Origin: Pirellulales bacterium
Lineage (GTDB): Bacteria; Planctomycetota; Planctomycetia; Pirellulales; Thermoguttaceae
Direction: 5' to 3'
DNA length: 45,238 nucleotides
NCBI GenBank assembly: GCA_016935315.1
Contig: JAFGRD010000160.1
Span: 1 to 45,238 of the forward strand
Shown: positions 1-45,238 of the stretch, in pieces
How the letters are laid out: every line of letters starts with the position of its first letter
Position numbering within the stretch: the first letter of the stretch is position 1
Notes under the pieces: generated by a model
Databases searched by the model: none
The model's input: only the letters and a program-made list of their open reading frames with translations
Told to the model about the DNA's origin: nothing
Program-made: the position numbers and the translations under genes

Positions 1-113
1 ATCATGCTGACGACGGTTTCCACTTGCCAACGTTGGCCATAGCGGGCGTGGTCGAAGCGCGTTTGCATTCGCGGGTGGCACGGACACCTTGCGTGGTGAC
101 TTGCTCGTCGTGC
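1..113 (-). pseudogene. DDE transposase remnant, cut by window edge
   Basis: On the minus strand, from base 68 to the left edge, one frame reads MQTRFDHARYGQRWQVETVV. The run RFD-x3-YGQRWQVETV-x-SM resembles the region around the catalytic glutamate of IS4/IS5-superfamily DDE transposases, where a YGQRWQ-x-E-T-x-x-SM(IK) block is common. The frame opens only about 37 codons upstream, after a TGA. No N-terminal domain exists to its right, because the M20 peptidase begins at 160. It is therefore a 5'-truncated copy or relic whose remainder lies outside the window. Inverted repeats and exact family cannot be assigned. Confidence 0.5.
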
Positions 114-159
114 TCATACTTATACATACGAACACTATCCATGACAGGTTCGGCGTTTT

Positions 160-1389
160 CTACAGAGCACGGCTGACACCTTTTTCCGGCGCGAGGCAGA
201 AGCGGTAGAAGATCTCGGTCGCCTGCCGCAACTGATCCAGCGGCAGCCATTCGTCTTTGGTGTGGGCCTGATCGAGGTGGCCGGGCCCGAAGACGACCGA
301 GGGGACCCCGGCCGCCGCATAGAACGCCGCATTGGTCGCATAGGGCACGCCCACCCGCCGGCACTCGCCCGCGGTTGCACGCACCAAGGCTGCCAACGTC
401 TCGGCCACCACGCCGTTGGCTTCGTCTGCCAGCGCAAGTCCCCGCATGGAGAGCGGATCGTGCTGAAGCGAGCCGCTGCCTCCGAGCGCCTGGTCCAGAG
501 AGTCGATCACCTGCTGCCGCGATGCGTCGGGCGATTGGCCGGGCGGTAAGCGGTGGTCGATCTCGATCGTGCAGCGGTCGGGCACGGTGTTGACGCTGGT
601 GCCGCCGCAAATCGTGCCGACACTCAGCGTGGGCGGCCCACACAGCGGGTGGACGGGGCGCTGGTCAAGCTCCTGGCGGCAGTAACGCTCGATGGCCGCC
701 AACACCGGGGCCATCCGATAGATGGCGTTGACTCCGTCGGCGGGCCGGGCACTGTGGCAGGCACGGCCCGTCGTGTGGCACCTCCAGCGAACCACGCCCT
801 TGTGGGCGACCACAACGTCCAGGCCGGTCGGCTCGGCAACCACGGCGGCGTGGGGTCGGCAAGGAACGATCGTCGTGCCGTGCGACTCCCAGAGACTTGT
901 CAGCGCCTCGGCGCCTGTGAATCCGTACTCCTCGTTCACCGTGCAACTGACCAGCAGGGTGGGCATGCCGGAGGGACGCTCGGCGACCAGCCGCGAAAGG
1001 GCCGCGAGGATTGCCGCCATGCCGCCTTTGGTGTCACAGGAACCTCGGCCATAGAGGCGGCCGTGGCGAATCTCCGGCACAAAGGGCTCGATCGACATGC
1101 CCTCGACCGGCACGGTGTCTTGATGGGCGTCGAGCAGCACCACGCGTCCGCCGCGGTCCGGCGGCGGGTCTCCGTCGAGCCGGGCAAGGAGGTTTTCGCG
1201 GCCGGGGGCCACCGGCTGCCGCTCGGTCCGAAGCCCCAGCCGCCCCAACAGTTCCTCCAAGTGGTCGGTCAGCCGGTCCTCGCCAAACGGCGGGCCCGAC
1301 ACGCTGCGGCCCATCGGATTGACGCTCGGGACGGCAACCAACTGGGCGAGTGTCTCGACGGGGTCGAGCAACGGGGGATTGGGCATCAA
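160..1389 (-). CDS. M20-family metallopeptidase (ArgE/DapE/CPG2-like amidohydrolase)
   Basis: The 409-residue protein is a di-metal peptidase/deacylase of the M20 family, which hydrolyses amide bonds of acylated amino acids or dipeptides in the cytosol. The expected metal ligands are visible in order: H89-x-D91 in LLDAHQDTVP, D119 in GRGSCDTKGG, the catalytic E153-E154 pair in VNEEYGFTGA, E186 in VAEPTGL and H376 in the C-terminal GPGHLDQAHTKDE segment. A dimerisation (lid) insert lies between about residues 195 and 310. The length is normal for the family. The exact substrate (acetylornithine, succinyl-diaminopimelate or another acyl-amino acid) cannot be read from the sequence. The gene stands alone, divergent from the nuo operon, with about 500 bp of regulatory DNA between them. 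Confidence 0.9.
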   Translation of the reverse strand: MMPNPPLLDPVETLAQLVAVPSVNPMGRSVSGPPFGEDRLTDHLEELLGRLGLRTERQPVAPGRENLLARLDGDPPPDRGGRVVLLDAHQDTVPVEGMSIEPFVPEIRHGRLYGRGSCDTKGGMAAILAALSRLVAERPSGMPTLLVSCTVNEEYGFTGAEALTSLWESHGTTIVPCRPHAAVVAEPTGLDVVVAHKGVVRWRCHTTGRACHSARPADGVNAIYRMAPVLAAIERYCRQELDQRPVHPLCGPPTLSVGTICGGTSVNTVPDRCTIEIDHRLPPGQSPDASRQQVIDSLDQALGGSGSLQHDPLSMRGLALADEANGVVAETLAALVRATAGECRRVGVPYATNAAFYAAAGVPSVVFGPGHLDQAHTKDEWLPLDQLRQATEIFYRFCLAPEKGVSRAL

Positions 1390-1583
1390 AGGTCCTCTGG
1401 CTGCAACACTTCTGGGCTCGGTCGCCGAGGGGCTCGCATGGGAGAAGTCCGGCCTCGGCCACCCCGGTCATTTTAGCCGGCCGGTTGCCGAACGAAAGCG
1501 GCCTGGCTGCAATGGTTTTGCAGTGCAGGGTGGATGCAGTACCTGGGAGGAATAAAAAAGATCGGCATTCCCCGGATTTGGGG

Positions 1584-1612
1584 TTGAGTTGGCAGAAAGG
1601 GGCAATCATAAT
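1584..1612 (+). promoter_or_regulatory. sigma70-type promoter in front of a short structured RNA
   Basis: TTGAGT (1584-1589) and CATAAT (1607-1612) are separated by exactly 17 bp. The predicted start, near 1619, coincides with the first base of a perfect 7-bp hairpin that is followed by an intrinsic terminator. This makes the box pair more credible than a chance match. Confidence 0.5.
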
Positions 1613-1618
1613 CCAATT

Positions 1619-1687
1619 GTGCGAGGTCTCTTTCTCGCACCCTTGCCCTTCGTAGGTCCCTGCCCCACCTGCGAAGGGCCTTTTTCT
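1619..1687 (+). ncRNA. predicted ~70-nt small RNA or attenuated leader
   Basis: Directly downstream of the promoter at 1584-1612 the transcript would fold as GTGCGAG / CTCGCAC (1619-1625 with 1634-1640, 8-nt loop). A 13-bp terminator hairpin with a T tract follows at 1645-1687. No open reading frame of note lies in between. Two readings fit: an independent short RNA, or an aborted leader transcript upstream of the nuo promoters. No known RNA family is recognised. Confidence 0.45.
1645..1687 (+). terminator. Rho-independent terminator upstream of the nuo promoters
   Basis: GCCCTTCGTAGGT (1645-1657) pairs with ACCTGCGAAGGGC (1667-1679) over 13 bp with one G-T wobble and a 9-nt loop, followed by C-TTTTT-CTT. 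The reverse strand has no T tract, so it acts on rightward transcripts. It ends the short RNA and insulates the nuo promoters from upstream reading. Confidence 0.85.
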
Positions 1688-1721
1688 TGTACCGGCACCT
1701 CACTTGCTCCCGGCGGCCGGG

Positions 1722-1750
1722 TTGACGGTCTGCGCTAGCACGGCTAGAAT
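1722..1750 (+). promoter_or_regulatory. nuo promoter, upstream copy (P1)
   Basis: TTGACG (1722-1727), a 17-bp spacer and TAGAAT (1745-1750). Near-consensus housekeeping sigma factor promoter, identical to the second copy 84 bp downstream. Confidence 0.7.
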
Positions 1751-1805
1751 CGGCCCACATCTCCCATTTCTTGTACCGGCACCTCACTTGCTCCCGGCGG
1801 CCGGG

Positions 1806-1834
1806 TTGACGGTCTGCGCTAGCACGGCTAGAAT
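1806..1834 (+). promoter_or_regulatory. nuo promoter, downstream copy (P2)
   Basis: TTGACG (1806-1811), a 17-bp spacer and TAGAAT (1829-1834). Initiation is expected near 1841, giving a leader of about 50 nt before the nuoA ATG at 1893. Confidence 0.75.
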
Positions 1835-1892
1835 CGGCCCACATCTCACATCGATTTTTCTCCTACGGCACGCTGCGGCGGGGTTGCGAAGG

Positions 1893-2408
1893 ATGCAGAG
1901 CACTGTCCTGGCGATACTGGCGCCCATTTTGCTGTTCGTCGCCTGCGTTGTCGGGTTGGCGGTCGTGTTGTTGGTGATGGGCAATTGCTTCAGCCCGGGC
2001 CGCAAGACGCGCGTGAAACGCATGCCGTACGAGAGCGGCATGGACCCGATCCACGACACCCGGCGGCAATTCGACGTCCGATTCCACTTGATGGCGATTG
2101 CCTTTCTGGTGTTCGACGTCGAACTGCTGTTTCTCTACCCTTGGGCGGTCACGGCGCAGGCGGCCAAGTTGGCCGCTTCGCAGCCGGCTGCGTCGGCCGT
2201 GGCGACGTCGTCCGTGGCAACCGCGGCCGAATCCGCCGATTCCACCGCGAGCACGAATCGGGCCATGGACGCGACCGTGGCGGCTTTGCGGGGGACCGAA
2301 CTGGTCGAGAATCGCGACCTGGTGTTTCCCGGCGTGATGGTCTTCATCGCCTTGCTGACTCTGGGTTTCATCTACGACTGGCGCAAGGGGATCTTCCGGT
2401 GGCGATAG
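1893..2408 (+). CDS. nuoA: NADH-quinone oxidoreductase subunit A
   Basis: Membrane-arm subunit of respiratory complex I. The protein is 171 residues: helix 1 at about 8-29, the conserved YESGMDP loop (46-52), FDVRFHLMAIAFLVFDVE leading into helix 2 (about 63-86), and helix 3 (144-162) ending in YDWRKG. Between helices 2 and 3 is an Ala/Ser/Thr-rich insertion of about 50 residues (88-140) absent from typical NuoA of 120-145 residues. The ATG at 1893 was chosen because the reading frame upstream runs through the duplicated promoter. There is no clear Shine-Dalgarno at usable distance. First gene of the nuo operon; its stop lies inside the nuoB start region. Confidence 0.93.
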   Translation: MQSTVLAILAPILLFVACVVGLAVVLLVMGNCFSPGRKTRVKRMPYESGMDPIHDTRRQFDVRFHLMAIAFLVFDVELLFLYPWAVTAQAAKLAASQPAASAVATSSVATAAESADSTASTNRAMDATVAALRGTELVENRDLVFPGVMVFIALLTLGFIYDWRKGIFRWR

Positions 2409-2923
2409 TCGAACTGCCCGAGAACGTGCGCATCACCAGCCTCGATCGGCTCGTGGCCTGGTGTCGCAGCTACAGCCTCTGGCCGATGCCGTATGCCACG
2501 GCTTGTTGCGGCATCGAGCTGATGGCCACCGGCGCCAGCCGCACGGACATTTCGCGGTTCGGCGCGGAGGTTTTCCGCTTCAGTCCTCGGCAGTGCGACC
2601 TGATGCTGGTGGCCGGCCGGGTGGTGATGAAGATGATGCCCGTGTTGCAGCGGATCTGGCAACAGATGTACGAGCCGAAGTGGTGCGTTGCCATGGGGGC
2701 CTGCGCGTCGACCGGCGGCGTGTTCGACACGTACAGCGTCGTCCAGGGGATCGATCGGTTCATCCCGGTGGACGTCTACGTACCCGGCTGTCCGCCGCGG
2801 CCGGAACAATTGATCCAGTCGCTTGTCGACTTGCAGCAGAAGATCCAGGCGGAAGACACGATTTTCGGCCGCGAGTTCGACGCCCCGTCGCGGCAACGGG
2901 CCAAGCGGCCACTCCAAGAATAG
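2399..2923 (+). CDS. nuoB: NADH-quinone oxidoreductase subunit B
   Basis: Peripheral-arm subunit that holds cluster N2, the last iron-sulfur centre before quinone. The 174-residue product shows the four N2 ligands: tandem Cys36-Cys37 in ATACCGIE, Cys102 in MGACAS and Cys131 in PGCPPRPE. The start is GTG at 2399, which overlaps the nuoA stop by 10 bp; the first ATG in frame would remove conserved N-terminal sequence. The overlap implies translational coupling with nuoA. The length is that of the family. Quinone-pocket residues around RFSPRQCD are conserved. Confidence 0.95.
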   Translation: MAIVELPENVRITSLDRLVAWCRSYSLWPMPYATACCGIELMATGASRTDISRFGAEVFRFSPRQCDLMLVAGRVVMKMMPVLQRIWQQMYEPKWCVAMGACASTGGVFDTYSVVQGIDRFIPVDVYVPGCPPRPEQLIQSLVDLQQKIQAEDTIFGREFDAPSRQRAKRPLQE

Positions 2924-2927
2924 ACCG

Positions 2928-3425
2928 ATGACCGAGCCCCAAACGATCCATGCCCTCAAGGGCGCGTACGGCGATCTGGCATTCAGCGAATACCGCGGCC
3001 AGACCCGGGTGGTCGTGCCCTTGGCGTTGATCCACGACGTGCTCGAAACGCTCAAGGAGCGGCTGGGGTTCGACCTGCTGGTGGACATCACGTGCGTCGA
3101 CTACCTTCGCTACCGCGGTGCGCAGGACCGCTTCGGCATGGTCTACCTGCTGGCCAACGTGGAGACGAACGAGCGGATTACCGCGCGGACGTTCGTCAAC
3201 GATCCCGAGCCGACGGTTCCGTCGATGGTGGATTTGTGGGCAGGGGCCGATTGGCTGGAGCGCGAGGTGTGGGACTTGTTCGGGATTCGGTTTTCCGGCC
3301 ATCCCGATTTGCGGCGGATCGTCTTACCCGACGGGTTCGAGGCGCATCCGCTGCGGAAGGACTATCCCTTGCAAGGCCGCGGCGAGCGGCACAACTTACC
3401 GGTGATCCGACGTGCGGAAGGATAG
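2928..3425 (+). CDS. nuoC: NADH-quinone oxidoreductase subunit C
   Basis: The 165-residue product is the 30-kDa-type subunit of the peripheral arm, which packs against NuoD. The family signature LEREVWDLFGIRF is at 110-122 and is followed by HPDLRRIVLPDGFEAHPLRKDYPL. It is a separate gene, not fused to nuoD as in enterobacteria. The ATG at 2928 lies 4 bp past the nuoB stop. Confidence 0.95.
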   Translation: MTEPQTIHALKGAYGDLAFSEYRGQTRVVVPLALIHDVLETLKERLGFDLLVDITCVDYLRYRGAQDRFGMVYLLANVETNERITARTFVNDPEPTVPSMVDLWAGADWLEREVWDLFGIRFSGHPDLRRIVLPDGFEAHPLRKDYPLQGRGERHNLPVIRRAEG

Positions 3426-3457
3426 CGCGGCGTGAAGCCGCGGCGCAAGAATCGAAA

Positions 3458-4684
3458 ATGCCTCTGACCCCTGCCACCCAAACCGGCGACCTGGCCCACG
3501 ACGAGCCGCAGCCCTATCTGTGGACGATGAACGTCGGCCCGCAGCACCCGGCCACGCACACCACCTTGCGGCTGGTGCTGAAGCTGGACGGCGAGCGGGT
3601 GGTCGACGCGATGCCCGACATCGGCTACCTGCACTCGGGCTTCGAGAAGATCGGCGAGCACCTCGACTACAACCAGTACGTGGTGGTGACGGACCGGATG
3701 AACTACGTGTCGCCGGCGGCCAACAACGTGGCCTGGCACCATGCGGTGGAGAAGCTGCTGGGGATCGAGGTCCCGCCGCGGTGCCAGTACATCCGCGTGA
3801 TCATCAGCGAGCTGGCCCGCATCGGCGATCACCTGACGTGCAACGCGGCGGTCGGGCTCGACACGGGGGCCTTCACCTTCTTTATGTACGCCTTCAATCC
3901 CCGCGAAGCGACGCTGGACATCCTGGAGGCGATGTGCGGGGCCCGGTTCACCAACAGCTACACCCGGGTGGGCGGGCTGACCAACGACATCTCGCCCAAG
4001 GCGATCGCGATGATCCGGGAGTTCCTGGCGGGGATGCCGAAGAAGCTGGACGACGCCGAGGCCCTGCTGAACCGCAACCGCATCTTCGTCGACCGCACCA
4101 AGGGCGTCGGCGTGCTGAGCAAGCAGGAAGCGATCAACCGCTGCGTGACCGGTCCGATCGGCCGGGCCAGCGGCGTACCGCGGGACCTGCGGCGGGATGA
4201 ACCCTATCTGGCCTACGGCGACTTCGATTTCGACGTCTGTTGCGCCGAGGCCGGCGACTGCTTCGCCCGATACCTGGTCCGCATGGCCGAGGTCCGCCAG
4301 AGCCTGCGGATCATCGAGCAGGCGGTCGAGAACTTGCCGCCGGGGCCGGTGAACGTGGGGATCGACGCGCGGACGCGGCTGCCGGAGAAGGGCCCGGTGT
4401 ATGCGACGATCGAAGGATTGATTTCGCACTTCGAGCTGGTGATGGCCAATCGCGGGTTCAAGGTGCCCAGCGAAGAGAGCTACGCGGCGGTTGAGGCCCC
4501 CAACGGCGAGCTGGGGTTCTACCTGGTCGGCGACGGCACGAACACGGCGTACCGTGCCCGGTGTCGCCCGCCCTCGTTCATCAATTTCGCCCTCTTTCCC
4601 CATTTGATTCGCGGCCACATGCTCAGCGACGTGGTGGCCGTGTTGGGGAGCCTGAACATCATCGCAGCGGAACTGGATCGATAG
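3458..4684 (+). CDS. nuoD: NADH-quinone oxidoreductase subunit D
   Basis: 49-kDa-type subunit that forms the quinone-binding pocket with NuoB. The 408 residues begin with the conserved MNVGPQHPATHTTLRL loop carrying the quinone-pocket His. The usual Gly after ATH is Thr here. Further landmarks are HSGFEKIGEHLDYNQ, RVIISELARIGDHL, YTRVGGLTND and the C-terminal DVVAVLGSLNIIAAELDR. The hydrogenase-type NiFe cysteines are absent, as expected for complex I. The ATG at 3458 follows nuoC by 32 bp. Confidence 0.96.
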   Translation: MPLTPATQTGDLAHDEPQPYLWTMNVGPQHPATHTTLRLVLKLDGERVVDAMPDIGYLHSGFEKIGEHLDYNQYVVVTDRMNYVSPAANNVAWHHAVEKLLGIEVPPRCQYIRVIISELARIGDHLTCNAAVGLDTGAFTFFMYAFNPREATLDILEAMCGARFTNSYTRVGGLTNDISPKAIAMIREFLAGMPKKLDDAEALLNRNRIFVDRTKGVGVLSKQEAINRCVTGPIGRASGVPRDLRRDEPYLAYGDFDFDVCCAEAGDCFARYLVRMAEVRQSLRIIEQAVENLPPGPVNVGIDARTRLPEKGPVYATIEGLISHFELVMANRGFKVPSEESYAAVEAPNGELGFYLVGDGTNTAYRARCRPPSFINFALFPHLIRGHMLSDVVAVLGSLNIIAAELDR

Positions 4685-4717
4685 GCGATTTGCCGCTTCA
4701 CCACGCACCACCGACTC

Positions 4718-5203
4718 ATGTCTACTACCGAACGCCTACTGACCGACGAAGTACGCGAGTCCATTCAGGCGCTGTTTCCGCGCTACCCCACGCGGCAGGC
4801 GGTCACCTTGCCGGCGCTGCACCTGGTCCACGAGCAATTCGGCTACGTGCCGCCGCAGGCGGTGGTGGAGATTGCCGAACTGCTGGAGCTGGCCCCCGCC
4901 CAGGTGCAGGATACGCTGTCGTTCTATGGTTTCTTCAAGCAGGACAAGCCGGTGGGCCGGACGCGCGTCTGGGTCTGCCGGTCGATTGCCTGCAGCGCTC
5001 GCGGCGGCGAGGAGCTGCTGGAGCACCTTTGTGCGAGGCTGGGCATCCGTCCCGGCGAAACGACGCCCGACGGCCGCGTCACGCTGGAGTTCGCCGAATG
5101 CCTGGGGGCGTGCGATTTCGCCCCGGCCATGCTGGCCAACGAGACGTTGCACAAGAACCTGACGAAAGAGAAGATTGACGAGTTGATCGATTCCTGGAAG
5201 TGA
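4718..5203 (+). CDS. nuoE: NADH-quinone oxidoreductase subunit E
   Basis: 24-kDa-type subunit of the NADH dehydrogenase module, carrying the thioredoxin-like [2Fe-2S] cluster N1a. Ligands are C87 and C92 (VCRSIAC) and C128 and C132 (ECLGAC). An N-terminal helical bundle with the FGYVPPQAV motif precedes them. The 161 residues are normal for the family. A 34-bp gap separates it from nuoD and 78 bp from nuoF. Confidence 0.95.
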   Translation: MSTTERLLTDEVRESIQALFPRYPTRQAVTLPALHLVHEQFGYVPPQAVVEIAELLELAPAQVQDTLSFYGFFKQDKPVGRTRVWVCRSIACSARGGEELLEHLCARLGIRPGETTPDGRVTLEFAECLGACDFAPAMLANETLHKNLTKEKIDELIDSWK

Positions 5204-5281
5204 TTCCCGGTGCCGGAAACGCGGCCCCGTGCGACCCGGCCTCCAAGACCCCACGCTGAAACCGAAGCCCCATAACCTGCC

Positions 5282-6670
5282 GTGGCACACTACGAACCGG
5301 TTCTCCTGGCGAACATCCACAAGAAGGACAGCCACACGCTGGCCGTCTACGAGGCGGGTGGGGGATATCGCGCGCTGCGTCGCGTGCTTAAGGAGATGAA
5401 TCCGCAGGACGTGGTGAACCTGGTTCGCTCCAGCAATCTCCGCGGTCGGGGCGGCGCGGGGTTTCCGACCGGGCTGAAGTGGACCTTTCTGCCGGAGGGG
5501 CATCCCGGGCCGGTCTACTTTTGCGTCAACGCCGATGAGAGCGAGCCGGGAACGATCGTCAACCGGGTGCAGATGGAGTTCGATCCGCACCAGGTCCTCG
5601 AAGGCACAATCCTCAGTTGCTATGCCACGGGGGCCGCCACGGCCTACGTCTATCTTCGGTACGAATACCCGCTCTGCTACCGGCGGATGCAGGCGGCCAT
5701 CGACGAGTGTTACCAGGCCGGCTACCTGGGCAAGAACATCCTGAACTCCGATTTCTCGCTGGAGATGACCATCCACCGCGGGGCCGCGGCGTACGTCTGC
5801 GGCGAGGAGACCGGTCTGATCGAGAGCCTGGAGGGCAAGCGGGCGTGGCCGCGGATCAAGCCGCCGTTTCCGGCGGTCGAGGGGCTGTTCCGCAAGCCGA
5901 CCGTGGTCAACAATGTGGAGACGATGGCCTGCGTGACCCACATCGCCGGCCGGGGCGCCGACTGGTTCAAGTCGATGGGCACGCCGCCCGAGCCGGGCAA
6001 CCCCCGCGATCCCGGCAGCTACGGCCCGAAGCTGTTCGGCCTCAGCGGCCACCTGAACCGGCCCGGCGTGTACGAGGCACCGTTGGGGATCACTTGCCGC
6101 CAACTGATCGAGGAGTTCGGCGGCGGCGTGTGGCACGGCCGCCGGGCCAAGGCGGTCGTACCGGGCGGATTGAGCACGGGGCTGCTGACCGAAGCGGAAC
6201 TGGACACGCCCATGGATTTCTCGGGGCCCGGCAAGGTCGGCTGCTTGGGCTTGGGCACCGGGTGCGTGGTCGTGCTCGACGAGACCTATTCGATGATCGA
6301 TTTCTTGCTGAACAGTTGCCGCTTCTTCGCCCACGAGAGCTGCGGGCAGTGCACGCCCTGTCGCGAAGGGACTCACTGGGCGCTGCAGATGCTGCGGCGG
6401 ATCAAGGCGGGCCGGGGGCGACTGAAAGACCTGGACTTGCTGCTGGAGATCGGCGATTCGATCGGGATCATTCCCGGCACGACGATTTGCGGCCTGGCCG
6501 ACGGGGCCGCCTGGCCGATCAAAAACGCCATCAACAAGTTCCGCAATGAGTTCGAGGACCATATCATACAGACCAATCCGGACGGATACATGGTGACCGA
6601 GCCGGTCGAAGCGTTGGAGGACCCGCAGCAGCGGGATTGGCCGGCAGTCAGGCAGCCCGTGTCGGCCTAG
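5282..6670 (+). CDS. nuoF: NADH-quinone oxidoreductase subunit F (NADH/FMN-binding)
   Basis: Catalytic entry point of complex I: binds NADH and FMN and passes electrons to [4Fe-4S] cluster N3. The 462-residue product shows the glycine-rich NADH site LRGRGGAGFPTGLKW (53-67), the FMN site CVNADESEPGT (81-91), the CGEETGLIESLEGKR block (173-187) and the cluster ligands C354, C357, C360 and C403. The start is GTG at 5282; no better ATG precedes the conserved N-terminus. The length matches the family. Confidence 0.96.
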   Translation: MAHYEPVLLANIHKKDSHTLAVYEAGGGYRALRRVLKEMNPQDVVNLVRSSNLRGRGGAGFPTGLKWTFLPEGHPGPVYFCVNADESEPGTIVNRVQMEFDPHQVLEGTILSCYATGAATAYVYLRYEYPLCYRRMQAAIDECYQAGYLGKNILNSDFSLEMTIHRGAAAYVCGEETGLIESLEGKRAWPRIKPPFPAVEGLFRKPTVVNNVETMACVTHIAGRGADWFKSMGTPPEPGNPRDPGSYGPKLFGLSGHLNRPGVYEAPLGITCRQLIEEFGGGVWHGRRAKAVVPGGLSTGLLTEAELDTPMDFSGPGKVGCLGLGTGCVVVLDETYSMIDFLLNSCRFFAHESCGQCTPCREGTHWALQMLRRIKAGRGRLKDLDLLLEIGDSIGIIPGTTICGLADGAAWPIKNAINKFRNEFEDHIIQTNPDGYMVTEPVEALEDPQQRDWPAVRQPVSA

Positions 6671-6760
6671 GGCCCGTTTGCCGGCGGGTTGCCGGTGGGC
6701 GATCACGAAGGAAACAAGGATTCCCGGGGCGGGTCGAGCAACGCGACCCGCGCAGAGACG

Positions 6761-7699
6761 ATGGAGAAGCCGAAGCGACGACCGTTTCAGTTCAGCCTGG
6801 GCGCGCTGCTTTTTCTGGTGGCGGCCTGTGCCGTGGTGTTCGGCGTTGCGCGGTGGCGATACTTTGAACAGCTTGCCCGGGTACGCGATTCACACGCGGC
6901 GATTGGGATCGCGGCCATGATCAACACGTACATGGACGCCAATGAGGGCCGGTGGCCCGCGAGTTGGGACGACTTGCGTCCGTTCTACAAGATCAACGGG
7001 ATCGTGACCGGCACGGACTACTGCACGTTCGAGGAGATCCGCGAGAGTTGGGACGTCGATTTCGAGGCCGATCCGGCGGAGCTGGCCCGGGTTGAGCACA
7101 CGCCCGGCGTGGCGCCCTTCCACGCCATCACCCAGCGGCACGCTCGTCCGATGAGCCATCCGGAATGGGAGCCGAACGTTCGCGTGTACCACCACTTGCG
7201 GGGCTACGCGGGCTTACAGACGGCCGCGATGATCATCGAGTACTTGAAGGCCAACGACGACGCATGGCCCGACGATTGGGAAGACTTGCGCCGTGTCTAT
7301 CCGGCGGCCGTCAAGCCCAACGGCAACCACTACTGTTCGTTCGAGTTGGCCCGCGGCTGCATGGAAATCGACTTCGAGGCCGATCCGGTCGAGCTGGCCA
7401 AAGCGCGGCCGCAGCCCGGCGAGCTTCCGTTCCGGGTCGTTTCTCCCGTCGACGACGAGGCACGGCCGGGCGGCTGGGAGCCGAATCAACGGATTTTCGA
7501 GTATCTGACGTCCCGGTCGACGGCCGGCGAGCCGCAACCGCCGGACGCGCCCAGAACCTTCGTCGCCCCCAAGACGCCGATCGCGCCCGGGACGTCGGTG
7601 GCCATGGCGGATCGCGTTCACAACCGCCTGACCGCGATCGACCATCGGCCTCTATCGACCATTGACCGGTATCGGCCATTAACCAGTATCGTCCACTAG
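6761..7699 (+). CDS. membrane-anchored protein with internal duplication, inside the nuo operon
   Basis: Not a known complex I subunit. The 312-residue protein starts with a basic MEKPKRRPFQFS segment and one helix (about 13-30, LGALLFLVAACAVVFGVA), then a soluble part made of two related units. Unit one (about 47-115) contains MINTYMDANEGRWPASWDDL, YCTFEEIRESWDVDFEADPAELARV; unit two (about 150-230) contains MIIEYLKANDDAWPDDWEDL, YCSFELARGCMEIDFEADPVELAKA. The extreme C-terminus is low complexity (repeated DHRPLST/DRYRPLTS), written in a degenerate DNA repeat. The ATG at 6761 is chosen because it starts the basic and hydrophobic leader. The N-terminal leader style is common in planctomycete small membrane proteins. 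Its position between nuoF and nuoG, on the same strand, implies co-expression. An assembly or accessory role is only a guess. Confidence 0.75.
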   Translation: MEKPKRRPFQFSLGALLFLVAACAVVFGVARWRYFEQLARVRDSHAAIGIAAMINTYMDANEGRWPASWDDLRPFYKINGIVTGTDYCTFEEIRESWDVDFEADPAELARVEHTPGVAPFHAITQRHARPMSHPEWEPNVRVYHHLRGYAGLQTAAMIIEYLKANDDAWPDDWEDLRRVYPAAVKPNGNHYCSFELARGCMEIDFEADPVELAKARPQPGELPFRVVSPVDDEARPGGWEPNQRIFEYLTSRSTAGEPQPPDAPRTFVAPKTPIAPGTSVAMADRVHNRLTAIDHRPLSTIDRYRPLTSIVH

Positions 7700-7736
7700 C
7701 CACCCACTGCGATCCACGCACTGCGATCGACCGCTC

Positions 7737-9347
7737 ATGGCCAAGATCATCATCGACGGACACGAGATCGAGATCCCCGATAGCGAGCGTCTCAACGGGA
7801 TCGAGGCGGCGCGGCGGGTGGGGATCGAGATCCCGCACTACTGCTGGCACCCCGGCCTCTCGGTGGTCGGCAGTTGCCGGATGTGTCTGGTGGAAGTGGG
7901 CACTCGGGATGCGAAGACGGGCAACATTTCGATGATGCCGAAGCTGGCGCCGGCCTGCAACACGATGATGACCGACGGCACCGTCCTGGTGACCAACAGC
8001 GAGAAGGTGCAGCAAGCCCGGGCCATGGTCGAGGAGAATCTGCTGCTGTCGCATCCGATCGACTGCCCGATCTGCGACAAGGCGGGCGAGTGCTCCCTGC
8101 AGGACTACCATTTTCAGTATGGACAAGACGAGCGCCGGGCCGACGTCCGGCCGTTTACCAGCCGGCGCCGCGACCTGGGCGATCGAGTCGCGCTGTTCGT
8201 CGACCGCTGCATCAAGTGCACTCGCTGCGTGCGGTTTGTCCGGGAGGTAGCCGGGACCGCCGAGTTGATGGTCAGCCAGCGCGGCGCCCACGAGGAAATT
8301 GCCGTGATGCCCGACTTCCCGCTGAACAACAATCTCTCGGGCAACGTGGTGGATCTCTGTCCGGTGGGCGCCTTGGGCGACAAGGATTTTCTGTATCGCC
8401 AGCGGGTCTGGTTCATGCGGACGCATCCCGGCGTGTGCACCGGATGTGCCACGGGCTGCTCGATCCGGGTCGAGGAGAACCAGGACCGAATCTACCGCAT
8501 CAAGCCGCGGGAGAACCTCCTGGTGAACAAGTGGTGGATCTGCAACGAGGGCCGCTACGGCTATCCGCACGTCCACAGCGACCGCCGCCTTCTCGGGGCG
8601 CGGCGACGCGATGGCCAGTCGGCCGTCGAACTGGATTGGGCGACCGTGCCCGGCGAGTTGCGCGAGCGGCTCGGCAAGGCCGGCAGACTGGCTGCCGTGC
8701 TCTCGCCCCACCTAACCGTCGAAGAGGCCTACCTGCTGTGCCAGCTCGTTCGGCAGTACGACCCCCGGGCCTTGTTGGTGCTGGGGCCGGTGCCGAAGGT
8801 CGGCGAGGACGAGCGGTTTCCGGGCGGGTTTACGATCTCGGCCGAGAAGTGCCCCAATCGCCTGGGCGTGGAAGCGATCGTGGCTCACCACACCGGCCGA
8901 GTGCCGACCTGGGACGAGTTGATCTCGGAGTTGGGCAGGGGAGAGATTCGCGGCGTTTGGGTCTCCGGCGGATACAAGACCGATTGGATCGCCGAGACGA
9001 AGGCAAAGAAGTTCGAGGACCTGGAGCTGTTGGTCGTGCAGGATCTGTTTCCCTCGCCGCTGTCGCAGCGGGCCACCTACGTGTTGCCCGGCGCGGCGTT
9101 CGCCGAACGCGAAGGCTCCTACGTGAACCGGGCCGACCGCCTTCAGACGGCCGCTTGGGCCATCCGGCCGCCCGGCGGCGTCCGCGTGGAGGGCAGCCTG
9201 TATTGGGAGTTGCTTGGCAGGGAAGGGCTTTACGACGCCCGCACCGTGCTGAGCGAAGTCGCCGGGGAAATCCTCTACTTCCAGGTCGCTGCGAGGGAGA
9301 TCCCGGAGACGGGAATCGATTTGAAAGCAAACATGTTGGCGAGATGA
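7737..9347 (+). CDS. nuoG: NADH-quinone oxidoreductase subunit G (short form)
   Basis: Iron-sulfur wire subunit of the peripheral arm. Visible ligands: [2Fe-2S] N1b C36, C47, C50, C74; N5 H106, C110, C113, C119; N4 C158, C161, C164, C208; and the extra cluster N7 C234, C237, C241, C269. The N1b loop has an insertion of about 7 residues before C74. At 536 residues the protein is much shorter than enterobacterial NuoG (about 900), because the molybdopterin-oxidoreductase-like part after the N7 domain is reduced to about 240 residues. The start codon ATG at 7737 follows the accessory gene by 37 bp. Confidence 0.95.
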   Translation: MAKIIIDGHEIEIPDSERLNGIEAARRVGIEIPHYCWHPGLSVVGSCRMCLVEVGTRDAKTGNISMMPKLAPACNTMMTDGTVLVTNSEKVQQARAMVEENLLLSHPIDCPICDKAGECSLQDYHFQYGQDERRADVRPFTSRRRDLGDRVALFVDRCIKCTRCVRFVREVAGTAELMVSQRGAHEEIAVMPDFPLNNNLSGNVVDLCPVGALGDKDFLYRQRVWFMRTHPGVCTGCATGCSIRVEENQDRIYRIKPRENLLVNKWWICNEGRYGYPHVHSDRRLLGARRRDGQSAVELDWATVPGELRERLGKAGRLAAVLSPHLTVEEAYLLCQLVRQYDPRALLVLGPVPKVGEDERFPGGFTISAEKCPNRLGVEAIVAHHTGRVPTWDELISELGRGEIRGVWVSGGYKTDWIAETKAKKFEDLELLVVQDLFPSPLSQRATYVLPGAAFAEREGSYVNRADRLQTAAWAIRPPGGVRVEGSLYWELLGREGLYDARTVLSEVAGEILYFQVAAREIPETGIDLKANMLAR

Positions 9348-9363
9348 GGGACTGAACCCACCG

Positions 9364-10659
9364 ATGCTCCTGTTACCGATCACCATTGAAGCCCTGATCA
9401 AAATCGGCTTGCTGATTGCCTGCCTGATGGGCGGCACGTCGTACCTGGTGCTGGTCGAGCGCTGGATTGCGGCCTGGATCCAGGACCGTCGGGGCCCGTG
9501 CCGGGCGGGTATCCCGCTGACGAAGATCCGCCTGTGGGGTCTGGGACAGCCGATCGCCGACGGCGTGAAATTCATCTTCAAGGAGGAGTTCACGCCCGCC
9601 CACGTCGACAAGTTCCTGTACTTCCTGGCCCCGGTGATCATTCTGACCGCCGCCCTGTCGGTCTTCGCCGTGATTCCCTTCGGCAGCGTGCTGCCCTTCG
9701 ATTTCGCGGGCGTCTACGACGCCGTGGCGCAATGGGCGGGGGCCGAGCCGCTGCCGGAGTACGCGCCCCAGCCGACCCGCCTGGTGGCGGCCCCCGGCCT
9801 GGACGTCGGCATGATCTATGTCTTCGCGGTCGGCAGCATCGCGGTTTACGGCGCGATCCTGGGGGGCTGGTCGAGCAACAACAAGTACAGCTTCTTCGGC
9901 GGGCTTCGCAGCAGTGCCCAGTTGATCTCCTACGAGTTGCCCTTGGGATTGGGCATCCTGGGCGTGGTGCTGCTTTCCGGGTCGCTGCGGCTGGACGTCA
10001 TCATCGGCCAGCAGGCCGGCAGCGGCGTCTGGAACGTGCTCCTCCAGCCGCTGGGGTTCCTGGTCTTCTTCGTGGCCGCGTTCGCCGAATCGGGGCGGTT
10101 GCCGTTCGACCTGGTCGAGGCCGAGCAAGAGTTGGTCGCCGGCTATCACACGGAATACTCCGGCATGAAGCTGATGATGTACTTGGTCGCCGAATTCCTG
10201 CACATGATCGCGGCGGCCTTTTTGATGGTGATCCTGTTTTTCGGCGGGTGGCACCTTTGGGGCCTGACCGGCAGCGGCGAGGAGGTGACCTGGCTGGAGG
10301 CGATCCTGCGGATCGTGGTCCTGCTGGGGAAGATCATGGGCGTGATCCTCTTCTTCATGATTGCCCGGTGGAGCTGGCCCCGCTTCCGCTTCGACCAGTT
10401 GATGTCGCTGGCCTGGAAGGTGATGTTGCCGCTGGGACTGGTCAACGTGGTGGCCGTGGCGGCGTGGGTCGAGTACGGCGACCGGTTGGCCGGCTGGGTG
10501 GGCGTGCCCGAGACGGCGGCTATGGCCGTCTGCGGCTGGATCCTGTTGATCGCCTGCTGGCTGGTGGTCACCGTGAGCATTCCGAGCACCTACGACAATC
10601 GTCCCCTGCGTGTCCCGGCGACCCGCGGCGGCCAACGCGAGGGGGCCCCGACGCCATGA
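9364..10659 (+). CDS. nuoH: NADH-quinone oxidoreductase subunit H
   Basis: Membrane subunit at the junction of the two arms that completes the quinone chamber. The 431-residue product has the hallmark segments VLVERWIAAWIQDRRGP, GLGQPIADGVKFIFKEE and FAESGRLPFDLVEAEQELV. It is longer than the usual 330-350 residues because of an extra loop (about 115-145, AGAEPLPEYAPQPT region) and a polar C-terminal tail. The stop overlaps the nuoI start (ATGA), implying coupled translation. Confidence 0.95.
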   Translation: MLLLPITIEALIKIGLLIACLMGGTSYLVLVERWIAAWIQDRRGPCRAGIPLTKIRLWGLGQPIADGVKFIFKEEFTPAHVDKFLYFLAPVIILTAALSVFAVIPFGSVLPFDFAGVYDAVAQWAGAEPLPEYAPQPTRLVAAPGLDVGMIYVFAVGSIAVYGAILGGWSSNNKYSFFGGLRSSAQLISYELPLGLGILGVVLLSGSLRLDVIIGQQAGSGVWNVLLQPLGFLVFFVAAFAESGRLPFDLVEAEQELVAGYHTEYSGMKLMMYLVAEFLHMIAAAFLMVILFFGGWHLWGLTGSGEEVTWLEAILRIVVLLGKIMGVILFFMIARWSWPRFRFDQLMSLAWKVMLPLGLVNVVAVAAWVEYGDRLAGWVGVPETAAMAVCGWILLIACWLVVTVSIPSTYDNRPLRVPATRGGQREGAPTP

Positions 10660-11207
10660 AACCGGACGATGCGAGAATTCGCTGGATCGAGGAGCCCAAG
10701 CTGGGTGCGACGGGCAAGATGTATCTTCCCCTGTTTTTCCAGGGGATCGTCACGACGATTCGGCACCTGCTGGGCCCCAAGCTGACGGTCTACTCACCCG
10801 AACAGCGCCACGAGATCCCCGATCCGCTGATCTACCGCGGCGTGCACCGCCTGAACCGCGACGAGCAGGGCCGGGTGAAATGTGTCGCCTGCTTCCTGTG
10901 TGCCACGGCCTGTCCCGCCCACTGCATCGACATCATCGGGGCCGAGAGCCCCTGGCCCGACCGCGAGAAGTATCCCGAGTCCTTCACAATCGACGAGCTA
11001 AGGTGTATTTTCTGTGGCATGTGTGAAGAGGCCTGCCCGGTCAACGCGATCGAGCTGACCAGCCTGTACGACCTGTCGGGCAAGAGCCGCGAAGAAATGG
11101 TCTTCGACAAGGAGAAGCTGCTGAGCGTGTACGACCGGACGAAGGACGCCGAGCCGATGGCGAAGGCCGCCGCGCCCCTGCCACCCCAATCGGGAGAGAC
11201 ACCGTGA
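10656..11207 (+). CDS. nuoI: NADH-quinone oxidoreductase subunit I
   Basis: TYKY-type 8Fe ferredoxin subunit carrying clusters N6a and N6b. The 183-residue product has two 4Fe-4S motifs: C76, C79, C82, C86 (CVACFLCATACP) and C117, C120, C123, C127 (CIFCGMCEEACP). The ATG at 10656 sits in an ATGA overlap with nuoH, and its own TGA overlaps the GTG of nuoJ. A short Pro/Ala C-terminal extension follows the core. Confidence 0.96.
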   Translation: MKPDDARIRWIEEPKLGATGKMYLPLFFQGIVTTIRHLLGPKLTVYSPEQRHEIPDPLIYRGVHRLNRDEQGRVKCVACFLCATACPAHCIDIIGAESPWPDREKYPESFTIDELRCIFCGMCEEACPVNAIELTSLYDLSGKSREEMVFDKEKLLSVYDRTKDAEPMAKAAAPLPPQSGETP

Positions 11208-11938
11208 GCGACTCGCAGTTGACCTTCACGCTGGCCACGCTGTTGGGGGCGGTCGGCGTCTGGCTGCTGTTGCCGCGCGGCACCGCCCGCGGTTGGGCCG
11301 CCGGCGCCGTGCTGGTGGCGATCGCCCTGGGGTTGGGGGCCTCCCGGATGCTGCGGCTGGAGGATTGGGTGGCCGACGGTGTGTTCTTCATCCTTGCCGG
11401 CGTGACCGTCGTGGCCGCCGTGGCGACGATCTCTTTCCGAGACCCCGTGTTGTGCGCGATCTGGTTCGGTCTTTCGCTGTTGGGCACCGCGGGGCTGTTC
11501 CTGTTCGCCGGCGCCCAGTTTCTGGCGGTGGCCACGGTGGTGGTCTATGCCGGGGCAATCCTGGTCACGTTCCTGTTCGTGCTGATGCTGGCCCGGCCCA
11601 AGGGCAGGGCCACCTGGAACCGTTCGAGCTGGGAGCCGGTGGTGTCGGCGGCCACGGGCATCGTGATGGTGGGCGTACTGTCGATGACGATCTCCGACGT
11701 GCTGGCGTTGCGGGGTGAGACAGGTCGGCCGATTGTCGAGGCGGCCGAGACGGCCGGCGATCGGGCCGAGGGCGTGTTGGCCGACCAACACGTCGCGCTG
11801 GTTGGGGCGGAGCTGTTCGGCCGAAACCTGGTTGCCGTGGAGGTGGCCGGCACGTTGCTCCTGGCCGCCCTGGTCGGCGCGGCCGTGATCGTGGCCCGGC
11901 CCCGGTCCGAGGCCCAAGAGCCCCCTGCGGCCGATTGA
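11204..11938 (+). CDS. nuoJ: NADH-quinone oxidoreductase subunit J
   Basis: Hydrophobic membrane-arm subunit, five predicted helices, 244 residues. Family features are the FRDPVLCAIWFGLSLLGTAGLF segment and the VVVYAGAILVTFLFVLML helix that contains the pi-bulge region involved in coupling. The start is GTG at 11204 in a GTGA overlap with the nuoI stop. The loop between helices 4 and 5 (about residues 165-215) is long and polar. Confidence 0.92.
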   Translation: MSDSQLTFTLATLLGAVGVWLLLPRGTARGWAAGAVLVAIALGLGASRMLRLEDWVADGVFFILAGVTVVAAVATISFRDPVLCAIWFGLSLLGTAGLFLFAGAQFLAVATVVVYAGAILVTFLFVLMLARPKGRATWNRSSWEPVVSAATGIVMVGVLSMTISDVLALRGETGRPIVEAAETAGDRAEGVLADQHVALVGAELFGRNLVAVEVAGTLLLAALVGAAVIVARPRSEAQEPPAAD

Positions 11939-11952
11939 GAGAAGAATCGAAC

Positions 11953-12396
11953 ATGGACCCTGAAATCGCACTGTTGCACAACTACCTGATCGTCGGCGCC
12001 GTGCTGTTCGGCATCGGCATGATCGGGTTCTTCTCCCGGCGGAACATGATCGTGATGTTCCTCTGCGCGGAGATGATGCTGCAGGGCGTGTCGCTGAGCC
12101 TGGTGGCCTTCGGCCGATTCCACAACGATTTCGGCGGCCAGATGCTGGTGATCTTCATCATCGCCGTGGCCGCGTGCGAGGCCGCCATCGCCTTGGCGGT
12201 CGTGCTGATGCTGTACCGGCGCGCCGGCAAGCTGGACGTGATCGTCTGGCAGGCCTTGCGCGAAGACAACCAGCCGGCCTTTGAAGAGGAAGCGCTTCCC
12301 GAGGAGCCGCCCGCGGAGCCCTGGCCCAGCCTGAGCCGCGCCGGACTGAGCCCCGAGATTCTGCCCGAAGAAACCGATTTCCGCAGTCGCCTTTGA
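11953..12396 (+). CDS. nuoK: NADH-quinone oxidoreductase subunit K with C-terminal tail
   Basis: The core (residues 1-100) is a normal three-helix NuoK: NYLIVGAVLFGIGMIGFFSRRN, then MFLCAEMMLQGVSLSLVAF with the conserved membrane Glu, and VIFIIAVAACEAAIALAVVLML with the second conserved Glu. Beyond the usual ~100 residues is an acidic, Pro-rich tail of about 45 residues (FEEEALPEEPPAEPWPSL and following). The ATG at 11953 is preferred to a TTG at 11935 because it directly precedes the family N-terminus and has a spacing of 14 bp from the nuoJ stop. Confidence 0.93.
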   Translation: MDPEIALLHNYLIVGAVLFGIGMIGFFSRRNMIVMFLCAEMMLQGVSLSLVAFGRFHNDFGGQMLVIFIIAVAACEAAIALAVVLMLYRRAGKLDVIVWQALREDNQPAFEEEALPEEPPAEPWPSLSRAGLSPEILPEETDFRSRL

Positions 12397-12475
12397 CAGC
12401 CCATTGGCTGGTCCAACTTGACTTTTTTCACGGGCTGCCAAGCCCCTATTGCCCACGGGCCGTATCGCCGCACCC

Positions 12476-14653
12476 ATGGATACCATCAAGACACTGCTGA
12501 TCCTCATTCCGGCGTTGCCGCTGGCCGCCACGTTGCTGACGGCCGTGCTGGGCAAGCGGGTGTTGCGCCGGCAGAGCCATTGGCCGACGGTGCTGGCCAT
12601 CGGCCTCTCCTGCGCGGCCAGCCTGGTGCTGGTCTTCCAGGTCCAGCAGGGAATCCACAAGGCGGAAAGCGAAGGCCCGTCGCCGCAGGTCGGCTACGAG
12701 AAGGTCGTCACGCTCTGGACCTGGGCCGGCGTCGACGGGGCCTACGCCTACTCGACAAGCGAGCCGGCCCGCGGCTTTCGGATCGACGTCACCCTGCGGG
12801 CCGATCCGCTGACGGCCGTGATGCTGGCCATGGTGACTCTCGTGTCGCTGCTGGTGGCCGTCTACTCGATCGGCTATATGCACGACGACCCGGGCTACTG
12901 GCGGTTCTTCTCGTACATCCCGCTGTTCGTCTTCTCAATGACCATGCTGGTCTCGGTCAGCAACTTCGTGTTGCTGTACGTCTTCTGGGAGGCAGTCGGC
13001 CTGTGCAGCTACCTGCTGATCGGCTTCTGGTTCCAGAAACCCGCGGCGGCCGCGGCGGGCAAGAAGGCGTTCCTGGTTAACCGCATCGGCGACTTCGGCT
13101 TCGCCCTGGGGCTGTTCCTGCTCTGGACCACCTACGGCACGCTCGATTTTCACGACGTGAAGCTGGCGGCGGGCGGCGAAGGCACTGCGGCGACCGTCGT
13201 GCACCATGAGACGGAAATCGTCGAGGACGCCGACCAGCCGGGCCTGGTGCGCGCGGGCGTGCTTGGGCAAACCATGCTCAGGGATCGCGCGCTCTACGTA
13301 ACCGGCGGCGTGGCCACGGCCATTTGCCTGCTGTTGATGCTGGGCGCCTGCGGCAAGAGCGCGCAGTTCCCGCTGCACGTCTGGTTGCCCGACGCCATGG
13401 AAGGCCCCACCCCGGTCAGCGCCCTGATCCACGCCGCCACCATGGTCACCGCCGGCGTCTACATGGTCACCCGCTGCCTGCCGCTGTTCCTGGCCTCCGA
13501 GGTCGCCTTGCAGGTGGTGGCGGCGATCGGCGGATTCACGGCGCTGCTGGCGGCCCTGACCGCCCTGACGCAGACCGACCTGAAGCGGATCCTGGCCTAC
13601 TCGACGATCAGCCAGCTCGGCTACATGTTCCTGGGGCTGGGAGCCGTCACTCTGCTGAGCGCCGCGGGAGCGGTCGCCGGGATGTTCCATCTGTTCACCC
13701 ACGCGTTCTTCAAGGCCCTGTTGTTCCTCGGCGCCGGCAGCGTGATGCACGCCATGGGCGGCGTGATCGACGTCCGGCGTTTCGGCGGGTTGCGGCGGCT
13801 GATGCCCACCACACACTGGACCTTCCTGTTTGGGTGCCTGGCGCTGGCCGGGATCGTCCCCTTTGCCGGCTTCTGGAGCAAAGACCTGATCCTGGCGGCG
13901 GTCGGCGAGCAGGCCTACAGCCACGCGCTCGATCCGCAGACGCAACGGCTCTACTACCTCTTGTACATCGCGGGTCTGCTGACGGCCTTCCTGACGGCCT
14001 TCTACACGTTTCGGGCGTTCTTCCTGACGTTCTACGGCGAGGAGCGGATTCCGCGAGAGGCCGGCCACCATGCCCACGAGTCGCCCCGGTCGATGACCGT
14101 GCCGTTGGCGATCCTGGCCGTTTGCGCGCTGGTGGTGGGGGCCTATTTCGAGTTGACCCACGGCTTTGCCCACTTCCTGGAACAGGCCCCGCCGCTGGCG
14201 ATGATCGCCGCCGAGCAGGCAACCGCCGAGGCGGGCGCGGGACTCGGCCAGTCGGCCCACCAGGCCTTGTCGCACTGGTGGGTCGCGGTGATCAGCAGCC
14301 TGATTGCTGCCGCCGGCATCGCGCTGGCCGCGCTGCTGTATCTGGGCCATCCACAGCGCGTCGAGAGGCTCACACGCACCCTGGACGCCGGCGGGCTGTA
14401 TCGCCTCTCGCGCGGCAAGTTCTTCTTCGACGAAATCTACGACCTGTTCGTGGTTCGGCCGCTGCAGGCGGTCGCTTCGCTGAGCTTCCTGTTCGATCGG
14501 ACGGTGATCGATCGGCTGGTGGACGGCTGTGGGCTGATGCCGAAGCGGATCGGGGCCGCGCTGCGCCCCCTGCAAAACGGAATGATCCAGTTCTACGCCC
14601 TGGCAATGGTCCTGGGGCTGCTGGTGTTGCTGGGCACGTTGTTAACCATGTAG
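12476..14653 (+). CDS. nuoL: NADH-quinone oxidoreductase subunit L (antiporter-like)
   Basis: Distal proton-pumping subunit of the membrane arm, 725 residues. Core landmarks are WEAVGLCSYLLIGFW, GKSAQFPLHVWLPDAMEGPT with the channel Lys, SALIHAATMVTAGVYM, and TQTDLKRILAYSTISQLGYM. An extra polar loop lies at about 228-270 (AAGGEGTAATVVHHETEIVE and following). The C-terminal lateral helix region is retained (GGLYRLSRGKFFFDEIYD). The ATG at 12476 is used, and the 79-bp gap after nuoK is the second longest in the operon apart from the accessory gene. Confidence 0.95.
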   Translation: MDTIKTLLILIPALPLAATLLTAVLGKRVLRRQSHWPTVLAIGLSCAASLVLVFQVQQGIHKAESEGPSPQVGYEKVVTLWTWAGVDGAYAYSTSEPARGFRIDVTLRADPLTAVMLAMVTLVSLLVAVYSIGYMHDDPGYWRFFSYIPLFVFSMTMLVSVSNFVLLYVFWEAVGLCSYLLIGFWFQKPAAAAAGKKAFLVNRIGDFGFALGLFLLWTTYGTLDFHDVKLAAGGEGTAATVVHHETEIVEDADQPGLVRAGVLGQTMLRDRALYVTGGVATAICLLLMLGACGKSAQFPLHVWLPDAMEGPTPVSALIHAATMVTAGVYMVTRCLPLFLASEVALQVVAAIGGFTALLAALTALTQTDLKRILAYSTISQLGYMFLGLGAVTLLSAAGAVAGMFHLFTHAFFKALLFLGAGSVMHAMGGVIDVRRFGGLRRLMPTTHWTFLFGCLALAGIVPFAGFWSKDLILAAVGEQAYSHALDPQTQRLYYLLYIAGLLTAFLTAFYTFRAFFLTFYGEERIPREAGHHAHESPRSMTVPLAILAVCALVVGAYFELTHGFAHFLEQAPPLAMIAAEQATAEAGAGLGQSAHQALSHWWVAVISSLIAAAGIALAALLYLGHPQRVERLTRTLDAGGLYRLSRGKFFFDEIYDLFVVRPLQAVASLSFLFDRTVIDRLVDGCGLMPKRIGAALRPLQNGMIQFYALAMVLGLLVLLGTLLTM

Positions 14654-14668
14654 GATCGAGTGGAACCG

Positions 14669-16279
14669 ATGGAAGCTCTGCTGTTGGCAGCCGTGTTCTT
14701 GCCCCTGGTCGGGGCGCTGGTGCTGGGAGGAGACCGTGCGGCGGCGCGGCGTTCCGCCCTGGCCACCGTGCTGCTGACGCTGGCCGCCGCGGCCGTGTTG
14801 GTGTTCAGCTATCCGGCCGGCCACGACGCCTTCGCGGCCACGGAATACTCCTGGCTGGGCGGGATCGACTCGCCAATCGACGTCCGGTTCAGCATCGCCC
14901 TGGACGGCCTGAGCGTGTGGCTGTTCGGACTGACCGCGCTGTTGATGGTCACCGCCGTGCTGGTCAGTTGGGAGGCCATCGAGCAGCAGGCCACGATGTT
15001 TTACCGGCTGCTGCTGGTGCTGGAGACCGGGATGCTGGGCGTGTTCGTCGCCCGCGATATCATCCTCTTCTATGTGTTCTTCGAATTCACGCTGATCCCC
15101 CTGTTTTTTCTGATCGGCATCTGGGGAAGCGAGCAGCGCCGTTACGCGGCGATCAAGTTCTTCCTGTTCACGCTGGCCGGCAGCGTGCTGACGCTGCTGG
15201 GTCTGTTGGCGATCGTGTTGTGGGACTACTACAACCCCAGCGGCACCGACACGACCGTGTGGCGGCTGACCTTTTCCATTCCCGAGCTGACCGAGAATCT
15301 GGCCGCTGAGCACATGGACGGGACGCTGCAGCTTGTCATCTTCCTGGCGCTGTTTGCCGGCTTCGCGATCAAGGTGCCGCTGTTCCCGCTGCATACCTGG
15401 CTGCCGCTGGCCCATACCGAGGCGCCCACGGCCGGCAGCGTGATCCTGGCCGGGGTGCTGCTGAAAATCGGCACCTACGGCTTTGCCCGGTTCAGCCTGC
15501 CGATGTTGCCCGAGGCCACCGTGGCCTGCATGCCCTGGCTGCTCTGGCTCTCGGTGGCCGGTGTGATCTACGGCGCGCTGGTGGCGCTGGCGCAGGGCGA
15601 CATCAAACGGCTGATCGCCTACTCCAGCGTCAGCCACCTGGGATTCTGCATGCTGGGCATCTTCGCCCTCAACCCGCTGGGAATCCAGGGCGGCACGCTG
15701 CAGATGATCAACCACGGACTGTCTACCGGGGCTCTGTTCGCCCTGGTCGGCATGCTCTACGAACGCTACCACACCCGACAGATCGCCGATCTGGGCGGGC
15801 TGGCCAGGCAGTTGCCCGTGCTGGCCTTCTTCATGCTGGTCATGACGCTTTCGAGCATCGGACTGCCGGGCCTGAACGGGTTTGCCGGCGAGTTCCTGCT
15901 GCTGTTGGGCCTGTTCCAGCGGGCTTGGGCCGAGGCCACCGCCGCCGACGCCGTGCAATACGTTGCGATCGCCGTGCTGGCCGTCTCCGGTGTCGTGTTG
16001 GGGGCCTGGTACATGCTCTCCCTGGTCCAACGGGTCTTCTTCGGGCCGGTTCGCGAGCCGCGACACAACCCCGCCGAGGCGCCGGTCCGCGATCTGTGCT
16101 TCCGCGAGGTGATGGCCTTGGCCCCGCTGACGGTGTTCGTCGTGTGGATCGGCATTCAGCCGCGGTTCTTCCTCGACCGCATGGAGCCCACGCTGAACAA
16201 GCTGACGGCCAACGTGCGACAACGGGCCGACGAGAAGACTGTCCAGTCCGCCGAAAGGAAACTGACGCGTGTCCGCTGA
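14669..16279 (+). CDS. nuoM: NADH-quinone oxidoreductase subunit M (antiporter-like)
   Basis: Second proton-pumping antiporter-like subunit, 536 residues. It carries FFEFTLIPLFFLIGIWG with the functional Glu, FAIKVPLFPLHTWLPLAHTE with the Lys of the channel, and LAQGDIKRLIAYSSVSHLGF. The ATG at 14669 is preferred over an in-frame GTG three codons earlier. It begins 15 bp after nuoL and ends inside nuoN. Confidence 0.96.
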   Translation: MEALLLAAVFLPLVGALVLGGDRAAARRSALATVLLTLAAAAVLVFSYPAGHDAFAATEYSWLGGIDSPIDVRFSIALDGLSVWLFGLTALLMVTAVLVSWEAIEQQATMFYRLLLVLETGMLGVFVARDIILFYVFFEFTLIPLFFLIGIWGSEQRRYAAIKFFLFTLAGSVLTLLGLLAIVLWDYYNPSGTDTTVWRLTFSIPELTENLAAEHMDGTLQLVIFLALFAGFAIKVPLFPLHTWLPLAHTEAPTAGSVILAGVLLKIGTYGFARFSLPMLPEATVACMPWLLWLSVAGVIYGALVALAQGDIKRLIAYSSVSHLGFCMLGIFALNPLGIQGGTLQMINHGLSTGALFALVGMLYERYHTRQIADLGGLARQLPVLAFFMLVMTLSSIGLPGLNGFAGEFLLLLGLFQRAWAEATAADAVQYVAIAVLAVSGVVLGAWYMLSLVQRVFFGPVREPRHNPAEAPVRDLCFREVMALAPLTVFVVWIGIQPRFFLDRMEPTLNKLTANVRQRADEKTVQSAERKLTRVR

Positions 16280-17828
16280 AACGGTTCGTTTGCTGACTCC
16301 CGAGATCGTGCTGATCGCCGTGGCGGTGGCGATTTTCGTCGCCGGCGCGTTCGCCGACGCGCCGAAGTGGTTTCGCTGGATCGCCGGCGCCGGCGTCGCC
16401 CTGTCGGCGGTCGCGCTCTGGATGCAGCACGGCGCCGCCGTCTGCAGCGGACCGCTGACGATCGATTCACTGGCCTACTACGGGCGATGGCTGGCCTTGG
16501 TGCTGGGGGCGCTGTTCGTGTTGCTGACCGCCCGCCCCCTGGCCGGCGGCGGCACGCCCGAATACGTCGGCTCGCTGCTGCTGGCGATCGCCGGGCTGAT
16601 GCTGGTTTCCGGAGCGGGAGAGCTGGTCCTGATGTTCGTCGGGCTGGAGCTGATTTCGATCCCCACCTATGTCCTGTTGTATCTCGGCCGGCGCGACGCG
16701 GCTTCCCAGGAATCGGCGGTGAAGTATTTCCTCCTGAGTATCCTGGCTTCGGCCATCTTGCTGTACGGGCTGGGCTTCCTCTATGGAACGACCGGTTCCA
16801 CCGAGCTGGGTGAGATCCATGCGGCGTTGGCCGGCTCGCGGCCGGCGCTGCCCGACGCGGGGGCCGTGCCCGTCGGGTTCGACATGTTCGCCCGGCTGGC
16901 GCTGGTACTGATCTTCGCCGGGCTGGGATTCAAAATCGCCGCGGCGCCGTTTCATTTCTATGCGCCCGACGTGTATCAGGGGACCACGCAAGCCAACGCG
17001 GCGTTGCTTTCGGTGGTGCCCAAGGCGGCCGGCATGGTGGCCCTGGTGCGGATTCTCGTGCTGGCCATGCCGGGGCTGGAAGCCTTCGCCTGGAAGCTGG
17101 CCCTGGTGATGGCCGTGCTGACGATGACGCTGGGCAACTTCATGGCCCTCTGGCAAAACAACCTTCGCCGGCTGCTGGCCTATTCGTCGATCGCCCATGC
17201 CGGCTACATGCTGATCGGTCTGACCGTCGGCCTGGCACCGGCCATCGTGCGGGGAAGCCAGGACGGCGTCGGCGCGCTGCTGTTTTACCTCTGCGTGTAT
17301 GCCCTGGCCACGGTCGGCGCCTTTGCCGTCCTGGAATACTTGGGGCGAGAAGACGCGCCGATCGACGCCGTGGACGAGCTGGCCGGCCTGGGGCGCGCCC
17401 GGCCGCTCGTGGCGGCCGCGATGAGCGTGTTCCTGTTCAGTCTGGCGGGCATACCGCTGCTGGCCGGTTTCTGGGGGAAATTCGCTCTGTTCCTCAGTGC
17501 GCTGGGCGTCGATCCGGGCGGCGTGAGTGTGCGGCCTTGGTTCGTCGGGTTGGCGATCGTGGGCGCGCTGAACGCCGCCGTGGCCGCGGCCTATTACCTG
17601 CGCATCGTGGGCGTGATGTTCTTCCGCACGCCGCTGGCGGTGCCCAAGGCGGAAGGCGGCATGGGCCCCTGGTTGACCTTCACGGTGTGCGCCGTGTTGA
17701 CGCTGGCGATCGGGGCCTTTCCCAGGCCGCTGCTTCAGGCCGCCAACGACGCCAGCCGCCAAAGCAGCGTGCAGCGTGCCGCCCCCGACCTGCCTCCCGT
17801 CGAGCTGGCCGGGCGAACCGGTCCGTGA
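16269..17828 (+). CDS. nuoN: NADH-quinone oxidoreductase subunit N (antiporter-like)
   Basis: Third antiporter-like subunit, 519 residues, closing the canonical A-N order. Landmarks are LMFVGLELISIPTYVLLYLG with the channel Glu, GFKIAAAPFHFYAPDVYQG, LWQNNLRRLLAYSSIAHAGYM and SLAGIPLLAGFWGKF. The start is GTG at 16269, overlapping nuoM by 11 bp. The regulator-like gene at 17833 starts only 4 bp after the stop, so it probably shares the transcript. Confidence 0.95.
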   Translation: MSAETVRLLTPEIVLIAVAVAIFVAGAFADAPKWFRWIAGAGVALSAVALWMQHGAAVCSGPLTIDSLAYYGRWLALVLGALFVLLTARPLAGGGTPEYVGSLLLAIAGLMLVSGAGELVLMFVGLELISIPTYVLLYLGRRDAASQESAVKYFLLSILASAILLYGLGFLYGTTGSTELGEIHAALAGSRPALPDAGAVPVGFDMFARLALVLIFAGLGFKIAAAPFHFYAPDVYQGTTQANAALLSVVPKAAGMVALVRILVLAMPGLEAFAWKLALVMAVLTMTLGNFMALWQNNLRRLLAYSSIAHAGYMLIGLTVGLAPAIVRGSQDGVGALLFYLCVYALATVGAFAVLEYLGREDAPIDAVDELAGLGRARPLVAAAMSVFLFSLAGIPLLAGFWGKFALFLSALGVDPGGVSVRPWFVGLAIVGALNAAVAAAYYLRIVGVMFFRTPLAVPKAEGGMGPWLTFTVCAVLTLAIGAFPRPLLQAANDASRQSSVQRAAPDLPPVELAGRTGP

Positions 17829-17832
17829 TCCC

Positions 17833-19239
17833 ATGGCCCGACAGCGAACCACGGCGACCGAACTGGGCAAGATCTTGCACGCGGCGAACCAGCCGGTCTA
17901 CGTGCTGGACGACGAGTGCACGATCGTCTTTTTCAACCGGGCCTGCCAGGATTGGCTGGGTGAGGCGGCCGAGGATTTGCTCGGCCAGCGCTGCGCCTAT
18001 CATTCCAGTCCCCGAGCAGCCGGCCCCGAGGCCGTGGCCGCCGGGTTGTGCCCGCCGCCGGCCGCCGCCGGCCGCGCCATGACTGCCACGGTCTCGCTGG
18101 TGGCCGCCGACGGGCGGACGCTCCATCGCCGAGCACGCTTTGTGCCGCTGGGCGCCGGTCCGACGGACCCGATCGGCCTTGTGGCGATCCTCGATCGGGA
18201 AGACTTGTCCGAACCGGTCGCTGCCGAAACAGAAAAGCCGCTTGCCGACGAGGCCGAGCCGGCCGAGCTGCACGAGCAAGTCCGGCGGTTTCGTTGCGAG
18301 GCGGCCGCGCGGTATCGGGCGGACCGCCTGATCGGCCACAGTCCGGCCATGCGCCGCGTGCGGCGCCAGGTGGAGCTGGCCGCAGCCGGTCGTGCGAACG
18401 TGTTGGTGGTCGGCCCACCGGGCAGCGGCCGGCAACACACGGCCACGGCCGTTCACTACGGCGGCCGCCCCCAGGGCTCCGGCTCGCTGATTCCGCTGGC
18501 CTGTTCCGTGCTGGGAGCCGACCTGATCCACTCGACGATCACCGCGCTGGCTACGAAGGGACCGCTGGGCGACGAAGCCGCCCACAGCACGCTGCTGCTG
18601 AACGAAGTCGACCAGCTTCCCGCCGAAGTCCAGGCCGCGTTGGCGGCGGAGCTGGTGGGTAGGCCGTTTCCGTTGCGGGTGGTGGCCACGGCCCAGCGGC
18701 GGCTGGACGAGCTGGCCGCCGGTGACCGGTACCGGACCGATCTGGCCGCCGCGCTGAGCACGCTGACGATCGAGCTGCCCCCGCTGACCCGGCGGCGCGA
18801 AGACATCCCCTTGCTGGCCCAACTGTTTCTCGAAGAGGCCAACGCCCGAAGCGATCGCCAGATGGGCGGGTTCACGTCAGAGGCTATGGACCTTCTGGAC
18901 GCCTATCCTTGGCCGGGCCAGGTCGACCAGTTGGCCCAAGTAGTGGCCGAGGCGCACCGCCGGGCGGCGGGATCCGCCATCGGCGCGGACGACCTGCCCC
19001 AACGACTCCGCGTAGCGGCCGAGGCGTCGGCCCGTCCTGCCCGTCCACAGCAAACGATCGTGCTGGACGAGTTCCTCGCCGAGGTGGAAGCCGAGCTGAT
19101 TCGCCGCGCCGTCGCCCAAACCAAGGGCAACAAGGCCAAGGCCGCGCGGCTGCTGGGCATGACCCGGCCCCGGCTCTACCGCCGCATGGTGCAATTGGGG
19201 CTGGCGAAGGGCAAAGACCGGGGTTCGCCCGCTGATTGA
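17833..19239 (+). CDS. PAS / degenerate AAA+ / Fis-HTH regulator (bEBP-like) at the end of the nuo operon
   Basis: The 468-residue protein has the domain order of a sigma54 enhancer-binding protein: PAS sensor (about 10-125), AAA+ domain (about 165-395) and a C-terminal Fis-type helix-turn-helix (about 415-457, KAARLLGMTRPRLYRRM). The ATPase looks inactive. The Walker A position is GPPGSGRQ (194-201), without the P-loop Lys and Ser/Thr. Walker B reads LLLNEVDQLP, with Asn257 for the usual Asp. The GAFTGA sigma54-contact loop is missing. The arginine-finger region (RYRTDLAAALSTLTIELPPLTRRREDI) is still recognisable. It starts 4 bp after nuoN, suggesting that it senses redox or ligand state and regulates linked genes by DNA binding rather than by sigma54 remodelling; this role is inference. 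Its TGA stop (19237-19239) is provided by the end of a dispersed palindromic repeat. Confidence 0.85.
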   Translation: MARQRTTATELGKILHAANQPVYVLDDECTIVFFNRACQDWLGEAAEDLLGQRCAYHSSPRAAGPEAVAAGLCPPPAAAGRAMTATVSLVAADGRTLHRRARFVPLGAGPTDPIGLVAILDREDLSEPVAAETEKPLADEAEPAELHEQVRRFRCEAAARYRADRLIGHSPAMRRVRRQVELAAAGRANVLVVGPPGSGRQHTATAVHYGGRPQGSGSLIPLACSVLGADLIHSTITALATKGPLGDEAAHSTLLLNEVDQLPAEVQAALAAELVGRPFPLRVVATAQRRLDELAAGDRYRTDLAAALSTLTIELPPLTRRREDIPLLAQLFLEEANARSDRQMGGFTSEAMDLLDAYPWPGQVDQLAQVVAEAHRRAAGSAIGADDLPQRLRVAAEASARPARPQQTIVLDEFLAEVEAELIRRAVAQTKGNKAKAARLLGMTRPRLYRRMVQLGLAKGKDRGSPAD

Positions 19240-19334
19240 CCCTTGCACAGTCAATGCCCGAGGGCGACCAACGGGAGCCCGATTTTTCCGGCCTCCCGTC
19301 GGTCGGCCTGGATCATGCACAATGCAAACATCAA
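19236..19334. repeat. 99-bp palindromic REPIN-like element, copy 1
   Basis: Full copy. Left (A) end TTGACCCTTGCACAGTCAAT, right (B) end reads, reversed, TTGATGTTTGCATTGTGCAT. The inner arms pair as GGCGACCAACGGGAG against CTCCCGTCGGTCGGCC. The TGA within the A end is the stop codon of the regulator gene. An ATG inside the B half (19315) is the best start codon of the next ORF. Its last 44 bp are repeated exactly, inverted, at 19845-19888. Confidence 0.9.
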
Positions 19335-19848
19335 CAAAACAGCGCGGAGGATAGCAGCTATCGATAAGGAAGGGTCCGCCAGATCCGTTTTGCTGCCGCC
19401 GGAGACGTCGGCCGCTCGCTTGATCGTCTGCGAGCGGACCGGACGGTGGGCGGCGGCGTTGCGCCGGCAACTCGATCCGTCCGAGGTGCGTCTGGAAGAA
19501 ACCCGCACACTCGGGCAGTGCCGGGAGGCACTCGCCCGCGCAGTGGCCAGTTTCCTCGTCGCCGAGTTGACGCTTTGCGACATCGAACCGCTGCTGGGGC
19601 AGATGGCGCGGCTGCCGCGCGACTTCCCGCTGGCCCGGCTGGCAGTGGTTGCCGATCGCTGTCTGGCCGGCTACGAGTGGCTGATGCGCGAGGCGGGCGC
19701 GGTCCATTTCACCTGCTCGACCCGACGGCTTGGCCCTTTGGCCCAAGCGGTGCGTCGCCATCTGGCCCAGGCGCCCGTACCGCCGCAAACCCTCACCCAA
19801 AGGATCTGGGCGAGCTTACCTTGGAAGGAATCGGCCGGAACGTATTGA
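19315..19848 (+). CDS. hypothetical protein, receiver-like, bracketed by inverted repeats
   Basis: No family is recognised with confidence. The 177-residue product from the ATG at 19315 begins with about 7 residues coded by repeat DNA. It then has an alternating helix/strand pattern (LIVCERTGRWAAALRRQL, ASFLVAELTLCDIEPLLGQM, LARLAVVADRCLAGYEWLM) reminiscent of a CheY-like receiver fold without the phosphoryl-accepting Asp. The start may instead be a TTG near 19390, at the first family-like residue. Its stop TGA (19846-19848) belongs to a half copy of the palindromic repeat, after which a different frame continues with RYLEAICRRLVENLVAHRRQ. The repeat may therefore have truncated a longer gene. 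It follows the bEBP-like regulator and may be functionally linked. Confidence 0.5.
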   Translation: MHNANINKTARRIAAIDKEGSARSVLLPPETSAARLIVCERTGRWAAALRRQLDPSEVRLEETRTLGQCREALARAVASFLVAELTLCDIEPLLGQMARLPRDFPLARLAVVADRCLAGYEWLMREAGAVHFTCSTRRLGPLAQAVRRHLAQAPVPPQTLTQRIWASLPWKESAGTY

Positions 19849-19888
19849 TGTTTGCATTGTGCATGATCCAGGCCGACCGACGGGAGGC
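19845..19888. repeat. half copy (B half) of the palindromic element, copy 2
   Basis: These 44 bp match the reverse complement of 19291-19334 exactly, so the two segments form a perfect inverted repeat around a 510-bp interior. Homology to the element stops abruptly after GGGAGGC. The TTGA end gives the stop codon of the bracketed ORF. Confidence 0.9.
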
Positions 19889-20189
19889 ATCGAGACGTTA
19901 CCTGGAGGCGATCTGCCGCCGGCTGGTCGAGAATCTCGTCGCACATCGGCGACAGAAACCGGAGATGCCGACACTCAACGTGCTGAATCCGTAGCTTGAA
20001 GCGGCTTGCATCCGTTGGTCGCGCTGGCCGTATCGACTGCGCAAGGCGTCAATCGAGACTCGCGTCGCGGCGCACACACCATCGGTAGAAGGCTCGGCCG
20101 GCCCGTCTGATCGCCGCGTCCGGGCCGAATCACGAAGAGGTCGGACGGCGCGGGGGATTGGGTCGCAACTCGTTGCTGCATAAGCACTT

Positions 20190-20230
20190 AGAGCCGCCCC
20201 GGCTGATCGCCGGGGCGGCTCTTTCTCGTC
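20190..20230 (+). terminator. strong hairpin terminator after the nuo/regulator region
   Basis: AGAGCCGCCCCGGC (20190-20203) and GCCGGGGCGGCTCT (20209-20222) form a perfect 14-bp stem with a TGATC loop, followed by TTCTCGTC. The T tract is short, and the minus strand has none. It is the first convincing end signal for rightward transcription after nuoN. The interval 19889-20189 holds only a 35-codon orphan tail of a reading frame and no supported gene. Confidence 0.7.
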
Positions 20231-20280
20231 GTGACCTTGGGTAATCGGCTTTCGTAACCGCGCAGACGGCTACGGCGCCG

Positions 20281-20541
20281 CTACCTCCTGGCAGCCTTCT
20301 TTTTCGTGGCCTTCTTTTTGGTCGCCTTCTTCTTCTTGGCTACCTTCTTTTTGGTCGCCTTCTTCTTCTTGGCTACCTTCTTTTTGGTCGCCTTCTTCTT
20401 GGTTGCCTTCTTCTTGGCTACCTTTTTCTTGGTCGCCTTCTTCTTGGCTACCTTTTTCTTGGTGGCCTTCTTCTTGGTCGCCTTCTTGGCTACCTTCTTC
20501 TTGGCAACCTTCTTTTTGGCTGCCTTCTTTCTCTTGGCCAC
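20281..20541 (-). CDS. histone H1-like, lysine/alanine repeat protein
   Basis: The 86-residue basic protein consists almost entirely of Lys, Ala, Thr and Val in repeated AKKK / ATKKK / VAKKK units, ending in AARR. This resembles the C-terminal DNA-binding tail of eukaryotic H1 and bacterial Hc1/AlgP-like proteins, which bind DNA non-specifically. The start is taken as GTG at 20541 because GGAGG (20553-20549) lies 7 nt upstream; an ATG six codons earlier has no ribosome site. The coding DNA is itself an imperfect tandem repeat, prone to length change. The hydrophobic reading of the opposite strand is an artefact of AAG/AAA codons. Confidence 0.8.
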   Translation of the reverse strand: MAKRKKAAKKKVAKKKVAKKATKKKATKKKVAKKKATKKKVAKKKATKKKATKKKVAKKKKATKKKVAKKKKATKKKATKKKAARR

Positions 20542-20638
20542 AGCGATACCTCCGTCCAAGGGTCCTCAGCGAGTCGCGTCGGGGCAACTTCAAACACGCG
20601 AAGGCCACCAACGTATCTCGCCCGATTCAAGAAAATGC

Positions 20639-20668
20639 ATCTAACTTGTAAAAGCCACCCTCGCCCAA
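20639..20668 (-). promoter_or_regulatory. possible promoter of the histone-like gene
   Basis: On the minus strand TTGGGC (20668-20663) and TTAGAT (20644-20639) are 18 bp apart. They lie about 100 bp upstream of the GTG start, at the edge of an AT-rich tract. The -35 box is weak. Confidence 0.35.
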
Positions 20669-21138
20669 AACGAATTCTATTCTGACGATGGTGACTTGCT
20701 TCCCATAGTGTAACGAACCCTATACACGTTTTTTTACAACTCTTCTGAAATATTGCAACACTATATCGGCCGATTTCGCGCGTTTTTCAAGAAAATGTTT
20801 TCGCGTTGGAGTGTTTATTCCAATCGAAGTGCGAAGATCAAGTCGTCGTGCGCTCGTGATGCGGCAACGCGCAGACTTCAAAGCGAGCGCGTCGACACGT
20901 CGATCGAACAGCCAACAACGTCACGATTGCACCGCTCGAGCCTGCAACAAATCGATTGTCGCAACAGCTCGTTGCGTGTGCTGAAGACATGCCGAAGTGA
21001 CCACAAGACGTCGCGATGCGGCTGCCGATTCGCCGCGTTGCGGACGTGTGTCCAGGGTGCGGACGACGCGCGCAACTCGTTGTGGCGCAAGCTCTTGCCT
21101 CGACGTCCCCGAGAACGTGCGAACGGCCCGAAACGGCC
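20669..21138. other. long intergenic region without a supported gene
   Basis: The first ~150 bp are the most AT-rich stretch of the left half of the window (poly-T near 20730, ATATTGCAACACTATAT). The following ~300 bp have an unusual composition rich in TCG/CGA words. Short palindromes of the type GCAAC-N2to5-GTTGC occur (20951, 21070, also at 20166). Reading frames here have no codon-usage or family support. It may hold regulatory DNA for the two minus-strand neighbours. Confidence 0.3.
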
Positions 21139-21897
21139 TTACATCGGCCCGTGGCGGTTGTAGGCTTGCAGCGTCGCGTAGCTCGTGTAGGCCAGGTAAC
21201 CGAACAGCACCGCCATGAAGATGCTCTTCCATAGCGTGATGCCGAATAGGGCCAAGGCCGCGCCGGCGATCATCGAGAGAATCAACGATTGGCGGATTCC
21301 GTTACGCGGATTGACGGCCATAAAGATTTCTCGCGCGATTTGTCCGCCATCGAGCGGATAGACGGGCATCAGATTGATAATTCCCCAAAGGACGTTGATG
21401 AAGAGCATCTGGTTGATCAATGCCGTGAAGTGGGGCGACCCGATGACCTCGCCCGGCGGAATAGCGACAAGCAATCCGACGGGAGCACCCAGAAACACTC
21501 GAATCTCGTGCCCGCTGGCGATCACCGCGCCGACGATCACCGCGGCCAGCAGAAACCCCGCCCCCGGCCCGGCCAGCGAAACAAGGATCTGGCCGAGTGA
21601 TCCGGAACCTTTGGTGTAGCGGGCCTGGGCCGGGTTGTAGGACGCCGCGCCGCCGAGACCATACAGCGTGATCCAGGGATGAATCCCGTATGTCCGCAGC
21701 ACCACGGCGTGGCCCAACTCGTGGAACAAGATCGAAACGGACACGGCCACGAGCCACGTCACCAGGTCGAAGGGGTCCGAGCTGTTGGCGCCCAGGACCA
21801 GCACGATCAGCCAGAAGAACGGGTGGATGCGAACGGGAAATCCGAACAGCGAGAAGTTCAGGTCCCATTGGCTTCGCGGCGGCTCACCTAATAGCAC
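21139..21897 (-). CDS. M50-family site-2-type membrane metalloprotease
   Basis: Intramembrane zinc protease of the S2P/SpoIVFB type, about 252 residues. The zinc site HELGH is at 59-63 and the third ligand is in NLMPVYPLDGGQ (Asp at about 183); six hydrophobic segments surround them. No PDZ or CBS domain is attached. The GTG start at 21897 is chosen because AGAGGAG lies 8 nt upstream and the protein then begins with LLGEPPRSQWDLNFSLFGFP; a longer frame to 21963 adds 22 unpromising residues. It lies downstream of lpxB on the same strand with a gap of about 98 bp. The substrate is unknown; related enzymes cleave anti-sigma factors or membrane regulators. Confidence 0.88.
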   Translation of the reverse strand: MLLGEPPRSQWDLNFSLFGFPVRIHPFFWLIVLVLGANSSDPFDLVTWLVAVSVSILFHELGHAVVLRTYGIHPWITLYGLGGAASYNPAQARYTKGSGSLGQILVSLAGPGAGFLLAAVIVGAVIASGHEIRVFLGAPVGLLVAIPPGEVIGSPHFTALINQMLFINVLWGIINLMPVYPLDGGQIAREIFMAVNPRNGIRQSLILSMIAGAALALFGITLWKSIFMAVLFGYLAYTSYATLQAYNRHGPM

Positions 21898-21995
21898 GTT
21901 TGCAGCTCCTCTTGGGTCTGGCTGGCATCCATTTCCCGGCAAAAACGCCCTGTTTTGCAGCAAATCGGGCTACTCGCCCCCCAAGCCGCACGGCG

Positions 21996-23267
21996 CTACG
22001 CGGCCTCGGACCGCGCGCTCGCGCGGTGCCCCGGGACGAAGTGCGGTCTGAAGGTCCGCGCAGGTCGCTTCGCCAGCGTCTGGACGATGTACTGGGCCGC
22101 CCGGGCCGACGCGCCCCCCGCGGCCACCTCGGTCTTCAACTTCGCCAGCTCGGCGATTCGCGATTGCCGTTTGGCCGGATCGCTGAGCCACTGGATCACG
22201 TGGGCCGCCAACTCGGCCGATTTGTCTTCGCACGTGAGGTACTCCGGAAACAGCACCTTTTCGGCGTCTTCCTGCAGCGGATCGTAAGGCGTGAGGTCGT
22301 CGGGATAGAGTTCGTCGGCCGCCAGCAGGTTGACCAGCGTGATGTATTTGACATTACGGAAGAATCCCTGGACGAAGTAGGCCGGGCGGCTGATCCAGTA
22401 GAGGATCACCGTCGGTGTCGTGTGGTGGAGCAGCTCCAGCGACACGGAACCGGAGACCGACATGCAGCAGTCGGCCAGATGAATCAGCTCGGGCGTCTTG
22501 CCCACGTGCACCTCGATCGGCAACCCGGCGGCGGCCACCTCGCGGCGGGCCAGCTCGGCCTGGCGGGGCTTGAACGCCGCCATGGCGAACCGCACGCCAG
22601 GCACTTCGGCACGGATCCGCCTGGCGGCCTTGAGGAACCATTTCAGATTGTGAGTGACCTCCTGTGTCCGCGAGCCGGGCAAGATCGTCACCAGGGGGCC
22701 TTGCCGGCCGTGATACTGCTGGAGAAACGCCTCGTCGTATTCCTGGCGGCGAACCTCGTCGAAGAAGGGATGGCCCACGAACGTCGCGTTGCACCCCCGC
22801 TCGCGAAACCAGGCCTCCTCGAACGGAAGACTGCACAGCACGTGGTCCACAAATCGCCGCATCTTCTTCACCCGCCAACTGGCCCACGACCAGATCTGCG
22901 GCGGCGTGTAGTAGAACACGGGAATGCCGTGGGCCTTGGCCCGCCGCGCGATCCACCAATTGAAACCGGGATAGTCGATCAGCACCACTGCGTCGGGACG
23001 GTGGCGGCGGAAGTAGCGGTCGGCCCGGCTGAGCAGCTCCCAGAACTTGTGTAGATTCAGCAGCACGCGGGCCAGCCACATGACGGCCAGCGCGGTCAGA
23101 TCGGCATGGAGATCGCATCCCGCCTCGGCCATCCGGGGACCGCCGTAGCCGACGGCCCGAAGATCCCGGCAGCGGCTCTGCAACTGCCGAATCAAATTGG
23201 CGCCGTGAACGTCCCCGCTGGGTTCGCCCACGGAAAAGAAGACGGTCAACGGCCTGGCGGCGGTCAT
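21996..23267 (-). CDS. lpxB: lipid-A-disaccharide synthase
   Basis: GT19-family glycosyltransferase that joins UDP-2,3-diacylglucosamine and lipid X to make the lipid A disaccharide at the inner membrane. The 423-residue product shows the family N-terminus FFSVGEPSGDVHGANLI (10-26), IDYPGFNWWIAR, YYTPPQIWSWASWRVKKMRR, LPFEEAWF and ILPGSRTQEV. The C-terminal ~25 residues are an Arg-rich tail beyond the family core. GGGAGGG lies 8 nt before the ATG. It supports an LPS-type outer membrane in this organism. Confidence 0.95.
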   Translation of the reverse strand: MTAARPLTVFFSVGEPSGDVHGANLIRQLQSRCRDLRAVGYGGPRMAEAGCDLHADLTALAVMWLARVLLNLHKFWELLSRADRYFRRHRPDAVVLIDYPGFNWWIARRAKAHGIPVFYYTPPQIWSWASWRVKKMRRFVDHVLCSLPFEEAWFRERGCNATFVGHPFFDEVRRQEYDEAFLQQYHGRQGPLVTILPGSRTQEVTHNLKWFLKAARRIRAEVPGVRFAMAAFKPRQAELARREVAAAGLPIEVHVGKTPELIHLADCCMSVSGSVSLELLHHTTPTVILYWISRPAYFVQGFFRNVKYITLVNLLAADELYPDDLTPYDPLQEDAEKVLFPEYLTCEDKSAELAAHVIQWLSDPAKRQSRIAELAKLKTEVAAGGASARAAQYIVQTLAKRPARTFRPHFVPGHRASARSEAA

Positions 23268-23524
23268 GTGGGTTCCCTCCCGATGCGCCGGTTTCCTTCT
23301 TCCACCCGAACCGGCAATGGTCGCGTGGTCGCCGCGTCCGGTGGCGGCATATTTCTGCGCGGCAGTATCGCAGATCGCCGGAGGCGGACAAAGTGCAGTT
23401 CTCCGGCCGCGATAAACGCTTTAGCAGCAATGCTTTGCGACAACGCCAGCCACGGCCCGGGCCGGCCACCGGACGACGGGCGCGGGGCTCGGTTCCGAAA
23501 ACGCCTCGGCGAAAGTCTGAGCGT

Positions 23525-23554
23525 TTGGCAATTGTCCGGTCGAGTGAGTAGAAT
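23525..23554 (+). promoter_or_regulatory. promoter for the small membrane protein and BASS transporter
   Basis: TTGGCA (23525-23530), an 18-bp spacer and TAGAAT (23549-23554), about 55 bp before the ATG at 23610. The -10 box is the same as in the duplicated nuo promoter. The rest of the 340-bp interval 23268-23524 shows no gene. Confidence 0.55.
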
Positions 23555-23609
23555 ACGGAGGTTGGCCGCTGAAGTCCGGTCGGTTGTTTGCGGGCCAGGA
23601 GTCAGAGTC

Positions 23610-23759
23610 ATGTGGAAGACGGTCGGCGTTTCCGTGTTGCGTTGCGGCGCGATCTATAGTGTCTTTGGGGTTTTGGGAATCGCATTTTACCTGGTCAAAT
23701 GGTCTTACCCCATGCTGCGAAGGCCCGAGCCCCAGCCCGACGAGCCCGCAGGACCGTAA
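23610..23759 (+). CDS. small single-helix membrane protein
   Basis: The predicted 49-residue peptide has one hydrophobic helix (about 6-29, VSVLRCGAIYSVFGVLGIAF) and a Pro/Glu-rich tail (RRPEPQPDEPAGP). It lies between a good promoter and the transporter gene, 13 bp upstream of its ATG, so the two are probably co-transcribed. No family is recognised. It could be a transporter accessory peptide or only a leader; coding support is moderate. Confidence 0.45.
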   Translation: MWKTVGVSVLRCGAIYSVFGVLGIAFYLVKWSYPMLRRPEPQPDEPAGP

Positions 23760-23772
23760 CCACGCCGCCGCC

Positions 23773-24735
23773 ATGCTCGAACGCTTCCTGCTGCTCTGGC
23801 TGACCCTGCTGGGCGTGCTGGCATTCTTCTGGACGCAATGGTTTCCCGGGGTCTGGGACCCCTTTGTGGGCACGTCTGCCGGGCTGTCTCCACTGTTCGC
23901 GGTAACGATGTTGGCGATCGGCTCCTTGCTGCCGCGGGATGAGATCCGGCAGGTGATCCGGCGTTGGCCGACCGTGCTGGGCGGCACGGCCGTTCAATAC
24001 GCGGCGATGCCGCTGTTGGCCTACGGCCTTGCCCGGCTGTTCGGTCTGGAAGGGCCCGCGCTGGTCGGCGTCCTGATGGCCGGCTGCGTGCCCGGCGCCA
24101 TGGCCTCCAACGTCCTGACGATGGTCGCCCGGGGAAACGTCAGCTACTCGGTGAGCCTGACCACGTCGGCCACGCTGTTCTCGCCAATCATGGTGCCGCT
24201 GGCTTTGGGGCTGGCGCTGGGGACGGAGACGGAGGGTTTTCCCGCGGCCGATCTCATCTGGGAACTCTGCTGGATGGTGGTGCTGCCGGTAGTAGCCGGC
24301 CACTTCCTCTCGCGCAGATATGCGATCTGGTCGGCCGTGGCTCGACGGGTGGGGGCGATCATCGCGAACCTGACGATCCTCTGGATTATTGCCGTGGTGG
24401 TCGCCAACAATCGGGAAAGCCTCTCGCAGTTGGAGTCGCGGCTGCTGCTGGCTCTGCTGGGCTTGAACGTCGGCGGCTATCTGGCCGGGACCGCGGGCAG
24501 CTTTTTGTTGCGGCTGCCGGCGCCGATGCGGCGGGCCCTGACGCTGGAGGTCGGCATGCAGAACGCCGGCCTGGGCACCGTGCTGGCGACAAGGCTTTTC
24601 GGCGACGCCTGCGCGGTCGCGCCGGCGCTGTACACCTTCGGCTGCATGTTCACCGGTACGATCCTCGCCAGGCTGTGGGCGGTCTACGGCGGCAATCGGC
24701 CGCCGGAGGACGACACCGAGCGTGCTCCCGCGTAG
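23773..24735 (+). CDS. bile acid:sodium symporter (BASS) family transporter
   Basis: The 320-residue integral membrane protein has about nine to ten hydrophobic helices. It carries family segments LTVTMLAIG-like FAVTMLAIGSLLPRDEI, GVLMAGCVPGAMASNVLTMVARGNVSYSV (the Ala/Gly-rich crossover region) and LEVGMQNAGLGTVLATRLF. These fit the SBF/BASS fold of Na+-coupled organic anion or keto-acid uptake; the substrate is not predictable. The ATG at 23773 precedes the first helix directly. Confidence 0.88.
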   Translation: MLERFLLLWLTLLGVLAFFWTQWFPGVWDPFVGTSAGLSPLFAVTMLAIGSLLPRDEIRQVIRRWPTVLGGTAVQYAAMPLLAYGLARLFGLEGPALVGVLMAGCVPGAMASNVLTMVARGNVSYSVSLTTSATLFSPIMVPLALGLALGTETEGFPAADLIWELCWMVVLPVVAGHFLSRRYAIWSAVARRVGAIIANLTILWIIAVVVANNRESLSQLESRLLLALLGLNVGGYLAGTAGSFLLRLPAPMRRALTLEVGMQNAGLGTVLATRLFGDACAVAPALYTFGCMFTGTILARLWAVYGGNRPPEDDTERAPA

Positions 24736-24918
24736 CAGAACGGCCTCGCGGGGGGGCACGGGCCGGTTCCGCGTCGGCAGGATTGGCTGCGGTGGGTGAA
24801 CGCACCTCAGACGGACGCGGAATGGGAGGCGTTGCGTCAGAGCATCCGCCGGGGCCGGCCTCTCGGTTCGGAATCATGGCAGCGTCGCACCGCCCTAGCG
24901 CGGTTGAGCTACCGGTAG
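24736..24918 (+). pseudogene. C-terminal relic of a REP-associated tyrosine transposase (RAYT, IS200-like)
   Basis: Immediately after the BASS stop codon, and in the same frame, the sequence reads PRRQDWLRWVNAPQTDAEWE, then ALRQSIRRGRPLGSESWQRR and TA before diverging and stopping at 24916-24918. The pattern WVN-x-PQT-x-AE-x-x-ALR-x-S-x-x-RGRP-x-G is typical of the C-terminus of TnpA_REP (Y1-transposase) proteins. The catalytic HUH and Tyr domains are absent. The usual RLGLESTLRPRGRP end is replaced by LARLSYR, so this is a decayed fragment. Confidence 0.7.
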
Positions 24919-24933
24919 GCGCCGACCTATAAT
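24904..24933 (+). promoter_or_regulatory. promoter of the CNNM/CorC-type gene, starting inside the RAYT relic
   Basis: TTGAGC (24904-24909), an 18-bp spacer and a perfect TATAAT (24928-24933). The -35 box is within the last codons of the transposase relic. The leader to the ATG at 25056 is about 115 nt, and GGAGG lies 10 nt before that ATG. Confidence 0.6.
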
Positions 24934-25055
24934 CGGTCGATTCCTGCGTGGCAGCTTCTGTCCCCCTTTTGCCCCCTCGCCAGACCTGCGCGACGGACTT
25001 TGGGAAGGCGAGCCGACCATCGCAAAACCACGATTTCCGTGGAGGTTGAACCGCA

Positions 25056-26393
25056 ATGTGGCTGTTCCTGCTTGCCGTTGTAGGCGCGCTTCTCATTTCC
25101 GCCCTGTGCTCGTTGATGGAAGCCACCTTACTGAGCCTGAAACCCAGTCAACTCGCGGAGGTGTCCTCTCGATGGCCGCGGATCGGGGCCGTCTGGCGGC
25201 GTTTTCAGGCGGAGATGGATCGCCCGATCGCCGCGATACTCGTCCTGAACACGGCAGCCCATACGATCGGTGCGTCGGTGGCCGGTGCCAAGTTCAACGC
25301 GCTGTTCGGTGCCGACTGGATTTGGGTATTCTCGCTTGTCTTCACTCTTCTGATGCTGCAATTCACGGAGATTGTGCCCAAGAGTGCCGGCGTGCGATTC
25401 AACCGGCAGGTAGCCGTCTGGATCGCTCGACCCTTGACCCTGCTGGTTCATGGATTACTACCCGTCACGTATCTGATCCACTGGATCAACCGGCCGTTAT
25501 TTGGTGGGAAACGGCCTCCGGGAGAACCCGCCGCCACCTTAGAGGAGATCACTGCCCTGGCCAGTCTCGCGCGGCTATCGAAGCAGATCAGCCCCCGCCA
25601 AGAACAGATCATCGAGGAAGGGGCACGGCTGTCGCGCAGGAAGGTGCGCGCCGTCATGCGTTCGCGCGTGGATATCGACGCGCTCGATATTGACACACCA
25701 CCGCGCGAAGTTGTGGGGGCGGTGGTTATGTCCGGGTTTTCCCGCGTGCCTGTATACAAAGGCAACCTGGACCACATCGTCGGGTTCGTCTACATCAAGG
25801 ACGTCTTACGACAAGTGCACATGGGCTGGCCGATCGAACTGAGCAGACTCCTGCGGCCGGCGCCGTTTATTCCCGGAACGCTCTCGCTCGACCGGCTCTT
25901 GCAGATGTTCCGCAAAGAAAGAACGCAGATGGCCATCATTCTCGATGAATATGGCGGCACCGTGGGGCTGGTGACGATGGAGGACGTGCTGGAGGAGTTG
26001 GTCGGCGAAATCTACGACGAACACCGCCGCGACGAGGAGCCGCCGATGGCACGCCGCGACGAAACGAGTTGGCGCGTCGGCGGAACAGCCAGCCTTCGCG
26101 ACCTGCTCGAAGTGGTGGGGCTTCCAGAGTTGCGTTCGGATATTCCTCGGCACGTCAATACCGTCGGCGGCTTGATCCAACGACTGCTCGGCCAGATTCC
26201 CGACGTGGGGGACCACGCGACCTGGAACGGTCTCTTGTTGGAAGTCATCGAGATGAAGGGTGTACGGATCGACCGTGTTCTCGTGCGCGTGCAAGAGAAG
26301 CCTTCGGCGAGCGATAGACGCTCGCGATTGCTCCCCGAGGAGGTCGACTCTCCCGGCAAACCGGAAGAGGAGCAACAAAAGGCCGATGAGTGA
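25056..26393 (+). CDS. CNNM/DUF21 membrane protein with CBS pair and CorC-HlyC domain
   Basis: The 445-residue protein has the architecture of the CNNM/HlyC/CorC family, linked to magnesium and cobalt transport or resistance. An N-terminal DUF21 membrane domain (about 1-150) carries SALCSLMEATLLSLKPSQL and FTEIVPKSAGVRF. A CBS pair (about 200-325) includes GFSRVPVYKGNLDHIVGFVYIKDVL and IILDEYGGTVGLVTMEDVLEELVGEI. The C-terminal transporter-associated domain (about 340-425) is typical. A short charged tail follows. GGAGG lies 10 nt upstream of the ATG. It is monocistronic between the RAYT relic and a convergent permease gene. Confidence 0.9.
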   Translation: MWLFLLAVVGALLISALCSLMEATLLSLKPSQLAEVSSRWPRIGAVWRRFQAEMDRPIAAILVLNTAAHTIGASVAGAKFNALFGADWIWVFSLVFTLLMLQFTEIVPKSAGVRFNRQVAVWIARPLTLLVHGLLPVTYLIHWINRPLFGGKRPPGEPAATLEEITALASLARLSKQISPRQEQIIEEGARLSRRKVRAVMRSRVDIDALDIDTPPREVVGAVVMSGFSRVPVYKGNLDHIVGFVYIKDVLRQVHMGWPIELSRLLRPAPFIPGTLSLDRLLQMFRKERTQMAIILDEYGGTVGLVTMEDVLEELVGEIYDEHRRDEEPPMARRDETSWRVGGTASLRDLLEVVGLPELRSDIPRHVNTVGGLIQRLLGQIPDVGDHATWNGLLLEVIEMKGVRIDRVLVRVQEKPSASDRRSRLLPEEVDSPGKPEEEQQKADE

Positions 26394-26483
26394 CAAAGAC
26401 CGAGAAGCGTGAGCACGTCCCACACGTTGGCCGTGTTGTCGTTGGGACCATTCTCCGCTTGAAAGAGCGCCCGGCGGCGTGGC

Positions 26484-27725
26484 TCAGTGATCGCGAAGCA
26501 CCGCGGCCGGGTCTTGCATCAGGGCCGCCAGCGTGGGCAGGTAGCTGGCCACCGCCGCCAGCAGCGGGGCACCGAGCAGGGCGACCAGCAGGACGTCGTA
26601 GTGGACCGTGAACTGGCCGGCCGGCACCTCCAGGACCCAGATGCCCAGCCAGCGTGCCAGAACCGATCCGAGGACGAAGCCGACCGCGGCTCCCACGACT
26701 CCCAGCAGCACGGCCTTGCCCAGAAACAACCCGGCGATCGTGCCCGAGCCCTTGCCGATGGCCCGCAGAATGCCGATCTCGGTCCGCCGCTCGCGGACGT
26801 TGGCCAGGGTCAGCAATCCGATCCACACGGCACAGGCGCCCACGACCAGCGGCGTGATGATCAGGGCCAACAGCTCCACGCGATGTTGCTGTGTTTCCCG
26901 GCTGACCTTGACTTCCTCGCGCTGCTTCGCCCGTGCCAGGGCAATCGATTGGAACTCGGTCACTTTGGCCTCGGGCAGGATCTGCTCGAGCTGCTGGCGA
27001 ATGACCGGCAGATCGCCCTCCTGGCACCGGCACTCCAGGGCCATGATCTGGTTGATCTGGCCGGGCAGATTCAGCAGCGCTTGGGCGTCGGCCAGGTGCA
27101 TCTTCAGGGCGATGTCCTCTTTGCTGCCGCTTTCCGGGGCGATGCGGGCAAGCTCGAAGCGTTTGCCCAGCACGTCGACGGTCTCGCCCACCTGCTTTCC
27201 CGCGCCCAACTCGTGGCCCAGGCAGACGGTTCCCGGCTGGATGTTCTCGCCCATGGGCAGCCTCTTCTGCATGGCCAGCTCTCGGCCCTTGGCAAACTTG
27301 GTCACGGCCCGGTGGGGCTGCGGCGTTTCGGGCAGGTAGCCGATCAGCAGGACTTTGCGATCCTGCCAGTCGATCTTCTTTTGCAGGGTGGCGACCAGGT
27401 GGGTCACCTTCGTGAGCCGCTGGTCGTGTGCCAGGCGGTCGATGTACTCTTGCGGCATGGTCCAGCGGACGAAGTCCTCGCTCCAGAAATCGATCATGTC
27501 GTTGTCGCGGTGGACAATCCGCAGATTGAAGCCCATGTCGCGCATGTATTGGCGGGTCTTGTCTTCCAGCTCGGCAAGCTGCTGCTGCGTCTGGCGGCCG
27601 TAGGCGTCGATCAATACCGGCCCGGCGACGAAGAGCATCACGGCGATCATCACGGCAAACAGGCTCAACAGGAAGTTGAGCTTGCGATAGCCGATTTCGG
27701 CAAGGAGGATTTTCAGCGTGTTCAT
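26484..27725 (-). CDS. FtsX/MacB-type ABC transporter permease
   Basis: The 413-residue protein has one N-terminal helix (about 17-37), a long extracytoplasmic MacB-like domain (about 40-280) and three C-terminal helices (about 286-308, 330-358, 376-398). The cytoplasmic loop RRTEIGILRAIG (313-324) is characteristic of FtsX-family permeases that use mechanotransmission for lipoprotein or peptide handling. No ATP-binding subunit is next to it: upstream is an MFS gene, so the partner ATPase must lie elsewhere. The ATG at 27725 directly precedes the hydrophobic start. Confidence 0.88.
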   Translation of the reverse strand: MNTLKILLAEIGYRKLNFLLSLFAVMIAVMLFVAGPVLIDAYGRQTQQQLAELEDKTRQYMRDMGFNLRIVHRDNDMIDFWSEDFVRWTMPQEYIDRLAHDQRLTKVTHLVATLQKKIDWQDRKVLLIGYLPETPQPHRAVTKFAKGRELAMQKRLPMGENIQPGTVCLGHELGAGKQVGETVDVLGKRFELARIAPESGSKEDIALKMHLADAQALLNLPGQINQIMALECRCQEGDLPVIRQQLEQILPEAKVTEFQSIALARAKQREEVKVSRETQQHRVELLALIITPLVVGACAVWIGLLTLANVRERRTEIGILRAIGKGSGTIAGLFLGKAVLLGVVGAAVGFVLGSVLARWLGIWVLEVPAGQFTVHYDVLLVALLGAPLLAAVASYLPTLAALMQDPAAVLRDH

Positions 27726-27841
27726 GGGATCACGGTCCTGGTCCGAACTGCCGTGGCAATCGGCGACAGCATTCCTGCATTGTGGACGCAGATAGAGCCT
27801 ATTATCATTATCTTCCCTGCGCCGCGTGGCGGCAAGCGGGC

Positions 27842-29200
27842 CTATTCCTCGCCCCCGGCGGCCAGGGTCACGATTTCGGCCTCGCGCCGCCGGTGACGCG
27901 GCTCTTCCAGGCGGAAGGTCATGCCGCCGCCGAGCAAGATCAGACCGGAGGTCGAGAGAAAGACCGGCTCGAAGCCGATCCGGTCCACGGCCCAGCCGAC
28001 CGCGGGGGAAAGCAGAAAGGGGACCGCCAGGCAGAGGCTCAGGGTGCTCAAATAGCGGGGATGCTCGGCCGGCTCACAGATTTCCAAGGCGTAGTTGTTC
28101 AGGATCCGCAGCACCAGCGGAGTGCCCCCCAAGGCGATGAAGACGGTCCAGAACCACATGGCCCCCGTCGGGCCGAGACGGCACATGGCGATCGCCAGCA
28201 GCGGAGCCGCTGCCGACCCGAGAATCAAGGTCCGCAGCGTCAAGCGGTTGCCCCAGGCATCGGCCAGCGGCCCGGCCAGCAGGCTGTACATCCCCACCGC
28301 CGCGTTTTGGGCCACCACCCAAACCATCAGCACGGGGCCATACAGCCCCAACTGCACCCGGGCGAGAGTCTGGTAGTGGGGAAAGATGATCAGACTGCTG
28401 CCGAAGAGCATGGCCACCAGGACCAGCCGTCGCAGGTTGTGGTCGCGCCGCAGGGCGCCGAGCGTGTCGGCCACGCTGGCCAGTCCGCCATAGCCCGACT
28501 TCGGCGGCGGATCGTCGTCCGGCTCGAACACCAGCAGGACCGTCAGGCCCGAAAGGAAGAAGCAGACCGCCGTGAAACCGAACGCGTATCCGAAACCGCC
28601 GTCCGGCAGGGCCAGCCAGTCGTCCAGCAGCCACCATGCGAACAGGATCGCGGGAATGGTGCCGGCGAAGGTGGAGATCAGCAGCAGGCGTCCCCGCCGC
28701 GTGGGCCGAATCAGCTTCCCTTGCACGGTGCCGAACGAGAGGTGATACAGGCCGTTGAAGATGAAGAACAGGCCGTACAGGCCCAGGAAGAGCTGCGGCA
28801 TCCAGGCGAGGCGTCGCGCGTCGCCGATCAGGCAGACGATCGACAACACCGCAAACGGCAGACTCATCATCAGCACGCACCCGGCCAGGGCCCGCTTCTT
28901 CCGCCGCATGGCCCCAAGCCGATTAGCGCAGAGCACCGGCGGGACGCTTTGGCCGAAGCGATTCAACACGGGCAGGCACCCGCGCAACACGCCCGCCCCG
29001 GGACCGGCCAGCCAATCGAGGAAGGCCGGTATGATCACGCTTTCGGTCTTGAAGATCCAGCCCACGCGCAACACGATCTGCTGGACGGCCAGCAGCAACA
29101 GGTTGCGGGGCTCTTGCGGTTCGATTTCGGGATGGACCGGCCAATCGTGAGCGGCGGGAGGCAGCGGCGGTGGAGACGGATCGTCGACCGTGGAGTCCAT
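27842..29200 (-). CDS. major facilitator superfamily transporter
   Basis: The 452-residue membrane protein has about ten to twelve hydrophobic helices and an N-terminal Pro-rich cytosolic segment of about 30 residues. A charged loop in the middle (FEPDDDPPPKSGYGGL) separates two halves, and GPLADAWGNRLTLRTLILG resembles the MFS loop motif between helices. The closest general type is an MFS drug/sugar exporter; the substrate is not predictable. Its 5' side is occupied by a full palindromic repeat (29255-29353), which lies between it and the M24 peptidase upstream on the same strand. Confidence 0.82.
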   Translation of the reverse strand: MDSTVDDPSPPPLPPAAHDWPVHPEIEPQEPRNLLLLAVQQIVLRVGWIFKTESVIIPAFLDWLAGPGAGVLRGCLPVLNRFGQSVPPVLCANRLGAMRRKKRALAGCVLMMSLPFAVLSIVCLIGDARRLAWMPQLFLGLYGLFFIFNGLYHLSFGTVQGKLIRPTRRGRLLLISTFAGTIPAILFAWWLLDDWLALPDGGFGYAFGFTAVCFFLSGLTVLLVFEPDDDPPPKSGYGGLASVADTLGALRRDHNLRRLVLVAMLFGSSLIIFPHYQTLARVQLGLYGPVLMVWVVAQNAAVGMYSLLAGPLADAWGNRLTLRTLILGSAAAPLLAIAMCRLGPTGAMWFWTVFIALGGTPLVLRILNNYALEICEPAEHPRYLSTLSLCLAVPFLLSPAVGWAVDRIGFEPVFLSTSGLILLGGGMTFRLEEPRHRRREAEIVTLAAGGEE

Positions 29201-29254
29201 TCCCGTGAGTATAGCCGACGGGAGCCGGCTTGACGAGCCGCCGGCGAGGTCTTA

Positions 29255-29353
29255 TTGATGTTTGCATTGTGAATGATCCAGGCCGACCAACGAAAGGCCG
29301 GACAGGTCGGGCTCCCGTCGGTCGCCCTCGCGCATTGACTGTGCAAGCGTCAA
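29255..29353. repeat. 99-bp palindromic REPIN-like element, copy 3
   Basis: Full copy in the opposite orientation to copy 1: B end first (TTGATGTTTGCATTGTGAAT), A end last (reverse reads TTGACGCTTGCACAGTCAAT). The TGA of the A end, on the minus strand at 29352-29350, is the stop codon of the M24 peptidase. Exactly 99 bp, as in copies 1 and 7. Confidence 0.9.
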
Positions 29354-30531
29354 CAGGCCCAACCGAGGCCTTCGCCGAGGCTGCCCAGATTCTCGCAGCC
29401 GTCCTCGGCAACCACGACCAGGTCCTCCAGCCGCACGCCGCCGATGGCCTTGGTGTAGAGGCCGGGCTCGACCGTCACGGCGTCGCCGACGACCAACTCC
29501 GGCCCGCCGACGTCCAGCAGCGGCGGCTCGTGCACGTCGAGCCCGACGCCGTGTCCGGTCCCGTGGACCATCGCGCAGTACGTGTCCGGCGCGTTCTCGT
29601 CGGGCAATCCCATCGCGTAACCGCCGTCGGTGATCGCCTTGGCGGTGACGGCGTGGACGGCCTCCCCGGTAACGCCCGCACGGATTGCGGCGATGGCGGC
29701 GGCCTTTGCCCGGGCGACGACGTCGCGCATTCTGGCCAGCTCATCGCGAATCGCCCCGTGCACGACCGTGCGCGTGCAATCACCGTTGTACAAGGTCTCG
29801 CGATCGCGCGGGAAGATGTCGATGATGACCGGCTGCTCGGTGCGGAGCTCGCCGGTGCCGATGTGGTGGCAATCGGCCCCTTGCGGCCCGCCGGCCACGA
29901 TGCATTCGGGGTTGGAGAAGCCGCGCTCCAGCAGCCAGACATCCACCGCCGCGCGAACCCGCTCGGAAGTCAGCGGCCGACCGTCGGCCATCAGGACGCC
30001 GTCGGCCCGCGCGGTCGCCCTGGCCACCAGAGTGCAGGCCATTTGCATGGCTTCTTCGGTGGCGCGTTGTGCCTTGCGCAGATGGGCGATTTCCTGTTCG
30101 TCCTTGCTTCGCCGCTGGCGAACGCCCAGCTCCAGATCGCACTCGACGGCGATGCCGGCTTCGCCCATTTCGTGGGCATAGATCAACGGCAAGGTGCGGT
30201 CGGCCACCACGCGCTCGATCCCGTGGCGGCGAAGACACTCGGCCACGGCCTGGGCGGTGGCCGTCTCGCGATCGCCCGAGAGGCCGCCCTCGGGCGTGTA
30301 GTCGGCCGGGCAGGCCACGCGATCGGCCCGGGCGTGCGTGCGCGCGCGGTCCATCTCGATGTCGCGCAGAATCAGAATCGCCTCGGGCCGCGTCCCGTCG
30401 CCGGGCAATTCGACCAGCGCGGCCGGATCGCCCACGCGGAAACGGAGCCGGTGGAATAAGGCGTTGTTGACGGCAGGGATTCCTGCCATCACGATCGCGG
30501 TCCCGGCGCGGGGGGCGGTGGAATCGGTCAT
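29350..30531 (-). CDS. M24-family metallopeptidase (Xaa-Pro aminopeptidase-like)
   Basis: The 393-residue protein has a creatinase-type N-terminal domain (about 1-150) and a pita-bread metallopeptidase domain. The five dinuclear metal ligands are visible: Asp in VIIDIFPRD, Asp in LYNGDCTRTV, His in HGTGHGVGLDVHE, Glu in TVEPGLY and Glu in VRLEDLVVV. Such enzymes cleave the residue N-terminal to proline or are related creatinase/prolidase types. The ATG at 30531 begins the domain; the frame extends further but without similarity. The last codon reads Cys followed by a TGA contributed by the palindromic repeat, so the native C-terminus may have been altered. Confidence 0.9.
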   Translation of the reverse strand: MTDSTAPRAGTAIVMAGIPAVNNALFHRLRFRVGDPAALVELPGDGTRPEAILILRDIEMDRARTHARADRVACPADYTPEGGLSGDRETATAQAVAECLRRHGIERVVADRTLPLIYAHEMGEAGIAVECDLELGVRQRRSKDEQEIAHLRKAQRATEEAMQMACTLVARATARADGVLMADGRPLTSERVRAAVDVWLLERGFSNPECIVAGGPQGADCHHIGTGELRTEQPVIIDIFPRDRETLYNGDCTRTVVHGAIRDELARMRDVVARAKAAAIAAIRAGVTGEAVHAVTAKAITDGGYAMGLPDENAPDTYCAMVHGTGHGVGLDVHEPPLLDVGGPELVVGDAVTVEPGLYTKAIGGVRLEDLVVVAEDGCENLGSLGEGLGWAC

Positions 30532-30587
30532 GCTTCGCTCGCAGCAGGGTCCAGAAAGCCAGCAACGTGGCGACGTCTCGCAGGTCC

Positions 30588-30617
30588 ATTCTAGTCGCCG
30601 TATCGCCGGGGACACAA
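30588..30617 (-). promoter_or_regulatory. promoter of the M24 peptidase gene
   Basis: On the minus strand TTGTGT (30617-30612) and TAGAAT (30593-30588) are separated by 18 bp, about 57 bp before the start codon. Confidence 0.45.
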
Positions 30618-30672
30618 GGGGGCCCCGCTCGGCCGAGAGGGCCCATTCGGGCCTGCCGGGCCCGGCAAGGGG

Positions 30673-30701
30673 TTTACGCGCGCGGCACAACCGACTAGCA
30701 T
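30673..30701 (+). promoter_or_regulatory. promoter of the secreted propeller/LamG protein gene
   Basis: TTTACG (30673-30678), a 17-bp spacer and TAGCAT (30696-30701), giving a leader of about 110 nt before the ATG at 30820. Confidence 0.4.
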
Positions 30702-30766
30702 GAGTCGTGAGTTCGGCAGTGCCGAATCGTCGCGCCAAATCGGCGGGAGCCGGGTGCGGAGCTCTT

Positions 30767-30811
30767 TCAACGTTTGCCCAGTCGATGCACGAGGACAGTG
30801 GACCGAGGGAG
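30767..30811. repeat. degenerate A-half of the palindromic element, copy 4
   Basis: TTCAACGTTTGCCCAGTCGA followed by TGCACGAGGAC aligns with the A end of the complete copies (TTGACGTTTGCACAGTCAAT, GCGCGAGGGC) with several changes. It ends in GAGGGAGG, the same position as the inner arm of intact copies. That GGGAGG lies 7 nt before the ATG at 30820 and is the apparent ribosome-binding site of that gene. Confidence 0.5.
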
Positions 30812-30819
30812 GTTCGACG

Positions 30820-33800
30820 ATGACGACGAAGGCGGGAAGCGGGATGGGCAGGTTGCTGGGAATTCTGGCGGCAGCCGCTTGTTGTGCTGTCGGCGTAATC
30901 TCCCACGGCGGTGAAACGGACCGCGATGCCTCGGCGCGGCAGACCGCTCGGGCGATCCTGGCGGCGACGCAAGTGCCGGGAGGTCTGATCGTGCACGTCG
31001 GCTGCGGCGACGGGAGGCTGACGGCCGCCCTGCGCGCCGGCGACGGCTACCTGGTCCACGGATTGGACGCCGACATGGGCAACGTCGTGTCAGCCCGGAA
31101 GCACATCCGTTCGCTCGGGCTTTACGGGAAGGTTTCGGTGGACCGTCTTGACGCGGCGCATCTGCCCTATGTCGACAACCTGGTCAACCTGATCGTGGCC
31201 ATGGATCTCGGTGCGGTGCCCGGGGACGAGGTGATGCGCGTGCTCTGTCCGGGCGGCGTGGCATACGTCGAAAAGGACGGCGAGTGGACGAAAACGGTCA
31301 AGCCGTGGCCGAAGGAGATCGACGAGTGGACGCACTACCTGCACGATGCCTCGAACAACGCCGTGGCGCACGACACGGTGGTCGGCCCGCCGGCGCGGAT
31401 GCAATGGATCGGCAGCCCTCGGTACTCGCGCCATCACGACCGAATGTCGAGCGTCAGCGGCGTGGTCACGGCCGGCGGCCGGTTGTTCTACATCTTCGAC
31501 GAGGCCCTGCCGCAATCGATCCTGGCGCCACCGGAGTGGACCCTGATCGCCCGCGACGCGTTCAACGGCACGATCTTGTGGAAGCGGCGGATCGGCACAT
31601 GGCACACGCACCTCTGGCCGCTGAAGAGCGGTCCGGCACAGTTGGCCCGCCGGCTGGTGACCGACGGCGATCGCGTCTACGCCACGCTCGAGTTGGACGG
31701 GCCGCTGGTGGCGCTGGACGCAGCGACGGGCGAGACGGTGCGGACCTACGCCCGCACCAAGGCCACCGAGGAGGTAATCCTCTGCGACGGCGTGCTGTAT
31801 GCCCTGGTCAACGACGCCGCCGAGAAGCCCGACTACGACGGCGGCCTCCGTTTCCAGCAGGCCTACGGGTCCAGATTCTGGGATGAGGCCCAACGGCAAC
31901 TGGTGGCCGTCCGGGCCGAAACGGGCGAGGTCCTCTGGAGCAGCCCCCAACGCGTGCTGCCGGCCACCCTGGCGGCCGATCGGCAGCGAGTCGTCTTCCA
32001 CGACGGCGGGGGCGTGGTCTGTCTCGACCGCGACTCCGGCCAAACGGCGTGGCGGTCCGGGCCGGTTCCCCGCGCGGAAGAGATCCGCTCGTTCTATCTG
32101 CCCACTTTGGTCCTTTACCAGGACGTGGTGCTCTTCTCCGGTGGCGAGACGGCCGGCCTGCAGACCGGGTCGTGGTACACCAGCGGCAAGGACACGTTGA
32201 CGGCCCTCTCGGCCGAGACGGGCAAGGTGCTGTGGACCGCCTATCATCCGCCCTCCGGATACCGATCGCCCGAGGACCTGTTGGTGGCCAACGGGTTGGT
32301 GTGGACGGGCGAGACGACCAGCGGCCGCGCCGTCGGCGTATTCACCGGGCGCGATCCGCGCACCGGCGAGGTGCGATGCGAGTTCCCGCCCGACGTGGAC
32401 ATCTACTGGTTCCACCACCGCTGCTATCGCGGCAAGGCGACCGACAACTACCTGCTGATGGCCCGAACCGGCACCGAGTTTGTCGACGTCCGCCAAGAGC
32501 ACTGGATTCCGCACCACTGGGTCCGCGGCGCGTGTTCCTACGGCGTGATGCCCGCCAACGGCCTGATCTACGCGCCGCCGCATCCCTGTGCCTGTTATCT
32601 GGAGAGCAAACAGGCGGGCTTCAACGCCCTGGCCGCGGCGACGGCCGGTCCGCGCATTCCCGTCGACCTGGTGAAAAGACCGCGCGGCGAGCGCGTGAAG
32701 CAGGTGCCGGCGACCGTGCCGGAGACTTCGCCGGAGACCTCGCCGGACGATTGGCCCACGTACCGCCACGACGGCGCCCGCAGCGGCCGGGCCAGCACGT
32801 CCGTTTCCGCCAAGCTCGAGGCCGCGTGGCAGGCCGAGCTGGGAGGGAAACTCAGCAGCCCCGTGATTGCCGGGGGCAAGGTCTTCGTGGCCTCGATCGA
32901 GACCCATACAGTCCACGCGCTGGACGCCGCCTCGGGTGAGCGGCTCTGGGACTACACGGCCGGCGGGCGGGTCGATTCGCCGCCGACCATTTATCGCGGG
33001 CGCGTGCTGTTCGGCTCGGCCGACGGGTGGATCTACTGTCTGCAGGCGTCCGACGGGGCTCTCCTCTGGCGTTTTCGCGCAGCACCGATCGACCAGCGCC
33101 TGATGGCCGAGGAGCAACTGGAATCCGTCTGGCCCGTTCACGGCAGCGTGTTGGTACACGACGGCGTCCTGTACTGTGTGGCCGGCCGCTCCATGTTCCT
33201 CGACGGCGGTCTGCGTCTGCTGCGACTCGACGCCGAGACGGGCCGCGTGCTTTCGGAGACCGTGCTGGACGAGAACGAGCCGGCCACCGGCAAGAGCCTC
33301 CAGGACTACGTGAGTTGGCTGAATATGCCGGCGGCCCTGCCCGACATCCTCTCGACCGACGGCAAGCTGGTCTACATGCGGTCGCAGCCGTTTCAGCTCG
33401 ACGGCACGCGTCTGCCGCTGGAGGCGATGCCTCGCGGGGCGGATGCCGACCAGGGCGCGCCGCCGCCCACGCAGCGCCCCGAGCACGCACACCTCTTCTC
33501 ACCGACCGGCTTCCTCGACGACGCCTGGTGGCACCGCTCCTACTGGATGTATGGGAGTCGGTTCGTCAGCGGCTGGTGCGGCTACTACCTGGCCGGCAAG
33601 GCCGTGCCGGCGGGGCGGATCCTGGTGTTCGACGACGAGCGCGTCTACGGCTTCGGCCGCAAGCCGCAGTACTACCGCTGGACCACGCCCATCGAACACC
33701 ACCTGTTCGCCGCCGACAGGCTGCCGCCCGCGGAAGATGCGGCCGGCACGGCCCCGGGCGGTTCGCGGATTCGTGTCGCCAAGGCGGCCAGCCTCAACCC

Positions 33801-34758
33801 GGCCGGCAAGCCGGTCAGCGTCGAGGCCTGGATTTACGCCGAGAAGCCCGGCGGCGTGGTGCTCGCCCGCGGCGGCGGCGTGCAAGGCTATACGCTCTAC
33901 CTGCAGGGCGGCCGGCCTTGTTTTGCCGTCCGAAGCGGCGGGCAACCGGAGGTGGTCACGGCCCGAGAGAAGGTTGTGGGGCGCTGGGTCCATCTGGCCG
34001 GCGTCTTGACCGGCGAGCATGCCCTGGAGCTCTACGTGGACGGCAAGCTTGCCGCATCGGGCCGGGCCTCGGGGCCGGTTGCCGCCGATCCCCAGGAGGC
34101 CCTGGAGATCGGCGCCGACGAGGAGAGCTGCGTGGGCGATTACGACGGCCCGTTCGGCTTCACCGGGCGGATCGACGAAGTGCGTGTTTACCACCGGGCC
34201 CTCGGCGCCGCGGAAGTCGCCCGGCACGCAGGGGAAGCGCCGGCCGGCGAGCCCGACGCGCAACTGGTCCTGGCCGTCTCCTTCGACCGGGGCAACGCCG
34301 CCGACGCCTCGGGCAAGGGGAACCACGGCCGGGTCGAGGGCGCCGTGGCGGCGGAGGGCAAGATCGGCCGGGCCATGAAGTTCGTCGGCGGGCCGAGCCG
34401 GCCGCCGGGATTCCTGGTCGTCCATCACTGGACGAGCGATCTGCCGCTGTTCGCCCGAGCCATGGTGCTGGCCGACACCACCCTCTTTCTCGCCGGCCCG
34501 GCCGATGTGGTCGACGAGGAACAGGCGTTTCGGCGGATCCATGATCCGAAGACGCAGCGGCAACTGGCCGAACAGGCGGCCGTGCTGACAGGCCGGCAGG
34601 GCGCGCTGCTCCGGGCCGTTTCGACCGCCGACGGCGAGAAGCTGGCGGAGCGGAAACTCGAGACGCCGCCCGTCTTCGACGGCATGGCCGCCGCCGGCGG
34701 GCGGATCTATCTGTCGACAATCGGCGGAAGCGTGTTGTGCTTCGCCGGCCAGCCGTAG
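30820..34758 (+). CDS. exported methyltransferase-like / PQQ-like beta-propeller / LamG protein
   Basis: The protein has 1312 residues. A Sec signal peptide (about 1-30, hydrophobic ILAAAACCAVGVI) precedes a class I methyltransferase-like segment (about 54-150) with the SAM-loop pattern VHVGCGDGRL (58-67) and the acidic HGLDAD (80-85). A first PQQ-like propeller follows (about 195-610, with LVALDAATGETV and LTALSAETGKVLW repeats). A second begins at WPTYRHDGARSGRA (645) and runs to about 975. A LamG/concanavalin-type domain (about 980-1139, WVHLAGV, ELYVDGKLAASG, IDEVRVYHRAL) interrupts the propeller, whose last blades resume at about 1200-1312. GGGAGG 7 nt upstream supports the ATG at 30820. 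It probably binds glycans or other surface polymers in the periplasm or outside the cell. The methyltransferase-like part may be structural, since SAM is not expected there. Confidence 0.82.
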   Translation: MTTKAGSGMGRLLGILAAAACCAVGVISHGGETDRDASARQTARAILAATQVPGGLIVHVGCGDGRLTAALRAGDGYLVHGLDADMGNVVSARKHIRSLGLYGKVSVDRLDAAHLPYVDNLVNLIVAMDLGAVPGDEVMRVLCPGGVAYVEKDGEWTKTVKPWPKEIDEWTHYLHDASNNAVAHDTVVGPPARMQWIGSPRYSRHHDRMSSVSGVVTAGGRLFYIFDEALPQSILAPPEWTLIARDAFNGTILWKRRIGTWHTHLWPLKSGPAQLARRLVTDGDRVYATLELDGPLVALDAATGETVRTYARTKATEEVILCDGVLYALVNDAAEKPDYDGGLRFQQAYGSRFWDEAQRQLVAVRAETGEVLWSSPQRVLPATLAADRQRVVFHDGGGVVCLDRDSGQTAWRSGPVPRAEEIRSFYLPTLVLYQDVVLFSGGETAGLQTGSWYTSGKDTLTALSAETGKVLWTAYHPPSGYRSPEDLLVANGLVWTGETTSGRAVGVFTGRDPRTGEVRCEFPPDVDIYWFHHRCYRGKATDNYLLMARTGTEFVDVRQEHWIPHHWVRGACSYGVMPANGLIYAPPHPCACYLESKQAGFNALAAATAGPRIPVDLVKRPRGERVKQVPATVPETSPETSPDDWPTYRHDGARSGRASTSVSAKLEAAWQAELGGKLSSPVIAGGKVFVASIETHTVHALDAASGERLWDYTAGGRVDSPPTIYRGRVLFGSADGWIYCLQASDGALLWRFRAAPIDQRLMAEEQLESVWPVHGSVLVHDGVLYCVAGRSMFLDGGLRLLRLDAETGRVLSETVLDENEPATGKSLQDYVSWLNMPAALPDILSTDGKLVYMRSQPFQLDGTRLPLEAMPRGADADQGAPPPTQRPEHAHLFSPTGFLDDAWWHRSYWMYGSRFVSGWCGYYLAGKAVPAGRILVFDDERVYGFGRKPQYYRWTTPIEHHLFAADRLPPAEDAAGTAPGGSRIRVAKAASLNPAGKPVSVEAWIYAEKPGGVVLARGGGVQGYTLYLQGGRPCFAVRSGGQPEVVTAREKVVGRWVHLAGVLTGEHALELYVDGKLAASGRASGPVAADPQEALEIGADEESCVGDYDGPFGFTGRIDEVRVYHRALGAAEVARHAGEAPAGEPDAQLVLAVSFDRGNAADASGKGNHGRVEGAVAAEGKIGRAMKFVGGPSRPPGFLVVHHWTSDLPLFARAMVLADTTLFLAGPADVVDEEQAFRRIHDPKTQRQLAEQAAVLTGRQGALLRAVSTADGEKLAERKLETPPVFDGMAAAGGRIYLSTIGGSVLCFAGQP

Positions 34759-34810
34759 TCCACGGAGCGGGGGACGCGACCCAGAGGAGAGGGTTCAGGC
34801 ACGAGTCCTT

Positions 34811-34826
34811 TTGATGTTTGCATTGT
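34811..34826. repeat. 16-bp tip of the palindromic element, copy 5
   Basis: TTGATGTTTGCATTGT is identical to the B-end tip of copies 1 to 3, after which similarity stops. It lies in the 98-bp gap between the propeller protein and the aminotransferase, 30 bp before the ATG of the latter. Its short length makes it either a relic or a chance match; the perfect 16-bp identity favours a relic. Confidence 0.55.
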
Positions 34827-34856
34827 CACTTGAGAACTCGCACGCACCGAATTGCC

Positions 34857-36200
34857 ATGGAAATCGAGACGATCTGGCTATCTGAATACGGCCGCGAGTC
34901 GAGCATTCCCGCGCCGGTCAGTCGCATGATGGCCGCCTTTGCGGCCGACTTCCGGGACGACCTCGACGTCAACCTGGGCGTGGGCTACGTCAACGAGAAC
35001 ACGATCCCGCGGTCGCTGGTCGAGGAGGCGCTGCGCGAGGTTCTGGCCGACCCGCGGAAGTATCGCATGGCGCTGAACTACGGCGGTCCCCACGGTTCGG
35101 CCAACCTGATCGAGTCGATCCGCCGCTTCCACCTGGAACGCGGCCTGGGCGGGCTGACGCCCGAGGTTCTCGGCCGCAACCAGATCGTCATCGGCCCCAA
35201 CGGAGCGACCAGTCTGCTGGAAGGGATCGCCCAGACCGTCGCGCCCGGCATCGTCGTGACGGCCGATCCCGTCTACTACATCTACAGCAACTACCTGCGG
35301 CGCATGGGTTTCGAGATCTGCGCCGTGCCCGAGGACGAGAACGGGCTGGACGTCGATCGCCTGGAGGTCAGGCTGCGAGCGCTCGGCCGGCGCCGCAGCG
35401 AGGTCCGCTGCTTCTACGTGGTCACGATCAGCAACCCCACGTGCAGCATCCTGACGACGCAGCGCCGGCGGCGGCTGGTGGAAATTGCCACGCGGCTCTC
35501 GCGCGAGCAGAAGCGGAAGGTGCCCGTCTTCTTCGACACGGCCTATGAAAACCTGATTCACGACCCGGCGGTCGGGAAGCCGCAGTCCGGGCTGTTGTTC
35601 GACGAGCTGGGAATCGTCTACGAGATCGGCACGCTCTCGAAGATCCTCGCTCCGGCGCTGCGCATCGGCTACCTGATCGGACCGGACGGGCCCTTCTTAA
35701 GGGCCATGGTCCAGAAGACGAGCGACGCGGGGTTCAGTGCGCCGCTGGTCACCCAGGAAATCGCCAGCTACCTGCTGGACCGTCACGTCGCCGGGCAGAT
35801 CGAGAGGGTCAACTCGGGCTATCGCGAGAAGGCCACGAAAACCCGGCAGTGGATCGACCGCTCGTTGGGACGCGCCTTGGCCGGGTGTACCGGCGGCAGC
35901 GCCGGCTTCTACTTCTACCTGACGTTCCGGCAGCTCGAGACCCACGAAGCGTCTCCCCTGTTTCGCTTCCTCTCGCGAACGACCGGCGACGCGGCGGTCG
36001 ACGGCCCGGCCGGCGCGCGAAAGCCCCGCGTGGCCTACATACCGGGCGAGTTCTGCGTCTACCCGCAGGGCGAGCTGGTCGAACTGGGCAAGCGTCAGTT
36101 GCGTCTCTCCTATGGCTTCGAGGAGCTGTCGCGGATCGATCGCGCGGTGGCCCTGATGGGAGAGGCGGTCTCGTACGCCGAGGCGTCGGGCCCCTCGTGA
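34857..36200 (+). CDS. PLP-dependent class I/II aminotransferase
   Basis: Fold-type I aminotransferase of 447 residues. Cofactor-binding residues can be placed: N193 in SNPT, D227 and Y230 in FFDTAYEN, the Schiff-base Lys262 in IGTLSKILAPALRIGYLIG, and an Arg in the same block. The N-terminal NYGGPHGSANLIESIRRF and IGPNGATSLLEGIA segments are typical of MocR/ARO8-like and alanine/valine-pyruvate aminotransferase subgroups. The substrate is not predictable. The start is the ATG at 34857, 31 bp after a repeat tip; no strong ribosome site is seen. Convergent with the ABC exporter genes. Confidence 0.88.
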   Translation: MEIETIWLSEYGRESSIPAPVSRMMAAFAADFRDDLDVNLGVGYVNENTIPRSLVEEALREVLADPRKYRMALNYGGPHGSANLIESIRRFHLERGLGGLTPEVLGRNQIVIGPNGATSLLEGIAQTVAPGIVVTADPVYYIYSNYLRRMGFEICAVPEDENGLDVDRLEVRLRALGRRRSEVRCFYVVTISNPTCSILTTQRRRRLVEIATRLSREQKRKVPVFFDTAYENLIHDPAVGKPQSGLLFDELGIVYEIGTLSKILAPALRIGYLIGPDGPFLRAMVQKTSDAGFSAPLVTQEIASYLLDRHVAGQIERVNSGYREKATKTRQWIDRSLGRALAGCTGGSAGFYFYLTFRQLETHEASPLFRFLSRTTGDAAVDGPAGARKPRVAYIPGEFCVYPQGELVELGKRQLRLSYGFEELSRIDRAVALMGEAVSYAEASGPS

Positions 36201-36238
36201 CGCATCGTGATCATGATTGCCCGGGACTCCCCGGCGCG

Positions 36239-37037
36239 TCACACGGCCAGCTCTTTGCGGCCGAACGCAAACACGGCCAAGACCACCAGCACCACGGCCG
36301 CCAGCAGCAGCCACCAGGTGTAGCCGGGAATCAGCTCGCCGCTGAGCGGGCGGCTGGCGCCGTAGCCGTAGAAGATCGACAGCTTCCGCCAAGGCCGAAT
36401 CAACTCCGCAATCTGGGCGAGCACGTTGAGGAAAAACGAGGCCGCCAGAAAGACCGCGGCGACGATGATCGCACTGCGACGGCGGCGCAGCGCGCACGAA
36501 CCCAACAGCGCCAGGCCCCCAACCACCAGCGCCGGCGGCACGGCCTGGGTGGTGGCCAGCATCATGCGGTACCAGGGCGGCTCGACGACGACGAACCGGG
36601 TCGCCGCCACCATTCCGAGGCCGGCCAGGGCGGCAATCGCGTAGGCGGCCACTACCAACGCCGCGTACTTCTCGACGACCACCCGCCAGCGTCGGATCGG
36701 CTGGGCCATCAGCAGATCGATCGATCGGCGCTCCTCCTCCAGGGCCACCGCGGCGGTGCCCTCGACGATGGCGAAGATCGACAGCAACAGCGGCAGGGAA
36801 TTGAGGAACTCGATTCTCATGAAGCCGTCGAAGGTCGTCACCGAGGGGATGTCTTCGCTGCCGATGAACGCCCGGATGATCGGCGAGAGCCGCTGAACGA
36901 CCGCGTCGAGGCTCTTCAAGGAGGCGTCGTCGCGGATTGTGGAGAAAACGTAGACGATCGCCGCCGCCAGGATCGCCAGCCCGATCCCCCAGGCGAGGAC
37001 GGCGCCCCGTGCATCGCGCAGGGTTTTCAGAAACACG

Positions 37038-37048
<11 letters not shown>
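36239..37048 (-). CDS. ABC-2 type transporter permease
   Basis: The 269-residue membrane subunit has about six hydrophobic helices, with the LLMAQPIRRWRVVVEKYAAL cytosolic stretch typical of ABC-2 permeases. The ATG at 37048 overlaps the end of the ATPase gene by 11 bp, so the two are translated together and form one exporter. A longer frame exists upstream but would lie inside the ATPase gene. The substrate is unknown. Confidence 0.88.
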
Positions 37049-37934
<886 letters not shown>

Positions 37935-38031
37935 CCTTGTTCCCTCGTGCGGTCATCGTTGCGTGGCTGCCGTGGACGACCGCGAGCCGGCGCGGCCCGC
38001 CGGGTCCGTCTGGACGCCCGCCAGAGTTCCG

Positions 38032-38718
38032 TCAGTCGCGGCTGCCGCCGCTAAACAGCATGATGTAGTACAGCAGCGTGAGAATCGCCTGCAGCGTGGC
38101 GGCCACGTAGGTCATGGCGGCCGCACTGAGGACCGCGCTAACGTGCTTCATCTCCTGGTCGTTGACGATCCCCAACTCCGCCAGTTGGGCCTTGGCCCGG
38201 CTGCTGGCGTTGAACTCGACCGGCAGATTGACCACCTGGAAGAAAACGAAGCAGGCAAACAGGGCAATGCCGACCCAGGCCAGCGGCGCGTAGCCGAGGA
38301 TCAGACCGAAGAACAGCATCCACATCCCGGCGCCGCTGCCGAAACCGGCCGCCGGCACGGCCAGGTTGCGGACAACCAAAGGCGCGTAGCTGCGGGCGTC
38401 CTGGATGGCGTGTCCCGCCTCGTGGGCCGCGATGCCCACCGCGGCCAGCGTGCGGCTTTGGTAGACTTGCGGGCTGAGACGGAGCACCTTGTGGCGCGGG
38501 TCGTAGTGATCGCTGAGGCGACCGGGCACCTGCTCGATGTCGACGTTCTGCAGTCCTGCCGAGTTGAGAATATGGCGGGCTGCCGCCGCACCGCTCAACG
38601 GTGCCGCGTACCGCTGGGCGCTGGCATACGCCGACTTCACCCAGAGCTGGGCAATCAGCCCAAGCACCAAGGGCGGGCCGACAAGCATCCAGAACAACGG
38701 ATCGAACAAACCAATCAT
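38032..38718 (-). CDS. YugP-type neutral zinc metallopeptidase
   Basis: The 228-residue membrane protein of the zinc_peptidase_2 (YugP) family. An N-terminal helix (PLFWMLVGPPLVLGLIAQLW) leads to a domain with the HEAGHAIQDA zinc motif (about 99-108). Helices in the second half include YIMLF at the end. The conserved pre-motif VYQSRTLAAVGIAAHE and the later NLPVEFNASSRA segment match the family. AGAGGAG 7 nt upstream supports the ATG at 38718. Physiological substrate unknown. Confidence 0.9.
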   Translation of the reverse strand: MIGLFDPLFWMLVGPPLVLGLIAQLWVKSAYASAQRYAAPLSGAAAARHILNSAGLQNVDIEQVPGRLSDHYDPRHKVLRLSPQVYQSRTLAAVGIAAHEAGHAIQDARSYAPLVVRNLAVPAAGFGSGAGMWMLFFGLILGYAPLAWVGIALFACFVFFQVVNLPVEFNASSRAKAQLAELGIVNDQEMKHVSAVLSAAAMTYVAATLQAILTLLYYIMLFSGGSRD

Positions 38719-39092
38719 CGTTTCACTCCTCTCCGCCTCTTTCCGCTGCGCCCGGCAGCGGGGCGGATTGTTATTCGTCGGTGGCCTCGTATTCTTACAC
38801 TTCTCCGTCTCGCGACAATCCCCGCGCACGCGACTTCCGCCGATCGGCCGGAAGAACCGACGCTCGGCGCCGGGAAGGTCGCCCAATCTACACTTTATTC
38901 TACGCAACGGGGCAACAAACCGGTTCGTCTGCCGGGCGCCAGGCGGGGGCCACAGCAGCCGTCAGCGGCAGTATACTCCTACCACAAAAGAACTTCCGGC
39001 ACAACGGGGCTTCCCGCTGCTTTGCCGCCGACAGCCCGTTGGAAAAGTCGCCCCAAGCGGCCTTCCCTAAATGGGTGGATGGCGCTACATTG

Positions 39093-39195
39093 TTGGCGAT
39101 TGCACAGTCGATGCGCGAAGACAACCACCGGGAGCCCGATTTTTCCGGCCTCCCGTGGGTCGGCCTTGGTCATTCGCAATGCGAACATCCATCAA
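39093..39195. repeat. diverged full copy of the palindromic element, copy 6
   Basis: TTGGCGATTGCACAGTCGAT starts the A end. The inner arms CACCGGGAGCCCGA and CGGCCTCCCGTGGGTCGGCC are preserved, and the B end is GCGAACATCCATCAA with a 4-bp insertion. It is the most diverged full copy and the only one not touching a gene end. Confidence 0.8.
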
Positions 39196-39301
39196 CGCTT
39201 GATGCAGGAGGCCGGCGCGATCCCGCGCCCGTATGCCGAGCCGCGCCCGTAAGGAAGCGGCCCCCCAACGCCTGCCGCACCACGCTTCCCACTCCCTAAC
39301 G

Positions 39302-39347
39302 GTCGCGGCTCGGTTTCTCCCACAGTCGCGGCTCCGCTGCTCCCACG
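39302..39347. repeat. 23-bp tandem repeat, two units
   Basis: GTCGCGGCTCGGTTTCTCCCACA-type units at 39302-39324 and 39325-39347. The same unit recurs four times at 41767-41858, and the preceding 18 bp (39284-39301) are also identical to 41749-41766. It lies just downstream of the GNAT gene on its strand. Confidence 0.8.
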
Positions 39348-39370
39348 GGGCCGCGGTGGATGCGATTGCC

Positions 39371-39928
39371 CTACGAGTTCACGCTGAACCTCTCGATCGC
39401 AGTTCGACAGGATCCGGAAGTTCGACGAGGATCTGGAAACACATCAATCAACTGGAAACCAGTCTTCCGCATCAGTGCCTCTGATGCCCTGTTTTCTTCG
39501 TGACGTTTGGCGTATATGCTACTCACTCCATTCTCCGCAAGTACAGCTTTGGCGCGCTCAAGCAATTGCGTTCCGATACCACGCCTGGCGAAATCTGAAT
39601 GGATGAGGGCCTCCACGATGTAGCCTGTAGGTTTCTGCGTCGACGTCGCCGACTCGTATTCGGAGTAGAAACTGCCCATGGTGAATGACACCATGCCCAC
39701 AAGCATGCTTCCATCAAATGCCAGCAGTGCGTGGTCCGTTCCCGAGGCTATGTTAGCCAGGTGTTTTTCGAGGTCTTCTCTTGGAAACGCATTCCATTGA
39801 GTTGTGCCATGATCGAGCACTAGCCGCCGTATTTCGTCAACATCTTCCGGTGTCGCACTACGTATCGGGATGTGTTCGAATCTGTCTGTTTCCAAGCTCA
39901 AAGCACCTGCCTCATACGGTAAAGCCAT
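39371..39928 (-). CDS. GNAT-family N-acetyltransferase
   Basis: The 185-residue protein has the acetyl-CoA-binding motif A (YIVEALIHSDFARRGIGTQL, with the RRGIG pyrophosphate loop) at about 108-127 and motif B-like NRASEALMRKTGF near 150. The leading IRSATPEDVDEIRRLVLDH is a typical first strand and helix. The acceptor is unknown. The GC content and codon use are somewhat lower than in the left part of the window. Its start codon is 10 bp from copy 7 of the palindromic repeat, so the original promoter may have been displaced; the exact start is uncertain. Confidence 0.85.
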   Translation of the reverse strand: MALPYEAGALSLETDRFEHIPIRSATPEDVDEIRRLVLDHGTTQWNAFPREDLEKHLANIASGTDHALLAFDGSMLVGMVSFTMGSFYSEYESATSTQKPTGYIVEALIHSDFARRGIGTQLLERAKAVLAENGVSSIYAKRHEENRASEALMRKTGFQLIDVFPDPRRTSGSCRTAIERFSVNS

Positions 39929-39937
39929 TTGCCATTA

Positions 39938-40036
39938 TTGACGTTTGCACAGTCAATGCGCGAGGGCGACCAACGGGAGCCCGACCTGTCCGGCCTCCCG
40001 TTGGTCGGCCTGGATCCTTCACAACGCAAACATCAA
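39938..40036. repeat. 99-bp palindromic REPIN-like element, copy 7
   Basis: Full copy and the best example of the symmetry: A end TTGACGTTTGCACAGTCAAT; reversed B end TTGATGTTTGCGTTGTGAAG; between them GGCGACCAACGGGAG pairs perfectly with CTCCCGTTGGTCGGCC around a small centre (CCGACCTGTCCGG). On the minus strand the TGA of the B end (40035-40033) is the stop codon of the small membrane protein. Confidence 0.92.
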
Positions 40037-40380
40037 TCGATGATATCCAAGAGAGACGCCACAGTGACACCGACGGCGCTCAACCATAAAAACGCAACCA
40101 GGCAAACGGCAGTAAACAGCGAGCCGCTGCTGCTGCGTAACGAATTCGGATACAGGTACAGATACCCTGTCATATAGATGGCAGGACCGATGCTCATCAC
40201 CATGCACGCGTAACGGGCCGACAAGTACGACGGGGATGCCAACAGAATGCCACATGCGACCATCGTAATCATCACCATTAGTGCAGCCTTGTATTGCTGG
40301 CGATTCCACTCCTGCTGGCTGAACCTCCGTTGGTGGGCTACCATCATTGCGTCGTCTGAATGCTCTGTGGATTTATTCAT
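40033..40380 (-). CDS. small three-helix membrane protein
   Basis: The 115-residue protein has a polar N-terminus (MNKSTEHSDDAMMVAHQRRF) and three hydrophobic helices (about 33-50, 57-73 and 87-108). No family is recognised. The ATG at 40380 has AAGGG seven bases upstream. The coding sequence ends DIID followed by a TGA that is the first TGA of the palindromic repeat, so the native C-terminus may have been replaced. Confidence 0.6.
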   Translation of the reverse strand: MNKSTEHSDDAMMVAHQRRFSQQEWNRQQYKAALMVMITMVACGILLASPSYLSARYACMVMSIGPAIYMTGYLYLYPNSLRSSSGSLFTAVCLVAFLWLSAVGVTVASLLDIID

Positions 40381-40526
40381 GCTCACCCTTCGATTATTTG
40401 TGCGCCCCAAGTTGAACGACAGGCGGCCACCCGCGGCGGCACAAAAGGCTTGATTTCAGGACCGACCCGATCCGCGGCTCGGCTGCAATCGATGGTTACG
40501 TGATTGGTGCGGACGCATCAAATCGC

Positions 40527-41531
40527 TCATTGGGCGATGTCGGACAGGCGGACCTGGGCCGTCCCCGCAGCCCACTCGGCCCACTTGAATCCAGTACCCT
40601 CCTCAGGCCTCTTGTGGCGGACGATTCCGCGACAACCGTCACCGGCCGATGTCTCCCAATCGATTTCAAAGTAGGCCAAAATGCCGCCTGCCCACTCGCG
40701 TTCCTTGGGCCATGTACGGGGGGGCCGTGTTCCGAGGAAATCGGCATAAACCAGCCAAACCTTGACCTGGCCGCGGGCAGGGTGGTTGTCTGCTTTGAGG
40801 TGGAGCAAGAACGGATCTGATTTCGCGACATGCACGATGGTTTGCAGGTCGGTCTTTGCCGTCCCTTCGGCGTGCCACTCCGCAGACACCAACGGCGCAT
40901 CCTTGGTTTCCGACGCCTCCGCCTTGCCGCGCGCGTCGTACTTGCGGATCAATACGGCAGCGAAATCATTGTCCACGTGTTTGCCGGGGTCAGTGCCACC
41001 ATAACGTTCAATTCGTTCCTGCCCAGGCAATCGCAACAGATACGGAAGGTTCGGCCACAGCCATTTCCTGTCCGCGTCCCAGACTCGAACCTCATCCATC
41101 CAAGCGATGTCGGCGAAGGCCAGTTCCGAATTCCAGAATTGACGATCCGTCTCCTCGGATGGGCGCGTAACCGTGACCACAAGCCGGACCTCTGCTCCGC
41201 CGCGCGCCACCTGCTTCGCGTCGAGAGCCAGACTCCCTCGCAGCAGCGGCTTGGCCGATTCCGGGGGATTGTCCCGCGGATCTCGCGGGGGCCAATAAAC
41301 ACTGAAAGGGCACACGACGCCATCGAGGCTATCAGCCGTGGTTGGCGTCTCCACACGATCGCAGCCGACACAGAGCAATTGCACACCGAGGGCGAGGGCC
41401 AACGGGATCGCCCTTCGAGAAGTCGGACCGACATGAGCAGAACTGGCAGCCACGAGCACTCTCCGTCGCTCACGTAACGCTGGGTCAAGCCGCGAACGGG
41501 CCACCCCGAAAACGGCTGAACCACTTACCAT
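40527..41531 (-). CDS. putative lipoprotein of unknown function
   Basis: The frame spans up to 334 residues. A signal-like stretch SRRAIPLALALGVQLLCVGC (residues 39-58) with a Gly-Cys end suggests a lipoprotein signal peptide, with Cys57 or so as the lipidated residue. The true start is probably one of the GTG codons shortly before it (about 41453) rather than the ATG at 41531. The mature part is rich in Trp and charged residues and has no recognised domain. It looks like a mainly beta-strand extracytoplasmic protein. The next gene to its right is the tRNA fragment, so the gene may be near the edge of the old chromosomal locus. Confidence 0.55.
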   Translation of the reverse strand: MVSGSAVFGVARSRLDPALRERRRVLVAASSAHVGPTSRRAIPLALALGVQLLCVGCDRVETPTTADSLDGVVCPFSVYWPPRDPRDNPPESAKPLLRGSLALDAKQVARGGAEVRLVVTVTRPSEETDRQFWNSELAFADIAWMDEVRVWDADRKWLWPNLPYLLRLPGQERIERYGGTDPGKHVDNDFAAVLIRKYDARGKAEASETKDAPLVSAEWHAEGTAKTDLQTIVHVAKSDPFLLHLKADNHPARGQVKVWLVYADFLGTRPPRTWPKEREWAGGILAYFEIDWETSAGDGCRGIVRHKRPEEGTGFKWAEWAAGTAQVRLSDIAQ

Positions 41532-41766
41532 GTCCCCATCTTCAGTTGAGTTGGACCAATCAGACCAGTCACGTAGTCACGTAGGTTATGCTTCAGCATA
41601 TCTAGATCCGCGATGAAAGGGAATCCACGGAGTGGAGGCCTGCCGAGGCATGACCCGTCGGTGCTGGTGGTGTCGGGCTGAGTCTATCGCCCAATCGCAC
41701 GCCTGCGCGACCGGCCCGCAGCCCGCCCAAACCCTCCTGGACCTGACGGCTTCCCACTCCCTAACG

Positions 41767-41858
41767 GTCGCGGCTCCGTTTCTCCCAAAGTCGCGGCTTG
41801 GTTACTCCCACGGTCGCGGCTTGGTTACGCCCACGGTCGCGGCTTGGTTACGCCCAGG
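41767..41858. repeat. 23-bp tandem repeat, four units
   Basis: Units GTCGCGGCTTGGTTACGCCCACG and variants start at 41767, 41790, 41813 and 41836. They are contiguous, with no spacers, so this is not a CRISPR. The same repeat occurs twice at 39302-39347. Confidence 0.9.
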
Positions 41859-41907
41859 GGGGCCTCGGGGTCCTTCGCCCGGAGGGTCCGACTATCGCCT
41901 CCCCGGT

Positions 41908-41950
41908 AAACAAAGAAAGCCCTTCGCAACCCGTTGCTGCGAAAGGCTTT
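41908..41950 (-). terminator. intrinsic terminator of the tRNA-Pro gene
   Basis: On the minus strand AAAGCCTTTCGCA and TGCGAAGGGCTTT pair over 13 bp with one G-T wobble, then CTTTGTTTAC. It starts 5 bp after the tRNA 3' end. Confidence 0.75.
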
Positions 41951-41955
41951 ATGAG

Positions 41956-42000
41956 TCGGGGCGACTGGATTCGAACCAGCGACCTTCTGACCCCCAGTCA
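41956..42000 (-). tRNA. 3' fragment of tRNA-Pro(GGG), integration site
   Basis: Minus strand, from anticodon loop to acceptor end: TGACTGGGGGTCAGAAGG, T-arm GCTGG-TTCGAAT-CCAGT, acceptor CGCCCCG and discriminator A. With an expected TCTGA 5' arm the loop CTGGGGG has anticodon GGG. Only three anticodon-stem bases remain on the 5' side, and the sequence then diverges into the promoter of the integrase gene. The D arm and 5' acceptor strand are missing, so it is not a functional tRNA. It is the kind of 3' tRNA remnant left at one end of an integrated element. Confidence 0.75.
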
Positions 42001-42003
42001 CTA

Positions 42004-42031
42004 TTGACGTTCAAAGCCGTCGTGCTATAAT
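42004..42031 (+). promoter_or_regulatory. strong promoter of the integrase gene
   Basis: TTGACG (42004-42009), 16-bp spacer, TATAAT (42026-42031). It begins 4 bp after the tRNA fragment, so the promoter is part of the incoming element, and transcription is directed into the integrase gene. Confidence 0.75.
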
Positions 42032-42132
42032 CATGCTTGTACGATGCTTGAACTCGTTATCTGACTTAATTTTACGGTCGAGACCGCCGAAGTAAAGGGT
42101 GGTTCAAGTATCGGTCAAACACGTCACGCATA

Positions 42133-42171
42133 TGGGACGCAAATGGGACAGCCTGAACCGAAAGGTGGGAC
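42133..42171 (+). promoter_or_regulatory. three TGGGAC direct repeats before the integrase
   Basis: TGGGAC occurs at 42133, 42144 and 42166 (spacings of 11 and 22 bp, i.e. one and two helical turns). The last is 7 bp before the integrase start at 42178. The helical phasing suggests a protein-binding site, for example for autoregulation or for arm-type integrase binding. Confidence 0.35.
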
Positions 42172-42177
42172 AGCTAA

Positions 42178-43392
42178 ATGAACGACGAACAGCCAATCAA
42201 AGGGGTCCGATTCCGCAACGGGGCATGGCGAATCAGGCACGCCGGGCGCGAACTGGGGTCTTTCGAGACAGTAGGGGAAGCCAACGACGCCAAGCGTGGC
42301 CTACAACGCCGTCTGAGGGACATTAAGCGGGGGTTCCCGGTGCCGGATAACGTAGTCGATGTAGTTCGCTGGATTGTCTCAGGCGAACGTGAGGGGTACG
42401 CCGCGAACGGTGGTCCCAAGCCGACCACGATTGAGGCGTTGGTGAAAGAGTACCTTGCCTTCCGCAAGACCCGCGTCGAGAACGGGGAAATGAAGATTAG
42501 CTCCCTGAAAGACGACACTTGGCACCTGAACAAGTGGGTCGAGTGGTGCGAGTCACAGAAGTACAACACGGTCGATGCTGCCGTGAGTGAAGACGCCCTG
42601 GACCAGTACAAGGCCAAGGTGGTTGCCCATTTCGGCAGCAAGGATAGCGTGAGACTGACAGTCGGGGCCGTCAAGGCGTGCATTGAATGGGGATGGGGCC
42701 GTCGCAGAATCTCTGACTCATCTTTGCCCCGCAACTTGAAGTCGTTTCGTGAAGTGAAGGGCAAGAAGACACCCAAGGCGAATCCCTTCACAAAGGATGA
42801 GTTGCACGCCCTCGTTAAGGCCGCTACGCCGGAAATGAAGCTGTACATACTTCTCGCGTGCAATGCCGGATACACGCAGGTTGACATTGCCACGCTTGAC
42901 CACAGCATGGTCGATTGGGATACCGGCATGATTGAACGGAATCGCCACAAGTTGGAATACAAGGCCGACATTCCCCAGCCGTCGAAGTTGTGGCCCAGCA
43001 CGCTTGCCCTGCTGAGCAAACACGCTACCAAACCCAACAGGCAGGGCGGTGGCCTTGTGTTGCTGTCCCGGCAGAAAACCCCGCTGAAAGACCCCGAACG
43101 GCAGGTTGACTTGATTCAGCGTGCCTTCCATCGACTGAAACAAAAGGTCAAGATTAAGGGCAAGAAATCATTCCGAAACATGCGTCAAGTCGGGGCGTCG
43201 GCAATCAAAAACCAGTATGTACCGGAGACTCGCGGAACGAAGACGAATCAGGAACTATTCGATATGTTCCTGGCACACAAACCGCCCGCGATGAATCAGC
43301 CCTACGATGAGGGAGACTTCACCGAACTGTTTCAGGCAACCGAGTGGCTAGGCGAACACCTGAACCTGCGTGACGGCGATAGCCTGCCGTAG
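42178..43392 (+). CDS. tyrosine-recombinase-like integrase (planctomycete type)
   Basis: The 404-residue protein has an arm-type N-terminal region (1-60), a SAM-like core-binding domain (about 82-180) and a catalytic-like domain (about 200-390). The C-terminal pattern is HKPPAMNQPY with H367 and the candidate nucleophile Y376, and RNMRQ with R336. At the first catalytic Arg position (usual G-x-R-x-x-E) the sequence is AGYTQVDIATL, with Thr233 instead of Arg. Similar substitutions are frequent in planctomycete integrase-like proteins. The gene lies directly next to the tRNA fragment, which makes it the likely integrase of this element. Its 3' end overlaps the converging HTH gene by 61 bp. Confidence 0.8.
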   Translation: MNDEQPIKGVRFRNGAWRIRHAGRELGSFETVGEANDAKRGLQRRLRDIKRGFPVPDNVVDVVRWIVSGEREGYAANGGPKPTTIEALVKEYLAFRKTRVENGEMKISSLKDDTWHLNKWVEWCESQKYNTVDAAVSEDALDQYKAKVVAHFGSKDSVRLTVGAVKACIEWGWGRRRISDSSLPRNLKSFREVKGKKTPKANPFTKDELHALVKAATPEMKLYILLACNAGYTQVDIATLDHSMVDWDTGMIERNRHKLEYKADIPQPSKLWPSTLALLSKHATKPNRQGGGLVLLSRQKTPLKDPERQVDLIQRAFHRLKQKVKIKGKKSFRNMRQVGASAIKNQYVPETRGTKTNQELFDMFLAHKPPAMNQPYDEGDFTELFQATEWLGEHLNLRDGDSLP

Positions 43393-43670
43393 TCAGGTTT
43401 CCGTAGCGGTCGCCACAGATTCGCCCTGAGTTTCTCCACGGTCTCAGGGTAAATCTTAATGGGCTCCTTCTCTCCAAGTTGGTCGAAGTCAATCTGCTTT
43501 AACCGGCACCATGTACGGACCGTTTCAGGGGTCTTCGGAAAACCTTCAGCGGTCGCAAGTTCCGCCACTTCGCGGGGGCTGAGTGGTCGTGGCGAATCAG
43601 TCTTGCCGTCTTCGAGTGCCGATAATCGATTATTGATTAGGCGTAGTTCCTCAAGTATTCGTTCATCCAT
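43332..43670 (-). CDS. excisionase-like HTH protein
   Basis: The 112-residue protein has an N-terminal coiled segment (MDERILEELRLINNRLSALE), then a winged-helix/MerR-like HTH (about 30-80) with LSPREVAELATAEGFPKTPETVRTWCRLK and the wing IKIYPETVEKLRANLW. This is the layout of small excisionase or recombination directionality factors. Its ATG at 43670 has AAAGG 8 nt upstream. It converges on, and overlaps, the integrase, and is driven by a strong promoter. Confidence 0.7.
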   Translation of the reverse strand: MDERILEELRLINNRLSALEDGKTDSPRPLSPREVAELATAEGFPKTPETVRTWCRLKQIDFDQLGEKEPIKIYPETVEKLRANLWRPLRKPDYGRLSPSRRFRCSPSHSVA

Positions 43671-43724
43671 AGGCTTCACCTTTCTGTCTCATAAGTGCTT
43701 ACTCCACAACGGGTTACGGGGTTT

Positions 43725-43752
43725 ATTCTATCACGGATTCTCGAATTGTCAA
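43725..43752 (-). promoter_or_regulatory. promoter of the excisionase-like gene
   Basis: On the minus strand TTGACA (43752-43747) and TAGAAT (43730-43725) are 16 bp apart; the start codon is about 55 bp further on. The inverted pair CTCGAATT / AATTCGAG lies around the -35 box (43739-43771) and could be an operator. Confidence 0.65.
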
Positions 43753-43822
43753 CCCAGAAAATTCGAGAGGGACCGGCACGATGGCCCGACGACCTACGCC
43801 GATGGAGACTACGCCGCAAGAC

Positions 43823-43851
43823 TTGTTTCCTTCTCCCCGTCGTGGTAGCGT
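43823..43851 (+). promoter_or_regulatory. possible promoter of the PEP-CTERM gene
   Basis: TTGTTT (43823-43828), 17-bp spacer, TAGCGT (43846-43851); 50 bp before the ATG. Confidence 0.3.
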
Positions 43852-43900
43852 GGAAGAACCTTGATAAACTACCCGATTCCAATCCAGGAGGACGAAGAAG

Positions 43901-44533
43901 ATGACTCGACCGACTCTGATTAGCGTCTTTGTGTTTGGGATGATGGGTGTGAATGCCTCAGCAGCAATCTTTGTCGATAACTTCGACCTGTATGGCGATT
44001 ACACGCAGTATCTGGACTCGACCGATAATGCGAGGGTTTACACAGAAGGCTACTGGCCCGCTGGGCCCACGCACTATTGGGCACCGATTTCAAGGTCCGA
44101 CTGGGGAGAGGTCGTATACAAGTACGATTTGCCATTTAGCATCGAGTCCGCGAGTATCGATGCAAGCATTCTAGCCCTTACTTGGCATGACAGTACGGCC
44201 GAGGGTTACCTCGACGTATCGCCCAACGGTGTGGACTGGACACAAGTGCTCACTGCGGGCCTCAATTCGTTCATTGACCCTATCGACGTGACAAGTTATC
44301 TGGCAGGCTCCGACACAGCGTATATCCGGGCCAGATTGCGGTCTAGAAACAGTCCCATTGGTGCCCAGTTCCTCAGGACGACGCCCAACCCGAACAACCC
44401 ACAGACGCAGGCCCCGGAAGTATATGAATTCCGCGCCGAGGGGGCCAATGTCGTTCCCGAACCCTCCACGTTCGTCATCTTTGCCACGCTGGCAACTTTG
44501 GGCATCGCATGGGGGTGGTGGCGACGGAGGTAG
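43901..44533 (+). CDS. PEP-CTERM sorting domain protein
   Basis: The 210-residue secreted protein has a signal peptide (about 1-22, ending NASA-A) and a C-terminal PEP-CTERM signal: VPEPSTF at about 186, a hydrophobic helix (VIFATLATLGIAWGW) and a WRRR end. Such signals direct processing by exosortase-type enzymes and are linked to surface polymers. The middle part is a beta-rich domain with DSTAEGYLDVSPNGVDWTQV, resembling adhesion or carbohydrate-binding folds. AGGAGG 9 nt upstream of the ATG at 43901 supports the start. It lies within the integrated element; no exosortase is visible in the window. Confidence 0.82.
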   Translation: MTRPTLISVFVFGMMGVNASAAIFVDNFDLYGDYTQYLDSTDNARVYTEGYWPAGPTHYWAPISRSDWGEVVYKYDLPFSIESASIDASILALTWHDSTAEGYLDVSPNGVDWTQVLTAGLNSFIDPIDVTSYLAGSDTAYIRARLRSRNSPIGAQFLRTTPNPNNPQTQAPEVYEFRAEGANVVPEPSTFVIFATLATLGIAWGWWRRR

Positions 44534-44571
44534 GGCTCTTGCATGACTTTTTGCCCAAAGGAGAATCATTG

Positions 44572-44694
44572 ATGAAACGCAATCGTAGAATTCTTTGCGT
44601 TCTATTCATGGGAGCCGTGATGGCAGTAGTTGCGGGGTGCGGTTCACGTTCCGCTACGTCAGGCAGTAAAGGCGAGCAATCGCAACAGTCTTGA
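44572..44694 (+). CDS. 40-residue lipoprotein
   Basis: The tiny protein has a basic start (MKRNRRILC), a hydrophobic core (VLFMGAVMAVV) and a lipobox ending VAGC at Cys23, leaving only 18 residues of mature Ser/Gly/Gln-rich peptide. AAGGAG 8 nt upstream of the ATG at 44572 is a good ribosome site. It follows the PEP-CTERM gene by 38 bp on the same strand and probably shares its transcript. Function unknown; similar to entericidin-like small lipoproteins in size. Confidence 0.65.
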   Translation: MKRNRRILCVLFMGAVMAVVAGCGSRSATSGSKGEQSQQS

Positions 44695-45238
44695 ATGATT
44701 TTTCCCACTACAGACCAACACGCTCTGTACCAGTTACTACGCCAGAGACTCTCAAACCCACTCCCTTCCTTGGCTCTTTACCCAAGAGAAAAGGTGCCGG
44801 TATGCACGGAGGGCAGTATGTGCGACCAAGACTTGCCCGTCCCGCTCGATTCGTCGAACGGCCAGTTTAAGCCAATTGCCTCGGGAGTTCTCCTTGCTGC
44901 AAACGGCGTTGGTTCAAATTCGATGATGAACACGGCACGATGCCAGCCGCATTCGTACTAAGTGAATCTGTCGGGGCACGGCTCGGGCTTTGATGGAGCA
45001 GTTTTGCGCGGCTGTGGTCGCCCCGTGCCCGTCTCCTGCTGAATTAGAAGCGCGTTTCGCTGAGAGTCGGAATCGTGAAGCGGGAAGTGATGAAATCGAC
45101 CGCGACGACATGGCATAAAACGCCCAATTATTCCGTTTTGCGGCCATTTTGGAGCCTACTTTCCGCACATCTCGTTCGAGATATCTCACGAATTTCGAGG
45201 TCTGATTGTCTTGTAGAGGCGGACCGCGGCGGCTACAA
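44695..45238. other. right end of the window without a recognised gene
   Basis: An 88-codon frame starts with an ATG at 44695 directly after the lipoprotein stop (TGAATG), but its product has no family likeness or compositional support. A second frame contains RWFKFDDEHGTMPAAFVLSE over about 40 codons without a start. The stretch may be a decayed gene of the element. After 45100 the DNA is AT-richer and appears intergenic. Confidence 0.3.

Follow-up and report, generated by a model that had tools for sequence, protein, structure and literature searches.

The locus studied here raises the question of why the 3' part of a tRNA-Pro(GGG) gene lies broken off directly in front of an integrase gene, and of where the rest of that tRNA gene has gone. 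The stretch of DNA analyzed, hereafter the window, is 45,238 nucleotides long and constitutes the whole of contig C42 of a 7.1-Mb genome assembled into 172 contigs. ARAGORN detected no intact tRNA gene in the window. What the window holds is a 46-nt piece at 41955-42000 on the minus strand (positions 31-76 of the gene), which is identical to positions 614-659 of another contig, C44, and which includes the entire anticodon loop together with three bases from the 5' side of its stem. The similarity to intact tRNA-Pro(GGG) ends at 42000. A preliminary description of this DNA had proposed that the 3' part of a tRNA-Pro(GGG), with its own terminator, was broken within the anticodon stem and joined to a promoter and an integrase gene, and our analysis bears out each of these points: the fragment stops in the 5' strand of the stem at 42000, a hairpin follows its 3' end (41916-41950, minus strand; 15 pairs and a T-rich tail), and at its broken end lie a promoter-like site (42004-42031, plus strand) and a complete ORF encoding the integrase (42178-43392, plus strand; 404 amino acids from an ATG start).

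The terminator-like hairpin at 41916-41950 folds with -23.3 kcal/mol and its counterpart on C44 with -22.8 kcal/mol. By itself the hairpin in the window is not significant, since one such structure was found near the tRNA piece against 0.5 expected from shuffled sequences. When the 60 nt following each tRNA copy were aligned directly, 31 of 65 columns were identical, which is within the random range (the best of 100 random pairs reached 53%), and the homology of the two terminators thus rests on a BLAST match running through the terminator (window 41909-42000 against the tRNA region of C44, 85%), on the folding of both copies, and on three relatives in which tRNA-Pro(GGG) is also followed by a similar terminator. 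The promoter-like site, assigned by its match to the consensus, consists of TTGACG (42004-42009), 16 nt, and TATAAT (42026-42031) and agrees at 11 of 12 consensus positions; two sites of this kind occur in the 321-base region, where 0.2 would be expected.

One point of the preliminary description did not hold, namely that base composition changes at the tRNA fragment. In 1-kb windows, G+C content is 0.65-0.72 between 30 and 38.5 kb and 0.54-0.63 from about 38.5 kb onwards, so that the drop begins well to the left of the fragment. This left-hand region also contains a 23-bp tandem repeat (GGTCGCGGCTTGGTTACGCCCAC) in four copies at 41764-41878, with a related copy at 39291-39350. In addition, a palindromic repeat some 110 bp long, dispersed and resembling a miniature transposon, was recognized by eye at window 39933-40045 and at C44 722-840, with a poorer copy at window 39090-39200.

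It had also been predicted that the 5' half of the tRNA gene was moved to the right and the gene restored there, next to a repeat of 41956-42000. Both were found on C44: an intact tRNA-Pro(GGG) lies at 614-689, on the expected side and strand (minus), 613 bp into the contig and with pyrF to its right, and the exact repeat corresponds to window 41955-42000. When the outer flanks are joined (the window up to 42000 and C44 from 660), they yield an intact tRNA-Pro(GGG), as expected from conservative recombination between an attB site within the tRNA gene and an attP site with a copied 3' part. DNA searches of the genome found this one intact GGG gene and otherwise one tRNA-Pro(CGG) and one tRNA-Pro(TGG). 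The gene pyrF is present in 53 of 59 other genomes, and among the best 29 of these 53 loci, some of which are cut by contig ends, tRNA-Pro(GGG) adjoins pyrF in nine; C44 therefore looks like the old place of this tRNA gene. A comparison of 14 proteins from the left of the window with eight stretches from relatives, all of them of other genera, showed no synteny with tRNA-Pro(GGG) and no empty site. One long ORF was matched in one of these stretches, on the pyrF side, and was hence of no use for this purpose.

To what extent C44 can be regarded as the continuation of the window depends on the contig ends. The last 84 bases of the window (45155-45238) also terminate five other contigs, and the first 84 bases of C44 also occur at the ends of six others. 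The inverted termini of these two end types resemble each other, agreeing at 11 of their first 14 bases, as expected if both belong to one insertion sequence (IS); the IS is multicopy, breaks the assembly at 13 contig ends, and interrupts the element in the window. Directly outside the two ends lies the same hexamer, TTGGAG, at 45149-45154 in the window (left copy of the target duplication) and at 85-90 in C44 (right copy). Such exact 6-bp repeats pair C42 with C44, C12 with C69, C30 with C29, C106 with C58, and C91 with C107, and three IS ends (C45, C108, and C109) have no duplication partner. At the true offset, 5 of the 42 left-right contig combinations match, whereas 99 other offsets gave 0.02 matches on average and never more than one. 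Based on these duplications, which allow five contig pairs to be joined, the window very probably runs via a single IS copy into C44. The interior of the IS, its transposase, and the actual C42-C44 joint are absent from the assembly, and a search of 145 other genomes found no copies of the IS.

Read across this junction, the element without the IS comprises window 42001-45154 (3,154 nt), C44 91-613 (523 nt), and the 46-nt tRNA block, which adds up to about 3.7 kb; the full element additionally contains one IS. Near its left end, three TGGGAC sites (42133-42171, plus strand) start at 42133, 42144, and 42166, at distances of 11 and 22 bp. Near its right end, a pair of the form YGGGAC-N5-YGGGAC occurs at C44 521/532, with the same spacing (11 bp start to start) and the same orientation within the pair as 42133/42144. 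The 7.1-Mb genome contains nine such pairs, of which two are these near the element ends, and one instance of the reversed pattern; as the pattern was chosen after both ends had been seen, this count is descriptive. We consider these pairs to be candidate arm-type sites, which would be bound by the integrase.

Besides the integrase, the element encodes few proteins. The first is a 115 amino acid protein (43332-43679, minus strand) convergent with the integrase gene, with the look of a helix-turn-helix protein and a weak match to a PHROG of unknown function; it may assist recombination and is a candidate excision factor. A second, cargo protein of 210 amino acids (43901-44533, plus strand) is predicted to be exported and to carry a PEP-CTERM-like tail; its profile scores fall short of the Pfam cut-off and lie close to that of NCBIfam. 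Finally, an inner ATG of a 61 amino acid ORF (44509-44694) could start a lipoprotein of 40 amino acids (44572-44694, plus strand). Relatives of the 210 amino acid protein were found in 23 of 295 other genomes and of the 115 amino acid protein in one of 295, and these searches revealed no connection to the integrase. No transfer or replication gene was recognized among the integrase, the 115 amino acid protein, and the 210 amino acid protein.

Taken together, the two tRNA copies, the gene rebuilt from the outer flanks, the duplication linking the contigs, and the paired sites near both ends lead us to conclude with high confidence that a small integrative element entered the anticodon stem-loop of tRNA-Pro(GGG) by site-specific recombination, and that the window contains its integrase-side end. 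The circular element would have carried its own tRNA 3' part and terminator. Recombination would then have stranded the chromosomal 3' part and terminator beside the integrase (41916-42000), which makes 41955-42000 the putative integrase-side attachment site, and would have supplied the chromosomal 5' part with the 3' part brought by the element, leaving a complete gene at the far end (C44 614-689). The IS would have inserted into the element later, and now breaks the assembly.

The enzyme encoded at 42178-43392 most likely performed this integration, and its assignment as an integrase required sensitive comparisons. The Pfam integrase model scored 16.4 against a cut-off of 27.1, no integrase model of NCBIfam matched at an E value of 0.1, and the seven PF00589 places of the genome do not include this protein; its best family was PHROG 1 (integrase; E = 5.5e-9). 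A phmmer search of PDB sequences with the protein alone returned nothing. In contrast, a family profile built from it and 16 viral-contig relatives matched XerA (7e-13), lambda Int, IntI4, and XerD. A structure model (mean pLDDT 69.5, with the first 80 and last 60 residues poorly modeled) had its best Foldseek matches in lambda Int (1z1b) and XerA, at E values of about 1e-7 and TM scores of about 0.35-0.5. Both Foldseek and the profile recover the core-binding and catalytic domains of the tyrosine recombinase fold. Lambda integrase, the best match in fold, aligns with the family profile over most of its length, at an identity of about 14%.

The active site departs from this general pattern. 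In the profile alignments, the box I arginine of XerA and lambda Int corresponds to a glycine of the family, which is Thr233 in the window integrase. This column contained threonine in 28, glycine in 24, tyrosine in two, glutamine in one, and arginine in none of 55 aligned proteins (the window integrase included), which were gathered by similarity to the window integrase and are therefore not an unbiased sample. The usual lysine, second arginine, second histidine, and tyrosine correspond by alignment to K258, R336, H367, and Y376, the last of which sits in the poorly modeled tail, and the first histidine of the HxxR motif is replaced by Arg333. With two of the six usual active-site residues missing (Thr233 and Arg333), activity of the enzyme is not assured. 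R256, K258, and W272 are kept in all 55 proteins, which places an invariant arginine two residues before the lysine. Four other recombinases of the genome keep the first arginine, and two of these also have an arginine two residues before the presumed catalytic lysine; R256 is thus a candidate, and not a proven, substitute for the missing first arginine. The substitute arginine of the CTnDOT integrase likewise stands two residues before the lysine.

To place the integrase in context, we searched for related proteins and inspected the tRNA genes beside them. Matches at an E value of 1e-15 or better were found in 30 of 395 other genomes from the order. Two of four scans of viral contigs gave 18 loci and the other two none, and the genome_contigs scans gave no relatives. 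A motif scan of L141-L143 gave no clear reading of their active sites. A tRNA gene or piece adjoins the integrase in 25 of the 32 closer relatives in the tree, and two arrangements predominate. In type A (13 of 32), an intact tRNA turns its 3' end toward the integrase; two of these elements (L117 and L119) are flanked by exact tRNA 3'-part repeats of 43 and 44 nt. In type B (11 of 32), a 3'-part fragment turns its broken end toward the integrase, as in the window, and the best match was tRNA-Pro for ten fragments and tRNA-Val for one. Of the others, one adjoins a 5' half and seven have nothing in the stretch examined, in a search with a library of 43 different tRNAs that could miss fragments of others.

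In the tree, the window integrase sits on a long branch and groups (support 97/99) with nine integrases, its nearest relatives, all of which are of type A and face an intact tRNA. The window integrase itself faces the displaced piece, so that its layout is the reverse of that of its group. Such a reversal may reflect a flipped attP or an internal inversion. When eight type B places were extended to 24-58 kb, three had an intact tRNA-Pro on the predicted side and in the predicted orientation (among these, one fragment was 24 nt long and another 86% identical), and five had none. One type B relative, L125 (genome G225), shares the arrangement of the window at the same tRNA, with an intact tRNA-Pro(GGG) at 426-501 and a related integrase facing a 3' fragment at the other end. 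It differs from the element described here in its size of about 10 kb, in the presence of a second fragment beyond the first (10885-10931 and 15402-15442), and in that its integrase belongs to another branch of the tree. These two successive 3' fragments perhaps represent two elements stacked in one tRNA.

Other arrangements were also observed. At L124, the 5' half of tRNA-Arg(CCT), positions 1-39, is duplicated beside a related integrase, and the intact gene lies at a distance of 6.7 kb (coordinates 4087-4160 and 10818-10856); elements that carry a 5' part, as here, are the less common kind. In a sister clade with the motif GFGN (L019, L020, L023-L025, and others), an intact tRNA in many cases lies in divergent orientation to the integrase and turns its 5' end toward it, the opposite side from type A. 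Six viral loci of this clade yielded one partial 3'-half copy (L159) and one 20-nt match (L158), and no repeat that would account for the position of the integrase.

Integration into a tRNA gene is well known and ordinary; what is unusual here is the missing catalytic arginine and the side on which the integrase lies. Insertion by tyrosine recombinases at the anticodon stem-loop, after which the tRNA is restored, is standard (Williams 2002 and Campbell 2003, as cited in PMC8371274), and restored bacterial tRNAs are reported to be expressed, with few exceptions, from their original promoter. Our element agrees in the place of crossover, the copied 3' part, and a restored tRNA read from its own promoter side, and differs in that its integrase faces the displaced piece and its element-borne copy includes the terminator. 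PMC8138268 reports that the CTnDOT integrase lacks the first catalytic arginine, another downstream arginine replacing it, and that this residue is shifted in the IntDes subgroup. The likeness to these descriptions is that the first arginine is absent or shifted; the difference is that here all 55 aligned relatives lack it. The reversed integrase side has a parallel in related tRNA-Pro elements, and the missing arginine in the CTnDOT integrase.

Considering these departures, the element may be dead: an integrase without the first arginine would be non-functional, and the element, originally moved by another enzyme, would have been fixed long ago. Two usual catalytic residues are indeed changed, an IS interrupts the element, and no transfer gene was recognized among the three proteins searched. 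We nevertheless consider this unlikely, as the integrase reading frame is intact and the arginine is absent throughout the aligned family, two members of which bound the elements with exact 43- and 44-nt tRNA repeats. This proposal concerns present activity and can hold together with integration into tRNA-Pro(GGG) as set out above. Far less probable is that the fragment and integrase in the window remain from an earlier or more extensive island, the tRNA on C44 stemming from a different event and the two contigs not being neighbors. The ends of a multicopy IS alone are no proof of neighborhood, the integrase has a long branch, G+C content is low already to the left of the fragment, and L125 provides a precedent for one tRNA with two successive fragments. 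Against this stand the exact 6-bp duplication shared by C42 and C44, with four other contig pairs behaving likewise, the occurrence of paired sites near either end of the element, and the fact that searches of the genome found just one tRNA-Pro(GGG). Finally, a chance match or stray piece unrelated to the integrase can practically be dismissed, given the 46-nt identity to the genome's own tRNA-Pro(GGG) and the like pieces beside 11 related integrases.

Beyond this locus, it is conceivable, at slightly less than even confidence, that the window represents one case of a widespread tRNA-targeting integrase family, present in one order and in viral contigs, that as a whole gave up the first arginine (glycine or threonine in 52 of 55), uses the invariant arginine two residues before the lysine in the manner of the CTnDOT integrase, and has flipped the direction of integrase and tRNA within the family. 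In the literature searched (titles and abstract openings, with few subscription journals), we found nothing on integrases of these bacteria without this arginine. Since standard models miss the window integrase or score it below their cut-off, the annotation of mobile elements in these bacteria is probably incomplete. Enzymes without the first arginine, if active, would constitute a natural, clade-wide test of rearranging the nearly invariant active site of tyrosine recombinases, and this integrase family deserves a separate look.

The genome may also contain a second element in a tRNA-Pro gene. On contig C11 (82397-83207; L007 and L140), a 668 amino acid recombinase frame that has the first arginine is convergent with tRNA-Pro(CGG) and lies about 300 bp from the 3' end of this tRNA.
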